From Epinephelus fuscoguttatus (taxonomy: Eukaryota; Chordata; Actinopteri; Perciformes; Serranidae), in assembly GCF_011397635.1 (NCBI RefSeq), contig NC_064756.1, forward strand, positions 3,986,922 through 4,050,921: a stretch of DNA of 64,000 bases, read 5' to 3'. Within the stretch, counting starts at the first letter, position 1, and the number at the start of each line of letters is the position of its first letter. Under the pieces are notes generated by a model. It was not told where the DNA came from, made no database searches, and saw only the letters and a list, made by a program, of their open reading frames with translations. The translations under genes were made by a program, and so were the position numbers. Shown piece after piece: positions 1-64,000 of this stretch.

Positions 1-2637
1 GCTCAGTTATCGGAGGAATTACTAAAAGCATAAGTAAGGGGCAATACTAGGCTTCTACCAGATGCTAAGGAATCAGTGTTACAAGTACTCCTTAAAGTAA
101 CGATGTACAATGTATATTTGGCATTTCCAGAGTACTTTGATATCTGCAGCAGGCCACAAACTCATAAAAGCAGCCCTGTTTTTTCACTGACTACTGACCA
201 GGCAGTAAAGTTTGTTCAGCTCTCGTCGTAGATAGCACTGGGAAAAGGCCTTTTTCAGTAAGCAGTTATTTAACAACAGTTGCACTTGGTACAGTGAGTC
301 TAGACGATGGTGTCTGCACAGAGACAGCGGTAAACTCACAGTGGCTACACCCTCTTTAGGTGACATGACAGCCAACTTCTTTAACAAACTATGTTCTCCC
401 CCTCTCCTCCTCAGCGGGTCATGGGAGTTCACGCAGACACTTATGCAACAGTTGAAGGCGCATGTTTCACCAGCAGTGGTGCTGGTGGCTGGAGCTCCAC
501 ACTGCTGCATGTCAGACCAGCTCGAATGACTGTACTGTGTATGATTAGGGGGTGGAGTAAGGTGGGGGTGCATTGTGCTGGCTCACACAGCTCCCTTAAA
601 ACATAGATTCCTGCAAAAATGGGAGCCTCTGGGGTACCCCTGTTGGCTATGTCTTTAGTGCTGCAGACTGTTCCTAGCATTCGGACTGATTAATCATTTT
701 TATAAATTCTGCAAACTAACCAGTGTGGTGTAGACGGTGTGTGTCACTGGCCCAGCAGATGTTAAAGAAGCTGGCCACGTCTCACGACTGAGGGGAAGAG
801 CATTCCTCCGTAAACGTAAAGGTTTTTATCTGTGTGCTCCCCAGTGAGAGGAGCAAAGCCTGTGAGGCAGTGTAGGTTGTTAGTCTGAGACCCTCTTTTA
901 GCCTTGAGGTTGTTTACTCAGCATGTCTTCTCCCAGCTAGCCCTGCTCAGCCTGACAATCTCTCTGTCTGTGGATGAGCCTTTGAACTGCTCCCTGACGT
1001 ATTTCCACAGTCTCTCCTAACCCTAACTTATATTGTTAAGTTTCTCCAAGGCTCCAGTGTTCTCATGATGAGCTTACCATCAATTTCTGTGAGACAGTTT
1101 TTTTATTCTAGGGATTTCATGTGTCTGTAAGGAAACCCTAGCTCAGTTAAAATCCTTTATCTTTTTGTCTTCTTTTGTTTGTGTGTTGCGATAGTCATGG
1201 TAACAGTGGCGGTGATTACAACCATTTCTGCAGCGTGATTTCCTCTTTGAAAGAAAGAAAAAACACCCTGATTCATCATGACTCAGGCTTTTTACACTGC
1301 TGCTTCTCTGTGTGTGTGAGTGAGTGAGTGTGTACCAGAGAAAGTGGGTGTATGTGTGTGTCAGTGACGGAGATAATGTAGGCTTTGGCTATAAATACCA
1401 AATGTGTCACTATTGCAAAGGCTGTATAACCTACGGAGGATGATAACACGGGAATCATGAAATGACCCTTGAGTCAGTGAGGTGACAGTATTGCGTAAAA
1501 AAAAATGTCTACCTAGTTTCTGCCATTGTGATATACGTCACACGTGTAGCTTTGGATTCTTGACTGGATCTGATACATTGAATTGGCATCAATGCCAGTA
1601 GTGGCCTGATTAAACTGATTGTGTATCAGCTAACAGGCTCCACAATAAACAGTTTCTTAGTCACTATTACTATAAACTTATAAATGAATTATCAGTTTCA
1701 GTACACATACATAAAAGAGCGCTAGTATCAGATCTATACTGATACAACACTGATACCCTAAATTTATCTATCAAAATCTGTACATTGCTGATCACATTTC
1801 CGGAGTTATAAAACCGTGATATTTTGTGTTCGCAGTATGGACAAGGAGTAATTTGTACGTTAACAATAAAGTTCTGATATAAATGATAGAAATACATAGT
1901 GTAGACTGAGCTGATGGTTTTGATATCAAGCAGATAAAGTTTAATGTGTAATGAGACATTATTATTTTGCAATGTCTTGGACAGTTGTTTTGGTCATGGA
2001 TGGTTTTGTAAATGTGACTGGATTTAATTAGAAATCCTAGAAATATCCACTGGATCAGTGACTGACAAATGAAACGCTAGATGATTTAAGTGATTAGGTG
2101 ACATCCTGACGTAAATACATTTGTTTGTCAACTGCCCTTGTTTTCCTGAAAAGCTAGTATTCCCTTTTGTTTGTCTTTTTCGGTGAAGGAAATGTACCAA
2201 AAATCCTTTACTTATTTGTATCCTTCCTGCCTCTGAGCAAAGTTAAACATTAAATTTCCTCCTCCTCCAAATATCAGACATTCAGTTTTGATCCTCAAAA
2301 GTTTCTTCTGCAGACAGTAAATTATACTTAGTTCAGCATGGCCTCTGGATGCTGTTGTTAAATGCACACTTTTTGCCGAACTTTAAGCACCAAACTGTAA
2401 GTGGAAACAGGCACTATGTGTTCTGTGAATGAGTGCATTGGTAATTTGGTCATTTTTGGTCTCAACAGTAGCTAATTATACAGTATTTTGTTCCAAAAAA
2501 AACCCTAATAAATTACTATAATTTTAATTATATCACATTAGTAGTGACAGTGACAAATCAAAATTGAAGTTAATGATGAAAAAATATTGCTATATGGTAA
2601 ATAGAGCTTGCAGTGACATTTCATAACGTTACCCCGG

Positions 2638-3268
2638 ACCCTTGAAGAGGGGGTTCACATATCTCAGGGTCTTGTTCACGAGTGATGGTAAAACTGCGCG
2701 GGAGTTGGATTGGCAGCGGTTTGGTGCGGCGTCTGCAGTGATGCATGTGCTGCACTGGACCGTCCTGTTGAAGAAGGACCTGAGCCAGAGGGCAAAGCTT
2801 TCGATTTACTGGTCCATCTACATCCCAACCCTCACCTGTGGTCATGAGCTCTGTGTAAGGACCAAAACAATGAGGTCATGGATATAAGCGGATGAAATGA
2901 GTTTCCTCTGTGGGGTGGCTGGACTCAGCTTTAGAGATAGCGTGAGGAGCTCAGACATCCTGAGGGAGCTCTGGAGTAGAGCTGCTGCTCCTCCGTGTGA
3001 AAGGGGGTCAGTTGATGAGGTTCGAGCATCTGATCAGGGTCCTCCTGGGCTCCTTCCGTGAGAAGTGTTCTGGGTACGTCCCACTGGTAGGAGGCCCCAG
3101 GGCAGACCCAGAACACACTCAAGGGTTTACGTATCTTGTCTGGCCTGGGAACGCCTTGGGGTCCCCCAGGAGGAGCTGAAAAGTGTTGCTGGGGAGAGGG
3201 ACATCTGGGGTGCTTGATTAGCCTACTGCCTCTGCGACCTGGCTTCGGATAAGCGGATGGATTAACAA
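2638..3268 (+). mobile_element. 3' fragment of a non-LTR retrotransposon (LINE)
   Basis: Translation from 2642 gives a decayed reverse-transcriptase C-terminal region with the segments AKLSIYWSIYIPTLTCGHEL and, after a stop, [12 protein letters not shown]. These resemble the conserved end of a very common fish LINE ORF2. The tail ends in GGATAAGCGGATGGATTAA, a GATG-type 3' end. The copy is 5'-truncated and has stops and frame breaks. An RTE/Rex3-type assignment is likely, but I cannot confirm it without a repeat library. A second copy lies at 38625-39165 on the other strand. Confidence 0.85.
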
Positions 3269-3416
3269 AAATAAATCTATAATTAAAAAGGAAAGAAGTA
3301 AAAATATAACAGACCAGATAACAGTAAAAAAAAAAAAAAACAGATAGGCCTACACAGCAACAGCTAGGTCACGCGATTAGTAACGCAACAAATTGTTAAC
3401 GTACACTAGGAGTGGT

Positions 3417-3808
3417 GGAAAAAATCGATACAGCATAGCATTGTAATTTTTTTGTGTGGCAACACTGTATTGATACATTGACATTAAGTATTGATTTCTT
3501 TTATTATATAAAGTATTAATATTGCAATTAAAAGTAAAATTTTTGGCAGTATACTAGAATAATAAAATTAGTTGCAGTTTCAGTCCACTAGAAACATTTT
3601 GCTGAAATAAAAAATGATTTTTAAGGCTTTATCTCATCAGATAAAACATATGTTGACATTTTTTTCCCTTGGGGACGTAATATATGTTATATAGATATAC
3701 TTAGCATGTCACAAACAGTCTAAAATCACAGTGATATTGAATCGTGAATAAAGTATTGTGATAATATCACGGTAGTATTAGGGGGCCACTGTTGATTCCC
3801 ACCTCTAA
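3417..3808. mobile_element. hAT-like non-autonomous element (degenerate)
   Basis: The ends TAGGAGTGGTGGAAA and (reverse complement of the right end) TTAGAGGTGGGAATC are imperfect inverted repeats. The AT-rich interior has 'sequence gives a cyclic cATCGATAc-like' motifs such as TTGAATCGTGAATAAAG. This matches the style of short fish hAT-derived elements that start with (C)AGGGGTG. No transposase frame is present. Confidence 0.5.
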
Positions 3809-5381
3809 TACATACGCTAGGGTGATTTTAACATGCATGTGCTGTTTGTTCATTTCAGGTTGATTTGGAGTTCTAATTTTACCCTGAAATATTTATTGTA
3901 ACCTCAAATAACGTCTGCCTGGTCCACCAATAAGTAAGATAACTACTGAACACATGCTTTGTATTTTAAAGTGGATCTGTCTGGGTTTAAGGGCAGAGCT
4001 GAGCATTTTTAGGCTGACCAGATGGATAGGAACCGACTTGCTAAGCTTGTATGTATGAGAGAAGCGGTTGGCTGAAATAGACCCTGTGGGCTTAACTGAC
4101 TGTTGTAATGTGAGCTCCAGGTGTAATTTTTATGACTCACTTGCTTTACTTAACCGTTAGCATTGCTCTGGTGATGTTTGCTAACAACACCCACCTGAAT
4201 TAATCCCAAGACGTTTGCAATACTCCACTTAAAGACACCTGAAACTTTACCTCTCAGGCCATTTCAAACTGTAAGTCACTCACCACCAATGAGGAGCATG
4301 AAGATCATTTTTCTGCCTTTAAGATCACACTGACATCATCACACCTGACTGTTACATTGCAGACTTGTATCATTAAACTCATCAACTATTTGTCATGTGC
4401 TCCTCTCAGTGTCATACCTGCCTGTACATCCTTTGTTGAAAAGAATCAGGTTAACGTAGATACTGCTAACTATTTTGACTGGACATGTCATCAAGATGAG
4501 GTCATAGAAACTAAATATTTGATAAAGGAGTGGAGCGGAAACAGAAACTTGTAAAGCGTGAATATAGACAACAGGTCTGTGTACTTTGTGCGTGGTGCCA
4601 GAAGTGGTTGTCCAAAAAAAAAAAAAGAATTTCTAATTTTAATTTGCAGAGTAGTGGTTTTACTGCTGCTCTTCATTCAAACATTTTGATACCTTGGAAA
4701 CAATTTTTTTTAGAACAGTTTACAAAACAACAATGAACTCTTCCTCCAGATCTTTCAATTGAAGATTTTCTATAAAATTACTGCGACTAAAAAGCCTATG
4801 CTGCAGGTTTGTGGACTGATATCCAAGCCTGGCTGGGGCCTCTCACCCTTTCCTTTGAAACTTACACCTTACACCAATACGGTTATTCTGTTAGGTAAAA
4901 TATTTATATTTAACACGCAGTTGAGAACAAATTTGAATTGAAGTTTCCTGAAAAATATAGTGCAAAGTCAGGTTTCTTATGAAAAAAATAATAGCAACAA
5001 ATCATCGTTAAAATTTGCTTGAATGAAGCATGGAACTGTATAGAATTATTATTACGCTCTACCTGTCATTTAAATTTATTTTTTGTACTAGTACTGTCAA
5101 CTTAATAGTTTGAAATGCTGATGTGATTCTTCTAACTTATATATGTCCTTTCTTTTATTGACTTTGTTCTGTACAAGTCCAGTTTTGTTTTGTTTTTTGT
5201 TTTGTTTCGTTTCATTTGAAAGTGAGACTACACTGTCATGTTGTCATCTGTGCTGTGTGTATTATTATTTGCCTGTAATTAATTTAACAAAAGACTATGT
5301 GGAATGTGCCTTGAGCCAAAACATGCTCATTTTAAACGAGGTTTCTCTTTCTGACTGTTTTTAATTTTTTTTTTTTTTTAG

Positions 5382-5434
5382 GAAAATACGTTCCTCAGTG
5401 TAACCACACTTGGGACCTTTAAAGATTCATAAAT
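5382..5434 (+). other. eif4g1: probable eif4g1 5'UTR exon (53 nt)
   Basis: A run of about 20 T ending in TAG forms a strong 3' splice site, and the exon is followed by a near-ideal donor GTAAGTAT at 5435. Splicing to the 5645 acceptor would remove a 210-nt intron. The exon has no ATG. Read in the frame of the downstream ATG it contains a TAA at 5401-5403, so no N-terminal extension can run through it. Inferred from splice signals only; a chance exon remains possible. Confidence 0.5.
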
Positions 5435-5674
5435 GTAAGTATACAAATGAGACCTATGCTGGTAATCTGTGACCCATTCTTTAAAAACATGCATCACATT
5501 GAACTCTATCCTCTCTGCTGCACGTTGTCTTACACTGTCATAAGATCTCAGTACTCTGGGACTGAATGTGATCATAACTCATTAAATGCCTGTTAGTTTT
5601 TATAAACAATGATCTATTTAACCTCCTGTTTTCTCCCTCATCAGATTTGTATACAGGTCCACATCCGCCTCCCC

Positions 5675-5695
5675 ATGCAGAACTCCATGAAATGA
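5675..5695 (+). promoter_or_regulatory. six-codon uORF overlapping the eif4g1 start codon
   Basis: An ATG at 5675, in weak context, opens a frame encoding MQNSMK. Its TGA (5693-5695) overlaps the main ATG (5692-5694) in an ATGA arrangement. A second ATG of the same uORF is at 5687. Ribosomes initiating here would terminate on the main start, a layout compatible with leaky scanning or reinitiation control. Confidence 0.6.
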
Positions 5696-5766
5696 ATAAA
5701 GCACCACAGCCTATAACAGGACCCCCCTCCAACCCCCACCCTGCCCCCTCCCCTGGCCTTTCACAG
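5692..5766 (+). CDS. eif4g1: eif4g1 coding exon 1 (codons 1-25)
   Basis: The exon begins after the acceptor TCAG at 5644; coding starts at ATG 5692. It encodes [15 protein letters not shown] and on to PSPGLSQ, closely matching the human EIF4G1 N-terminus. The donor is CAG|GTAAGC, phase 0. The frame is open upstream to the acceptor, but no upstream in-frame ATG is present. Confidence 0.95.
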
Positions 5767-8700
5767 GTAAGCAGCCCTGCTACTTCATCTACTCTGAAGA
5801 CATGTTGCTCTATTCCACTGTGTTTCTCAGGGAAAAGGGCTGTGGTGACACTGGCTGTGTGCACATAATGAAAAGCAGATCGCACAGCAATGTACTCCCT
5901 CTGGTTGAAAATGGTTGCAGCAGCTGTGAGCCATTCTTTGGTATAACTTGCAACCATGAAGCAGAAAGTCCCACAAAACAGTTGTTGTACTCCATCTTGA
6001 TTAGTATTAGTGTTATAAATAAATATGGCCGTGTGTTGCTGCTGCTGCTGTGTCATCGTGTTGTCAGCTGTCAGTCTAGTTTGCAGCATCTTCACTGTTG
6101 CCCATAGAAACTTGGAGTAGATACCCCATGTTCTTCTTTCAAAAAGGGTATCCTCAAATTCAGAAAGTTTTCCCTCCTCCTCCTGCTTAAGCTGGACTCA
6201 GACTTCAGTTTGAGGCATATTTTTTTCCAAATCACCCCTCCCAACAATCAGAGGAGAAATCCAGTCTGGCATGCAGAGCCTATGACGTACCCTACACCGT
6301 AGCCTGACTTGCACCTCCCCAGAAATGTAACTACACATTGCAGTGACGCAGACCTCCTATCTATTTTTGTAAGCTGAAACCATTTCCCTCAGTGGAAACA
6401 AATCTTATATTTACTTGTATTTCACAGATAAGAAACAGTAAATTGTGAAGACAATAAAGCCTCCACAAAATAGCATTTTAAGTCTTGTGTGTGATTTATC
6501 CTGGCTTCATATGAGCAGAGGAAATGTCAACTAGCTGCTAGGCTAATTTATACAATGTAAAATGCCATAGACTTGTGCTAATAACGTTAGCATGCTGTAT
6601 TTGTGGGGAAAATGTGTCCAGATAAAGTGTTTGTCTCTGAATGCTGTGAGTTATAGTGAAGCTGATTTGTGCAATTGCGTTCGAAATTGTCTCTATTAAG
6701 CCATGTTTAATGTGTGTTTAATGTGTGTTTTGGGTGTTTTTTGAATCAACAACCCCACCGCCGACTAGTGTTTTGGAGGTGTAACTGCTGAGTGACACAG
6801 ACAATGGTGTAGGCCAGGTGCTTAGGATCCAGTGTAGGCTCCGCATAAAGCTGATGCACAAGTGTAGATTCGCCTTTAGGCCTCCCTTCCTGCTCACAGA
6901 CTTGTCGACACCCCCTACTCCCCACCCACCAATCATTTCAAACGTGTTTGATGTGTTGGATTTAAAACCTGGGCAATTATGGTAATGGTATGGTATGGTC
7001 CTCGTGTACGAAGCACCTGCCAGTGCTGCCAAACAAGAGTAAATGTTGAAGCCTTTGAGGCTAACGTTAGCTAGCATTATAGTTTTAATATCTAACAAAA
7101 GTAACAGTTTAAATCTCACCTCCAGTTGTGGCTGAAAAGACAAACCATGACGACTGCGTCTCTCCAACCATTTTCTCATCCAGACTCGTTTAGCCTTCTG
7201 CTTTTGTCTTTCTCACAGCAAAGCACTGTTATCATTACAGCAAGTTTTCGCACCACGTCAGACTTCGTTTTGTTTACATCTGCTTCCCCATGAGATCACA
7301 TGAGGTCGTGTATTCATGCTCCCTCTGGCAAGACAGTCTTAAAAATATCCTGTAGTGTGTGACGCGCCATTATTTGCAAATCTTGTCGTGTGTGCATGTT
7401 TGAGACTAGAGAGAAGAACAGCTGTGAATTTCCCCCTATGTGAATGATGCAACCAGATTTCAAAATGGGTTAGGATTTTAAAACTCCTGTAGTTTGAGCC
7501 CGGCTTAAAGGTACAATACACATCTGTGCTCCTTGTCTGCTCCCTAAACTTAAATATGAAAAGATGCTGGTGCTTGACCTGCTACCCCTGTGACCCAGCC
7601 CTGGATAAGTGGGTGAAAATGGATAGGTGAATGGATGTCACTACAAAAGTTAGCCTGAGGAGCCATGCACTTGTTGACCACTTGTCTACTGTTCATCACT
7701 GCCTTCTCACTCTTTGTTTCTCCTGCGTTGCACTTTTCTGCTGTTAATATCACTTCCTGTCTCTTGCAGCCCTCATTCCCCCCTGGGCAGCCCCCTTCTG
7801 TTGTGTTTGCCACCCCGCCTCCACAAATGAACCCAACACCACAGGCCCGACAGGTAGGCCTTCCCACTGCTCACCCTGACCACAACACACTTTCAGTGGT
7901 GCTTTGCTCCGTTCTAGAAAAGAATGAGGCCACTTCTTCCATCTTATATCAGAGGCAGTAGTTCTGTCAGCTAAACTGTGCCTTTGTGGTGCAGGTTATT
8001 TTCTGTGGTGCTTTATAAATGAAAAATGTGTTTTGTATAATTCCTAGCCTCCACTGTTGACATGTGAGTGACAGACAAAGCAGTCAGTTGTGATAGAGTC
8101 TGTCAAGGTCTTGTCTTCCTGCTGCAAATGTCCCTGTGTTTGCAAGTTTGGCACAATTGCTACTCACTGTCGCTATCTGAAATCTTCCCAGTGGAAAACG
8201 GAGCGTACAGTTTTCTGAATCTACCTGTGATTTTCTTACAATGACTGCATGTCTGTTTGCCTGCTTCTCTCCAGTTCTGCACCATTTTTACTGTCAGTGT
8301 CAGCCTGTCCTTCGTACTCTACCTCACAGAATACCACAGCTTAGTGAGCAACATGCTCACAGCGACCTTCTCTACATGATTTAAAGTCTTTACTTCCAAA
8401 TGCTCCTGACTGACTGGAAGTAGTTTCAGCTGCATTTGCTGTAATTTATTAAAGCTCGACCAATTAATTGGCAGAACCCTTTCTTAAGTGAAGTTGTAAA
8501 AGTTTCACATGCAGGCTTATTCATAGTTATTTATCATCTCCATTAAGATCTACTGTAATGATCAGGTAAATGATGTAGTTTTTACTGTTAAAATAATAGT
8601 GTAAATAAATTAGCAAGCAAGAAAAGGAAGTTGCTAATGAATATGGGCACAGCTGTCAGTTTCAGAAAGCTAAGACTCCTCTTGTGTAGCCCTGTTTCCA

Positions 8701-11700
8701 CCAAAAACTTTCGGTAAAGTACCTTTAGAAACAAAAGTAACCCCTGTACACATTTTTCTAGACCCTGGATCAGTTTAGCATTTCCACCATGAACGATACT
8801 CTTAAATGTGGGCGGGGTTGTTGTCACTCGCTACTCATTACTAAAAGTGTATGTCATCTAAGAGAGACAATAGAAACTAATGGAATGGTCATGCATTGAG
8901 TAACATTACAAGTAAATGTTCCACCTTAAAAGCTACCGGCAGTCGGCCCAGTGAAATAAATTATTTTTTCTCAGCCCACTGCTGCTGCGAGAGGCAGCAA
9001 AACAAGTAACATATGTAAGACTTGCCACAGTATGAACAGTGGTTACATGAGCCTCAAAACCAGCCACATTACAGCCCTGAGCGAGTGACCGTCCTCTACT
9101 GACCAATCAGACTGCAGTGTTCACAGCTCCACCTTTTAGTACCACATCTGTGTGCTAGGTACCCCAACAGAGGGGGGACCAAACATGGGGACGCTTCCGT
9201 TGGTACCATCCACAACTTCTACTATGGAAACGTAAAAAATGCATACTGTACCGCTCTGTACTGCTTGGTGGAAACAGGGCTTAATTCTGTCTGATGACCG
9301 TCTGGACAAGAGTTGTGCAGTAGCCTTTGAACAGAAGCAGAACTGGAAGAAGCCTATCAGTGAAGAGTGAAGCATGGATCTTGTGCTCTTGTCCTTAACC
9401 TCTGTCCTGTCTGCCTTTCCTCTTCTAGTTTGCCCCAGGGCCCAGGCCAATACACCAACAGGTACTAACAACACAACTGACTAACATGAGTGGGGGTGGG
9501 GCGTTTCCTACCCTATAACACATATTAGAAGCAGTAGAGATGATTGAGAGATTCCAAGGTGTGCTTTGACAACTAAAACCTTGGTGTGGCCATCTGCACT
9601 GAGAGCTACGCTAACGTTAGGTGATCTGTCAGCTGACCATCATCGCCTTTAGGAAATATTTATTCATAAAACTACAGGAAACTCACCAGAACAGTGACTG
9701 AAATGTGATACACGTACCAGTCGTAGGCCCTGTCTTCATGTATACAGATATTTTCCGTTTCAATTTAAATTTTAAATGTATTTATTTAAGAAGGGACAAT
9801 GTACTTAAATCCACATTTAAGCAAATGTAAGTGCACCTGAATTAGCTGGAGAGCTGGTATTCATCAGTACTTCCTTTGCCATGCTGATAGAATAATAGAA
9901 TAGATAAAGAATACATTATATACAGTGGTTAAAGACATAACACTGAGACAAAAAGGCGTTCAATACAGTTAAACATGTGCAAGCTAAGCTTTAAATCAAT
10001 TCTGTCCACACCTTATTTTACAAAATATCTCAGTCCACACTAGAAAGCAAAAACAACTCCAAATGCTCACCACTGTGAGCTGCCTTCCACAGTCTCCCCT
10101 TGTTACAAAGTTAGTAAAATCCACAGGCTAACATTTTCTTTTTCAAAACAAATACTGGAGATTTCATCACCGTTGATTCCCCTTCAGCATAAAGCCCAGT
10201 TCAGATCAAAGATTTGCCACAAGACAGTGTGGTGTGAACTAGCCGGTCTGAGCTCGACTTGTGCCAGCTGATGGTGTCACCTGTAACTCAGCTGGTCAAA
10301 TCACCAGTGGCTGGTTTTAGAATGTAAAGCTCGTCACTTGTTTAAACAGCCAATCAGCTTGTAGTGAAGTCTGCTGGTCAAGTCAAGTGACAGCAGACAG
10401 TGTGTTCGCTTGCTGCGGCAGGTGCTCTTTCCCCCGCTGAGCCGTCTGTTTCCGTCCTCATGGTGTGCTGGTTTCAGACGGTGGGTCGCTGCTGCTGCTG
10501 CTGCTTGCTGTATAGCACAGTCACACTCTTGAAATTGTCCTCACCATCTGCTGGTTCAACCAGGCCTAAGAACTGTGGTGGATTTCAAACCGCCAAGGCT
10601 GAGGTGGACCAAATAAAATTAGATACAGCAGACGCCTCAGTTCGTCCCGGTACTCGAGCAGCAATAATTGGTTAAAATGTAAAGTAGTTATTTGACAGAA
10701 CAGTGTGAACAAAATGTAAACCAACCAGCAGTCCACCATTGTTGTTAGTATTTTTGCTGCATTTTCATGACACAAAGCAACAATGGGCATTTAGGAATTG
10801 AGGAGATGTTGTCATCGTTACCTTAACACTCTGTTTTGTTCACAAACTCCATTTGTGTGTAGACAAGAGGCCAAAACGTAACGTAAAATATCAGGTTTAA
10901 AGAAATATCTGTATACGTGTAGACAGGACCTCAGTTCCACCCAATTAAGAAATTAAAAATAATTTTTTTTCATTTCATTAAGAAATATACAAAAATAATA
11001 AACTCCTAAAATATAAATGAGCTTGATGGTGCAGAATTTTAACTACCGATAATAAATATTTGACAATATGTCATACCATGTCAGAAGAGGTATTTTAATA
11101 AAATATTTTACCTACTGTACATGTGGGAATGCATTTAAGTACTTGAGTGAATTACAGCTTAATATAAATGAGCAAGAGTGTCCTATATAAAGGTCTACAG
11201 GTGTTTTACCATCCTTTATAAATGCTGTGAGGAAGTGATAAGTTTGATATAATCAAACAAACAAAAAAAATTCAGCCTCTCTTCATAGAAAAAAATGTAG
11301 GTGATCAGACCCATCTTCCAGTTATAGTTCCTGAATTTTAGTTTTAGTAGCATCTTTTTTTAAGAGCAACTAGACTCTGTGTATTTGGATTGAGGGCTCT
11401 ACCTATTCTCTGCATGCTGCTTGTTAATTCACGGCTTGGCTCAGAACGGGCAGTTTCAGGGTGCTTTGCTCTAACTGATTGTGGTGCTCTCTCTTTCTCA
11501 ATCCATCTCTTCCCACCCTCTTCTTGCTTCCATTTGATGTGTCTCTGTGTGATCTGTGTTTGCGCTGCTGAAGGGAAGCTTCAGGTCACTACAGGTAACT
11601 CAATTTCCACTTTCTTCCAGTTTTTCCTTCCCCTTTTTCTTCCTCACCATCTTGAGTGCATATGTGTGTGTCTAATATTTGGCAGTGTTGTGCTTTGTTG

Positions 11701-14700
11701 GCTTGGTGTCATTTTGCTGGCTACGGCGGTTAGCTCCCAGGCCAGCAGCAGAATGTCAATGAGGAGGCTCTGAATGAACCAGCATTAGCTGCTTTATCTC
11801 TTCTGGCAGGCAGGGCCAATATGTTTCCAGTTGGAGTCTAGCCATAGATTCATGGACAAACTATGAGCCTAGCTATTAGGCCGGACAGACCAGCTCCACT
11901 TGGTCCAAGAGATAAAATCATACAGGGGCATGGGGGATGGTTTTTATGTTGGAGGTTTCAGAAAGGTAACTAATAATTTCTTTATTTGCCTCTCTTTTCT
12001 CTTCTACCTGTTTCCATCCATTTTTTCTGTCCTCTCACTCACTGTCCATCCTCACCTTTCTTCGGTCTGTCATCACCTCCCCACTCCTGCTTCTCTCCCT
12101 CCACATTTCTCCTTCATCTCCGGCCATGGTTTGCTCCCCCTGCCTCTTCTCTAGCCCTATTACGCCAACAGGGCCAGCCTGCCTCCCAGCAGTGGGCCTC
12201 GGGGCGTCCCTCCCAGCAGCGGCCCGCGGCCTGTGACGCCCACCCACGTCTACCAGCCGGGCCCTGGCTCCCAAATGATGATGATCCCCGGGCAACAATT
12301 GCCCTTCCCCAGCTCACCACAGGGACCTGCCTACTTCATACCGGGACAGGTAGGGGGCACCGACCAGGGAGCGTTCAAGTAGTGATGCTGCCAAATGTTC
12401 TTTTCTTATCAGAGCCAGATGGTGTATGGGCGGCTAACACAATACACCCACCAAATTTTTTCATTTATCACTTTTGTAATATGTATAGCTTTTGTTGTGT
12501 TGTTCTTGTTTGGATAAATTCTGTGAACATTCTATCCCCAAAATATTATTATTATTATTATTATTATTATCATTATCATCATCATTACCTTTTACACAGA
12601 AGGAGTTTTGTAGGTTGCAAAACGTGAGGCACACCGCACTGCCTTTTATTTTTAAATTGAATGCCACTTGTGAAAAAACGCTTGCCGCGTCTTTTTATTG
12701 TTGCCAGGCAACCACCCCCTCACCTCCTTACCCTAACCTTCCTGTGTAACCAATCTAGCGTTGATGTATTTATTTCTTATTTAATTTATTTCACAGTTAT
12801 TAGTAGCTAGTACCTAAAATGTTGAGGCAGAAGGTACTTGCTGTAGCTGTGGTTGAGGGTGAGAGGCTGTCAGCAGATAAACAGAGATCTGTGAGGGTAC
12901 ATGAGACCCTAACAAAGAGGCTGGATCATGGGGAGTACCACCAGTTGGTCCAGGAGCTTCTCCTCCATCATGGACGTCTCAAGTACTGCACTTCACGCCT
13001 GTGTTTTTTAATGAGATCCTGGTAACTGCGGTTTGTAAAGTCGTATAGCTCTGGGTATCCAGCAACCACTACCACCAGTTTCTCCTCCATTGTTTACCAA
13101 CTGTAAACTTGTTGTCATGACCACCACAGAAGCCCCGCCTCTCAAATCCTCTGATTAGACAATGGGGAAAAAAGCAGAGATAACGTGGGGCACTTTGTTG
13201 CTCTTAGTTGAAGTTTTTTCAACTCGAGGAGTTCAGAGTGCTCTGGCAGAAACTCCAGGCAACTAGAGTGCGTAGCAACGAAAAAACAGTGAGCAAAAAG
13301 CTTCATTCTCTTTAAAAACAATTACAAAAAGCCGCCTCCAGCTGCCAAAACGCTTTTTGTGTGATCAGGGCCTAAAGCTGTTTATTGTGAAGAGCAGGCA
13401 AAATATTTTGTTGTGCTCCTATGATTTATATTGCTGTTATAATTGTATCTAATATTAATGTCCTGTCTTCCTCGCTCTCTCTTCTTTGTTTCCATAGTAC
13501 CGGTCGGCAACCTACGTGGCCACGCCCCAGCAATACCCAGTCCCAGCAGGCACCCCAGGCTTCTACCCAGGCACCAGCCCCGCTGAATATGGTACTTATG
13601 GTAAGAGGCTCTACCTGGGGCCTCACCTGAGCCACTCACACACAGAGACACTCAGTAGGGTTTTTAACTGACACATGAGCCATCGCTGACCCAAGAACTT
13701 TCAATCTTAGGCTACATTCATACTTATACAGTTTAGTTTGACAATGCACAACTACTTTTAATTTCACACCCAGCATCCACACTAAAACTCCTAAAACAGA
13801 GACTTTGTTTTAGTTTGAAAACCCAGGTCTGCATTTTAGTCTGCACAGGCAAAAAAGGACACTTTTAAAAATGATGCAGACACCTATGTTTGTTTCCCCA
13901 TTTGGTCTTATCAGTCACAACATGTCAAGTGACAACATTATAGCTAGGTCTACATATCTTTTGTGATTTTATACTTCTTGTGTGGGTACTCCTTTCCCAT
14001 CTCAGTGGCTTTGTCCTGTGATGGATAATGTTCTCAGCTGGTACTGCTCTAATATTGCCGTATTTGCTTTGTAGTGACTCCCAATCTGTTTTACGCCACC
14101 TTGAGCGCAATACCTATGTTCATTAACACTTCCACCTTGCCTTTGGTCCAAGCAAAGACATCTCTGCTCTTGCCTTTGTCATCTACGCAGTATTTTCTGT
14201 AACTAAGCAACCAACCGTAGAGTAGACAAACTGCTTCCTGTCTGTCGCACATGCCCAGTGTACTTGAATGGTCATGTGATAATGTGTCGGGCGTTATAGC
14301 AAGCTAACAAAGGTATGCAAATATAAAAATCTACTAAAATCATCAGAAGTGGTCACTAATAACTGGCACATCCCATCTATAAAGACAGTTGTTTTTAATT
14401 ATTTTACTTCTCATCTCCACCTTTCTGCAGCCGCTGTAATCCTGATATTTTTCAGGTTGTTTGTGACGCTCTCAGTTGTTTGGAGATCTGGGCTTTTCCC
14501 ATCTGCTGCATCACTTTGACCTTCACCTCAGCTTTTGATACAGAGCCTGTCTGTTTGTTTTGTATTTCTCCTCATGGCAGTGTTTGCCTTTCTTTGATTA
14601 ATTACAGACTTACTGTATTGCTCTTAATTATGGCCATCTTTATCTCAAGTCAAACCCAAGACATCTCATCTGTGCCTCCGGCACTTCTTGTTGCTGAGGA

Positions 14701-17700
14701 CTAGTTCATATGAAACGAGAAGTAATAGCTGAGTCAGAGGCAGGAACAAAACGTATTGTACCTGCTCAGAATCAACATCCCATCATGAACACACAGAGCT
14801 GCTCTGAAGAAGATGAGGTAGCAGAATGTTTTCATGTAATTTGAGAACCTACGAGCACCAAAATTTCTCCAGAGCAGTAGTTCCAACTGGTCCAGCCACA
14901 GGGTTTAGATTGCTTCTTAGTCATTAGTGCAAGGTCCACAAAGTTTAATACACTCAGCATCATACTTGTATTTGGCCATGTTGTCAAGCTAGTTAGCTGT
15001 CTGTTAGTGTTACACGGTATACCGGTACTAAAATAGTACCGTGGTACCAGAGTATTCCAAATGGTACTATACTGTATTTGGAAAATACCGGTACTTTGAA
15101 ATTGATTCAATTCATTAATTTAGTTAATTTATTTTACTCATTTATGCACACAAACACCTTTCTTGTTCCTATTGGAGCACAGATTGCACAAGTGGTGTGT
15201 ATGACAACACCTGTATCAACATTCGCAGCTGGCGCATGTGAAAAAAGACGAGAAAGTCTGCCTCTCAAAGGGAGACAACACGAGACAACACAAGCTTGGT
15301 GGAATATTTGAGTTACCAAACCATGACGTCCGTACCGAGATACTTACCGAACCATGATTTTTTTTTGGTATCATTACACCCCTATTATTTATTGTTCTAA
15401 AGGTTTGTATCCAAAAGGACTTTTCCTTAGGAAAAGTACAGAAGAGTATTGAAAAGTATCGAAATTCATATTGGTATTGGTACCGAAACAAAGATTTTGG
15501 TATTGTGACAACACTACTGTCTGTTAGTCACTTATTCTACAGCAGGAGACAGCACTTCAAAATAAAAGCCCTGTGCTGGAAATTCACTGCACTCCAAAAA
15601 TTAAGTGTTTTTTTTAATTTTTATTTATTTATTTATTTTTTTACAGATTTGACATGTTTGCGAGTCACTTGCGGTCCATTCAATGTGGACCTTTGACCCA
15701 CTTTTGCACCACGACCCACCACTTGAGAACCACTGCTCTTGAGTGTCAGGTGTGCAATACAGAGTATATGAGGTTTATGATACAAAGACATAATGTTACA
15801 TAGCATATTTGCCTTCTTCTCGTCATAGTTTGTACTCTGTGTCTTGGTGCTTAATATGTGGTCCAAACCATGAGAGAAACACAAAAAACCCTGGGTACAT
15901 TCTCTCCCCCTGGGTAACCCTCAGTTTTTCCCCAACTCTTTGTACTTTGCAGCCATTTGACAGTCTTTATAGTGGGGTGAGGAAGAGTCGTACAAATGTA
16001 CATACTTGCGGACTTCTTCAATCAACCTCTCTCCATTTGGTCCATGTTTATGGGAAGATAAGGAGCAGTTGGAAATGCGTGGGAGGATATGTGTGATGCT
16101 ACCAAGCTGACCAATCAAAGTTGTTGGGGTCTGCGTCACCAGGATGTGTAGTTACATTTCTGGGGAGGTGCATGTCAGGCCACGGTGTAGGTTATGGCGT
16201 AGGCTATGCATCGACACAGAGACTACACCATATGTACGGCGTCAATTCAATGCAGTATTATAAATCCTGCTTAATAGACCAGCTAACTTAGAGGTGGGAA
16301 CTGAAGTATTGTACCTGCTCAGAATCAACATCCCATCATGCACACAGAGCTGCTCTGCTCTGAAGAAGATGAAGTAGCAGAATCTGTTTTTTGTACAAGG
16401 TTTTCATGTAAGTTCAGAACTAAAGAGCATAAAAGTTCTGTGTATTTGCAGCCATTTTGATAGTCTTCGTAGGGGGTGAGTGTCAGGTGTGCAACACAGA
16501 GCATATGTCTGTATGCTGATAAAATGCAGCTGTGAGATATGTTGTTTTGTCGCTGAGGGGTGTGGCTGCATTCTGGAAAATGTTAAAAAATGCTGACTGT
16601 CATAGTCAAAACAGGTTGAGCCAAATGGGCACTCAGGAAAAATGAAAGCCTGTCAGCATAAATAACAACTGCACTGAGCATTACAGATCAATATTTTGTT
16701 TGTAACTGTATGAGAGTGTTTTTCTATAATACACTCAAAGAATGTGACATGAATATTTCATTTTTTTCTTTGTCTTTATTCATTCCAAACATGCTCTGTC
16801 ATCACATTACTTCACATCTATTCCTAAGTTCAGTTCAGCACTACCGATGTTTGCTGTTGATCCCATGTGTTGCCACACCCTCTAGAGGTGGCTGGGTGTC
16901 ATTACATCACAGGAAGTGATGATGCCCTGAAAACAAACTTGCTGACCCCCCCTCCAGCAGGCATCTGAACTATGTGTTGTCTTTGTTTAAACTGTAGCTC
17001 ATCAGCAATAGAATGCGCTGGCCTGAATACAGGACTGTAAAAACACAATTCTTCCTATTAGGCTTTGCATGTCATGCTCTTTGCACGACAGTGTATGTGC
17101 ACTGTATGATGTGCATGGCACTTGAACAATGCCTCTGCACACTCTGCACCTGCGTATGCATCAGTGTGAACATTGACAGCCTTTTTAGATTCAGTGTAAG
17201 TCTTGAGATGAAAATGCTTTTAGTTTTAGTCACATTTTCGTCATTTTTATCCATAGTATTAGTCGACGAAAATTCCTGACATTTTAGTCAAATTTTAGTC
17301 AATATGTTCTATATGAAATTTTATTTTTAAACTTATCCAGTGAGGCTAATTCATGTATCAGAAATAAGGTGACAGGTTGTATAAAAATTTTATTCAGACC
17401 ATTTTGTTTTTTTCTACAGCTACAAATAATTTCACACTCTTAGACTGTCATTTCTCCAGCAGTGTTTGACAGGTTTAAGGGCTGATTTATGAGCACGCAC
17501 TTACTGATCATCATTTGAAAAACTCAACATCTCTCTATTTATGCTCTCAAAAACTTTGACAGCCCAAATAACTAATGTGAGACAACCAGGATTTGTCCCG
17601 AGGTTCACTGTAAACTCCAACTTATCCATCTGACTGTTAAGAAGCAGAAAAATAACTTGATTAAAGCCTGAATTCTTTCTTAATGTGCATCATGTTAGTC

Positions 17701-20700
17701 TGGAGGTTTAAGCTCGTGTCCTCTCACAGAGTTGGTGATTCAAACTCACTTGTAACACATCCCTGGGTACTTCCAACATTTGGGTTAAGTCTGTCCTCTC
17801 TAGATAACACATGAAGGAACCCAGGTGTTGTGAAAGAGTGATTGATTACCCCTGATAGCATTTGCAGCTTTTTCCCAAGGGCAGAGTTGTTGATAGTTCA
17901 GAAATCCTTTTACCCATACTCGGCCTACCAGCTTTCCTCAGACCCCTTCATAATGTTTTCAGATGGGGCAGTGGGTTTGTGTGAAATGCAACCGGCAAAA
18001 ATAGGTTGATTTGAACATGTAATCAAACTCTGTGTATTGTAGCTGAAAATGACCCTGGATCAGTTTATAAAGCCCTCCAAATATAAGCTATTGCCTTGAA
18101 GGGGATTTTCTCTATGTGTTGATCAGTGACCGTGGAACAGTGCCTGAACTTGAAGCCTTTTTAAGCAGTTTCAGGATGTCTGATGGTCTCGAATGGTTTG
18201 ATCAGATCTGTGAGCCTGAGTTGACCTGAAACAGTTTTTAAGTCAGCTAATTTTACTTTCTTGTGGCTGCACAAGAAATTTGACCTGATTAGTTTTTGCA
18301 TCCATTTCATATGCATGAAGTGAGCATCTCTCACAGGCCACACTGGAGTGACATTTCATCCAGCAATGTCAAAAGGTTCTTTTTCAAGCATACAAGCATG
18401 TATGTGGATCTGCACCAGGTCAAGAGGATGCAATACATTTTTAAGTTACAGATGATATATGATAGAAGTCCATTCAATGTGATGTGGAGGATTCAGGTTT
18501 TGGCCACAGGCATTATGTTTTCGGGTTGTCCGTAGGTCTGTCCGTACACCCGTCCAAACCAGGTGGATTTGATATCTCAAGAACTCCTCAGGGGAATTTC
18601 TTCAAATTTGGCGTAATCGTGCACTTGGACTCGATAAACTGATTCGATTTTGGTGGTCAGAGGTCAAAGTTCAAGGTCTGTGTGACCTCATCGGTCTCAT
18701 TCTTGCGAACGTGCTATCTCAAAAACACCTTGAGGGAATTTCTTTTCTATTTGGCACAAATGTCCACTTGGACCCAACAAAGAACTTATTGAATTTCGTT
18801 GGTCAAAGGTCAAAGTCAGTGTGACCTTACAACCATCTCATTCTCGTGAACGTGATATCTCAAGAACACCTTAAGGGAATGTCTTTAAACGTCACACATC
18901 CACTTGCACTGAAGAATAAACTAATTAGAATTTTGTGGTCGAAAGTCAAAGGTCAGTGTGACCTCACAAAATATGTTTTTGGCCATAACTCAAGAATTCA
19001 TACGACACGTATGACAAACTTGACCGGTGCACGGAGACATGCAGTCGTGTGGCGGTAATTCTAGTTTGCAAGAATCGTACAAGTTCATGACATTGTACAA
19101 TTTTTAGGTTTTATCCACATGGTGGAATTCACTTACTGTAAGTTTGGGGTTCAGTATCTTGCCCACAGGTACTACGATATGCTGACGGGGGGATCGAAGC
19201 ACTGATCTTCCAACGAATGGATGACTCACTGTACTTCCTGAGCTACAGCCACCACTTGGTTGCCAAACATCCAATCTGAACAATGCTGTCCTGAGGGGTA
19301 CTCAGTCCCGCTACATTTTTTTAAAAAATTCATTTTCCATAGCCGCTCATCCTGTTAGGGGTCACGGAGCACTGCAGCCTATCTCAACTGACATTGGGTG
19401 AGAGGCAGGGTTCACCCTGGACAGGTCGCCAGACTATCACAGGGCTGACACATAGAGACAGACAACCATTCACACTCACATTCACACCTACGGATTACTA
19501 TGGATTATGGGAGGAAGCTGGAGCACCTGGAGGAAACCCACACTGAGGAGATGGGGACATGGGGAGAACATGCAGACTCTGCATAGAAGGGCTCCCCCAC
19601 CCTGGGGTTCGAATCAGTAACCCTCTTGCTGTGAGGCGACAGTGCTAACCACCGTTTTTGTGTTTTGTTTGTTTTTTTAGTATTTTGATATGTATTTTTT
19701 AATATGTGCTGCGGACACTTCTGGTTTTGTACTTTTGACTAAAACTAGACATGCTTGGCATTAATGTTAATTCCAGAAAAGTTGATTTCTCTAAAATGTA
19801 TTTTTTGTGAATTTTCGTGTTGTTCGTGACGGTGCGACTGCCAGGCTTGGTCCTTGCATGGATTTCTATTTGATGTTCAGATAAGTTACGCTCTTCACAA
19901 CAGTGGGCTGCTGGTGGTATGAGAGAGCTGCGAGCTGCTAGATATGAGTATGACTGCACAGGACATAATGTCCCATGTGTTTGTGTTGGAGGGTCTGTGT
20001 CACATCGGTCATTCTGCCAGTCACATGGCATGTCGTGACAGGAGGCTGGCACATGACCCTAAATAACTGATCATGTGACAGGGAGATATGGCTCTCAAAC
20101 TGTGGTCTCCTATGGACTTGACCACTATTTTTGCTTTGAAAGTGTGCAGTTGTTGTTGGCTGTTTCCACCATGTTACACAGATGAGAGAGTAACACAGAT
20201 ATACTGTATGAAATGATTTGGCTTTTTGCCTTCAGGACCTGCAGTGCCCACTGTAAAGTTCTGCTAACTGCGTAGTAACAATCCCAGAATATCATTCCAA
20301 CTCCCCCCTCCGGTTCTCTGAGTGGTGCAGTCTCTCTGACCATTGAGTCCTTTTCTAGCAGTCAGGTAAAAGCACACACACACACTGTGCTGACGGAGTA
20401 TGGCGACTATTTTTAAGACTCCCACCCCCCTTAGTTGAGTGATTAGCTTAACTCTTCCCATATACTCACAGCCCACCCCCTTTGTAGTAGGTTGTGATGC
20501 CAGTGTGAATCAGATCTCTTATTCAGGGTGGAGGGATAGAGGACTCTTCAGGCAGATCAGATTGGCTCTGAATGACACAACTGAATAGTTCAGCTTGCCT
20601 GCCGGTACACTGCAGAGGGGGTAAAGGGAGGGAGGGAAGAGGGAAGGGGGGAGGAAGGTGAAAAAAAGTGAAAGGAAGGGAGGAATCAGGAAGGTCAGAG

Positions 20701-23700
20701 GGAGGAGCATAACGGAGACACGCTGGAAGAGGGAGGGCTAAGCATTAAAAGAAGTCATTCTGAGAGGGCACCTGTAGAGAGGACGGGAAGAAGTTAGAGA
20801 GGGGGTTTGAAGAGAAACCCCCTCTCCTTTTTCTCTCCATACGCAGTTTTACAGTCAGCAGGCATTCAGCATGGGGAATCGAGGGTCTCAAGAGCAGCAG
20901 GACTCTGAGGGTAGGTGTCGTCTAGACAGTGCGTCTCTTTGCAGCCCCCCCATCTCCTATTGCTCTCCCAATCTCCTGCACTTTGTGAGTCATATCTCAA
21001 GCCTCTTATTTACAGTGTTGGGATGCTGTCCAAGAAGAGTCTCCTTCTGCCTTCTGGCTTTCTGGATTTGAGCATACTCCTATTCTCCCTCTCTCTGTCC
21101 TTCTGGCTCTCTCTGTCTGTCTTCCCTCCCTTTCCCTCCAGCGCGCTCTCTCCCCCAGCCGGTGTGGGGTTTTGACTATATTTAGGCTGTGCTGCTCCTG
21201 GTCAACAATGCAGACTCAGTAATGTGAGTTAGACTGAAATGCGCGCAGAGGGGGAGAGAGGCCGAGCAGGAGCTACCGTCGGGCTGTGAGAGAGGCCTCT
21301 GCAATCTGAGGATTTTTTTTTTTTTTTTGCCCTGGGCCTTTGAAAGTGGGCTACAACTGGTTCTGAACTGTAGCTGAGGCCAGTTACAAGGCCAGGTAAT
21401 ATCTCTGAGTGGGTGGATGTCTTGTTGACATTATTGACCGCATAGGCTAATAAGTTCTTTGAGCCTTTGGAAGCTTTGATTTAGTTTTTTTTCTTGGTCA
21501 TGTTGGCAGCAGAGTTCTTCACAAGTTAGTGAACATGAGAATGATCCATTGCCTCAAGTAATAAGAGACACCGCTGCAGGGCAGGGCAGAGGGAGAAGCT
21601 GCTGTGTCATGGTCGGAGGGCCTACCTGTGGTGCGCCCCAGGTGCCATGTCTGCTTCTGTTCATTGTTGCCGTCAGATATAACACGTAGAGAGATTTTGA
21701 GATGGCACAAAAACACAGAGTCAGTGGAAACAGACAGGTTTGAGGCGGTGATGCCTCTTCAAGTGGTGCCAAGTTTATCATGAGTGAGGACACGTTGATA
21801 GATGCAGCTTGAAAGCATCTTGAGAAGTATTGCTCCCTCTGCAGCAATGTTTGGAGACAGCAGTAAGAAAAGGGCTTGGTGGAAATGAAGCAGTCTGATT
21901 TAGTGGTATTTCTTTTTTCATCTTTAAGTGCAGTCACCTGATACTTGATTTCAGTCACCTGTTGCTCAGATTGCATGGAAACATGGGCTGCAAAACACAA
22001 GAGTAGAGCTGTAATGATTGGACGATAAAATTAATCTGCAACTATTTTCAGGTCATCAAAAGTGAGGGTGTATATATTTATGTACCGGACTGTTGGTTGG
22101 ATAAAACAAATACTTTGACGAAGTCCTGGGGCCTCTGAGAAATTCTGTTAAGTATTTTTTTCTCATAATTTGACATATAAACACATCAGGATAATAGTCT
22201 GCAGATTAACGGATAATAGACATGATGGCAGTGTTGTCATGATACTGGAATTTCTTACTTTGGTATAATACCTTGGAAACTATTGATATTCAATACCATG
22301 TTTGATACCATGGAGGGAAACTGACTTAGAGGGCTTAAAATGTAAAGTTTTTATTAAAAAATAAACTTAACAAGGTGATAGCACGACATCTTTTCTTTTC
22401 TTATGTAGTAACTGTGCTCAACAGAATGACTGTAATTAACATTAACAGTAAGAGAGAGCATGAAAGCACAGCTGGTAGTAGTCTATCAAAACTGTGGAAA
22501 ATGAGTATTGAACCCATTTCAAATATACAAAATGGATATGCATTGATAAATGTCTATTTTTGACAACCCTAATGGTAGTTTCAGCCCTTCCCATATGGTC
22601 GGTCTTGAAACTTGGAGCGACATCACTTTTCTTGTGCTGCTTTCAGACACTTTTCATAACTATTTAAACCACTGGGACCTGAGCAAGTCGGTTAGATTTC
22701 TTTAAAGAAAGGGCAATCAGCAATTTGGCATAACATGTCCCCGAAACTGCCAGAAATTATTAAAAGGTGACAAAAAAATACCTGAAAATTAACTAAAAGA
22801 GAGAGGGAGAGATAATTATTAGAAAATATATTAAAAAGAAAACTGAAATTATATTAATGATTATTATAAACCTTTGTAACTTTTTTTTTTTTTACCAAAA
22901 TGTTGCTGATATTTGAGTCATTTCTCATTAAGCCTTCTTTCCATGTATGTACAAGACAGCCAGTTTGCTCAGGTTTCAAATTATTAAATGAAGCAAGACA
23001 AAAATTCAGCTCATATCTCATGATACTTTGTGTTAATACAAGGCCTCATTTTGATGGAATGCTTTGGCTGTATGGCTCAGCCAGGCATTTTTATAACCAT
23101 AAAAGTAAACAACGTGCTGGCATGGTTCGTGGTATTTAAATCTTTGAACCTCTGAGCAAAATGGTGCGATTTCTTTCAGAAACATGGGGAAAAGGGCAAT
23201 GAGCAACTTGGTGAAAAATGTCAAAAATTGCAACCAAAAAAAAAAAAAAAAATTGAATTTTTTTTTAAAATGAGGGAAAAACTATAAACTATATTTACAT
23301 CTATTATTACTTTAACAATTATGTTACAACTTTTAAGCACTCTTTCCAGGTAATTTCCTTTTTTGTTTGTTTTTTACTTTATGTTTTTTTCTTAAAATGT
23401 TCTTATTTTAATTTTACTCTGTTTTACTAATTTCTTGCCAATTTTTTGGGTCATTTCTTCTTTCGATGCTCATTGCCTTCTTCCCATGTTTTTAAAAGAA
23501 ATCAAGCCAATTTGCTCAGGTTTCAAATGGTTTATTATATTATTCACTAATCTAATCGATGACATGGTGTGATTGTTCTTACAGAGTTTAAATAATCAAT
23601 ATTTGTCCTTCTGCAGTCCCCAAGCTATTAATAATGTATTATACACTTATTTATCTGTAGATTCACTCATTAATCACAGCTCTGTTCTTTAAGATTACAC

Positions 23701-26700
23701 TCTCCATTTTTGACAGATTGTTGTGGCATTAACATTGAAGTGCTGCTGTGATAGATTTCAAAACACAAGATGTCTCTACAGTGTCCACAGGAACATTGTC
23801 AGGACACTAAAGCTCAAACATAATCATTGTTCATAAGTTTAGTCGAAGCATGTTCACAGAGACTGTAAATCACTCTGTGCTTAAATATTTGAAGGATGCC
23901 TAAAGTGTAACACATCCTCAATAGGCACTGACAGAAGTACTCAGTTACCTCACTGTAAAGACAGAAAGCTGCAGCTGTTGCACTGCAAATCATCAACAAA
24001 TCAAACCTTCATGTTTTAGATGCACATTTAAGTAGCCTAAAAGAACATTAACAATGTAGACTGTAAACAGTAGCTACGTGTTGTTAAGCCAGTGTGTGTG
24101 TGTCCTGTGTACAACCTGGCTGATGTGTTTGTGTCAAGTTATGGCTGTAGGATTAAGTCAGTATGTGTTGGTTTACATTCTTCTCTCTGTCTGATCCACA
24201 GCAGGGGCCTACTACCCCGCCCAGCCTCAGTTCACCCCCTCGGTGCAGGCGGCACCCGTCATTATGAACCCAGCCCCTCAACAGCAGCAACCACCACCTC
24301 AGCCTCCACAGCACATCCACACCAAGCGCGAACGGAAACAGGTACGTAGTGTCCTGCGACACAAAACATCTTACACTTTGAGAATGGATATCTAGTTCAG
24401 TTCTAGTTTTCATTTCACCCACTTACGATGTACTAATACTTTCATAGCAGAATGAACCACCAGTAAATGGAGAGGCTTTTTTTTATCTCATTAAACATGG
24501 TGGAAACCATAATAGGAAAATAACACAGACTTAACTGGTCGCCTAAAATGGAAACTTGTTATCAGGCATGTTTGGACAAGATCTGTTTATCAGTGCAGGT
24601 CAGGAACTTTCCCAATTATTTTGTGTTAATTCCATTTCTAAACATCATATGTGTGTTTTCTGCTTTGGAGAAAATTCCAGCTCCAAACAGCCACTGTGAT
24701 AAACTCAAGGTTCCTCTGATAATGTCGGACTTATCTACTCAGACATCGGCATGACATCTCGCTGATACTGCAGACTAAAAGCCAAACAGTGTTTCTGGTT
24801 CTTGAAAGATAGAAGGGGGTTTGATCCCTGCTGTGTTCTGTGTTTTGTTTTAATGCAGCAACCTTATCTGTTTGCTGCAACGTGTCATGCACAGTCACAT
24901 GCAGCAGACATGTTCATCCAGGTGCACACAACAGTCATCTGTAAAATTAACACTGAGTGAAGTCAGTGAGGAAAAGGGACATACTGTACATTTAGGCAGG
25001 GTGTGTCATAAAGTAGCCTATTTCCTCTTAACACAGCTTTGCCAACTCACCTTTGTGTTAATCAATACACAGTTGAATTTCTCTCTAATGCCTCCTGAAG
25101 CTTTATTCGACAGTGAATAAATTAAAATATAAATTCTGCTGGTACAGAACAAAAAACTGTCACCAGGTATTTTTGTTTTTTTGTTAGTTCCTTTTTATAT
25201 CTAAGTGAAATATCTTATCTTTCAGTTTCCACCTGAGAACAAAGATCTAAAGGGGCACGTGACTGCAGCAAGTCTCTTATATGGGCCATACACATGTCGC
25301 GTTTTGTGCACCCTCACATTAATTGTTTTCAATGTAGACGCAAAGGTTGGGATCACTCAGGTCTCCACGATACTTAAGTTATGAAACAATATTCTTGCAA
25401 TTTTAAATATGTTGCGCTGCTGTATGCTGAGGATTGCGATGATCTATATTGGGATTTATTACCTTTTTTCAACTGTAAATTATGTCCCCAAAAGAAAACA
25501 TTGTCAACATCTGTTTTGTCTAATACTTGACATTGTGTGACGATATGATATTGCCTTACAAAAATATAGATGCTATGCTGTATTGTTTTTTTTTTCTCCC
25601 ACCACTAGTGGACGCACGGCAAGTGCACTGAAAAACCAGAGCAACTCTTCTGCTGAGTGCCTGATTTCAGGGCATGAAGGTTGCACCCTGAGAAAAACAA
25701 AGTATAACTTTTGGAAGGCAGCAGCGTGCACCATGTCATGTGATGAGGAACAACCAATCACAGCCAACAGATATCTTTCCCGTCTTCAGTAAATATCAGT
25801 CTGTGATAGATATGTATGAGAAGTTGATGATTTTAATGCAGGGCTGCCCGGGGCTTTACATCTGTCTCACGGACGATATTTTTGGCCCAATACACACTTG
25901 CATAACAACACCTGGAACGAGATCAATTCTGCACTCAGGATTTCTGGTAAATAGGCTATGATACAGTGCAGGTTATGGTCGCTTAGCAGCCTCAGATGCA
26001 ACCTGCCTTTGCGCCCTTGAAAGTTGGCTTAGAGTAGGCACAAGAGCAGCGCCCACCTTGGCAGTTAAAGATGCGGCATGTTTACGGCCTCTTACAAGAT
26101 TGCAAAACCAACTTTGTGTGAGGGGAAAATCTCACTAAGGTAAATAATTGGACTTTCAGAGGCATGATGTTATAGTTTGGCTTCAGATCCTGTCTGTTTT
26201 AAGCTTTATGATCTGTGTCGAGTGAATTTTTGCATACATTAAAAATGTAATTGAGCTCTCAATAATACAAACCTGTCTGCTTCTGTTTTAGCTTTACGTT
26301 GGCATAATGCTCAGCTAGTTAACTAACCATATGCTGATAAACTTCACCGCTGTATCAGCCAATATATCATGGGACAGGTATCAGCTGTACTTCCAAAACT
26401 GCACTGGTTCAGATTTTTGATTTTTAGATTTGAGTCATCAAGCACCAAACTGCTGTGCTAAACTCAGATTTGAAAAGGTCTTTTGGGAGCAAACCTTCTG
26501 TCACTGGCTCCACTGTAGAAAGTTGAAGGCATTTTCTTTGCCCTGTGATTTTTGCACGACACGCAGCGTTCAAAGTGGCAAGGGAAGACTAAGAATTCCC
26601 CCTGGAGAGGATGTGTTTTGTCATCTCAGGGGAACCCCACCAATTATGCAAATTGAAGTCTCTTTACAGGTCTTTGGGAGCTTTTCTGCTGTATTTGTGA

Positions 26701-29700
26701 AAAAAAAAAGTTGTATGAAGCCTTTAGTGGCTCCAGAGGGAGCAGAGTGAAGTTTGAAAACTGCAAGTTTGAAGATGGAAAAAAAAAAAAAATCTGGGTA
26801 GACCGCTTATCATATCTGCTGGAGGCTTGAAGCTCCAGGCTACATAAGCCATTACTAGTGTGAAAGCTTGGTTGAGTTGCATTGTGGGTAATGAAGGCAT
26901 CTGGTTTTGACAAGGAAGAAATGCATCGACTAATACAGGTAATATCTTTGGTTCTGCGATTTCAATCTTGTTTTTACTGTCCAGTAATCTGTCCAACAGT
27001 GTTATGGGAGTACAATGCTAAATCTGTACAGTACTACTTTATATTATGAGCTGGCTGAAATGCTTTATGGGACCTCAGTGGCAGAACCATCGTTATAAAT
27101 GTTAAGCAGACAGAGTTGGGTTGTTTGGTTAAAGCTGATTTCACAACAGTGTAATACTGCAGCTTCCTTTTTAAAAACTCTTTGTAGGTGATGTGTTACC
27201 GAGTGGTACAAAATGATTAATACCTGAATGCTGTAACTTTACATTAGAGTCCCTGTAGGCACTTACTGTTTTGACCTTTTCAGTGCAGAAGTTTTTTATT
27301 GAACAACTTCCTTGCAGTAATATGAAGAAATACCATTGTTTTTTCATCAGTAACTCAATGACCTGATGGGTTTGAGATAGTGCAGCTCGTCACTGGTGTT
27401 GCAATCTCTCTATATGATGCTGGAGTAATTCTTGGGTCTGTAGAGTTCAGTTTACTGTTTGAAACTGATAGTGGGGAACTTGACCTTAACTTAGTGTGCT
27501 GTAAGAGTAAGCCGCTGTACGACATATTCCCCAGTTCTACAGCATGTCTAGTGTTTCCTTTGCTCTCTAAGATGGCCCTGGCTTGGTATGTGGTAGCTCT
27601 GTGTGAACTGTAGCCCCAGTTTGTGCCTCTCATGTAATCATCGTTTTTACATCTGACACTTCTGTGATGCTGGTCACATTTGAGAAAGTATTTTTAGACG
27701 TTTCCAGATTCCTCAGACTCTTCCAACCAGATAGAATTAAAAATATTCTGGCTGGTGTACTGTTGATGCAACTGACGCTTAAAGCTGATTTCCTAGTTTT
27801 GTAGTTCTCTTATTTTACTTAAATCATCATCTAGTGGCTCTGTTTGTGTGAGTTTCCCCTCACTACCCTATTCATAGACTGTGTCAGTTTGTCTTGACAC
27901 TAGTTTTGGCCAGCTCTGAGTGTTTGCCTCAGTTTGTATGGGCCTGTTGTTAAGTTTTGGCCTGACTGATCAAAGTTTTTTTTTACTTCATGGTGGCTGG
28001 AATGTAACCTTTCTGTTTGTATTCATCTGGCTAAACTTGCCACATCCAATGTATTCTCTGCTGAAAGAAATGAGTCAGTCACTAAATCCACTGCCCGTGT
28101 TACCAGGAAAATGCTGTCAGTGTTCAGTGCGGGGACTCTGTTCTTTTGCTGCTAGACTTTCATGCTGTCGGGTCCCTCACACCGGGGGACTTGGCTGCTT
28201 ATCAGCAACTGTGGTCACCTGGGGTGGACTTTGGCTCATTCCCATGAGCCCCAGCTGATGTTATAACACTGGCTACAAAGGCCCAGTGCACAATCACCAT
28301 CTCTGTCACACACACGTCCACACAAAATGTAAGACTCAAACTCAAGATGACAGACAGGGAGGGACTGGAGGAATTGCAGTACAGTGAGTGTACGTGTTTC
28401 AGCCGTGAGACTACGTGAAGGCATTTGTGTGTGCATAAGTACACACCACAAGTTTTGCATTCTTGGTTTTGGGGAGTGATGCACTTTTTAGAAAGTAGGA
28501 AAAGATTTGGTGTCGTGTAAAAGACACGTCAACAGGACACAAGGCTCTAGTGTGGGCAATCTGTGACCCTCCATTTACAGGACAGTGCAAACTGCAAGGC
28601 TGATTTACTGAACACAGGTACTCAAGCTAGTTACATGTCAAATAGAGAGATTAAGGAAGGGTGTTTGAACTTGGTAGATTGTATGATGAGTATTTTAATC
28701 ATCTATTTTGTTCATTTATCTTTTTAACTGCTGCCATTGACTTCTTTTGGTACCTGGTTACATGAAAAAGTTGTAGCTCTCAAAATTGCCTTTTTTCTGC
28801 GCCCCTTCTCTTTTGCTCTCCCACTCACTGTGTGTCAAAGAGAACTCAGAGGGGAGGGGGGTGAAGGACATGTCAGCACATAGCTCAGCTCCACGTGGCC
28901 ACCGGTCTCCTCCCCCTTCTGAGCCGGAAGGGCTAACCAACCAGCCTTCCTCTGCTGCTGTGGCACCCCACTCCTCCTCCTCCTCCTCCTCCTCCTCCTC
29001 CTCCTCCTCCTCCTCCTGTGCTAGTTTCCTCTGCTCTCAGAAGGGGTGAGCCTGGAAAAAAAACGAGAAGCGACTTGAGTGTGCTGAATGACAGAGCAGG
29101 CAGAGAGCATGAGGAAAAGGGGGAGTTACTTCTGCTAGCTGCAGCTCATTTGATAACGATAACTCTTTTTTTTTTCCTGGAAACCCTCCCATTCCCCCCT
29201 ACTCTGCCCCTCCTTCACTCTCCGGCCCCTTTAACTGTCTGTTAGTCTCTGTGGGAGGGGTTGCGCATTCCAATACCATAGCTTTACAAGGCCAGTCGCT
29301 TTATCCTTTTTTTCCCCTCCCTGTTCTGTTCGGCGTATGAAAGGGGGAAAGTTATTCAAGTTGCTAGCTAGCTTAGTGACAGTCAGGCCCAGCCCTGCTC
29401 TGTCCTGTCCTGCCGGCGTGTAGCACTCTATCACAGCCTGGATGCGTGTGAGTTGAGCTGAGGTAAAACTTCACTGGCTACGTCCAACCGCTATCCTGCT
29501 TTGTGGGGTTGAAAGTCCAGCCCTGAGTCTGCTGGAACCGCTACTCCAGCCCCAGGATGAGAGAGGCCCGCTAGGGTTTGTAATGCTCCGAGAGAGGAGT
29601 TTAACCAGTGAAAGGTCAGTGGTGACAAGCAAATGTTGTTGTTCTTAAAGTCCAAAGTAGGCCAGAGAGCAGGAGCAGCTCACTGTTAACTTTTACAGTT

Positions 29701-32700
29701 TAATCCTTGTGCAGGGACTGTGTACGTCACTTTGATAGCAGCGCTGTGGCTCATACCAGTTTGATGACAGCTCTGACTTCCCAGATTAAGCATTTAGAGT
29801 GTGAGTGAGAGAAAAAAGAGAGCTAAATAGAAAGCATGTGTTTGTAATGTATGGGCACTCCTTGTGAGCGAGTGATCAGATTTTCACTGTTTTTTTCCCC
29901 TCTGCTGCTGAGTGTTGTGTGTGTACACAGGAAAGCCTTCTGTTCTGTGCCTGACTGTGCTTTGCCTCCATGAGAGTCACACATTCTCACAATAACTTAA
30001 AACAGCCGTGGAATTTCTCAAACAATTTGCCTGAAAGTTGGTCAACTTGATTCTCACTCCGTCGAACGGCGTTACTGGTGGCTAACCAGCGGAAGCACAT
30101 TCATTTGTGCAGCAGAGGAATTCGCATGGCGGTTAGTGTTTGGATTTTGTGTGCCTCAGGGTTCACAATGTGAGAAATGTAGCTTTCATTGAATCAGAGG
30201 CGGCTAGCGCGTCATAGACACAGAAAAGGGCTGACGACTGTAGGCGTTGCATCATGGGAAGGCAGCTCTTCTCTTACACGCTGCTGTCCTCACCCTGAAA
30301 CTTTTTAACCCTTTGCCTTTCTCCTCCTTACTCTCCGTCATTTATGGTTGGTATCCTCACATACACAATCAGATCCTCAATCCTTTCCCTTCTGACAGTG
30401 GATCTCTCCTCTCCCCTCCACAGATCAGAATAAGAGACCCTAACCAAGGAGGTCGAGATATTACAGAGGAGATTATGTCAGGGGGCCGCAGTGGCTCTAC
30501 CCCAACCCCACCACAGGTAAGTCACAGCGCCATGATCTAGACCAAAGACAACACAGGACTTGAACTAGCACACTGCTACAGTTTCAATTTTGTTTGTAGG
30601 CGTCTATTATATTTTTAGGCAAATTGTAAAAGTTGTGACAAAACCTGCAGATCAGTAATGAAGTCAGTGCAAATGGAGTAACAGAGGTTTAGTAACACTC
30701 GTAGATTCAGTGAATTAGGGCTGGTGTAGTTCACCAAGATGCTGTCAGTACATGTCGGCATCAAGTTTATTGTTTGGTGTGTCTTTGGATCCTCAGTAGT
30801 TGTTACCATACACAGTTCATTTATACTTTTAATATGCTATGGTTGTTACCTGACAACAACTCCTCTTCTCAGGGGTCTGTATTAAAAATATATAGTCTAC
30901 ATCAGAGGTGTCAAACTCATTTTAGTTCAGGGGCCACATACAGTCCACTTTGATCTCAAGTGGGCCAGACCAGTAAAACCAGTGCATAATAACCTATAGA
31001 TATCAACCTCTTCAAATTTTTCTTGAATTCTGAAACTTTCATCCATTTACCATACAAAGAAGAAAGAAAAATTAGGTGCAATTTCAACAGTACGTTTCAG
31101 TTTTTCCACTTAAAGTCAGTCGACTACTATCTTTCATTACGTGTGACTTTTTTTCATGATTTTCCACTAAAGTGGAGGCTACTGAAGAAGCAGGTTAATT
31201 CATCCCCTGCCTTACAGTCTGACATTTTGTCAGTGCCTCAGCAGCAGGGTTTCACTAGTTTTAAGACAGAAGTCTGAGTACAGATTGATAGACAATGTTC
31301 AACATCTTTAAATCTGACCATGGAAAGTACTTACTGTTATTTCAGAGAGCTGCGTTCTGGTCAGAGTGGAAAAGCCTCTGAGGCAGTATTTTACATGAAG
31401 TATCTGCTCTCTGTACAAACTGCTCCTGAAACCTCTCAGTCTTCACATGTGCGTCAATATTAGGTGTGCAAAGTCATCTAGAGGGCCGGATTGGACCCTT
31501 TGGCGGGCCAGTTCTGGCCCCCGGCCGCATGTTTCACACCCCTGGTCTATAGCCTTATATTTCTTATACTTTCTTTTTTGGGTGATTTTTGCCTTTATTG
31601 ATAGGACAGCTAAGATACACAGGAAAGTTGGGAGATGGAGAGGGGATGACACACAGCAAAGGTCCACAGGTTGGGCCGCCCAACTCGACCCTGGCCGCTG
31701 CAGAGCACTCAGCCTATATGGGGCGACTCTACCGGGTCGCTCCATACATTTGTTTTACTTTCTACATTGTAAATGTCAGCTTAGTCTTTTAAAGCACTTG
31801 AAATGAATTTAAACAAGAATTTACTTGCCTGCACTGTCCATATGTTACTACTTTATAGGGAGTGCTGCGGGTTTCCAAGGCTCGTTCACATATTCATCTA
31901 CATCCTGATAAAATCCAACTGATCTGTGATTTGCTTGTAGAGTTGTGACATGTGGCTCATTATCCAACTAGGGCCTGATGTTAAACCAGTTTTTTTCCCC
32001 CAGTCAAGTGGAAAAACCACTGTTGTCCTCACCATTGAGGTCATACCTCACTTTCTGGTGTGTGTGTGTCTCCCTACAGTCAGCCATATCGGGATCAGAA
32101 AGTACAGCTGTAGTCCAGGCCAACGGTGAGAGCGTCACAGCTGCTGCTACATCAGCAGTGGTTAGACCAGGTGAGTGCTGCACGCTCCGAGCCTTTAACA
32201 CAGTCACACAGAGATATTAGTACAGTTTGACAGTTAGAACTTCAGATTTTAGTTTTACTTCAGTTGCTAGTATTTGTCTTTCTTATCAGATGCTGTTTTT
32301 CCTTTTTTAATTGATACACAAAGCATATGTATCAAGATTTCTGATATAGTTAATGCAGTTATTATTTTATTAAGATTTTATTTTTGCGGTGGCAGCTTAT
32401 TTTGTGCTGCACAAGATAAATACAGAATAACAATGTCCCTAATTGCATTTTAAAGCTGTCATTGAGCATTTAATGGGTTTTAAATTTAACTCGAGACGCA
32501 GAGTTCTTAATGCATTTCACTCACTAGATGAAAATGACACTTAAATGTTCCCAGCTAATGGTTTCCTCTAAAGATCAGTCTCCTGTTAAGAGCACATTTC
32601 ACTGAGGTATGAAGCTTTAAGCTCAGAGCAAGCTAAGAGACAGGTTGGTATTGCTATATATGACCTCATGTTTCATGAATTAGGTCACTTACTACAGTCA

Positions 32701-34980
32701 TGGATAAACAGGGGAATAAGCCTAACTATAAAACAGGCCAGTGTTTTGTTGGCTTACATGTTGCAATAGCTTAACTACGTGGATGTAAGCATGTGACGAA
32801 TGACAGCCTGCAGGAACAAATATTGTGACTCAGTGATATCAAATAGCCGCCTCTGGATTATCAGGGACTCATCGGTTTAACCTGGATAGTAGGGGTGGGC
32901 AACATGGCCCTAAAATAATATCACGATATTTCAGGGTTTGCTATAAAGATATTCTTTATTATAAATTCATTATTATTAATTTAAGAACATAGAATTGCAA
33001 CAAAATAAGTGATATAGTTTTACAGTTTGCTTCAAATATTCAGTAAAAACTAAAGAAAAATGATCTCTCATTTCTTCAGTTTGTGAACAACAGTAACTCA
33101 GACTGAGATTCAGATTCTGTTACAATATTAATAGTTCCACAACTATCACACAGTCACATATATGGAGTTTATTATCGAGCTGTGAGCGTCACATAGGTTT
33201 TCATTACCAAAATCACTTGGAGACACTGACAAGAGAGAGGAGAGGGAGAGACGCTGTGCTGCTGCCAGAGGAACCGCTGAATGAGTTCCCTCTGAGCGGT
33301 AAGTCACTGAAAGAGTCTGAGAAGTCCGGGGCTGTTCATAAAACATTCAGGACGCCACAGTTTATTCCACACTACTGAAGCTGCTCCTCTTTTTGGAACC
33401 ACCACAGAGTCGGTAATAATTTCGCTCTCAGCCATGCTTGTTGTTGCCGTGGGTAACAGAATGACTTCAATATGTCAAAAAGTTGAAATATCGTGAGTAT
33501 CACGACATGAAGTTTTCATATCATGTTAAGAATAATACACTCACAATATCATGAACGATATGATGTGGCACACTCCTTTTGGATAATAACATATATTGTA
33601 GCCTTTGTCAAACATGTGACGATGGAAGTTCATACATATTCTGGCTGATGTATTGTCATCGTCCGATTGTGCAGTTATTTGAATGTTTTTCTTCATGATG
33701 TAGTCCAGTGATAGCCATGAAGACACCTTGTTAAGAGGCAGTTCATCATCAGCCGTGGCACCTAAAGAGAGCTTAGTGGTTTGGTTATTATACTCACAGG
33801 CTGCAACACTTCAGAAGAGGCTCAAACCTCAATACCAACAGTCAATGAAACTTTTTAAAGCTTGGTGTCATAAATCTCGCAAAATTACCGATCTGACTTG
33901 AGGCTGACCAAACTTATGCTGTTCAAAGGCCGTCTACTACACTATGATTTTAAAGCTCATTTCATCAGGAAGTGGACGGCTTAAAATAAGTATGTGGTTG
34001 GGAATGTAGGAGGAGAGGGGTGCGTCACATACACAGAACGTACATATCAGAAAACTGATAAGTTGTTAATCTTTAATCCCTACGTGGGGTGTGAGAGTTA
34101 TCACATGTTTTCATTGTAGTAAATCTTTCTATTAATAAGCATGTCTCCTGAATACCTCTGATGTCATTATTAAGGCCAGGACAAGTGTGGATTGTGAAAA
34201 CTTAACTGAGCTGATAAACTGAACAGTAAAATACTGACAACATTTTTTTCTGATCCTCCAGATGACAGAGGGAAACCTACGCCCCCTCCTCTGTCAAAGA
34301 CCCCTGAACTTGCAAAGGGTGACCACATCCCCACAGAGGCAACCTCCTCTGACACGAACACTAAGCCCCCCACACCCCCACTACTATCAGAAGCAGAGGA
34401 CATCCCTCTCAACACTAGCCCCACTCCTGCACCCAGCGCTCCTGTTGCAGATGTGATGGATGCTCCTCCACCTCCAAGGGAACCCACCCCGTCCCTCCCG
34501 TCAGCGCCTGAGGTGCCTGCCTACCCCGCACCTCTCCCTGACCCTGTCCCCACATCTGCTGCACAAGACAAAACAGACAAGAAATTCACAGAGGCAAAGG
34601 AGGAGGAGGAGGTGAAAGAGGAAGAGGCTGAAGCAGAAGAGGCAGCTGCCTCTTTGGACACGCCCCTTGCACCTCCCTCCACCACTAACGGTGTGGCAGA
34701 GGTGGAGCCAGAAAGGCTGTCGGTCCACTTGCCACCCAGTCACCTGGAGGCTCCCCTGGAGTCTCCCATTGCACAGCCAGAGGAGCTCTGCCTCCCCAAC
34801 GGCCTGCCGCTGCCAGCCCCTCAAGACCCCGAGGTGCCCGTCGCCTGTGCAACTGAGCGTGACGACAGCCCCATCGCTGAGCCTGAGATCAGCGAGCAGC
34901 AGGTCATACAGACCTGCACAGCCATCGCTCAGGCAGCGCCTACACCTGTTGTCCAAGCCACACCGGCACCTGTAGATCAG

Positions 34981-35013
<33 letters not shown>

Positions 35014-38000
35014 TCTCCTGCACCCACTGTTCAGGAGATTCCTGCTGATCCAGTTGTCCAGGCAGCACCTGCCCAGCCTGAAGTACAGGACCCAGTTCCT
35101 CCAGTCGCCCTGGATGTTAAAGAAGATACCCCAGTGCCCCAGTCCACCGCCAAGGAAGAGAAGCCATCTCCTGTAGAGACGGTTTCCATACCTGACAGCG
35201 CCCCAGAAACAGTGCCCACTCCTCCCCCTCCCACAGCAGAGGAGAGGGAGGACACCCCTCCTCCCCAGACGGTTACCCCTGCCCTTGTAGAAACTACTAT
35301 GCAAGGTCAGTTGGTTACAACACGCTAAAATATTTAACAGTGGATGATTCCTCTCAGGCAGGACACTTGTGTCAGATATATTTGTGTTAATCTGAGGCGG
35401 ATTGTGTTTCGTCTTCCTTCCTGTAGCCGCTGTGTCTGTGCCAAAGAAAAAGAGGAAGATGAAGGATCTGAACAAAAAGGAGGCTGTAGGAGACCTCCTG
35501 GATGCCTTTAAAGAGGTATGTGTGGTGAAATGTATTTATTCATTCATTTCCATGCTTTTACAACCTGTTTTAATGAGCTTGCAGTCACTCCATGCTCGCC
35601 AACATATAGGAAGACAGATTTAAGCCTTAACTTAGTTTATAATTCAAATCAACCCCTAGGTATCACAGGATAGTTTTATTTAACATAAATTTTAAGACTG
35701 CAGTATGACCCTTCTAACCCCCGTCCTATTGTTGAACCAGGAGCAAGTCGTGACTCCCCCGGAGCCTGAGCCGGCCCCGGCCCCTGCGCCAGAGACCCAG
35801 CCCCCTGCTGCTTCTCCTCCTGCCCCAGAGGAGGCGGACCTGACCTGGGAGGACAAGGAGGACAAGCTGGATGCTGAGAACATTCAGCCAGATCCCAAGT
35901 CGACTGACACTGACAAGAAGTACCAATACAAAGAGGGTGGGTCTCTGAACCTTGATACCTTCCAGAGAGCAATTCAGTGTGAACAAAGATTTTATCTCAG
36001 TCACATTCACGCGTTAGCAATGTGTCAGTGGACTACGTTTATGTTTGCTTTGTGAAAATGAGGGAGTGGCGTTTACCTGATTGTGCTTCTGACTGTTCAG
36101 CGGAAAACGAGAGTTATGTGATGGCAACGCATAATATTTGAACAGTGAGCACAAGAAGAAGAATAAACAAGAAGATTTTTTAAATAGTAGGTGAATTGTA
36201 GGTCATGACCCTTTTCCCTTTGCAGCTTTGTTCTGTTTTATAAACGAAAAAAATCAGTAGTAAATGAATCATCTGCCTTCAAATCAAACCATAGGAGAGT
36301 AAATAATATCAGCAGCTTTTGCCTCTCATTAAATACTAACTGTACCCAAAGATGGACTTTGTCTTACACTGCTGTACTTATTTTTTTAATTTATAAATTA
36401 GTTTATTTGCCATCCTCTCTGCCACCTTGTGGACATTATGAGACATGACAATACCTACAGTTACACCGACCAAAGATCATTTATTCACCTTTATTCTGCA
36501 GTACAGCTCTGCCATGCAGGGAGCGTTTCGCCGAGGGCATTCTCTTCCCAGTTTCATTCTGAGATGATACTGAGTGAGATATTACTTGAAAATGTTCATT
36601 ACAGGAACGTTCTGGTCATTCTCTGTTTCGGTTTCTCTTTCAGAACAATGGAAGCCGATCAACACAGAGGAGAAGAAACAATACGACAGAGAGTTTCTTC
36701 TGGGCTTCCAGTTCATCTCAGCCAGTATGAACAAGCCTGAGGGTCTGCCAGCCATCAGTGATGTTGTCCTGGACAAGGTGCAGCCTCTCACAGTAAAGAC
36801 ATGGACATAAAGTCTATAATAGTTTCTCTTATATTAAAAGTATTTAAACTTGTCCTTCTTTTTTCATTTTTCTTTTTATGTATTGGTGAAACACTTTGAA
36901 TTTTCCTTGCTGCAGTTTAAATCTTGCTGTATAAATACACTTACCACTCCTTGCTGTAGACAGTCTGTCCCAGGGGAGAAAAAGACATCCTTTAAGTCAG
37001 TGCAGTTTATTGTTGCAGGGTGTTTGATCACCACAGAAGCAGTAGTGGGATGTAATTAATGTCTCTGTGAGTGGAAACATAGAAAGACATAAAGATGACA
37101 GCTTTACATCAGAAAGAATATCTGAATAAAGTTGAAGTTAGTTCACATCTCTGTCTTCACAGGCTAATAAGACCCCTCTGCGTCAACTGGACCCCAGTCG
37201 TCTAACAGGAATGAACTGTGGCCCTGACTTTACACCCTCCTTCGCCAACCTCGGCAGGCCTGGCATGGGAGGAGGCGGCAGAGGACCGGTAAGTTCACAT
37301 TTTCTCAGCTTGATCCAAAAGCTGCCAATTGAAGTTCATTCCCCACGGATGACATGACATGTTTGTCTCCTCTCAGCCTCCAGGTATGGGCATGGGCGTT
37401 GGCGGTCAACGTCGCTCTCAGCAAATGCAGAGGAAAGAGCCGAGGAAAATCATCACCAGCATGTCACTCAGCGATGACGTGCAGCTGAACAAAGCAGAGA
37501 AGGCTTGGAAACCTTCAACGAAAAAGGCTCGCTCTCGCGGAGCAGAGGAGGAGGACAACGATGCAGAGAACCTTAAGACCCAGGATCTGTTTAAACGGGT
37601 TCGCAGTATCCTCAACAAACTGACCCCCCAAAAGTTTCAACAGCTAATGAAACAGGTGACGGAACTGACTATTGACACTGAGGAGAGATTGAAAGGAGTC
37701 ATTGATCTTACTTTCGAAAAGGCCATCTCCGAGCCAGACTTTTCGGTGGCCTATGCCAACATGTGCCGCTGCCTTATGGGGGTAAGTAGGGCCACACGCA
37801 ATATGGAAATATGTGTTTGATAAGCTTGAATGTTTAGGTGGTCACTCCTGCAGTTGTGCACAGAGCTCAATGGTGTGTTGATATGATTAGTGTTACGTAA
37901 TGAAGTTCCTTCCTCATAAAAAGCATGAGCCTGCATCATGTTTCAGAACCTCAGACTATTGTGTGGTGACAGTGCATTTGACCAAACTCTTGACCAAACT

Positions 38001-41000
38001 AAATACAAACAAGCCAAGCAGTTTTTTATACATATAATTTATCTTTTTTTTTGTCTTGTTTTTTTTGTTTTTGTTTTTTGTGTTAAAGACAAAATACAAA
38101 ACACTTCAGTTGTCCTGTTGAAAATAGTCCTTATTCTTGAAGGCTTTCTCTTGTCAAAGTAAAGCATGAAATGCTTCTGTTAAATCCCACATTATACTGT
38201 AGCTTCTTCACACACCTGTATTCTCCTATCAAGCTTTTGAAAGCAAACAGAATGACTTTCTGTCACTGTTAGCATTTTTCAGATTCTCTGTTTGAGCGTT
38301 TCATCAACACCTCCTGTGACAGCAGTAATTCTGAGCTAGCTGACAGATGATTTGTTTGTTTTAGTTAAGACAGTAGAAAACAGGGCAGCACAGCACAAGC
38401 CTCCAGAAGCTCCTGCAGTGTAAAGTTGGCTCACTAAACACTATCATGGTTGACTAAGGGCTCAACGTTAGATACGGAGACAGACAGAGCCATCTCTCTG
38501 TGCTTTATGTTCATTTCATCCAAGTTTGTGCACATTGTCTAAAAGTTTACAAATTCGGATTAAACTGAGCAGTACCACTGGAAATCATGGGGGCAATGTA
38601 GCATAGTTCAAGTGAGATACGACTTTAGGACTCCATCCATCCATCTGTCCATTTTCAGTCATTTATCCGAAGCCGTGTTACGGGGACAGCAGGCTGAGCA
38701 AAGCGCCCCAGACGTCCCTCTCCCCAGCAACACTTTCCAGCTCCTCCTGGGGGACCCTGAGGCCTTCCCAGGCCCATATATAATCCCACCATTGTGTTCT
38801 GAATTTGCCCCGGGGCCTCCTACCAGTGGGATGTGCCCAGAACACCCCTATCAGGAGGGGTTCAGGAGGATCCTGATCAGATGCCTGAATCACCTCAACT
38901 GACCCCTTTCGATGCGAAGGAGCAGCGGCTCTACTCCAAGCTCCCTCCAAATGTCTGAGCTCCTCACCCTATCTCTAAGGCTGAGCCCAGCCACCCCACA
39001 GAGGAAACTCATTTTGGCCGCGTGTATCCAAGATCTCATTCTTTTGGCCACTACCCAGAGCTCATGACCAATAAATTCATCACTGCAGACACTGCACCAA
39101 ACCGCCAATCCATCTCACGCTCCCTTCTACCCTCACTCGTGAACAAGACCCTGAGATACTTGATTTATGATCTTGCTTTATGTTTGCTTAGTTGTGAGTG
39201 AACCCCAGGAAGAATAGCTACTACTTTAATGGCAGCTAAAGGGAACTTGAATGAAGAATAAAGAACACACTCTTAAACAGACCTGAAGAATCTCACAGCC
39301 AAGCAATGTTTAATCAGCAAACCTCAACACTCTCTTCATGTAACAGGCCCAGTCTGTAACACCAGTACCTGCTCCGTACAAAGACAACTTCTGTTGTTAG
39401 AAATATCTAAATGTATTGCAGTCAATTATAACACAACTCCCACCTTTTCAAATGTAGTTTCCAGAAAAATAATTTGTCTTATATTGGGCAAGTAAATAGT
39501 CTTTTTTATCTGTCGTCTTATTCGGTTACAAAGATGAGGAGAAAATGATGTTTGATATTTAGTTTCTCAGCTGTTTGTTTCATCATCTGTGTTTGTCACC
39601 AAGCATAATAGAACCACATAGTGACAACAGTTACTTGCTGATTGAACTGATCAGTAACTCCCTGTTATATCACCATTAGGCTGATTGATTATCACCACTT
39701 GAGCATTGCATCATCCCACTGCCTTGGGTTCATTTATCAGTCTCCTCACCCAGAGCTAATGTCAGAGATGAGTTTTTGTTGCAGGCACTTGAGCTAAGAA
39801 ATGGGGAGGAAACGGTTAAATGAATAACCACTTAAAAAAATGGAAGCATTTCAGTGATTTATTTATAAATTCAGAATACTCTAATGTCAAAAATAAACTT
39901 GAAAACTGTAACTTGACAAATGTTAACAGGCAAAAAAGCAGAATTAATGCAACATTCCTTGTTAGTGTTCAGGGATGATCTCAAGCTCATGCCACATGTC
40001 TGTGCCTCTGATCTAAGTGATGGGATTAAGGAGCTGAGGCGTGACTCAGACTATATAACTCTACACACTGTCTTTTCCTGCTCTTTTTTTAATGTGTGTT
40101 TTCTCTGCTCCGTTCAGCTTAAAGTCCAAACCACAGATAAGCCGGGAGCCACTGTGAATTTCCGCAAGCTGCTACTAAATCGATGCCAGAAGGAGTTTGA
40201 GAAGGATAAAGATGACGACGAGATCTTTGAGAAGAAGCAGAAGGAGCTGGAGGCTGCCTCAGTGGTACAGTACTGCTTCATGAATATGGGTTGGGGTCTT
40301 TGTTCATGCACAAAATAAATCATCTGTAGTTAAACTTGGGTGTGGTGGGAAGTGTTTGAAGGTGACCATAAGATTTTTCATACAGCTAATTTCATTTTTT
40401 TTTGTCATCCCCCTTTTCTTTGTGACGTCTCTGTGGCAGGCGGAGGAGAAGCAGCGGCTCATCGATGAGCTACAAGAGGCCAAAGACAAGGCCAGGAGGC
40501 GCTCACTGGGCAACATCAAGTTCATTGGCGAGCTGTTCAAGCTTAAAATGCTCACAGAGGTCATCATGCATGACTGCATTGTAAAGCTGCTCAAAAACCA
40601 CGATGAAGAGTCCCTGGAGTGCCTGTGTAGGCTGTTGTCCACCATCGGCAAGGACCTAGACTTCGAGAAGGCAAAGGTACAACACACACACTCACATTTA
40701 CAGATAGTTTGTACATGCTGATAAATGTGTTATTATATCATGTTTTAATTTTGATGTTGCACCTGTAGTTAAGGAGATAAACTCACCAAACTGTTGTGGT
40801 CATCCTCAGCCTCGCATGGACCAGTACTTCAATCAGATGGAGAAAATAATAAAGGAGAGGAAGACCTCCTCCCGTATCCGCTTCATGCTGCAGGATGTGC
40901 TGGACCTTCGACGGGTAGAGCATTTATACAAGACAAAACACAAACACATGCAGGGCACATATGCTATTTCACATACAGAGCATGGAGAAATTCGAACAAC

Positions 41001-44000
41001 AGAGTGTACTGAGCCTGGTGCTAAACACAAACACAGCCCCACACTGGTCCTTTAGCCTCTGACCTGTCTTCATCTCATGTATGAATGAAGAAAGAACTTT
41101 CTTTCTCAGCTCTGTAGTGCAGAGCAGCCCCTGAACATGGAGTCATAGACTGAGACAACAAACTCCACCATCTCCTCTGGTAGCATGTTCATTCAGCTCT
41201 ACTTTTGTCTCAATTAACATGTCTTTATATAGTCAATTAAAAATAATATCTGGTATTTTCAGTCGTTTGTGTCTCATGGTAATTTCCAGCTCATTTTCTC
41301 AGTTGTGTTATAGAGCCACTTCTTTCTAGTGCAGTTGTGTGTGCTGTTTTTCTGAAAGAATGCTGCAGTCCTGTAGTTAGGCTCCCAGTCCCACCCACGC
41401 AGTGTTACAAAAGCTGCTGTCTTCAGTGTTTTTACGAGCCAGAATCAGCTGCTCCAAGTCAGCACGATGGCCCAATTTAACTGTGAAACACACACACACA
41501 CTGTGTTCTTTCCTGTCTTTCTAGGGAAAAGCTGAAGAGAAGCTCTAAAGGAGCTTTAACAATATTTAATGCTGATCTATAGCCACCCTTACACTGCCTG
41601 TTCAAAGCAGGAATATTGCACCATTATGCCACCTCTCCGTTCTGTATGTAAGGTACAACAGTGAAATAGAGGGACAGAGTTATCTCGCCTTCAATCTGCC
41701 ACAGGAGTTGGTAACAGTGCCACAATGGTGCCTGTACAAACAGGACAGCTGGCAGAGCGTGACCATGGGCAGGACGGGTGTGATGTTTTGATGACACATT
41801 ATGAGTGTGACCCACCACAGGAGATTTAAAAAGCAGGTAGTAGCAGTTAGTGGCTAACTCAAAGAAGAACAGCAGCAGCCGCAAATGTCTGCAAATTGGG
41901 ATAACAATCAGCTCCAGGAGCTCCATATCCACAGAGCAGAGGACGAGATCAGCTGCTGTATAATGGGGACATTAGATGATTGTTTGTAAAGTGCCCTCGA
42001 TGTGTATGTTCTATGTCACACTAGAGACTGACACTGTTGTGTTATACATCACGCCTGTCATGCCTCTTTTGATTTCCCGATGCCAGCATGCTGTTTAAAA
42101 TCACACACTGGAGTGGAACGGTGCTGCCGTTGTTTGGTTTTGTCTAAAAATGCTTGAGTACAGTTTGGTCATTGTTATTGGTCTATTGAACCTGGTACTT
42201 GTTTTTTAAACATTTAAGTTGTTTAGTAAGAATTTGTGAAATGACAGAAAAATTACAATATTTTCCCCACTTTTAAATCTTTGGATTGACATTTTCTTAA
42301 AACCTAAAGAGAACGTAAATCATGTCTTAAATGGAACCGTCAGTGTCGTCACTCGCTCTGTGCTCACGATCTCTCCCTCCACCCTGTCCCAGAACAACTG
42401 GGTGCCCCGGCGAGGCGACCAGGGCCCCAAGACCATCGACCAGATCCACAAAGACGCTGAGCTGGAGGAGCACAGGGAGCAAATGAAGGTGCAGCAAGCC
42501 CTCATCTCCAAGAAGGAGCCCAGTAGCGGCCCTGGAGGCAGGATGGGTGGAGGAGGTCCCGGGGGTCGTGGGGGCCCTCACACCCCAGGCCGTGGAGCTC
42601 CTCCCCAGGACGAGGGATGGAATACAGTGCCCATCTCCAAGAACCGACCTATTGACACCTCTCGCCTTAGCAAAATCACTAAGGTAGGAGAGAGGCTGCT
42701 TTTCACCTGGTGTTCACTCTTATTTTTTAGCAGGTGGTGTGTTTTTAACCATCAGTTTCTCCTTTCAGACTCCTGTTCTTGACTTCAACAATCAGTTGCT
42801 CGCTCCAGGAGGTAAAGGCACATGGGGGAGCTGGGGTAAGGGCAGCAGCGGTGGCACCAGTGCCAAACCTGCAGATACTGGTAGGTTTCCCAAACTGATG
42901 TGATCATTTATTAAATAAATGTCTAGTTAAGCACCTCAAAGCCGAAACTCAGCATGTTGTGTACTCTCTTTGCCAGGTGCAGAGCCAGGCGGCCGTCCAG
43001 CCACCAGCACACTGAACAGATTCTCAGCCTTACAGCAGCCGTCGTCCTCTTCAGGCTCGTCCCTGGACTCAGACAGACGAGTTCCTCAGAGGTGAGGAAC
43101 AGGACACAACTCTCAAAGCCTGCTCAGAGTATTCAGATATAATCTCCCACAAGTATGCACAGTGGGACCCTGCAGAGTTTTCTTGTCTTTCCCTGACTCT
43201 CCTCTCCCTCCGTTCTTCAGAAACAGCTCAAGTCGAGACCGCAGCGATCGCTACGACCGCTCTGATCGTGGCAGCGACCGATTTGACAGGCGGGACGACC
43301 GGCGGGACGACCGTGACCGAAATCGGCTGCAGGTCACCAAGCGCAGCTTCAGCCGGGAGAACGAAGAGCGGAGCCGGGAGAGAGAGCAGCGTGGGTCGGC
43401 TGATCCTGTACGCCGAGTAGCGAGCATGACGGATGACAGAGGCAGCAGAGAGAGAGCCAGGAGCAAAGAGAATGGTAGGCAGCGTGACATAGTGGTGGTG
43501 TAGATCTAAACTGTATGTTTAAATCCGCGAGTTTGTTGTTTTCCACTCTGCTAAGAATTAAATTCTCTCGCCCATTTTACGAGCCATCTGTGAAGAGAAG
43601 TTCTACAACAGGAAAGCTGTGTACTACCAGTTTTTTTTGGCAAAAGTTAGAGGATTTAAATATAATTTAATTTTTTGGTTTTGTGTGTTAACAGTGAAAC
43701 GGGAGACAGCTGCCACCCCTCCACCTCCTCAGACCCCCACCAAGCCTGCCTTGACCGAGGAAGAGCTGAACAAGAAGTCCACAGCCATCATCGAGGAGTA
43801 CCTCCATATAAATGACATGAAGGTAAAGCACTGATGCGCATATGGAAATGAAAAGGACCCCATACTTACCTTATACAGGAGTAAAAATCTGTTTGTTCTT
43901 GTTCCCCTTTGTAAAATTTAAAAATGATCCGCTGATCCCCTAAAAAGGAGTCTTGTTTTGGCACGCCTTAGATCCAGCACCCATTACCAGCCACCAGAGT

Positions 44001-47000
44001 CACATAGTGCTCACCACCTTCTGTGTGTCCTTCTCTCTCCCAACAGGAGGCTCTCCAGTGTGTGCAGGAGTTGAGCAGCACTCAGCTACTGTACGTGTTC
44101 GTACGAAACGGACTGGAGTCGACGCTGGAGCGCAGCACCATCGCCAGGGAGCACATGGGCCTGCTTCTGCAGCAGCTCATTAAGAACAACATCCTCCCCA
44201 CACAGCAGTACTTTAATGGGTCAGTATTGAGCCCCAGAGAGGCGGTTCAGTAGGAGATGTAATGTTGTGTGAAAAAAACAACGTATGAATCACCATAAAT
44301 TAGTACATGCAAATATATAAATCCAAGAACCAGTGTTGTTGGACCAAAGCTGTCTGACATATGTTACAGCAGAGCTTCAAGTGCTGACTGAAAAAAGTTT
44401 GTAACAGCAGGATTTAGAATAAACTGAAGCCCGTGGGGGAGATTCTGGCTTTAGCTTGTGAATTAATCTCTGAAAAGTCAAATTTTTTAAGCAGTTGCTG
44501 AAATGAAGGAATCTTAAAACCACTATGCTTAGCCAAAAAAGACAGTTTCCGTATGTTTGTGTTTGTGTGGTGCCATATTTCCCCATCTGTTGAGTAATTA
44601 TAAACTTGTTCCTCCTCCTTTAAACCCTGAATAAACTTAAAAATGTGTGCTGTATGTGTGCGTTTCCTCAGGCTTCAGGAAATCCTGGAGGTGGCTGAAG
44701 ACATGGCGATAGACATCCCCCACATCTGGCTGTACCTGGCAGAGCTGATCACTCCCATGCTCCATGAGGGAGGCATCCCTATGGGAGAGCTTTTCAGGTT
44801 AGTGCGAGGCCTCACTCTGCCCCTCAGCATGTTAGGGAGGGAAAATGAAGACCACTTTTTGGGCTGTTTTTAATTAAGTTAGTTTGATGTGTAACCTGTG
44901 TCAACCTTTTCTGCCTCCAGGGAGATTTCAAAGCCTTTAATTCCTCTGGGAAAAGCTGGAGTGCTGCTGGTCCAGATCCTCACTTTACTCTGCAAAGAAA
45001 TGGTGAGCACCATCAAGTATAATCCTTTATCTATATGACATCACATCTAACAGCTTTAATTCTTCTGACAGCTAAATATATGTGAACATCTTTAAAAACT
45101 GACACTTTTTTTAACTCAGCTCCAGTTGCTAATATTTTACGCCGATCACACTGAGCAAATATGTAAATTTGAATCATTTCATACAGCCATGATGAATGTC
45201 AGCCAGAGCGATCAGTTAATTATGTCTATAACCAATCTGCTTCTCTCTCATCAGAGCCATAAAAAGGCGGGCACAATGTGGAGGGAGGCTGGCCTCCGGT
45301 GGAAAGACTTCCTCCCAGAGGATGTAGACGTCAACAAGTTTGTGACAGAAAAGGTGACAGGTCGTTCAACAGCTTCATCATGAACTGAGGACATTTGCTT
45401 CGACATTAAACAGTTTTTGAACATCTGTTATAGTCTCAAAACCTTAAAGTCCAGTTCAGACCAAAGATTTACGACAAGATGAGCAGAAACAGGCTCTGCA
45501 ATATTCTGAAAACCTGCTGGTCTGTATATGAGTGAGTTGATGTAACATGAGGAGTCTGTTGAAAAGATGAGCATTAACTCCTGTCTCTGTCTCTGTGGTG
45601 TTAACTAGAATGTGGAGTTCACACTGGGCGACGAGTCAGAGGAGAGCAAAAAGAAGGAGCTGAGCTCTGCAGAGCTGACCAAACAGCTCGACAGACTGAT
45701 CCATGAAAAGGCCGACAACCAGAGGATCTTTGACTGGATTGAGGTTTGTATTCCTGCCTGTGTGTAAATTATTGTTTTACTCCCATCCTTGTTTCCATTT
45801 GGTTCCATTCACAATATTTACTCCTTTTTACGGGCTTGAAATGAGGCCTTGGTCATGTCTTTGTCAAGCACATGACCTTAAAATTTGAATCTGACATCCG
45901 AATGTTCTGCATTAACACGGTACTGTCCATTACTCAACGTCATATCTCAGGAACAGAACAGGAGAAATTTGGTCAGATACTGAATTGGTGACTCTAATCT
46001 TGAAACTGTGCTGATTGTGTAGATCTTCTGTGCAGCATCCATGTTTTCACTGACATGGATGTGAACTATTAGAGTGCATGGAGGCGCGTGACGGGTGCGT
46101 GGAGGCATGCAACCGTGGGGCAGTAATTGTAATATATGAGTAGAGGAAAAGTCTGCTAGCTGCTAGGCTAATTTATATGATGTAAAATACCATAGGCTTG
46201 TGCTAATAATGTTAGCATGTTGTGTTTGTGGGGAAAATGTGTCCAGATAAAGACAAGTGTTTGTCTGTGAATGCTGCGATTTAAAGTGAAGCTGATTTGT
46301 GAACTTGTGTTTGAAATTGTCTCTATTAAGCCATGTTTAATGTGTGTTTAACGTGTGTTTAATGAGTGTTTGATGTGTGTTTTTAATCAACTAAACTTTA
46401 CAGTACTTCGTAGAAACCCTGCCTCTGACTAGTGTGTTGGAGGTGTAACTGTGACAAACACCACCGCACAAGTATAAATCACCGCAATGGTGTAGGCAAC
46501 ATGTGTAGGCTACGCACGAATATAAATCCCGCTTTACAGTGCATAACAACACTTGGAGACCTTTCTTGTATTTTTTTTCTTATTTTAGTCCGTCTTGTTG
46601 TTACACAATATTGTTTCACGACTTGTTTTAGCTTTTAGTTTAGTTTCAGTCAGCTACAATAACCTTGACATGATGAACTCAAAGTGCGGATGTTTACAGT
46701 TCACACGCTCCAACATGATGTTATTACATGACTCTTTTTGTTTGCTAAAATGATGCTGTTTTCTGCATGTGTAAAAATGAAGTTGTCTCTGTGCAGGCCA
46801 ACCTCGACGAGCAGCAGAGCTCCTCCAACATGTTCGTCAGAGCTCTGATGACCTGCATCTGCCAGTCAGCCGTCATCTGTGAGTCTGCACGTTCTCTTTA
46901 CACTCCTCATTAAAGCCTCAGATAAGGATGATGTCAGAAATCACTATAGAGACGTTGTTGGTGTCAGCTGAAATGTATGAATGGAAATATGTCAGTGAGT

Positions 47001-47605
47001 TAGTAGAGACAGTCTGGTGTAACGTTAGCAGAATATCAGGTCAGTCCTAAATCATGAAGTTTGCCTGTTGAGTCCTGTTAAATGAAGCTTTTCTAAAATG
47101 GCTGCCTGCAGGTGAGAACCCCTACAAGGTGGACGGCGAGCAGATCAAGCAGAGGGCCAAGGTGCTGCAGAAATACCTAAAGGACGAACAGAAGGAGCTG
47201 CAGGCTCTGTATGCCCTGCAGGCCCTGATGGTGCAGATGGAGCAACCTGCCAGTGAGTAGCTGCTTTCATGGCGGTGTTATGTTTGTTACCATTGTCAGA
47301 GACTCTAAAGTTTAGTTTGTGAGCATTAGTTTAGCTCTCTGATGTAAAACTGGTTTAAAAATTTCTGTTGAAATTGTCATGAAACGTCTTGTGATCATTG
47401 TTCGCCTCTCCTCCCTCCTTCAGATCTCCTGCGGATGTTCTTTGACACCCTTTACGACGAGGACGTGATCAAAGAGGAGGCCTTCTACAAGTGGGAGTCC
47501 AGCAAAGACCCCGCTGAGCAGCAGGGCAAGGGCGTGGCCCTCAAGTCCGTCACCGCCTTCTTCACTTGGCTCCGCGAGGCCGAGGACGAGTCGGACAACA
47601 GCTAG
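5692..47605 (+). CDS. eif4g1: eukaryotic translation initiation factor 4 gamma 1 (31 coding exons)
   Basis: Scaffold of the cytoplasmic cap-binding complex eIF4F. It bridges cap-bound eIF4E, helicase eIF4A, eIF3 on the 40S subunit, PABP on the poly(A) tail and the kinase MNK. I joined 31 exons by GT-AG sites; all phases agree and the total is 5235 nt, ending in TAG at 47603. Domains by residue: PABP-binding segment about 212-240; basic KKKRK cluster 633-637; eIF4E motif YDREFLL 735-741; MIF4G about 875-1108; Arg/Asp-rich linker about 1279-1362; MA3 about 1382-1510; W2 about 1595-1740. The protein is 1744 aa, longer than the roughly 1600-aa human protein, mainly through the Pro/Ala-rich exon 10. 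The N-terminus MNKAPQ and C-terminal half match the EIF4G1 family rather than EIF4G3. Teleost a/b paralogue status cannot be decided. The start at 5692 is supported by conserved MNKAPQ and by an in-frame stop if the 5382-5434 exon is used. Confidence 0.97.
5767..7769 (+). other. eif4g1 intron 1
   Basis: The intron is largely occupied by a family C repeat copy (about 6265-6890). No further coding exon seen. Confidence 0.85.
6265..6890 (+). repeat. family C interspersed repeat, copy 1
   Basis: Long, well-preserved similarity to 46130-46560 (same orientation) and to 49680-50290 and 57140-57970 (opposite orientation). Shared landmarks are CACCTCCCCAGAAATGTAAC, GCTAGGCTAATTTATA, the AACGTTAGCATG core, TCTCTATTAAGCCATG and a terminal zone rich in GTAGGCT/AGCCTAC. 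The two ends look like degenerate inverted repeats, suggesting a non-autonomous DNA transposon. I do not recognise the superfamily. Confidence 0.8.
7770..7853 (+). CDS. eif4g1: eif4g1 coding exon 2 (codons 26-53)
   Basis: Acceptor TCTTGCAG, donor CAG|GTAGGC, phase 0 at both ends. Encodes [19 protein letters not shown] then MNPTPQARQ. The internal Met (codon 45, ATG at 7827) aligns with a known internal initiation site of human EIF4G1 (MNTPSQPRQ). Confidence 0.95.
7854..9428 (+). other. eif4g1 intron 2
   Basis: Contains the 594-bp inverted-repeat element at 8688-9281. Nothing else recognised. Confidence 0.85.
8688..9281. mobile_element. non-autonomous DNA transposon (MITE) with perfect 17-bp inverted repeats
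   Basis: The left end AGCCCTGTTTCCACCAA (8688-8704) is exactly the reverse complement of the right end (9265-9281). The interior has no transposase frame. Elements starting GCCCTGTTTCCACC are common in fish genomes. I could not find a clear target-site duplication, so superfamily is left open. Confidence 0.85.
9429..9461 (+). CDS. eif4g1: eif4g1 coding exon 3 (codons 54-64, 33 nt)
   Basis: Acceptor TCTTCTAG, donor CAG|GTACTA, phase 0. Encodes [12 protein letters not shown] small in-frame exon that could be skipped without a frameshift. I do not recall an equivalent between PRQ and the microexon peptide in the human protein, so it may be teleost-specific or alternative. Confidence 0.85.
9462..11573 (+). 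other. eif4g1 intron 3
   Basis: Holds a probable interspersed repeat at about 10190-10700. The rest is AT-rich unique-looking sequence; the last 35 nt carry UGC motifs discussed with the microexon. Confidence 0.8.
10190..10700. repeat. interspersed repeat (family D), partial copy also at 45445-45545
   Basis: Starts AAGCCCAGTTCAGATCAAAG; the stretch at 45447 reads AAGTCCAGTTCAGACCAAAG and continues with similar sequence including CTGGTCTG. Includes a short CTG run near 10490. Boundaries and class uncertain. Confidence 0.5.
11574..11594 (+). CDS. eif4g1: eif4g1 21-nt microexon 4 (codons 65-71)
   Basis: Encodes GSFRSLQ; donor CAG|GTAACT; acceptor GCTGCTGAAG. Both flanking exons are phase 0, so inclusion or skipping keeps frame. 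The human EIF4G1 long isoform carries an equivalent seven-residue insert (GGFRSLQ, from memory). The 3' splice site has a weak pyrimidine tract and UGC triplets at 11561 and 11566, the pattern of SRRM4-dependent neuronal microexons. Too short to appear as an ORF. Confidence 0.9.
11595..12154 (+). other. eif4g1 intron 4
   Basis: Pyrimidine-rich towards its 3' end (12000-12150), as expected for a splice-acceptor region. No repeat or other exon recognised. Confidence 0.75.
12155..12349 (+). CDS. eif4g1: eif4g1 coding exon 5 (codons 72-136)
   Basis: Acceptor TCTCTAG, donor CAG|GTAGGG, phase 0. Encodes [17 protein letters not shown], then [20 protein letters not shown] and GPAYFIPGQ. The MMMIPG block aligns with human VMMIPSQ, another reported internal initiation region. 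Tyr/Pro-rich and probably disordered. Confidence 0.95.
12544..12588. repeat. (ATT)n microsatellite
   Basis: About ten ATT units followed by degenerate ATC/ATT units. Produces Asn and Leu runs in spurious reading frames. Confidence 0.95.
12600..13376 (+). mobile_element. PIF/Harbinger-like transposon remnant
   Basis: A 68-codon open frame at 12819-13025 contains [15 protein letters not shown] followed by [10 protein letters not shown], resembling the segment upstream of the nuclease domain in Harbinger transposases (pattern GEYHxLVQELRLD). The right end AACGCTTTTTGTGTGATCAG fits the GGCCTGATCACAC-type terminus seen in fish Harbinger elements. The nuclease domain is absent, so this is a deleted, non-functional copy. 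Confidence 0.6.
13498..13600 (+). CDS. eif4g1: eif4g1 coding exon 6 (codons 137-171)
   Basis: Acceptor TCCATAG; donor ATG|GTAAGA, ends in phase 1. Encodes [18 protein letters not shown] then [16 protein letters not shown], matching human [22 protein letters not shown]. The following codon is split (G/CA = Ala171). Confidence 0.95.
14876..15745. mobile_element. hAT-like element interrupted by a second element
   Basis: Left part (TTCCAACTGGTCCAGCCACA...) and right part (CCACTTGAGAACCACTGCTC) match the two ends of one element; an uninterrupted copy runs at 61000-61280 (AGTGGTTCCCAACTGG start). The interruption is the 15005-15516 element. Confidence 0.75.
15005..15516. mobile_element. hAT-type non-autonomous element with exact 8-bp target duplication
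   Basis: Flanked by CTGTCTGT at 14997-15004 and 15517-15524. Left end TAGTGTTACACGGTATACC; right end reads TAGTGTTGTCACAATACC on the complementary strand. The 8-bp duplication is the hAT hallmark. The interior has GTACCG-rich ends and no transposase frame. Confidence 0.88.
17205..17840 (-). mobile_element. non-autonomous element, family B copy 1
   Basis: Shares TTAGTCTGGAGGTTTAA and the TCGACGAAAATT/ATTTTAGTCAAATTTTAGTC terminal pattern with the reverse complement of 61428-62150 (GTTGACGAAAACTGATGAA). Typical of a fish hAT-related repeat that starts with TTTCGTTGACGAAAA. Boundaries approximate. Confidence 0.65.
18566..19060. repeat. 141-bp tandem repeat, about three units, with ERE-like palindromes
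   Basis: The phrase GATATCTCAAGAAC and variants begins units at about 18571, 18713 and 18854 (spacing 142 and 141). Each unit ends with a nuclear-receptor-like block: AGGTCTGTGTGACCT (18674), AAGTCAGTGTGACCT (18813) and AGGTCAGTGTGACCT (18950). The trailing GTGCACGGAGACATGCAGTC recurs in variant form near 46090. A widespread fish repeat in style. Confidence 0.85.
19150..19265 (-). repeat. SINE-type repeat fragment
   Basis: Contains GTTTGGGGTTCAGTATCTTG, GGGGGATCGAAGCACTGATC and CCTGAGCTACAGCCACC. These read as the reverse complement of a tRNA-like SINE head with its 3'-flanking body. Degenerate. Confidence 0.55.
19335..19662 (-). mobile_element. tRNA-derived SINE (V-SINE-like), full-length-looking
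   Basis: Read on the minus strand it begins GGTGGTTAGCACTGTCGCCT (A-box region) followed by CAGCAAGAGGGTTACTGA and TTCGAACCCC (B box), i.e. a tRNA-like Pol III promoter. The body includes GAGAACATGCAGACTC, ATTCACACTCACATTC and CACCCTGGACAGGTCGCC on the plus strand, the hallmark body of one of the most abundant fish repeats. Confidence 0.85.
20600..20870 (+). promoter_or_regulatory. candidate internal promoter and 5'UTR in intron 6
   Basis: Dense G-rich purine tract from 20611 to 20760 with at least five runs of three or more G (20616-20652), then a perfect 12-bp inverted repeat (20797-20808 / 20815-20826, loop GAAGAG), leading into an ATG in favourable context at 20871. GA-rich TATA-less promoters can look like this, but a splice-acceptor reading of the CTCTCCTTTTTCTCTCC tract is also possible. 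Confidence 0.4.
20871..20910 (+). CDS. eif4g1: candidate alternative first coding exon of eif4g1
   Basis: ATG with A at -3 and G at +4, 13 codons encoding [13 protein letters not shown], then a strong donor GAGG|GTAGGT ending in phase 1. Exon 7 accepts phase 1, so splicing gives an uninterrupted reading frame continuing as AGAYYPAQ. The product would lack residues 1-170 but keep PABP, eIF4E, eIF4A/eIF3 and MNK sites. Gly2 and Ser6 fit an N-myristoylation signal. No transcript evidence is available to me. Confidence 0.4.
22230..22572. mobile_element. hAT-like non-autonomous element (degenerate)
   Basis: Left end AGTGTTGTCATGATACTGG and right end (reverse complement) AGGGTTGTCA form partial inverted repeats. 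Related in style to the 15005-15516 element (TAGTGTTGTCACAATACC). Confidence 0.5.
22680..23540. repeat. diverged inverted and direct repeat copies
   Basis: The phrase TTTGCTCAGGTTTCAAAT with a preceding CTTTCCATGT or CTTCCCATGT occurs at about 22930-22985 and 23470-23530. The reverse-complement version (ACCTCTGAGCAAAATGG ... AAACATGGGGAAAAGGGCAA) is at 23148-23205. An old AT-rich repeat cluster, class unknown. Confidence 0.5.
24202..24341 (+). CDS. eif4g1: eif4g1 coding exon 7 (codons 171-217)
   Basis: Acceptor CCACAG followed by CAG (a NAGNAG pair); enters in phase 1, exits phase 0 at CAG|GTACGT. Encodes [31 protein letters not shown], and ends HTKRERKQ, the start of the PABP-binding segment (human AKRERKT). 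Confidence 0.95.
28780..29460 (+). promoter_or_regulatory. candidate internal promoter / noncoding first exon in intron 7
   Basis: The base composition shifts to GC-rich with G-rich (28845-28865) and CTC-rich tracts, and good donors follow at 29046 (GGG|GTGAGC) and 29461 (GAG|GTAAAA). An exon here spliced to exon 8 would supply the in-frame ATG at 30475 ([14 protein letters not shown]), equivalent to the initiator of a known short human EIF4G1 isoform (MSGARTASTPTPPQ). TSS position unknown. Confidence 0.35.
28971..29017. repeat. (CTC)n / (TCC)n microsatellite
   Basis: About fifteen uninterrupted CTC units in a GC-rich part of intron 7. On the other strand it is a GGA tract able to form purine-motif structures. 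Confidence 0.97.
30424..30516 (+). CDS. eif4g1: eif4g1 coding exon 8, PABP-binding segment (codons 218-248)
   Basis: Acceptor CTCCACAG, donor CAG|GTAAGT, phase 0. Encodes [20 protein letters not shown], almost identical to the human PABP-RRM2-binding segment, then [14 protein letters not shown] at 30475 is the conserved internal start. Confidence 0.97.
30903..31544. mobile_element. hAT-like non-autonomous element
   Basis: Ends CAGAGGTGTCAAAC and (complement of right end) CAGGGGTGTGAAAC match at 12 of 14 positions. The flanks GTCTACAT and GTCTATAG are a possible eroded 8-bp duplication. The ends carry GGGGCCACAT and GGGCCGGATTGG, typical of a common fish element of this type. Confidence 0.8.
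31553..31745 (-). mobile_element. tRNA-derived SINE, minus orientation
   Basis: Begins GCCTTTATTGATAGGACAGC, then GGGGATGACACACAGCAAAG and AGGTTGGGCCGCCCAAC, and ends with GGGGCGACTCTACCGGGTCGC. It is the reverse complement of the same SINE class as 58181-58360 (tRNA-like head, CTTCGCTGCATGTC body, ATTAAAGGCTAAAA tail). Confidence 0.8.
32080..32170 (+). CDS. eif4g1: eif4g1 coding exon 9 (codons 249-279)
   Basis: Acceptor CCCTACAG; donor CCAG|GTGAGT, exits phase 1. Encodes [18 protein letters not shown] then AVVRP; the QANGE and VVRPD pieces match human EPQANGETPQVAVIVRPDD. Confidence 0.93.
32171..34261 (+). other. eif4g1 intron 9
   Basis: Contains a hAT-like element (32891-33576). Remaining sequence shows nothing I recognise. 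Confidence 0.8.
32891..33576. mobile_element. hAT-like non-autonomous element
   Basis: Starts AGGGGTGGGCAACATGGCCC, with AATATCACGATATTTCAGG inside. Ends ATATGATGTGGCACACTCC, whose complement starts GGAGTGTGCCAC. Typical layout of a fish repeat with a TATCG-rich subterminal region. No transposase frame. Confidence 0.7.
34262..35305 (+). CDS. eif4g1: eif4g1 coding exon 10, long Pro/Ala/Glu linker (codons 279-627)
   Basis: The longest exon (1044 nt), open throughout; acceptor CCTCCAG, donor CAAG|GTCAGT, phase 1 both ends. Begins [19 protein letters not shown]. Rich in Pro, Ala, Glu, with an acidic block [18 protein letters not shown] and, at 34980-35020, a CCTGCT hexamer repeat encoding an Ala-Pro alternation. 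Low conservation in sequence but equivalent in position and composition to human residues about 220-570. Probably disordered. Confidence 0.93.
35427..35515 (+). CDS. eif4g1: eif4g1 coding exon 11 (codons 627-656)
   Basis: Acceptor CCTGTAG, donor GAG|GTATGT. Encodes [20 protein letters not shown] then [10 protein letters not shown], matching human [20 protein letters not shown]. The KKKRK cluster fits a classical monopartite nuclear localisation signal. Confidence 0.97.
35741..35936 (+). CDS. eif4g1: eif4g1 coding exon 12 (codons 657-722)
   Basis: Acceptor GAACCAG, donor AGAGG|GTGGGT, exits phase 1. Encodes [18 protein letters not shown], later [20 protein letters not shown] and YQYKE. Human counterpart [21 protein letters not shown]. 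Confidence 0.95.
35937..36643 (+). other. eif4g1 intron 12
   Basis: 707 nt, AT-rich; nothing recognised. Confidence 0.8.
36644..36777 (+). CDS. eif4g1: eif4g1 coding exon 13, eIF4E-binding motif (codons 722-766)
   Basis: Acceptor CTTTCAG, donor AAG|GTGCAG. Encodes [13 protein letters not shown] then [16 protein letters not shown]735, L740 and L741 are the YxxxxL-phi residues that dock on the dorsal face of eIF4E. Ends with [15 protein letters not shown], near-identical to human. Confidence 0.98.
36778..37162 (+). other. eif4g1 intron 13
   Basis: 385 nt; nothing recognised beyond splice signals. Confidence 0.8.
37163..37288 (+). CDS. eif4g1: eif4g1 coding exon 14 (codons 767-808)
   Basis: Acceptor TTCACAG, donor CCG|GTAAGT, phase 0. 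Encodes [20 protein letters not shown] then [14 protein letters not shown] and a Gly-rich tail; human [20 protein letters not shown]. Confidence 0.97.
37377..37781 (+). CDS. eif4g1: eif4g1 coding exon 15, start of MIF4G domain (codons 809-943)
   Basis: Acceptor CTCTCAG, donor GGG|GTAAGT, phase 0. Encodes [34 protein letters not shown], then the first HEAT repeats of MIF4[41 protein letters not shown] and [14 protein letters not shown]. This domain binds eIF4A. Confidence 0.98.
37782..40117 (+). other. eif4g1 intron 15
   Basis: 2.3 kb within the MIF4G-coding region; holds a LINE tail at 38625-39165. Nothing else recognised. Confidence 0.85.
38625..39165 (-). mobile_element. 3' fragment of a non-LTR retrotransposon (LINE), minus orientation
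   Basis: Minus-strand translation gives [35 protein letters not shown] and, after a frameshift, [18 protein letters not shown] and [17 protein letters not shown]. This is the same element as 2638-3268. The ATCC repeat at its plus-strand left edge is the GATG 3' tail. 5'-truncated pseudogene. Confidence 0.85.
40118..40261 (+). CDS. eif4g1: eif4g1 coding exon 16, MIF4G (codons 944-991)
   Basis: Acceptor GTTCAG. Encodes [20 protein letters not shown] then [18 protein letters not shown] and ends KELEAAS. The donor is the tandem GTGGTA: cutting at the first GT gives an S|A junction of human length, cutting at the second (after 40264) adds one Val. Frame is kept either way. Confidence 0.95.
40440..40676 (+). 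CDS. eif4g1: eif4g1 coding exon 17, MIF4G (codons 992-1070)
   Basis: Acceptor GTGGCAG, donor AAG|GTACAA. Encodes [40 protein letters not shown], then [20 protein letters not shown] and [10 protein letters not shown]. Very strongly conserved; this part of HEAT-1 contacts eIF4A. Confidence 0.98.
40810..40914 (+). CDS. eif4g1: eif4g1 coding exon 18, end of MIF4G (codons 1071-1105)
   Basis: Acceptor ATCCTCAG, donor CGG|GTAGAG. Encodes [20 protein letters not shown] then [14 protein letters not shown]. Confidence 0.97.
40915..42392 (+). other. eif4g1 intron 18
   Basis: 1.5 kb. About 41525-41975 looks like a non-autonomous interspersed repeat; the remainder shows nothing I recognise. Confidence 0.75.
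41525..41975. repeat. probable interspersed repeat (Harbinger-like MITE?)
   Basis: Contains CACTGCCTGTTCAAAGCAGG and AATATTGCACCATTATGCC, phrases I associate with fish Harbinger-type MITEs. No other copy in this window, so support is weak. Confidence 0.35.
42393..42683 (+). CDS. eif4g1: eif4g1 coding exon 19 (codons 1106-1202)
   Basis: Acceptor GTCCCAG, donor AAG|GTAGGA, phase 0. Encodes [39 protein letters not shown], a Gly-rich stretch ([14 protein letters not shown]), then [20 protein letters not shown]. Human: [20 protein letters not shown] and [20 protein letters not shown]. Confidence 0.97.
42769..42880 (+). CDS. eif4g1: eif4g1 coding exon 20 (codons 1203-1240)
   Basis: Acceptor CTTTCAG, donor ACTG|GTAGGT, exits phase 1. 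Encodes [20 protein letters not shown] then [17 protein letters not shown]; human [20 protein letters not shown]. Confidence 0.95.
42977..43091 (+). CDS. eif4g1: eif4g1 coding exon 21 (codons 1240-1278)
   Basis: Acceptor TGCCAG, donor AGAG|GTGAGG, exits phase 2. Encodes [20 protein letters not shown] then [14 protein letters not shown]; human [15 protein letters not shown]. Confidence 0.95.
43221..43474 (+). CDS. eif4g1: eif4g1 coding exon 22, Arg/Asp-rich linker (codons 1278-1363)
   Basis: Acceptor TTCTTCAG, donor AATG|GTAGGC, exits phase 1. Encodes [50 protein letters not shown] and [13 protein letters not shown]. Human has the equivalent RGDRLERSERGGDRGD and TKRSFSKEVEERSRE. RD/RS repeats suggest phosphorylation and RNA contact. 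Confidence 0.95.
43695..43822 (+). CDS. eif4g1: eif4g1 coding exon 23, start of MA3 domain (codons 1363-1405)
   Basis: Acceptor GTTAACAG, donor AAG|GTAAAG. Encodes [20 protein letters not shown] then [20 protein letters not shown], matching human [20 protein letters not shown]. Confidence 0.97.
44047..44219 (+). CDS. eif4g1: eif4g1 coding exon 24, MA3 domain (codons 1406-1463)
   Basis: Acceptor CCAACAG, donor ATGG|GTCAGT, exits phase 2. Encodes [40 protein letters not shown] and [13 protein letters not shown]-2 provides the second eIF4A-binding surface. Confidence 0.97.
44220..44671 (+). other. eif4g1 intron 24
   Basis: 452 nt; nothing recognised. Confidence 0.8.
44672..44797 (+). CDS. eif4g1: eif4g1 coding exon 25, MA3 domain (codons 1463-1505)
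   Basis: Acceptor TTCCTCAG, donor TTCAG|GTTAGT, exits phase 2. Encodes [20 protein letters not shown] then [20 protein letters not shown]. Confidence 0.97.
44921..45002 (+). CDS. eif4g1: eif4g1 coding exon 26 (codons 1505-1532)
   Basis: Acceptor CCTCCAG, donor ATG|GTGAGC, phase 0 exit. Encodes [20 protein letters not shown] then LTLLCKEM. Confidence 0.96.
45255..45353 (+). CDS. eif4g1: eif4g1 coding exon 27 (codons 1533-1565)
   Basis: Acceptor TCATCAG, donor AAG|GTGACA. Encodes [20 protein letters not shown] then [13 protein letters not shown]; human [20 protein letters not shown]. Confidence 0.97.
45445..45545 (+). repeat. partial family D repeat in intron 27
   Basis: AAGTCCAGTTCAGACCAAAG and the following 80 nt resemble the left part of 10190-10700. 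Confidence 0.45.
45609..45743 (+). CDS. eif4g1: eif4g1 coding exon 28, start of W2 domain (codons 1566-1610)
   Basis: Acceptor TTAACTAG, donor GAG|GTTTGT. Encodes [40 protein letters not shown] and WIE; human VEYTLGEESE and NQRVFDWIE. Confidence 0.97.
45744..46796 (+). other. eif4g1 intron 28
   Basis: Holds a family C repeat (46130-46560) preceded by a short relic of the ERE-type tandem repeat family (about 45938-46125, ATATCTCAGGAACAGAACAG and GTGCGTGGAGGCATGCAACC). Confidence 0.8.
46130..46560 (+). repeat. family C interspersed repeat, copy 2
   Basis: Shares GCTAGCTGCTAGGCTAATTT, GTGCTAATAATGTTAGCATG, TCTCTATTAAGCCATG and the ATAAATCCCGC-type terminal zone with copy 1, same orientation. 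Confidence 0.85.
46797..46878 (+). CDS. eif4g1: eif4g1 coding exon 29, W2 domain (codons 1611-1638)
   Basis: Acceptor TGTGCAG, donor ATCT|GTGAGT, exits phase 1. Encodes [20 protein letters not shown] then ICQSAVI; human [20 protein letters not shown]. Confidence 0.96.
47112..47252 (+). CDS. eif4g1: eif4g1 coding exon 30, W2 domain (codons 1638-1685)
   Basis: Acceptor CCTGCAG, donor GCCA|GTGAGT, exits phase 1. Encodes [40 protein letters not shown] and VQMEQPA. Confidence 0.97.
47424..47605 (+). CDS. eif4g1: eif4g1 coding exon 31, W2 C-terminus and stop (codons 1685-1744)
   Basis: Acceptor CCTTCAG; stop TAG at 47603-47605. Encodes [40 protein letters not shown] and [17 protein letters not shown]. 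The acidic/aromatic C-terminal W2 motif binds MNK1/2. Near-identical to human except the last two residues. Confidence 0.98.
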
Positions 47606-47977
47606 GGGCCCTTCGGACCGCTGGGAGAACTGGTGGGAGTTCAAAGAGGATCCTTGAGGGGAGCGGACGTGCTGTGGATGATTCAGACGACCCTGAATCT
47701 GCAAAATCCTTCTGCATAAACAGAAAAAAAGCAAGAAAAAAATTCTTCAACTGGGAGAGATTGTATTATGGATCGAACGTTCGATCGTGTTTTTTTTTTT
47801 TTTTTCTTTGTTTTGGGTTTCTTTTTTTTTTTTCCTTGCGCAACTGAATGTCTTTTTTGAATGAAAAAAATGAAAATACAGGAATAAATAGAGAGAATAG
47901 ATATGAGATAAAGAGAATGCTGAGAAGCGTTACAAGCCGTGGGAGATGATGCTGTTTCCTTAAGTATTTTTTTTTTT

Positions 47978-48011
<34 letters not shown>

Positions 48012-49110
48012 TTTATCTCCTGTTTTCAGATGGCTTTTCCTCGCCACGGCAACACTATTCAAGACACTTTGCTTAATGACAGATATAAAAAAAGAAACTT
48101 TAAAAGGCTGTTCACATTTATATTTTTGAAGACTTCATCCTTTGTCATGTGAACACGACACAGCAACATTGTCATGTCACATGTACGGTGTTTGATCTAC
48201 ATGAGACGCTTATGTAGACGGCTAGCGCTTTGTTTCTCTTTTTTTCCAGTGTTGGATGGTTGGAGTGTGTGTTTTATAATAAAATAGAAAACTACAAAGA
48301 AGAGCGGAGAGAGCTGTCTAACGGACACTTGAGACAGGAGTTAAAGTAACGGTTGTGGACTCCCGAGGATTTCACGCAGACTTTATGAGGACGGTGTCAC
48401 TGAGGAGAGGGGGCGATGAACATTGACCATTTTGCTGCTGGGGGGCGATGACGCTTCCCTGACGCCCCTCGACCCCACCCTAATCCCCCATATACCCTCC
48501 CATGTGTCTGTTTTACTTGTTTCCTGCGCTTCAAAAAACAAACGGTGGACTGAGAGGGGAGAGCAGTGTGAGGGCTCACGTCTGCACCCTCCTACGAAAC
48601 CTGTCGTCGGATTTTAAAAAGATAAAATAACGTTATCGAAACTTGAAAAAAGTATACAGACAAAAATCCACTTTAATGAAAAAGGACTTTAAAAAAGTTT
48701 AACAGTACGAATCCTAAGGCCTTTTCTGCTTCCATGAGTGGAAATGCATTTCAGGAGAGTTCTGTAAATATATAAAATGTTTGTTTTCTGTTGTTGTTTT
48801 TTTTTTTTCTTTTTTTTTTTTTCAAAGAAGACATGCTAACGTAATGCCATGTAATTTCCCTTCCTCTGAAACAAAATGGCAGTCTTTTCCCTGTATTTAT
48901 ATTTTTCTCTCCTCAGCCGGCAGAAGGTGCTTGTAATTATCCAACCCAAGTCATTGATTACAATTTAATTGAAAATTTGTAAATACTTTTTTGCTTTACT
49001 TTATTAAAAAGATATTTAATTAAAGTAAAATTAATGCCTCTTTTCACATCCAAAACTGGAAGAGATAATAAAGATCGTTGCCAATAAAAGAAAAACTCCC
49101 ATACTTGTGC
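47606..49110 (+). other. eif4g1: eif4g1 3'UTR (approximate end)
   Basis: About 1.5 kb with long T-runs (47789-47835, 47967-48007, 48797-48824), which in mRNA are poly(U) tracts. AT-rich end with several polyadenylation hexamers. No other gene evident. Confidence 0.75.
49003..49088 (+). promoter_or_regulatory. cluster of polyadenylation signals
   Basis: ATTAAA at 49003, AATAAA at 49067 and AATAAA at 49083. Upstream AATAAA copies at 47883 and 48278 could give shorter 3'UTRs. Confidence 0.7.
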
Positions 49111-49679
49111 TTTTTGTGAAGAAAGTTAAGAGGCTGATGTTGGACTGGCCCACTATTTTCCATCTGTTGTGCCCCACAACAGAGCCGATCACTTCTAGTG
49201 TACATGAGCTGTCAGCAGTCAGAGTATGCTCTGTGGATTGCACAAGTGTGGTTTTTACACTGTTTTGTTTTATTTTATAAGCATGGTTTGTTCTCGCAGC
49301 CAACTGGGCCGCCAAATATGTAGTATCGCATTATAGCTTGTCAACAACAACAACCAGACTGCATAGAGGAGTCTCAGACGCAGCTGACAGACATGTCAGT
49401 CACTTTGTGAGCTGCAGTTAAACTGTCAAACCAGGAAGGCAGGTTTTACGAAACACATTTTAGGGTTTTGCCATGCTGGGTATGAGATTTTCACGGGACA
49501 ATAATCATCTCAGAAAATATTGCGGTTTCATGGTATCACAACAGACTTTATATAATTATAATTACTATCAGTCAGAATGATCCTCAAAGGAATTAAAACA
49601 GACAGGTTATTTGTGGTTAAACAAATATTTTATTACTTTATTTGAATCTTGAAACAATTTTTCATGGTTTTAGTCGGGC

Positions 49680-50290
49680 TTACACAACAAAGATGGATTT
49701 ATACTTGTGCGTCATCTCTATGCAGAGCCTACGCTGTAGTCTATACACGTGGCCTACACCGTTGTGAGGAGTTATTCTTGTGTGGTGGTGTGTCTGTGTC
49801 ACTCTGCAGTTACACCTCCAAAGCACTAGTCTGCGGTGGGGTTTCTGTGAAGTGCTGTAAAATTTAGTTGATTCAAAACACACATTAAACATGGCTTAAT
49901 AGAGACAGTTTCAAACACAAGTACACAAATCAGCTTCACTATAACTCGCAGCATTCACAGACAAACACTTGTCTTTGTCTGGACACATTTTCCCCACAAA
50001 TACAGCATGCTAATGTTATTAGCACAAGCCTATGGTATTTTACGTTGTATAGATTAGCCTAGCAGCTAGCTGACTTTTTCTCTACTCATATGAAGCCAGG
50101 GACAACAGCAACATTTAACAAAGATAACGTTACAAAATTCAGCTCCATTACAGCTCACAAGGTTCACTGACAACTGAAAACACGTTTTCCAAACAAATAC
50201 AACATGCTAACGTTATTAGCACAAGCCTATGGCATTTTACATTGTATAAATTAGCCTAGCAACTTAAATAGATTTTCTCTTACGTCATGT
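49680..50290 (-). repeat. family C interspersed repeat, copy 3 (inverted)
   Basis: Reverse complement of copies 1 and 2. Includes CATGGCTTAATAGAGACAGT, GCATGCTAATGTTATTAGCA, then a second partial unit with CATGCTAACGTTATTAGCAC at 50205, so the copy contains an internal duplication. Confidence 0.85.
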
Positions 50291-51775
50291 TAACTTACTG
50301 ATTGTGTCAAGGCTTCTTGGGTCAAGGTCCATTTATTGTCTTTTTCTAGAGCTTTCAGCCACATGGGCTTCATCTGTGAATAGAGTTGAAAAAGCCAGTA
50401 AGTGGAGCTTGATTTTTTTGTTTCTTTGTGGTCAAACTATGAACTGTTAAACGTAAACTTTCAACTCTTCTATCAGTGATCATTACCAGCACATGCTGTC
50501 ATGTTTTAACATGGTTTCATGTTTGTAAACGGGACAGTATTACATGATTACTGACTGTTGAGCAGATGCTAATGAGGCCTTAGCTATAGGCTGCTATCTG
50601 TAGCTAACAAGTGTCCCTATTTCTCAGGTAGCCTCTGACCACATTTCCTCTTACTGGGTTTCTTTAGTGAGGAGGTGACACTAGATACTGTTCATCAGAG
50701 CTCTGATGACCTTATGTCCTCTGTCCTTATTCTGAAGTACAAGGGTGAAACACCTGTACTGTCTGGTAATGTGAACGCTAATTAGCATTTAGCATCTAAC
50801 AACTACTCTGAGTTCATGAGGGCTGTAGTTGCTATCATGTATCTGTTGTTTACTGATACCCAAGATTGAACACTGATAGTACTCCAAGTCCCTGAGGCAG
50901 TGTCTTGTGACAGTCTGCTGACCAAAGCTGCTCAGCCGGCCAAGAGTGCTGCGGCTGCTGGGAGAGATGATGTAACGGGCAGCTCGGACTACAGACTAGG
51001 AAAAAAATGAATGAAGCATCTGTGGAGTCTGGAACATGTTTGTAAAGTGACTGTTGCCGGACTTCTTGGGGAACTCCAGAAAATAACTCTTGGCCCTCGA
51101 ACCTTCACTGTTTGGTTACATGAGTCGTTGGCGAAGGTTCAGATGGACAAACAGAAACATAACAATGATTCTGCAGAGCTCTAAACTTTAAGGTTTCCAT
51201 GCACAGGATTTGACTCTGATTGCAGTGGGATTCTATCATTGTGTGCTCTTTAGAGAGAGGTGTTTGATGATTTTATTTAACCTCATATGGTGCCGTTAAA
51301 TACTGAAGTCTGATCAGATTTATCTGCATCCTAAAGGTTGGGAGCACTGCAGTATTCTTGATTCGCTGTAATTTGAACTTTACCTGAAGACGATTCTGAT
51401 CAATAACGATTACAATATCATCCATGGCTACAAAAAAAAAAAACGTCTTAATTCTGATTTGCTGTAGTCTATGCAAGTTATACTCTTGTGAAGGCTGCCC
51501 TGATTTGATCCAACATTCATTAACCTAACACGTGCATAAGTGCAGTTTTTGGCAGGTCATCCTGTCCTGTACACTCCGAGCACAAACAGTGGATTTTCAC
51601 TCTTTACCAGCATCAAGCAAAGTCGCTGTTGGAGGTAAAACTGACATGTAACTTTCTTGCTTGCAAAGTTGGTTGTACGAATAGTTTAGGGAGCCATGTG
51701 CATGTACAAAATGTGCATTTTATTTCCTTTACAATGTTAACAAAACAAAAATTAAAATCGGTTAGTGCCCACATA

Positions 51776-52650
51776 CAGTGGCATGCCAAAGTTTGGGCCC
51801 CCCTGGTCAAAATTACGTTTACTAGTTAAGTTAGTAGAAGATGAACTGATCTCCAAAAGGCATGAAGTTAAGCATGAAATATTTATTTAATATCTTCAGC
51901 AAGATTACTTTTTGATTTCAGTCTTTTCCAGTTTAAAAAATACCAAAAAAGGAAAAGGGCCTGAAGCAACAGTTTGGGCACCGTGCATGGTCAGTGCTCA
52001 GTAGCGCCCCCTTTGGCAGGTATCATCTAAACACTTTGTGGATCCAGCTCAGAGTCTCTCAGTTCTTGTTTGGAGGATTTTCAGCCATTCTTCCTGCAAA
52101 AGGCTTCTAGCTCTGTGAGATTCTTGGGCCGTCTTCATGCTCTGCTCTTTGAGCTCTATCCACAAATGTTTAATGATGTTTAGGTCGGGGGGCTGTGAGG
52201 GGCGTGGCCAAACCTTCAGCTGGCTCCTCTTGAGGTCGTCCATTGTGGATCTGGAGGTGTGTTTAGGATCATTGTCCTGTTGTAGAAGCCATCCTCTCTT
52301 CATCTGCAGCTTTTTTACAGATGCTGTGATGTCTGGAATTTAACTGAATCCATTCTTCCCTCTACCTGTGAAATGTTCCCCGTGCCACTGGCTGCAACAC
52401 AAGCCCAAAGCATCATCCATCCACCCCCGTGTTTAACAGTTTGTTCTCCAAACATACCTTTGCTCATTGTGTCCACAAAGTTCTGTTTTACCTTCATCAG
52501 TCCACAGGACTTGTTTCCAAAAAGCATCAGGCTTGTTCACATGTTCCTTTGCAAACTTGTGAGGCTGAATGTTGTGGTGAGGACACAGGAAAGGTTTTCT
52601 TCTGATGACTCTTCCATGAAGCTCATATTTGTCCAGGTGTGTCTGCACAC
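51776..52650 (-). pseudogene. Tc1/mariner-like transposase, 5'-truncated and frameshifted
   Basis: The element starts at a TA with the terminal repeat CAGTGGCATGCCAAAGTTTG. Minus-strand frames give HGRVIRRKPFLCPHHNIQ, KQVLWTDEGKTELCGHN (first catalytic Asp region), GGGWMMLWACVAASGTGN, and LLQQDNDPKHTSRSTMDDLK (second Asp) followed by PDLNIIKHLWIELKE (final acidic residue). These lie in at least two frames, and the N-terminal DNA-binding region and other terminal repeat are missing. Confidence 0.92.
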
Positions 52651-53713
52651 AATAATAATTTTTTTATAAAAAGAAAATCCATGATAATACACAATAAATG
52701 CAAGATTAAAAGAAGTTGTCTATCTGATATGTATTTGTAGAAATTAAAAATAAAATCACAAGGCAGAGAGCTGTATGAAGCGAGCTAATCCTGTCTTTTC
52801 CCTTTTAACAGAACAGTGAGTAATCAGATTTTTTATTTAATGTGGTTTAGAAAGGGATCCCATACTTAATCAAGGATCTCAATGGAGCCCTTTAATGAGT
52901 ATTTTATTTCCTCTTATTGAGATAGTACAGTACGTCTTTGATCCAGTGAGTAAAGGAAGATGGGTGTGCATGTTTCCCTTTTAAGGCTTCGTGCAAATAA
53001 CGAAGGAAAAGTGATACAGTTGGCTTCAGTCTTACATATCATGCAGGGTTATGCAGAGGTTAAAGGTCACTGGTTTTGTTCAGAGATTCTGAGATGAGGG
53101 ACCAAACATCTTGAGGCACAGCACAGGACCAGAACACTGGGGCATGAGTAGTGGGAGATATGTTGCAATGATTTCATGACAAGCTAACGTCTGGGAAGTA
53201 TTTAGACATTTCCTGTATTTTCCAGTGGGTGTGATGCAGAATATTACATTTCATTATGCCATGCCTGGCCCAGATTAAAGAGGCATGGACTCTTTTTAAG
53301 ATCGACTGTTATAATTCCTCTGTAATAACTTTACAGTGCTTCACATGGGTTGCATGAAGGTAGGGCAGGAATCTGGGGCAGAACTGTATGTACCAACTAA
53401 GTCTGACAGATTACGAAGGAAACTGACAGTTTTCTGGAGATTAAATTTACTGCGGAGTAGTTCAAATGAGGAAAACATCCCATCTGAGTGCAGATCAATA
53501 AAAGCGTTAATGCTTGTTTTCTGTCAATGTATGAATGTCTTATCTCTGGGATGTTAAAGAGAAGGACGACCGTCAAAAATGATTTCGTATCTGCGTCCAG
53601 ATTTCAGTGGTTGACTTCACAGTTTCATTTTTGGTGAAACCTGCTGATAATAATATCAGGCATGACAATGATTTAAGAGTGTGTTGTGAAGTGTATCTGC
53701 TCCAGGATCTTCA

Positions 53714-55513
53714 TATAGCCACTTTATTAGGTACACCTTGCTAGTACCAGGTTGGACCCCCTTTTAATTCTTGGTGTCACAGATTCAACAAGGTGCTGGA
53801 AACATTGCTCAGAGATGTTGGTCCATATTGACATGATGACATCACACAGTTGCTGCACATCCATGATGAGAATCTCCCGTTCCAGCACATCCCAAAGGTG
53901 CTCTATTGGACTGAGATCTGGTGACTGTGGAGGCCATTGGAGTACAGTGAACTCATTGTCATGTTTGAGATGATGTGAGCTTTGTGACATGGTGCGTTAT
54001 CCTGCTGGAAGTAGCCATCAGAAGATGGGTACACTGTGGTCATAAAGGGATGGACACGCTCAGCAACAATACTCAGGTAAGCTGTGGAAGCGTCCAATGG
54101 GGAGATCAAACAGGAGAGGTGACATGCAGCAAGTCTTTTCTTTAATTTTCCAGCACCATGTTCTCAGGCACCAACAACACCAGACACAGACTGACTGGCT
54201 TTTATACCTTTCCTGGCATGTACCAAAAATAACAATGAAAGTCACCTGAATAAATATACAATAAATATTTACATAAGACCATCACCAAACCATAAATACA
54301 TCAGCAATAAATGTATACAAACCAAAACCCATTACTTAAATAACCCTAAATAATTTACGTCAATATTTACACATGTACACAAAACTAAAACTCCCCTCTG
54401 CCTGCCTCCTACTTGGTTTCTCCCTCCTGGAACTAATTAAAGGTGCTGGAACACAGTGGGAACTCTTTTGCCCGAACACGGTCAGGAAAGAGGAAGAAGA
54501 CAGGCAGAGGTAAGTTTATGCTCACAAAGACAATTAACACAAAAAACTTTGCTCATACTGAGTCTCACTTTATCCTTCAAACTACACAGTTTACTGCTTC
54601 AATGAGTCAGTAAACAATCTATATTCTATGTATATTCACAAGTCAAAACTGAGGTGGAACAGCCTGGCGTCCTCCCTGTGAGCCATGTGCTCGGCAAACT
54701 GTGACACAAAGAAATGGAACAAATACACGAAAACAATTAACTTAATAAAACTTTTTTTTAAAAAAATAGTGTTTCATTTAATTCAGTACATACCAAATGT
54801 GTGTTTTCAAATTATTTTCAATTTCAATTTACCATTATAACCTATCATGTATTCATTCTCTGATCATGAAGATAAATACAACTGGTAACACTGGTCAGTT
54901 GTTACACACCAGCAGCAGCAGCAGCCTGAAGCGTTGATACAAGGCAGGATGGATCCATGCTTCCATCTGAATGTGGTTTTTCCAATCTTCTATTGTCCAG
55001 TTTTGGTGAGAAAACCCGTGTGAATTGTAGCCTCAGTTTCCTGTTGTTAGCTGACAGGAGTGGCACCTGGTGTGGTCTTCTGCTGCTGTAGCCCATCTGC
55101 TTCAAGGTTGGACAAGGTGTTGTTGCTTCAGAGATGCTCTTCTGCACACCTTGGTTGGAACCAGTGCTTATTTGACTTCCTGTTGCCTTTCTATCATCTT
55201 GAACCAGTCTGGCCATTCTCCTCTGACCTCTGGCATCAACAAGGCATTTTGGCTCACTGGATATTTTCTCTTTTTGGGACCATCCTCTGTAAACCCTAGA
55301 GATGGTTGTGCTGAAAATCCCAGTAAATACTCAGAGCAGCCCGTCTGGCACCAACAACCATGCCACGTTCAAAGTCACTTCAATCACCTTTCTTCATCAT
55401 TCTGATGCTCCGTTTGAACTTCAGCAGCTCGTCTTCACCATGTCTACATGACTAAATGCACTGAGTTACCGCTACGTGATTGGCTCATTAACTAAAGTGG
55501 CCGCTGAGTGTAT
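53714..55513 (-). mobile_element. Tc1-like transposon with an internal insertion, inactive
   Basis: Left end GCCACTTTATTAGGTACACC and right end ACTAAAGTGGCCGCTGAGTG are inverted-repeat termini of a common fish Tc1-like element. Minus-strand coding pieces: MARLVQDDRKATGSQI and PTLKQMGYSSRRPHQVPLLS (55216 downwards), then TAYLSIVAERVHPFMTTVYP, YFQQDNAPCHKAHIIS (catalytic Asp) and PPQSPDLSPIEHLWDVLERE (53727-54100). About 0.8 kb at 54110-54900 interrupts the reading frame, and there are further frameshifts. Confidence 0.92.
54110..54900. repeat. insert inside the Tc1-like element
   Basis: Replaces or interrupts the transposase region between the first catalytic motif and the DNAPCHKA motif. AT-rich, no coding frame, no clear terminal repeats; identity unknown. 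Ends next to a CAG run at 54912. Confidence 0.6.
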
Positions 55514-57139
55514 GTTAGATGCCCAGTAATATGCCAAAAACTCTTGTCAAGCCCAGTGATGCACAAACTCTACATGTGAAAGAAAAGGATCGGGACAGGT
55601 TGTGAATATCCAGCGTTCAGCGTACATGTTCGTCACATGTTCATGTCAGCTCCCTCTGGATGCTCCAGTTTCCTCTCAGTCCAAAGACTTGCAGCTCAGA
55701 TTAGCTGGAGCCTCTCCTGGATAATAAAAGTATTCTTAAGCAGCGGTACAGAAACCACTGCAGTTGGACTGTTGCTCTGCAGAGTTCTTAAAAAAAAAAA
55801 AAAGCTGCTCTTATATCACCACCTTTCTGTCAGAAGGACTCCATATAATCCACATCTGGGAATAAGCGTTTGCTGTGTACTTTCCTTTTGGTACATTGGA
55901 AGAAAGTTGCCAGCGGAAGTCTCCAGACAGAACAGAAATATCAGCGCAGGGGGAGTGGGGAGTGGGGAGTGGGCTTCACTCTCTGGCTCTCAGCCTGAAC
56001 ACTCAGCCCTCAACACCAGCCAGAAATAGAAAGTGTGGATGTCCTGGGCAGTTTCTCAGTGCATCTTGGCCCAAAAGAGTTTGTATGCTCAGCAAACTTT
56101 GCTTCAACAAATAATGAAAAAATAACCCCAGCATTCCCACATTTCTACTTTCAACATTTGCAGACAGTCGATGATGTTTGATCACTTCAGACCCACACCC
56201 GCAGACTTGGAGTCGCACCTCCCTCTTAACTGCTTCCTTTACAGCCAAACACCCGAGCTCAGATGTTCTGTGTTAAGCAGCACATCACACAATAGATGTA
56301 CAGCAGAAACCTTTGTAAGCTGTAACTCAACCTCTGTGTAACCTTACCCAGAGTCAGGCCATCATCTCAAACTGCCCTTATCAGCTTATCTCACTTGTTA
56401 CGAGACCCGCTCCCTCCCTGCTGACATGCTCGGCCTTATCTCTAACCCGCTTTCACTCGGCTGCGGTATCACCGTCAGCTGGCCCCAGTTTTCAGATGAC
56501 ATTTTCACACTGTTGCGTCACCGGAGGACCTATCATTCCTTTCCATGTAATCCTTCCAAAGTATATTTGCACAGCATATTGTGAACAGGTAAGCAGCCAG
56601 GCGGGCACTGTACAGTTTGTTAGAGTTCAGATTCTACAGGAGGAAGATCTTGAAAGACCTTACTGACACTGCAGTCCTACTGACAGTCTTTTCCATTTGG
56701 ATCAGTGTGTTTCCAGCTATTAATCTTGTGAGTAACTCACAGGTTTAAGTCAGCTCTGAGCTGAAAACACTGCTTCTAAGTAGTAGTCATCTCTGCAGTG
56801 GTGTCATCCATCACTTCCCAACGTCTTTACACAGTAAGATGAGTAAAGACTGACAGGAACAACTATTGGACATTTCCTACACATGTTCAAGGTCCCTAGA
56901 GAAGGGATCTTCAATGTTTTTCAGCCAAGGACCCCTCAGTACATTTATTGTATAAAACTGAGCTGCATTTTGGTTCTGCAATGTGTCGGGTCGCCTAAAG
57001 TACCATGTATGAACATACTCTTTTATGGTGCGCACAATACTAAGCTATTAAAAGAAATATTGGCAGATTCATACGTATATTTATACGTTGTGTACGTTTC
57101 AGACGTATTTCAGAGTCCTTACACTTGAAGTAATAATGC

Positions 57140-57970
57140 AGCTCTTTGACCAATATGTTTGTCCCTTGTGCCTCAGCTCTGCAGAGCCTACACACGTGGC
57201 AGACACCGCCATGAGCATTTATACTTGGTGTGTCCTGTGTCACTCTGGAGTTACACCTCCAAAACACTGGTTTCTGTGAAGTGCTGTGAAGTTAAGTTGA
57301 TTCAAAACATTAAACACTCATTAAACACTCATTAAACATACATTAAACATGGCTTAATAGAGACAGTTTCAAACACAAGTACACAAATCAGCTTCACTAT
57401 AACTCGCAGCATTCACAGACAAACACTTGTCTTTATCTGGACACATTTTCCCCACAAATACAACATGCTAACGTTATTAGCACAAGCCTATGGTATTTTA
57501 CATTGTGTAAATTAGCCTAGCAGCTAGCTGACTTTTCCTCTGCTCATATGAAGCCAGGGACAACAGCAACATGTAACAAAGGTAACGTTACAAAATTCAG
57601 CTCCATTACAGCTCACAAGGTTCACTGACAAAACAACTGTCTTACACTAAACATGTTTTCCAAACAAATACAACATGCTAACGTTATTAGCACAAGCCTA
57701 TGGCATTTTACATTGTATAAATTAGCCTAGCAGCTAGCAGACTTTTCCTCTGCTCATATGAAGCCAGGATAAATCACACATGAATTAAAATGCTATTTTA
57801 GTGGAGGCTTTATTGTCTTCACAATTTATTGTTTCTTATCTGTGAAATTAAAGTAAATCAAAGCTTTGTTTCCACTGAGGGAAATGGTTTCAGCTCACAG
57901 AGACAGACAGGAGGTCTGCGTCGCTGCAGTATGTAGTTACATTTCTGGGGAGGTGCACGTCAGACTTTGA
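57140..57970 (-). repeat. family C interspersed repeat, copy 4 (inverted, with internal duplication)
   Basis: Matches the reverse complement of copy 1 over its length, including GTAGTTACATTTCTGGGGAG at the far end. The AACGTTATTAGCAC core unit occurs twice (57470 and 57680) as in copy 3. Confidence 0.88.
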
Positions 57971-58180
57971 AGCAGGTTTAACAATCACGGCTAGAAACGC
58001 TGCACGTGACTCACTAAAAAACAAATGGGTTTTGTTGTTTGTTGGTCTTAAAGTTTTCTGCAGCTCGGCAACCATCTGGCCTAAATGACACACCATCCAT
58101 CATCCTGTCCACCTCCCTGTGACAAAATCAGCTCATGTATATGTAATCAGTACTACGTCACTGTAGAAATGTGGATCTGG

Positions 58181-58362
58181 GGGCGTCGGTAGCTTAGTGG
58201 ATAGTGCCGGCGCCCCATGTATAGAGGTGATGCCTTGCTGCAGCTGGCGTGAGACTCTGGTTTTGCGACCCTTCGCTGCATGTCGTCCCCCCTCTCTCTC
58301 TCTATTTCACTCTGTCCTGTTCATTAAAGGCTAAAAACCCAGAAAAATCTTAAAAGAAAATA
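58181..58362 (+). mobile_element. tRNA-derived SINE
   Basis: Head GGTAGCTTAGTGGATAGTGC (A box) and GGTTTTGCGACCC (degenerate B box), then CTTCGCTGCATGTCGTC, a CT-rich stretch and tail TTCATTAAAGGCTAAAAACC. Same family as 31553-31745. Confidence 0.85.
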
Positions 58363-60999
58363 AAAAGAAGATGTGGATTTGAAAATGTACATATGTAACA
58401 TATCCTTGGTTTTCAGGAACGTACAGTGCCGCCATTTTTTTGGTGCCTGGGCTGACTAGCGCCATCATCAGATCAAAATTCTAATTTTACAGTTACAAAC
58501 TAATGACTTAAAACATTTGTGCTAAATATGAATATTTTTTATTTTATTCCAGCTCATTACTTCAGAGATGAACCCACAGGACCTTCAGTTCCTGGATTAG
58601 CAAACACAGACTGTCTGGATGTGATTCAGCTGGAGTATTTTAAAAAGCAGGAGGTCTGTACGGAGAGGAGTTTCTGGTTCTTGGGTTTGACATTTACTTA
58701 AGATTGCACATCTGCTTGATGGTTTGAAGATAACACCATCTGCAAAATGTTTTTAAATACATTTCCTCTGTAGTGTGTGTCTGCATCTGCTGCATGTTAA
58801 TCTGTTTTATATGGTTTATAGAACATCCTTCTGTGCACATCTGGTGACTGTTAGAATGGCTGCTGGATTTCATCTCTGATTGTGATGTCGGTGAACTGAG
58901 GCAAATCTAAAAAGATATACACGTTAATACAGAAGAAAATGGCTACTACAGCCAGAAACCAAAAGAGAGCTTATACATGTATTTTCTATAATTTTTATTT
59001 CCAATTCCGAAGCTCTCTACACATGGTCAGGAACAAGTTACTATTCTAGTGGAGCAAAACTGAATCTGGTATTTATTTTTAATGATGTCAAAGTAGTTTA
59101 ATGTAGATATATTGAGGAGTAAATGTTTGGGATCAGCATACAAAATACAGTTCATTAATGCTGAGATGTAAAATGCAAACTCAAAGATCGTAGAAGCTAT
59201 AACCCCCATATCCCAGGTACAAGTACGGCAAACTCTAAGCCATATACCTCCTCACTGGCAGCTCTGGCCCTGGTTTATGGAGGACACAACATCTGTCTCC
59301 TCTTCACACTCGAGTCCAGCTTCAGTATTCACCATCCTAAAAACAGTAGAGGGCGCCATTGCACTGTGTATACCTGCTACATTCAGTCGAACTGAAGGTT
59401 TTCATGACAGCTATCTTCTGAAATAACTGCAACAGACCACAAATCTAAACACATTGGATATAGGTGGTCTGTGCTTGATTTTTTTTCTTTCCAAAACCAA
59501 TTTCAGTGAGTAAAACCTAAAGTACATGAAAATCTGAGTGTGTTCGTCTGAGTCTGAGAAATGTAATGTCCTTACTGAATCCTGTGTTTCTGTCCCTACA
59601 GAACTGACTTTACAGCTGGAACAGCACTCCAGTTGATGCTTGGTAATTTCTCAGTAAAACGCAATATATTAATTTATTCCTGCTTTTTAATTCAGTCTGC
59701 TGTTGTCTCTAATATGTGCACGTATGTGTTGTGTGTTCCACCAGTCGCTCCTCACCTGTCTCTTAGGTGTCCTCGGTGTGTTCTCCTGCTCTTTACACCT
59801 GTCGCTGATTTCTCGCTGCAGTCTCCCCAGGTGCACAAACAATACATGTTTTTGGAAACACTTCTTTTTCCACAGGACTGTGGCGTTAATGCGAGCATGA
59901 GACCCATGCAGTGGTGTATCCCAGTTAAATGTGAAGAAAAGTAAAACTTATCATTGTGGAGAATGATATAAATATTTCATATGTATTAAGGTTATTGATA
60001 CTCTTAAATGTACACATTTTAAATTTCCAACAATGAGGACATGTAAATGAGATGCCAGTGTGCATTAGAAAAGCATAAACTAGATAGAGCTTGTTTGGTC
60101 TGGGCTAAGTCTCAGATGTCTTTAACTTTAGCTTTAGATAAAAACAAAAGAACACTCATTAACACCAGTCTTTGGTTGTGTCATTGCCCTCCCTCCATCC
60201 AAGGCAGCCTAGAAGCTGGTCTGTAAATGGTCCATTTCAGTCAGAACATTACAACTGACAAAGTGACACAAAACCATCCAAAGTCTCACAAATTCACCTT
60301 TTACCACAGAGTACAAGTGTGAAACATCCACTCAGACTGGACTGAGCCTGGCAGGTAGATGCTGCACCAATCAGCCAACTGTGGAGGGTTTAAATGATGA
60401 CTTGATTGCATTGACCTCCCAATGCCATACCACACTCATGCAGCGTCCTTAACATCACGACAAGCTACTTTAAAAGGAAGAAAGGAGAATTTTTTTATTT
60501 GCTATCACTGGAAAAGGAAAAAGTGTGAGTGTAGATCAACATAACAACCTTTAAACTGAGGACTGTTTTCTCTTTGATTACCTGAAGATTTTCATACTAA
60601 TGTTAACGATATTCCATCTATTTTGTCATGTTTGACTGTTTTTCTCTGCTCTACCTGACTAACTGCTGTCATGACCTGTTTCTATCCCCCACTGGGATCC
60701 CTGCAGTAGCACACAGACACACACACCGGTGTGTGTACAGTAAAGTAATGAGCTTACATCACACCATCATGAATCATAATAGTAGCAGATGGCAGCGGGT
60801 GTGTGCAACAGTCTGCCGTCCCGCTGGTTGTTGAGACCCACACCGGTGAGGACTCAGTGTGGTCACGTCTCTTCATCAGTGTTATTGACAACATGTCAGC
60901 CACGGCTCAGAGCTGCTACTCAAGTAAAGGTAAAGATATTAAAGTGTTGAAATACTCAGTTACAGGAGTCCCTGATCTTCCAGATCATTCAGCCCATAG

Positions 61000-61282
61000 G
61001 CCAGTGGTTCCCAACTGGTCCAGCCACAGGGTCCAAATATTTCCTTAGTCGTTGGTTCAAGGTCCACACAGCTGAATACACTCAGGGTTACACTTGCATT
61101 CGCATTTGTCCGTTTGTCACTCACTCTACAGCAGGAAACAGCATTTAAAAATATAAGCTGTGCCGGAAATTCACTGTACTTAAAAATAAAGTGTTTTTTT
61201 TTTTTTTTTTTTTTACACACGTTTGTGAATTACTTGTGGTCCATTCAAAATAGACCCACCAGCTGAAACTTCTGCTTTAGGC
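61000..61282 (+). mobile_element. hAT-like element, uninterrupted relative of 14876-15745
   Basis: CCAGTGGTTCCCAACTGGTC start, CTACAGCAGGAAACAGCA middle, GTGGTCCATTCAAAATAGAC end; contains a long T-run at 61194. The right terminus is diverged. Confidence 0.7.
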
Positions 61283-61427
61283 ACTATTTCTTATTTGACA
61301 AGACCTGATCCAAAATAAAATATATATGTTTCTTGAAAACAAACATTAAATTCAAAACACATTCAAAACATTATTAATAGTGTTAATTATCAGCCACAAA
61401 ACATACAAAAATGTCCTTATCCTCAGG

Positions 61428-62150
61428 GTTAATTTCGTTGACGAAAACTGATGAAAATTTTCAGCAATGACTTTTTCCATGACGAAACTGAGGAGATGAC
61501 GAGTTAAAAATAGATCTTGATAATAAAAACTAAGACAAAATCTATGTTTCATTTTCGTTGATGAGATGAAAATGTTCGCAGTTGACTATCGGACATTGAA
61601 AGCCGAGAGCAGCCGTGCTCGTCATTACCTTCAAATGCTGCATGAGCGACAGGCTGGTTAAGTCCAGTAAATAGTCTGCACCAGGATGTTTCAGTAGCCA
61701 GCAGAAACACTCACACCGGAGCAGCGTCAGCCGTTGGTGCGAGCTGTGAGATGTAAATCAGCGGTCAATAATCAGCCGTGTGTGTCTGACTGTGGATGGT
61801 GGAGCTGCTGAATGAATTGTGGAGTTTCTCAGTTGCAGTGGTGGCTGTTAGCAGCTAGCTCTGCTTGTTAGCTGCTGAATGGCAGCGGAGCAAGCAGCCA
61901 CCAGACCTCACAGCTTCACACAGCAGGACTCCTCTCAGATATGGACTGTCTGGAGCAGGTTTGTGGGTTGATGGTGTTTGACAGGCAGGTAGGAGGCTCA
62001 GTTATCTGTGAGTGTAGCTGTGCTGTAAGTAAACAGTCTGAACTCAGATCAGTTTTCTCTGACAGAGATAAAAGTTTAGTTTGAATCAGCGACTCTGTGA
62101 GAGGACACCAGTTTAAACCTCCAGACTAACATGGATAACTGGATTAGTAT
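61428..62150 (+). mobile_element. non-autonomous element, family B copy 2
   Basis: Begins TTAATTTCGTTGACGAAAAC; CCAGTTTAAACCTCCAGACT near the right end is the reverse complement of sequence at 17695-17720. No transposase frame. Confidence 0.65.
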
Positions 62151-62744
62151 AAAGATATAAAAAAAACATACAGAAAACATCATGATTAAAAGTTTACTAA
62201 AATGTATGTACAGTATAATGTAAATACTTTCTGTTCAGTATCTCCACCTGCTCCTATTGACAGTGGTGAGAAAAAATGGCCTACATAATCCCTGGCTAAT
62301 TACTGTGTGTAAGTGAAACCCACTGTGCATATTAACAAATTACGACAGCCCTCGTCATCAGTGGCCCATCCTCATTTACAAGTCTAATCAGCGAACTCTT
62401 AGGGGAACATTAGGGGATCAAATTAGCTCTAATAAATGTCCCATTATCAGTGTGACGCACACTACCTGTTGAATAAGAAGTAAAACACGGTTTGGCATCG
62501 GTTGACATGTTACCTCTTATTTCATCACCGTCTGCGATGATGGAGAAATTTTTGACAAGCAATCAAATGAAACATGATTGCTGACACAAATGTTTTTCTC
62601 TTAATGTATTCATTACAAAATAGATGATGGCTGAGTGTTTGTGCCGATCAGCTCAGTCCCAGCGGACTCTGTCTTTCTTGCTTACATAATTGTGTCCCCC
62701 CGCTGCATTATCTGTCAGATACAGTCCATTAATGATTAGAACAA

Positions 62745-62770
<26 letters not shown>
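62745..62770. repeat. (AC)n microsatellite
   Basis: About 13 AC units. Confidence 0.95.
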
Positions 62771-62775
<5 letters not shown>

Positions 62776-63240
62776 AACACACTCTTTCCATTGCTGCTCG
62801 GTACATTCACTCCCATTCCTTTGATCAGAGTAATAAATACTGCCCTCAATAAACTCTTATCATTAAGCATTATCACTGGAGCTTTAACTACTGTCAATAA
62901 TTAATTATTTAGATTTAAAGTGTTTGTCAAATACTGTTTACTGGATCAAACTGACACATGCTGCACAGAATCTCAACTCCCAGTTTACTCTTCACTCTGT
63001 TAGTCATTTAGCTTTTTGTGTTTTCACCTCCTTTATTCCTGTTTTGGCTCCGATCAGACCGCGGCACAGTCTTTTCAGTCAGAGGCCATAAATTTGCCAA
63101 AGGCGAATGAGTCATTATCCATTTATGACATGCTGTTAAAGATGACTGGCAGCTACTGTGAATGGAGACAAGCAATATTTCAGTCAAGGAGGTGATCTTT
63201 GGGAAGGTTAGACGAGCGCCTGCACAGCCCGAATGTGGCC

Positions 63241-63313
63241 ATGGAGTTGACTAAAGTGACCGTCTCGGCTCTCTTTCTGCTGCTGGTGGCGTTTGGATCA
63301 TCCAGTGCCAAAG
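63241..63313 (+). CDS. first coding exon of a secreted or membrane protein (partial gene)
   Basis: ATG in a good context (GGCCATGG) opens 24 codons encoding MELTKVTVSALFLLLVAFGS followed by SSAK. This is a signal peptide: short polar start, Leu/Val/Phe-rich core, small residues before a likely cleavage site near SSSA. The donor is AAAG|GTAGGT, phase 1, typical for exons encoding only a signal peptide. The rest of the gene lies to the right of the window. I do not recognise the product. Confidence 0.65.
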
Positions 63314-63590
63314 GTAGGTTCTGATTTGTTTTGTGAACTTGTCTGTGTTTACTCTTAACATTTCATCTTTATTCTTCTTCTTCTACCTTCTTCTTTTGTG
63401 ACGTTCCAACATCCTTATAGGCGACTTTCTACTGGAAACTTTAGTCAAACTCAGCTCATTTAGCTTTCTGAATTCTGTAAATTCAACCTATTTTGATGCT
63501 TCGAATGCTCAAACTCTGAAAATTGAACCCACCTTTGACCTTTGTCAGCTGCTCTTCACCCCCTTCAACCTCTGTCATATTCCATATGGC

Positions 63591-63790
63591 AGTAAGTAGC
63601 TCAGTCCATCGGGACTTGGGTTGCAAGCCAGAGGGTCACCAGTTTGAATCCCCGTCCAAACCAAGTATGGAGCGTGGACTGGTAGCTGGAGAAGTGCTAG
63701 TTTGCCTCCTGGACAAGGCGCCTTGAGCAAGGCACCTGACCCTTAACTGCTCAGGGCACCTGTCCATGGGCAGCCCCCGCGCTCTGACAC
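63591..63790 (+). mobile_element. tRNA-derived SINE (second family)
   Basis: Head AAGTAGCTCAGTCCATCGGG (A box), GAGGGTCACCAGTTTGAATC (B box), then TGGACTGGTAGCTGGAGAAG and CTTGAGCAAGGCACCTGACC, a body widespread in percomorph-type genomes. Lies in the first intron of the signal-peptide gene. Confidence 0.85.
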
Positions 63791-64000
63791 CTCTCCATTC
63801 ACTGTTTGTGTATGTGTGTGTGTATTTCAGGAAACACCCACACAAACACACACACAAAGAAAACATGTCGTTTTCTGTAGCTCAACAGTCAAAGTACTAC
63901 CTGTGTGCAAACAAACAACCTAGCAAACAGTAGAAAAACAAGAGAAATATATGTGCTAATTTCCTTTTTAGCAACATGTTTGGCTATTATAGTAATCATA

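Follow-up and report, generated by a model that had tools for sequence, protein, structure and literature searches.

In cap-dependent translation, eIF4G is the scaffold protein. Forms of a protein that differ only at the N terminus can arise from alternative first exons, and in ABL1 type 1b the myristoylated form is supplied in this way. The human EIF4G1 gene uses three promoters (alpha, beta, and gamma), first-exon splicing, and several start sites, and the human eIF4GI isoforms a–f differ in N-terminal length (PMC12324280 and PMC4141738). Human isoform b has its N terminus near the PABP site (residues 165–210) and co-precipitates almost no PABPC1 (PMC4141738). Here, we analyzed a 64,000-nucleotide stretch of DNA from Epinephelus fuscoguttatus (the window), in which tblastn with Epinephelus protein queries places eif4g1 on the + strand. 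Our reading of this locus is that a genuine alternative exon, transcribed from a start in intron 6, would give rise to a shortened eIF4G1 that is possibly myristoylated. From comparisons of sequences, we assign this full reading a probability of roughly 0.55; its individual parts are graded separately below.

Candidate first coding exon in intron 6 and its carriers

The gene model built in the window shares 99.6% identity with P0008, a cluster that bears the name Epinephelus fuscoguttatus, over 1578 columns, and 98.3% with P0001, from Epinephelus coioides, over 1598 columns. Three exon boundaries of the model deviate from P0001: the start of exon 10 lies 9 nt too far upstream, the end of exon 16 is 3 nt short, and exon 21 begins 6 nt downstream of the P0001 form. 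These three offsets lie outside the tested stretch and alter a few residues. The candidate exon is located in the 10.6-kb intron 6, where positions 20871–20910 read ATGGGGAATCGAGGGTCTCAAGAGCAGCAGGACTCTGAGG, followed by GTAGGT. It comprises an ATG with A at -3 and G at +4, 12 further codons, and one G, and it exits in phase 1, as exon 6 does, into exon 7 at 24202. When the exon is joined to exon 7, the frame remains open and reaches KRERKQ. An in-frame stop lies at 20808 and the closest ATG upstream of the exon is at 20572; any RNA whose 5' end falls between about 20575 and 20870 would therefore have the ATG at 20871 as its first AUG. The ATG, the 13 codons, the GT donor at 20911, the phase, and the bases at -3 and +4 are all present as an earlier note on this DNA had claimed. 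The donor, which that note called strong, is of ordinary strength for eif4g1: it ranks 13th of the 25 donors in the gene model by a position weight matrix, in a list where the exon 16 donor is off by 3 nt. The features of the locus are collected in Table 1.

Table 1. Positions of the exons, splice signals, and upstream elements discussed in the text, numbered from the first letter of the window
Feature	Position	Strand	Basis
Canonical first coding exon of eif4g1	5692..5766	+	tblastn with Epinephelus proteins
Canonical exon 6, replaced by the alternative exon as partner of exon 7	13498..13600	+	gene model
Hairpin preceding the ATG: perfect 12-bp stem, 6-nt loop	20797..20826	+	stem-loop search
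Run of 21 pyrimidines; may act as a TCT/TOP-type start (C at 20827) or as the polypyrimidine tract for the acceptor at 20847	20818..20838	+	sequence; interpretation inferred
5' segment of a putative 64-nt internal exon (acceptor AG 20845–20846), otherwise 5'UTR	20847..20870	+	8.1 bits
Candidate alternative first coding exon of eif4g1 (ATG, 13 codons, one base)	20871..20910	+	sequence; matching N terminus in P0001, P0002, P0003
Codons Gly2 to Ser6, candidate N-myristoylation determinant	20874..20888	+	sequence
5' splice site GTAGGT of the alternative exon	20911..20916	+	rank 13/25 donors
eif4g1 exon 7, with a tandem CAGCAG acceptor; predicted splice partner of the alternative exon	24202..24341	+	gene model

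The chance expectation for such a frame was estimated in the interval 12351–24201, exon 6 included, by counting ATG-to-donor frames of 30–300 nt that end in phase 1 and have a donor score at least equal to that of the candidate. Four frames, the candidate counted, were observed, and 300 simulated first-order Markov sequences contained a mean of 1.69 each. A Gly2 codon was found in one frame against 0.07 expected, and the combination of Gly2, Ser or Thr at position 6, and a purine at -3 in one frame against 0.007 expected; both expectations exaggerate the surprise, since the frame conditions were set after inspection of the sequence. Across the entire + strand of the window, 14 such ATG-to-donor frames occur, and the candidate is the sole one with Gly2.

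Used as a protein query, the N-terminal 70 residues of the predicted isoform gave 950 proteins with E values up to 10 among 2451 candidates. Among the best 120 of these, which were fetched, the top three span the whole query including the alternative exon: eIF4G1 of E. coioides (P0001), with 13 of the 13 residues of the alternative start, and the proteins of Nematolebias whitei (P0002) and Lates calcarifer (P0003, isoform X6), each with 12 of 13. These species represent Eupercaria, Ovalentaria, and Carangaria, respectively, which are separate percomorph groups. The same three proteins were the only ones returned, among 218 candidates, by a bait weighted toward the N terminus, and they were the sole carriers among the best 120 of 1179 proteins matching a bait of the N terminus plus the PABP stretch; no fourth carrier was found among the matches listed in these two further searches. 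The 70-residue query carried all three model offsets, and the two later baits only those of exons 16 and 21. A motif search identified the exon in 3 of the 162 fetched proteins, giving at least three carriers in a database clustered at 90% identity, whose clusters may hide isoforms; the small share of carriers counts against our reading in that other fish may lack the exon. An MG start occurs in 4 of the 162; the fourth such protein, P0084 (MGFFRN...), has an unrelated 5' extension and was rejected as a carrier. Forms of the exon from zebrafish, salmon, gar, or tetrapods were not found among the matches listed, where a diverged exon could escape the search.

The three carriers have the same 13-residue start layout as the window isoform and the same junction to exon 7. 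They differ from it at residue 12, the only variable position among the four sequences (S in the window and E. coioides, T in N. whitei, and P in Lates), and in the absence of one Ala at the Lates junction. Gly2, Asn3, Arg4, Gly5, Ser6, and Gln7 are invariant. The junction reads AGAYY in the E. coioides and N. whitei proteins and GAYY in Lates X6, and the second AG of the tandem CAGCAG acceptor (24200–24207) would give the GAYYPAQ form. The record names of the three proteins mention nothing on lipidation.

To place this likeness on a scale, the window, Lates, and N. whitei were compared in 13-residue stretches. Twelve of the 13 residues of the alternative exon are common to all three, while stretches from the disordered exons 9–10 share a mean of 6.5 residues, and 4.3% of them reach 12 (27% against Lates alone and 7% against N. 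whitei alone). Exons 7–8 are 94% identical, and across the whole protein 43% of the stretches reach 12 in the three-way comparison. Judged by these residues, the alternative exon evolves as constrained coding sequence, unlike an intron, and its conservation is normal for eIF4G1 and not exceptional. The protein records place the exon in at least three percomorph groups, and it is already in the databases as part of annotated proteins. Because three annotated relatives carry this start, a chance pattern was dropped as an explanation, and 20871–20910 very probably serves eif4g1 as a genuine alternative first coding exon. The central proposal of the earlier note, an alternative first exon leading to a shortened eIF4G1, is thus strongly supported by the matching N terminus of annotated proteins in three species. 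Stops or indels in related fish, which that note took as a sign against its proposal, were looked for at the protein level in the three species, and the exon is intact, with 12 or 13 of its 13 residues.

Several other eIF4G1 variants appeared in the protein set. P0139 (Lates calcarifer X7) and P0142 (Epinephelus coioides) are annotated eIF4G1 proteins beginning at a Met inside exon 7 (MNPAPQQQ...); this start suggests further RNAs without the upstream coding exons. An arginine/glycine-rich insert at the exon 6/7 junction (for example, ERRGGGRENGRLSLHGAPLTSQRYP) is present in P0126, P0128, P0134, P0136, P0151, P0153, and P0156–P0162, from catfish, characin, knifefish, and salmonid species, and is apparently a cassette exon. 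No likeness by eye was found between the alternative exon and the insert that other fish carry at this junction (RENGRLSLHGAPLTSQRYP and similar). The top matches to the bait of N terminus plus PABP stretch, P0121 and P0122, are without the alternative exon. P0122, a predicted eIF4G1-like protein of Gouania willdenowi, has the PABP-site region in tandem at least three times within its first 500 residues; P0121, a predicted protein of Chanos chanos, joins RING/B-box (TRIM-like) domains to the MIF4G part of eIF4G and may be a fused gene model.

Predicted protein product and possible N-terminal lipidation

Splicing of the alternative exon to exon 7 would produce an eIF4G1 of about 1590 residues without the canonical N terminus. 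The part lost corresponds to residues 1–163 in the numbering of P0008 or 1–149 in that of P0011, and not to residues 1–170 as had been claimed. The proposed retention of the downstream binding domains agrees with the Pfam results: PF02854, PF02847, PF02020, and PF21140 score above cut-off on P0001 and P0003, and these two proteins retain the eIF4E-binding domain, MIF4G, MA3, and W2. The domains are assigned to the window isoform through these proteins, the window translation being 98.3% identical to P0001. The sequence of the PABP-binding stretch, which begins at residue 55 of the isoform, is intact. Since 54 residues remain ahead of KRERK, PABP binding is probably kept.

For lipidation, Met1 would be removed, and Gly2 would then meet N-myristoyltransferase (NMT) in the context G-N-R-G-S6-Q7. 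The NMT preference is given as G2-X-X-X-(C/S/T)6-K7 (PMC10381334) and the motif as GXXXSK (PMC12623983), and both papers treat Lys at position 7 as a preference and not a requirement. Gly2 and Ser6 match this preference in the window and in all three carriers, Gly5 is among the favored residues, and Asn3 is uncharged, as favored. In all four sequences, position 7 is Gln in place of the preferred Lys. Scored with a matrix built from 44 known substrates, the N-terminal peptide reaches 0.74 bits, a value attained by 5.8% of random Met-Gly starts, and the control peptide GNRGMEDL, with Met at position 6, scores -6.45 bits. With each substrate left out in turn, the peptide falls at the 27th percentile of the 44, meaning that 27% score no better. 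A simple pattern fits the peptide, and it also fits 37 of the 44 known substrates and 18.6% of random Met-Gly starts. The myristoylation context described in the earlier note holds in its Gly2 and Ser6, and it is weakened by the residue at position 7 and by the rank among the 44 substrates. On this balance, we give even odds to the isoform being myristoylated.

The region that follows bears on what a lipid could do. The net charge over residues 2–20 is -2, acidic residues come next, and the first basic patch of the isoform is at residue 55. Cys is absent from the first 100 residues, and no second membrane signal was found near Gly2. Given the acidic followers and the lack of a nearby Cys, myristate alone would bind membrane weakly and reversibly; it could hold part of eIF4F at membranes. 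That the isoform serves as a functional membrane-bound eIF4G1 is a tentative proposal, with about one chance in three by our estimate from the sequence.

The competing account that survives best accepts the isoform and denies the lipid: Gly2 would be N-acetylated or left free after Met1 removal, and the exon would only start a shorter, separately controlled eIF4G1. We consider this a serious contender, though at somewhat less than even odds. The Gln at position 7, the middling substrate fit, the acidic followers, and the lack of a second membrane signal all speak for it, as do the shortened human eIF4G1 proteins that arise from internal promoters and start sites (PMC12324280 and PMC4141738). 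It explains less well why residues 2–7 are invariant in four sequences, with change only at residue 12, as a mere start needs less.

Proposed origin of the RNA

Under our preferred reading, transcription would start inside intron 6, close upstream of 20871 and perhaps within the pyrimidine run, giving a short 5'UTR with 20871 as the first AUG downstream. Because the alternative exon opens the annotated proteins, intron 6 is most simply read as containing a promoter, and one close upstream of the exon is likely. The pyrimidine run is the longest in intron 6, with a 20-nt run at 21120 nearly equal to it. It contains YYCTTTYY, a pattern of TCT/TOP starts that occurs 12 times across intron 6; transcription from the C of 20827 would leave a 5'UTR of 44 nt. 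The hairpin overlaps the run, and the segment 20770–20910 has a folding energy of -49.8 kcal/mol (z -2.22), with 5 of 200 shuffles folding equally well. Since a stem of this kind in the 5'UTR should hinder scanning, a start just downstream of the hairpin would be favored. A CpG-rich promoter finds no support, with an observed/expected ratio of only 0.30–0.46 at the supposed promoter, and a search of Rfam on 13600–24400 gave 0 matches at the gathering level. Positions 21176–21185, some 265 nt beyond the 3' end of the alternative exon, read CTATATTTAG, which resembles a MEF2 site; the stretch holding it (21101–21300) is slightly CpG-richer, with an observed/expected ratio of 0.48.

The exon might instead not be first in its transcript but form the 3' part of a 64-nt exon (20847–20910), lying behind an untranslated upstream exon or acting as a poison exon after exon 6. 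Its acceptor at 20847, with 8.1 bits and the 21-nt pyrimidine run, falls in the range of the 24 real acceptors (0.7–14.3 bits, each left out in turn). It ranks 15th of the 679 AGs in 13701–24190, and the 14 other AGs that score higher count against it. Inserted after exon 6, the 64-nt exon would shift the frame and bring in a stop inside the exon, as a poison exon does. A pure poison exon is, however, at odds with the MGN frame, which is not the main frame and yet is kept as a protein start in three other species. The kept frame leaves the version with an untranslated upstream exon unaffected, in which the protein would be unchanged. We judge a 64-nt exon of either type unlikely, at about one chance in five. 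Least probable by far is an annotation artefact in which gene-prediction software picked an open frame ahead of exon 7 in each species: the support does consist of protein records, and the Lates and N. whitei names are NCBI-style and perhaps from one pipeline, but independent chance choice would not make three groups agree at 12 of 13 residues, and the Lates form is one of several isoforms (X1 and X3–X7 by name, X1 being that of Lates japonicus).

Comparison with described isoforms

We know of no translation initiation factor that is myristoylated by way of an alternative first exon, and to our knowledge no lipid-anchored form of eIF4G has been described. The likeness to ABL1 type 1b lies in a Met-Gly start brought by an alternative first exon, which in the fish gene carries a putative lipid site. 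A description of the isoform was not found among the matches listed in the literature searched (eIF4G1/eIF4GI/eIF4GII isoforms, myristoylation, zebrafish, Epinephelus), in which subscription journals are barely covered. The accessible portions of PMC5005323, PMC13219423, PMC5308895, and PMC10179197 contain nothing on the MGN isoform, and PMC11088998, which matched eIF4G together with myristoylated, concerns reporter constructs in its accessible portion.

Like the human eIF4GI isoforms a–f, the predicted fish isoform would come from the same gene as the longer forms and add to a set of N termini of varied length. Unlike them, it would gain 13 new residues with Met-Gly and Ser6 from a private exon, and no such exon is seen in the accessible portions of PMC12324280 and PMC4141738. 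Compared with human isoform b, the fish isoform keeps 54 residues ahead of KRERK. An internal promoter that gives a shorter eIF4G1 is of a known kind; the novelty lies in a private exon that may carry a lipid site. With Gly2 and Ser6 retained by this exon in three fish groups, the isoform offers a direct test case for membrane-tethered initiation. Even without the lipid, the region upstream of the PABP site would be swappable for a conserved private N terminus, which goes beyond mere trimming.
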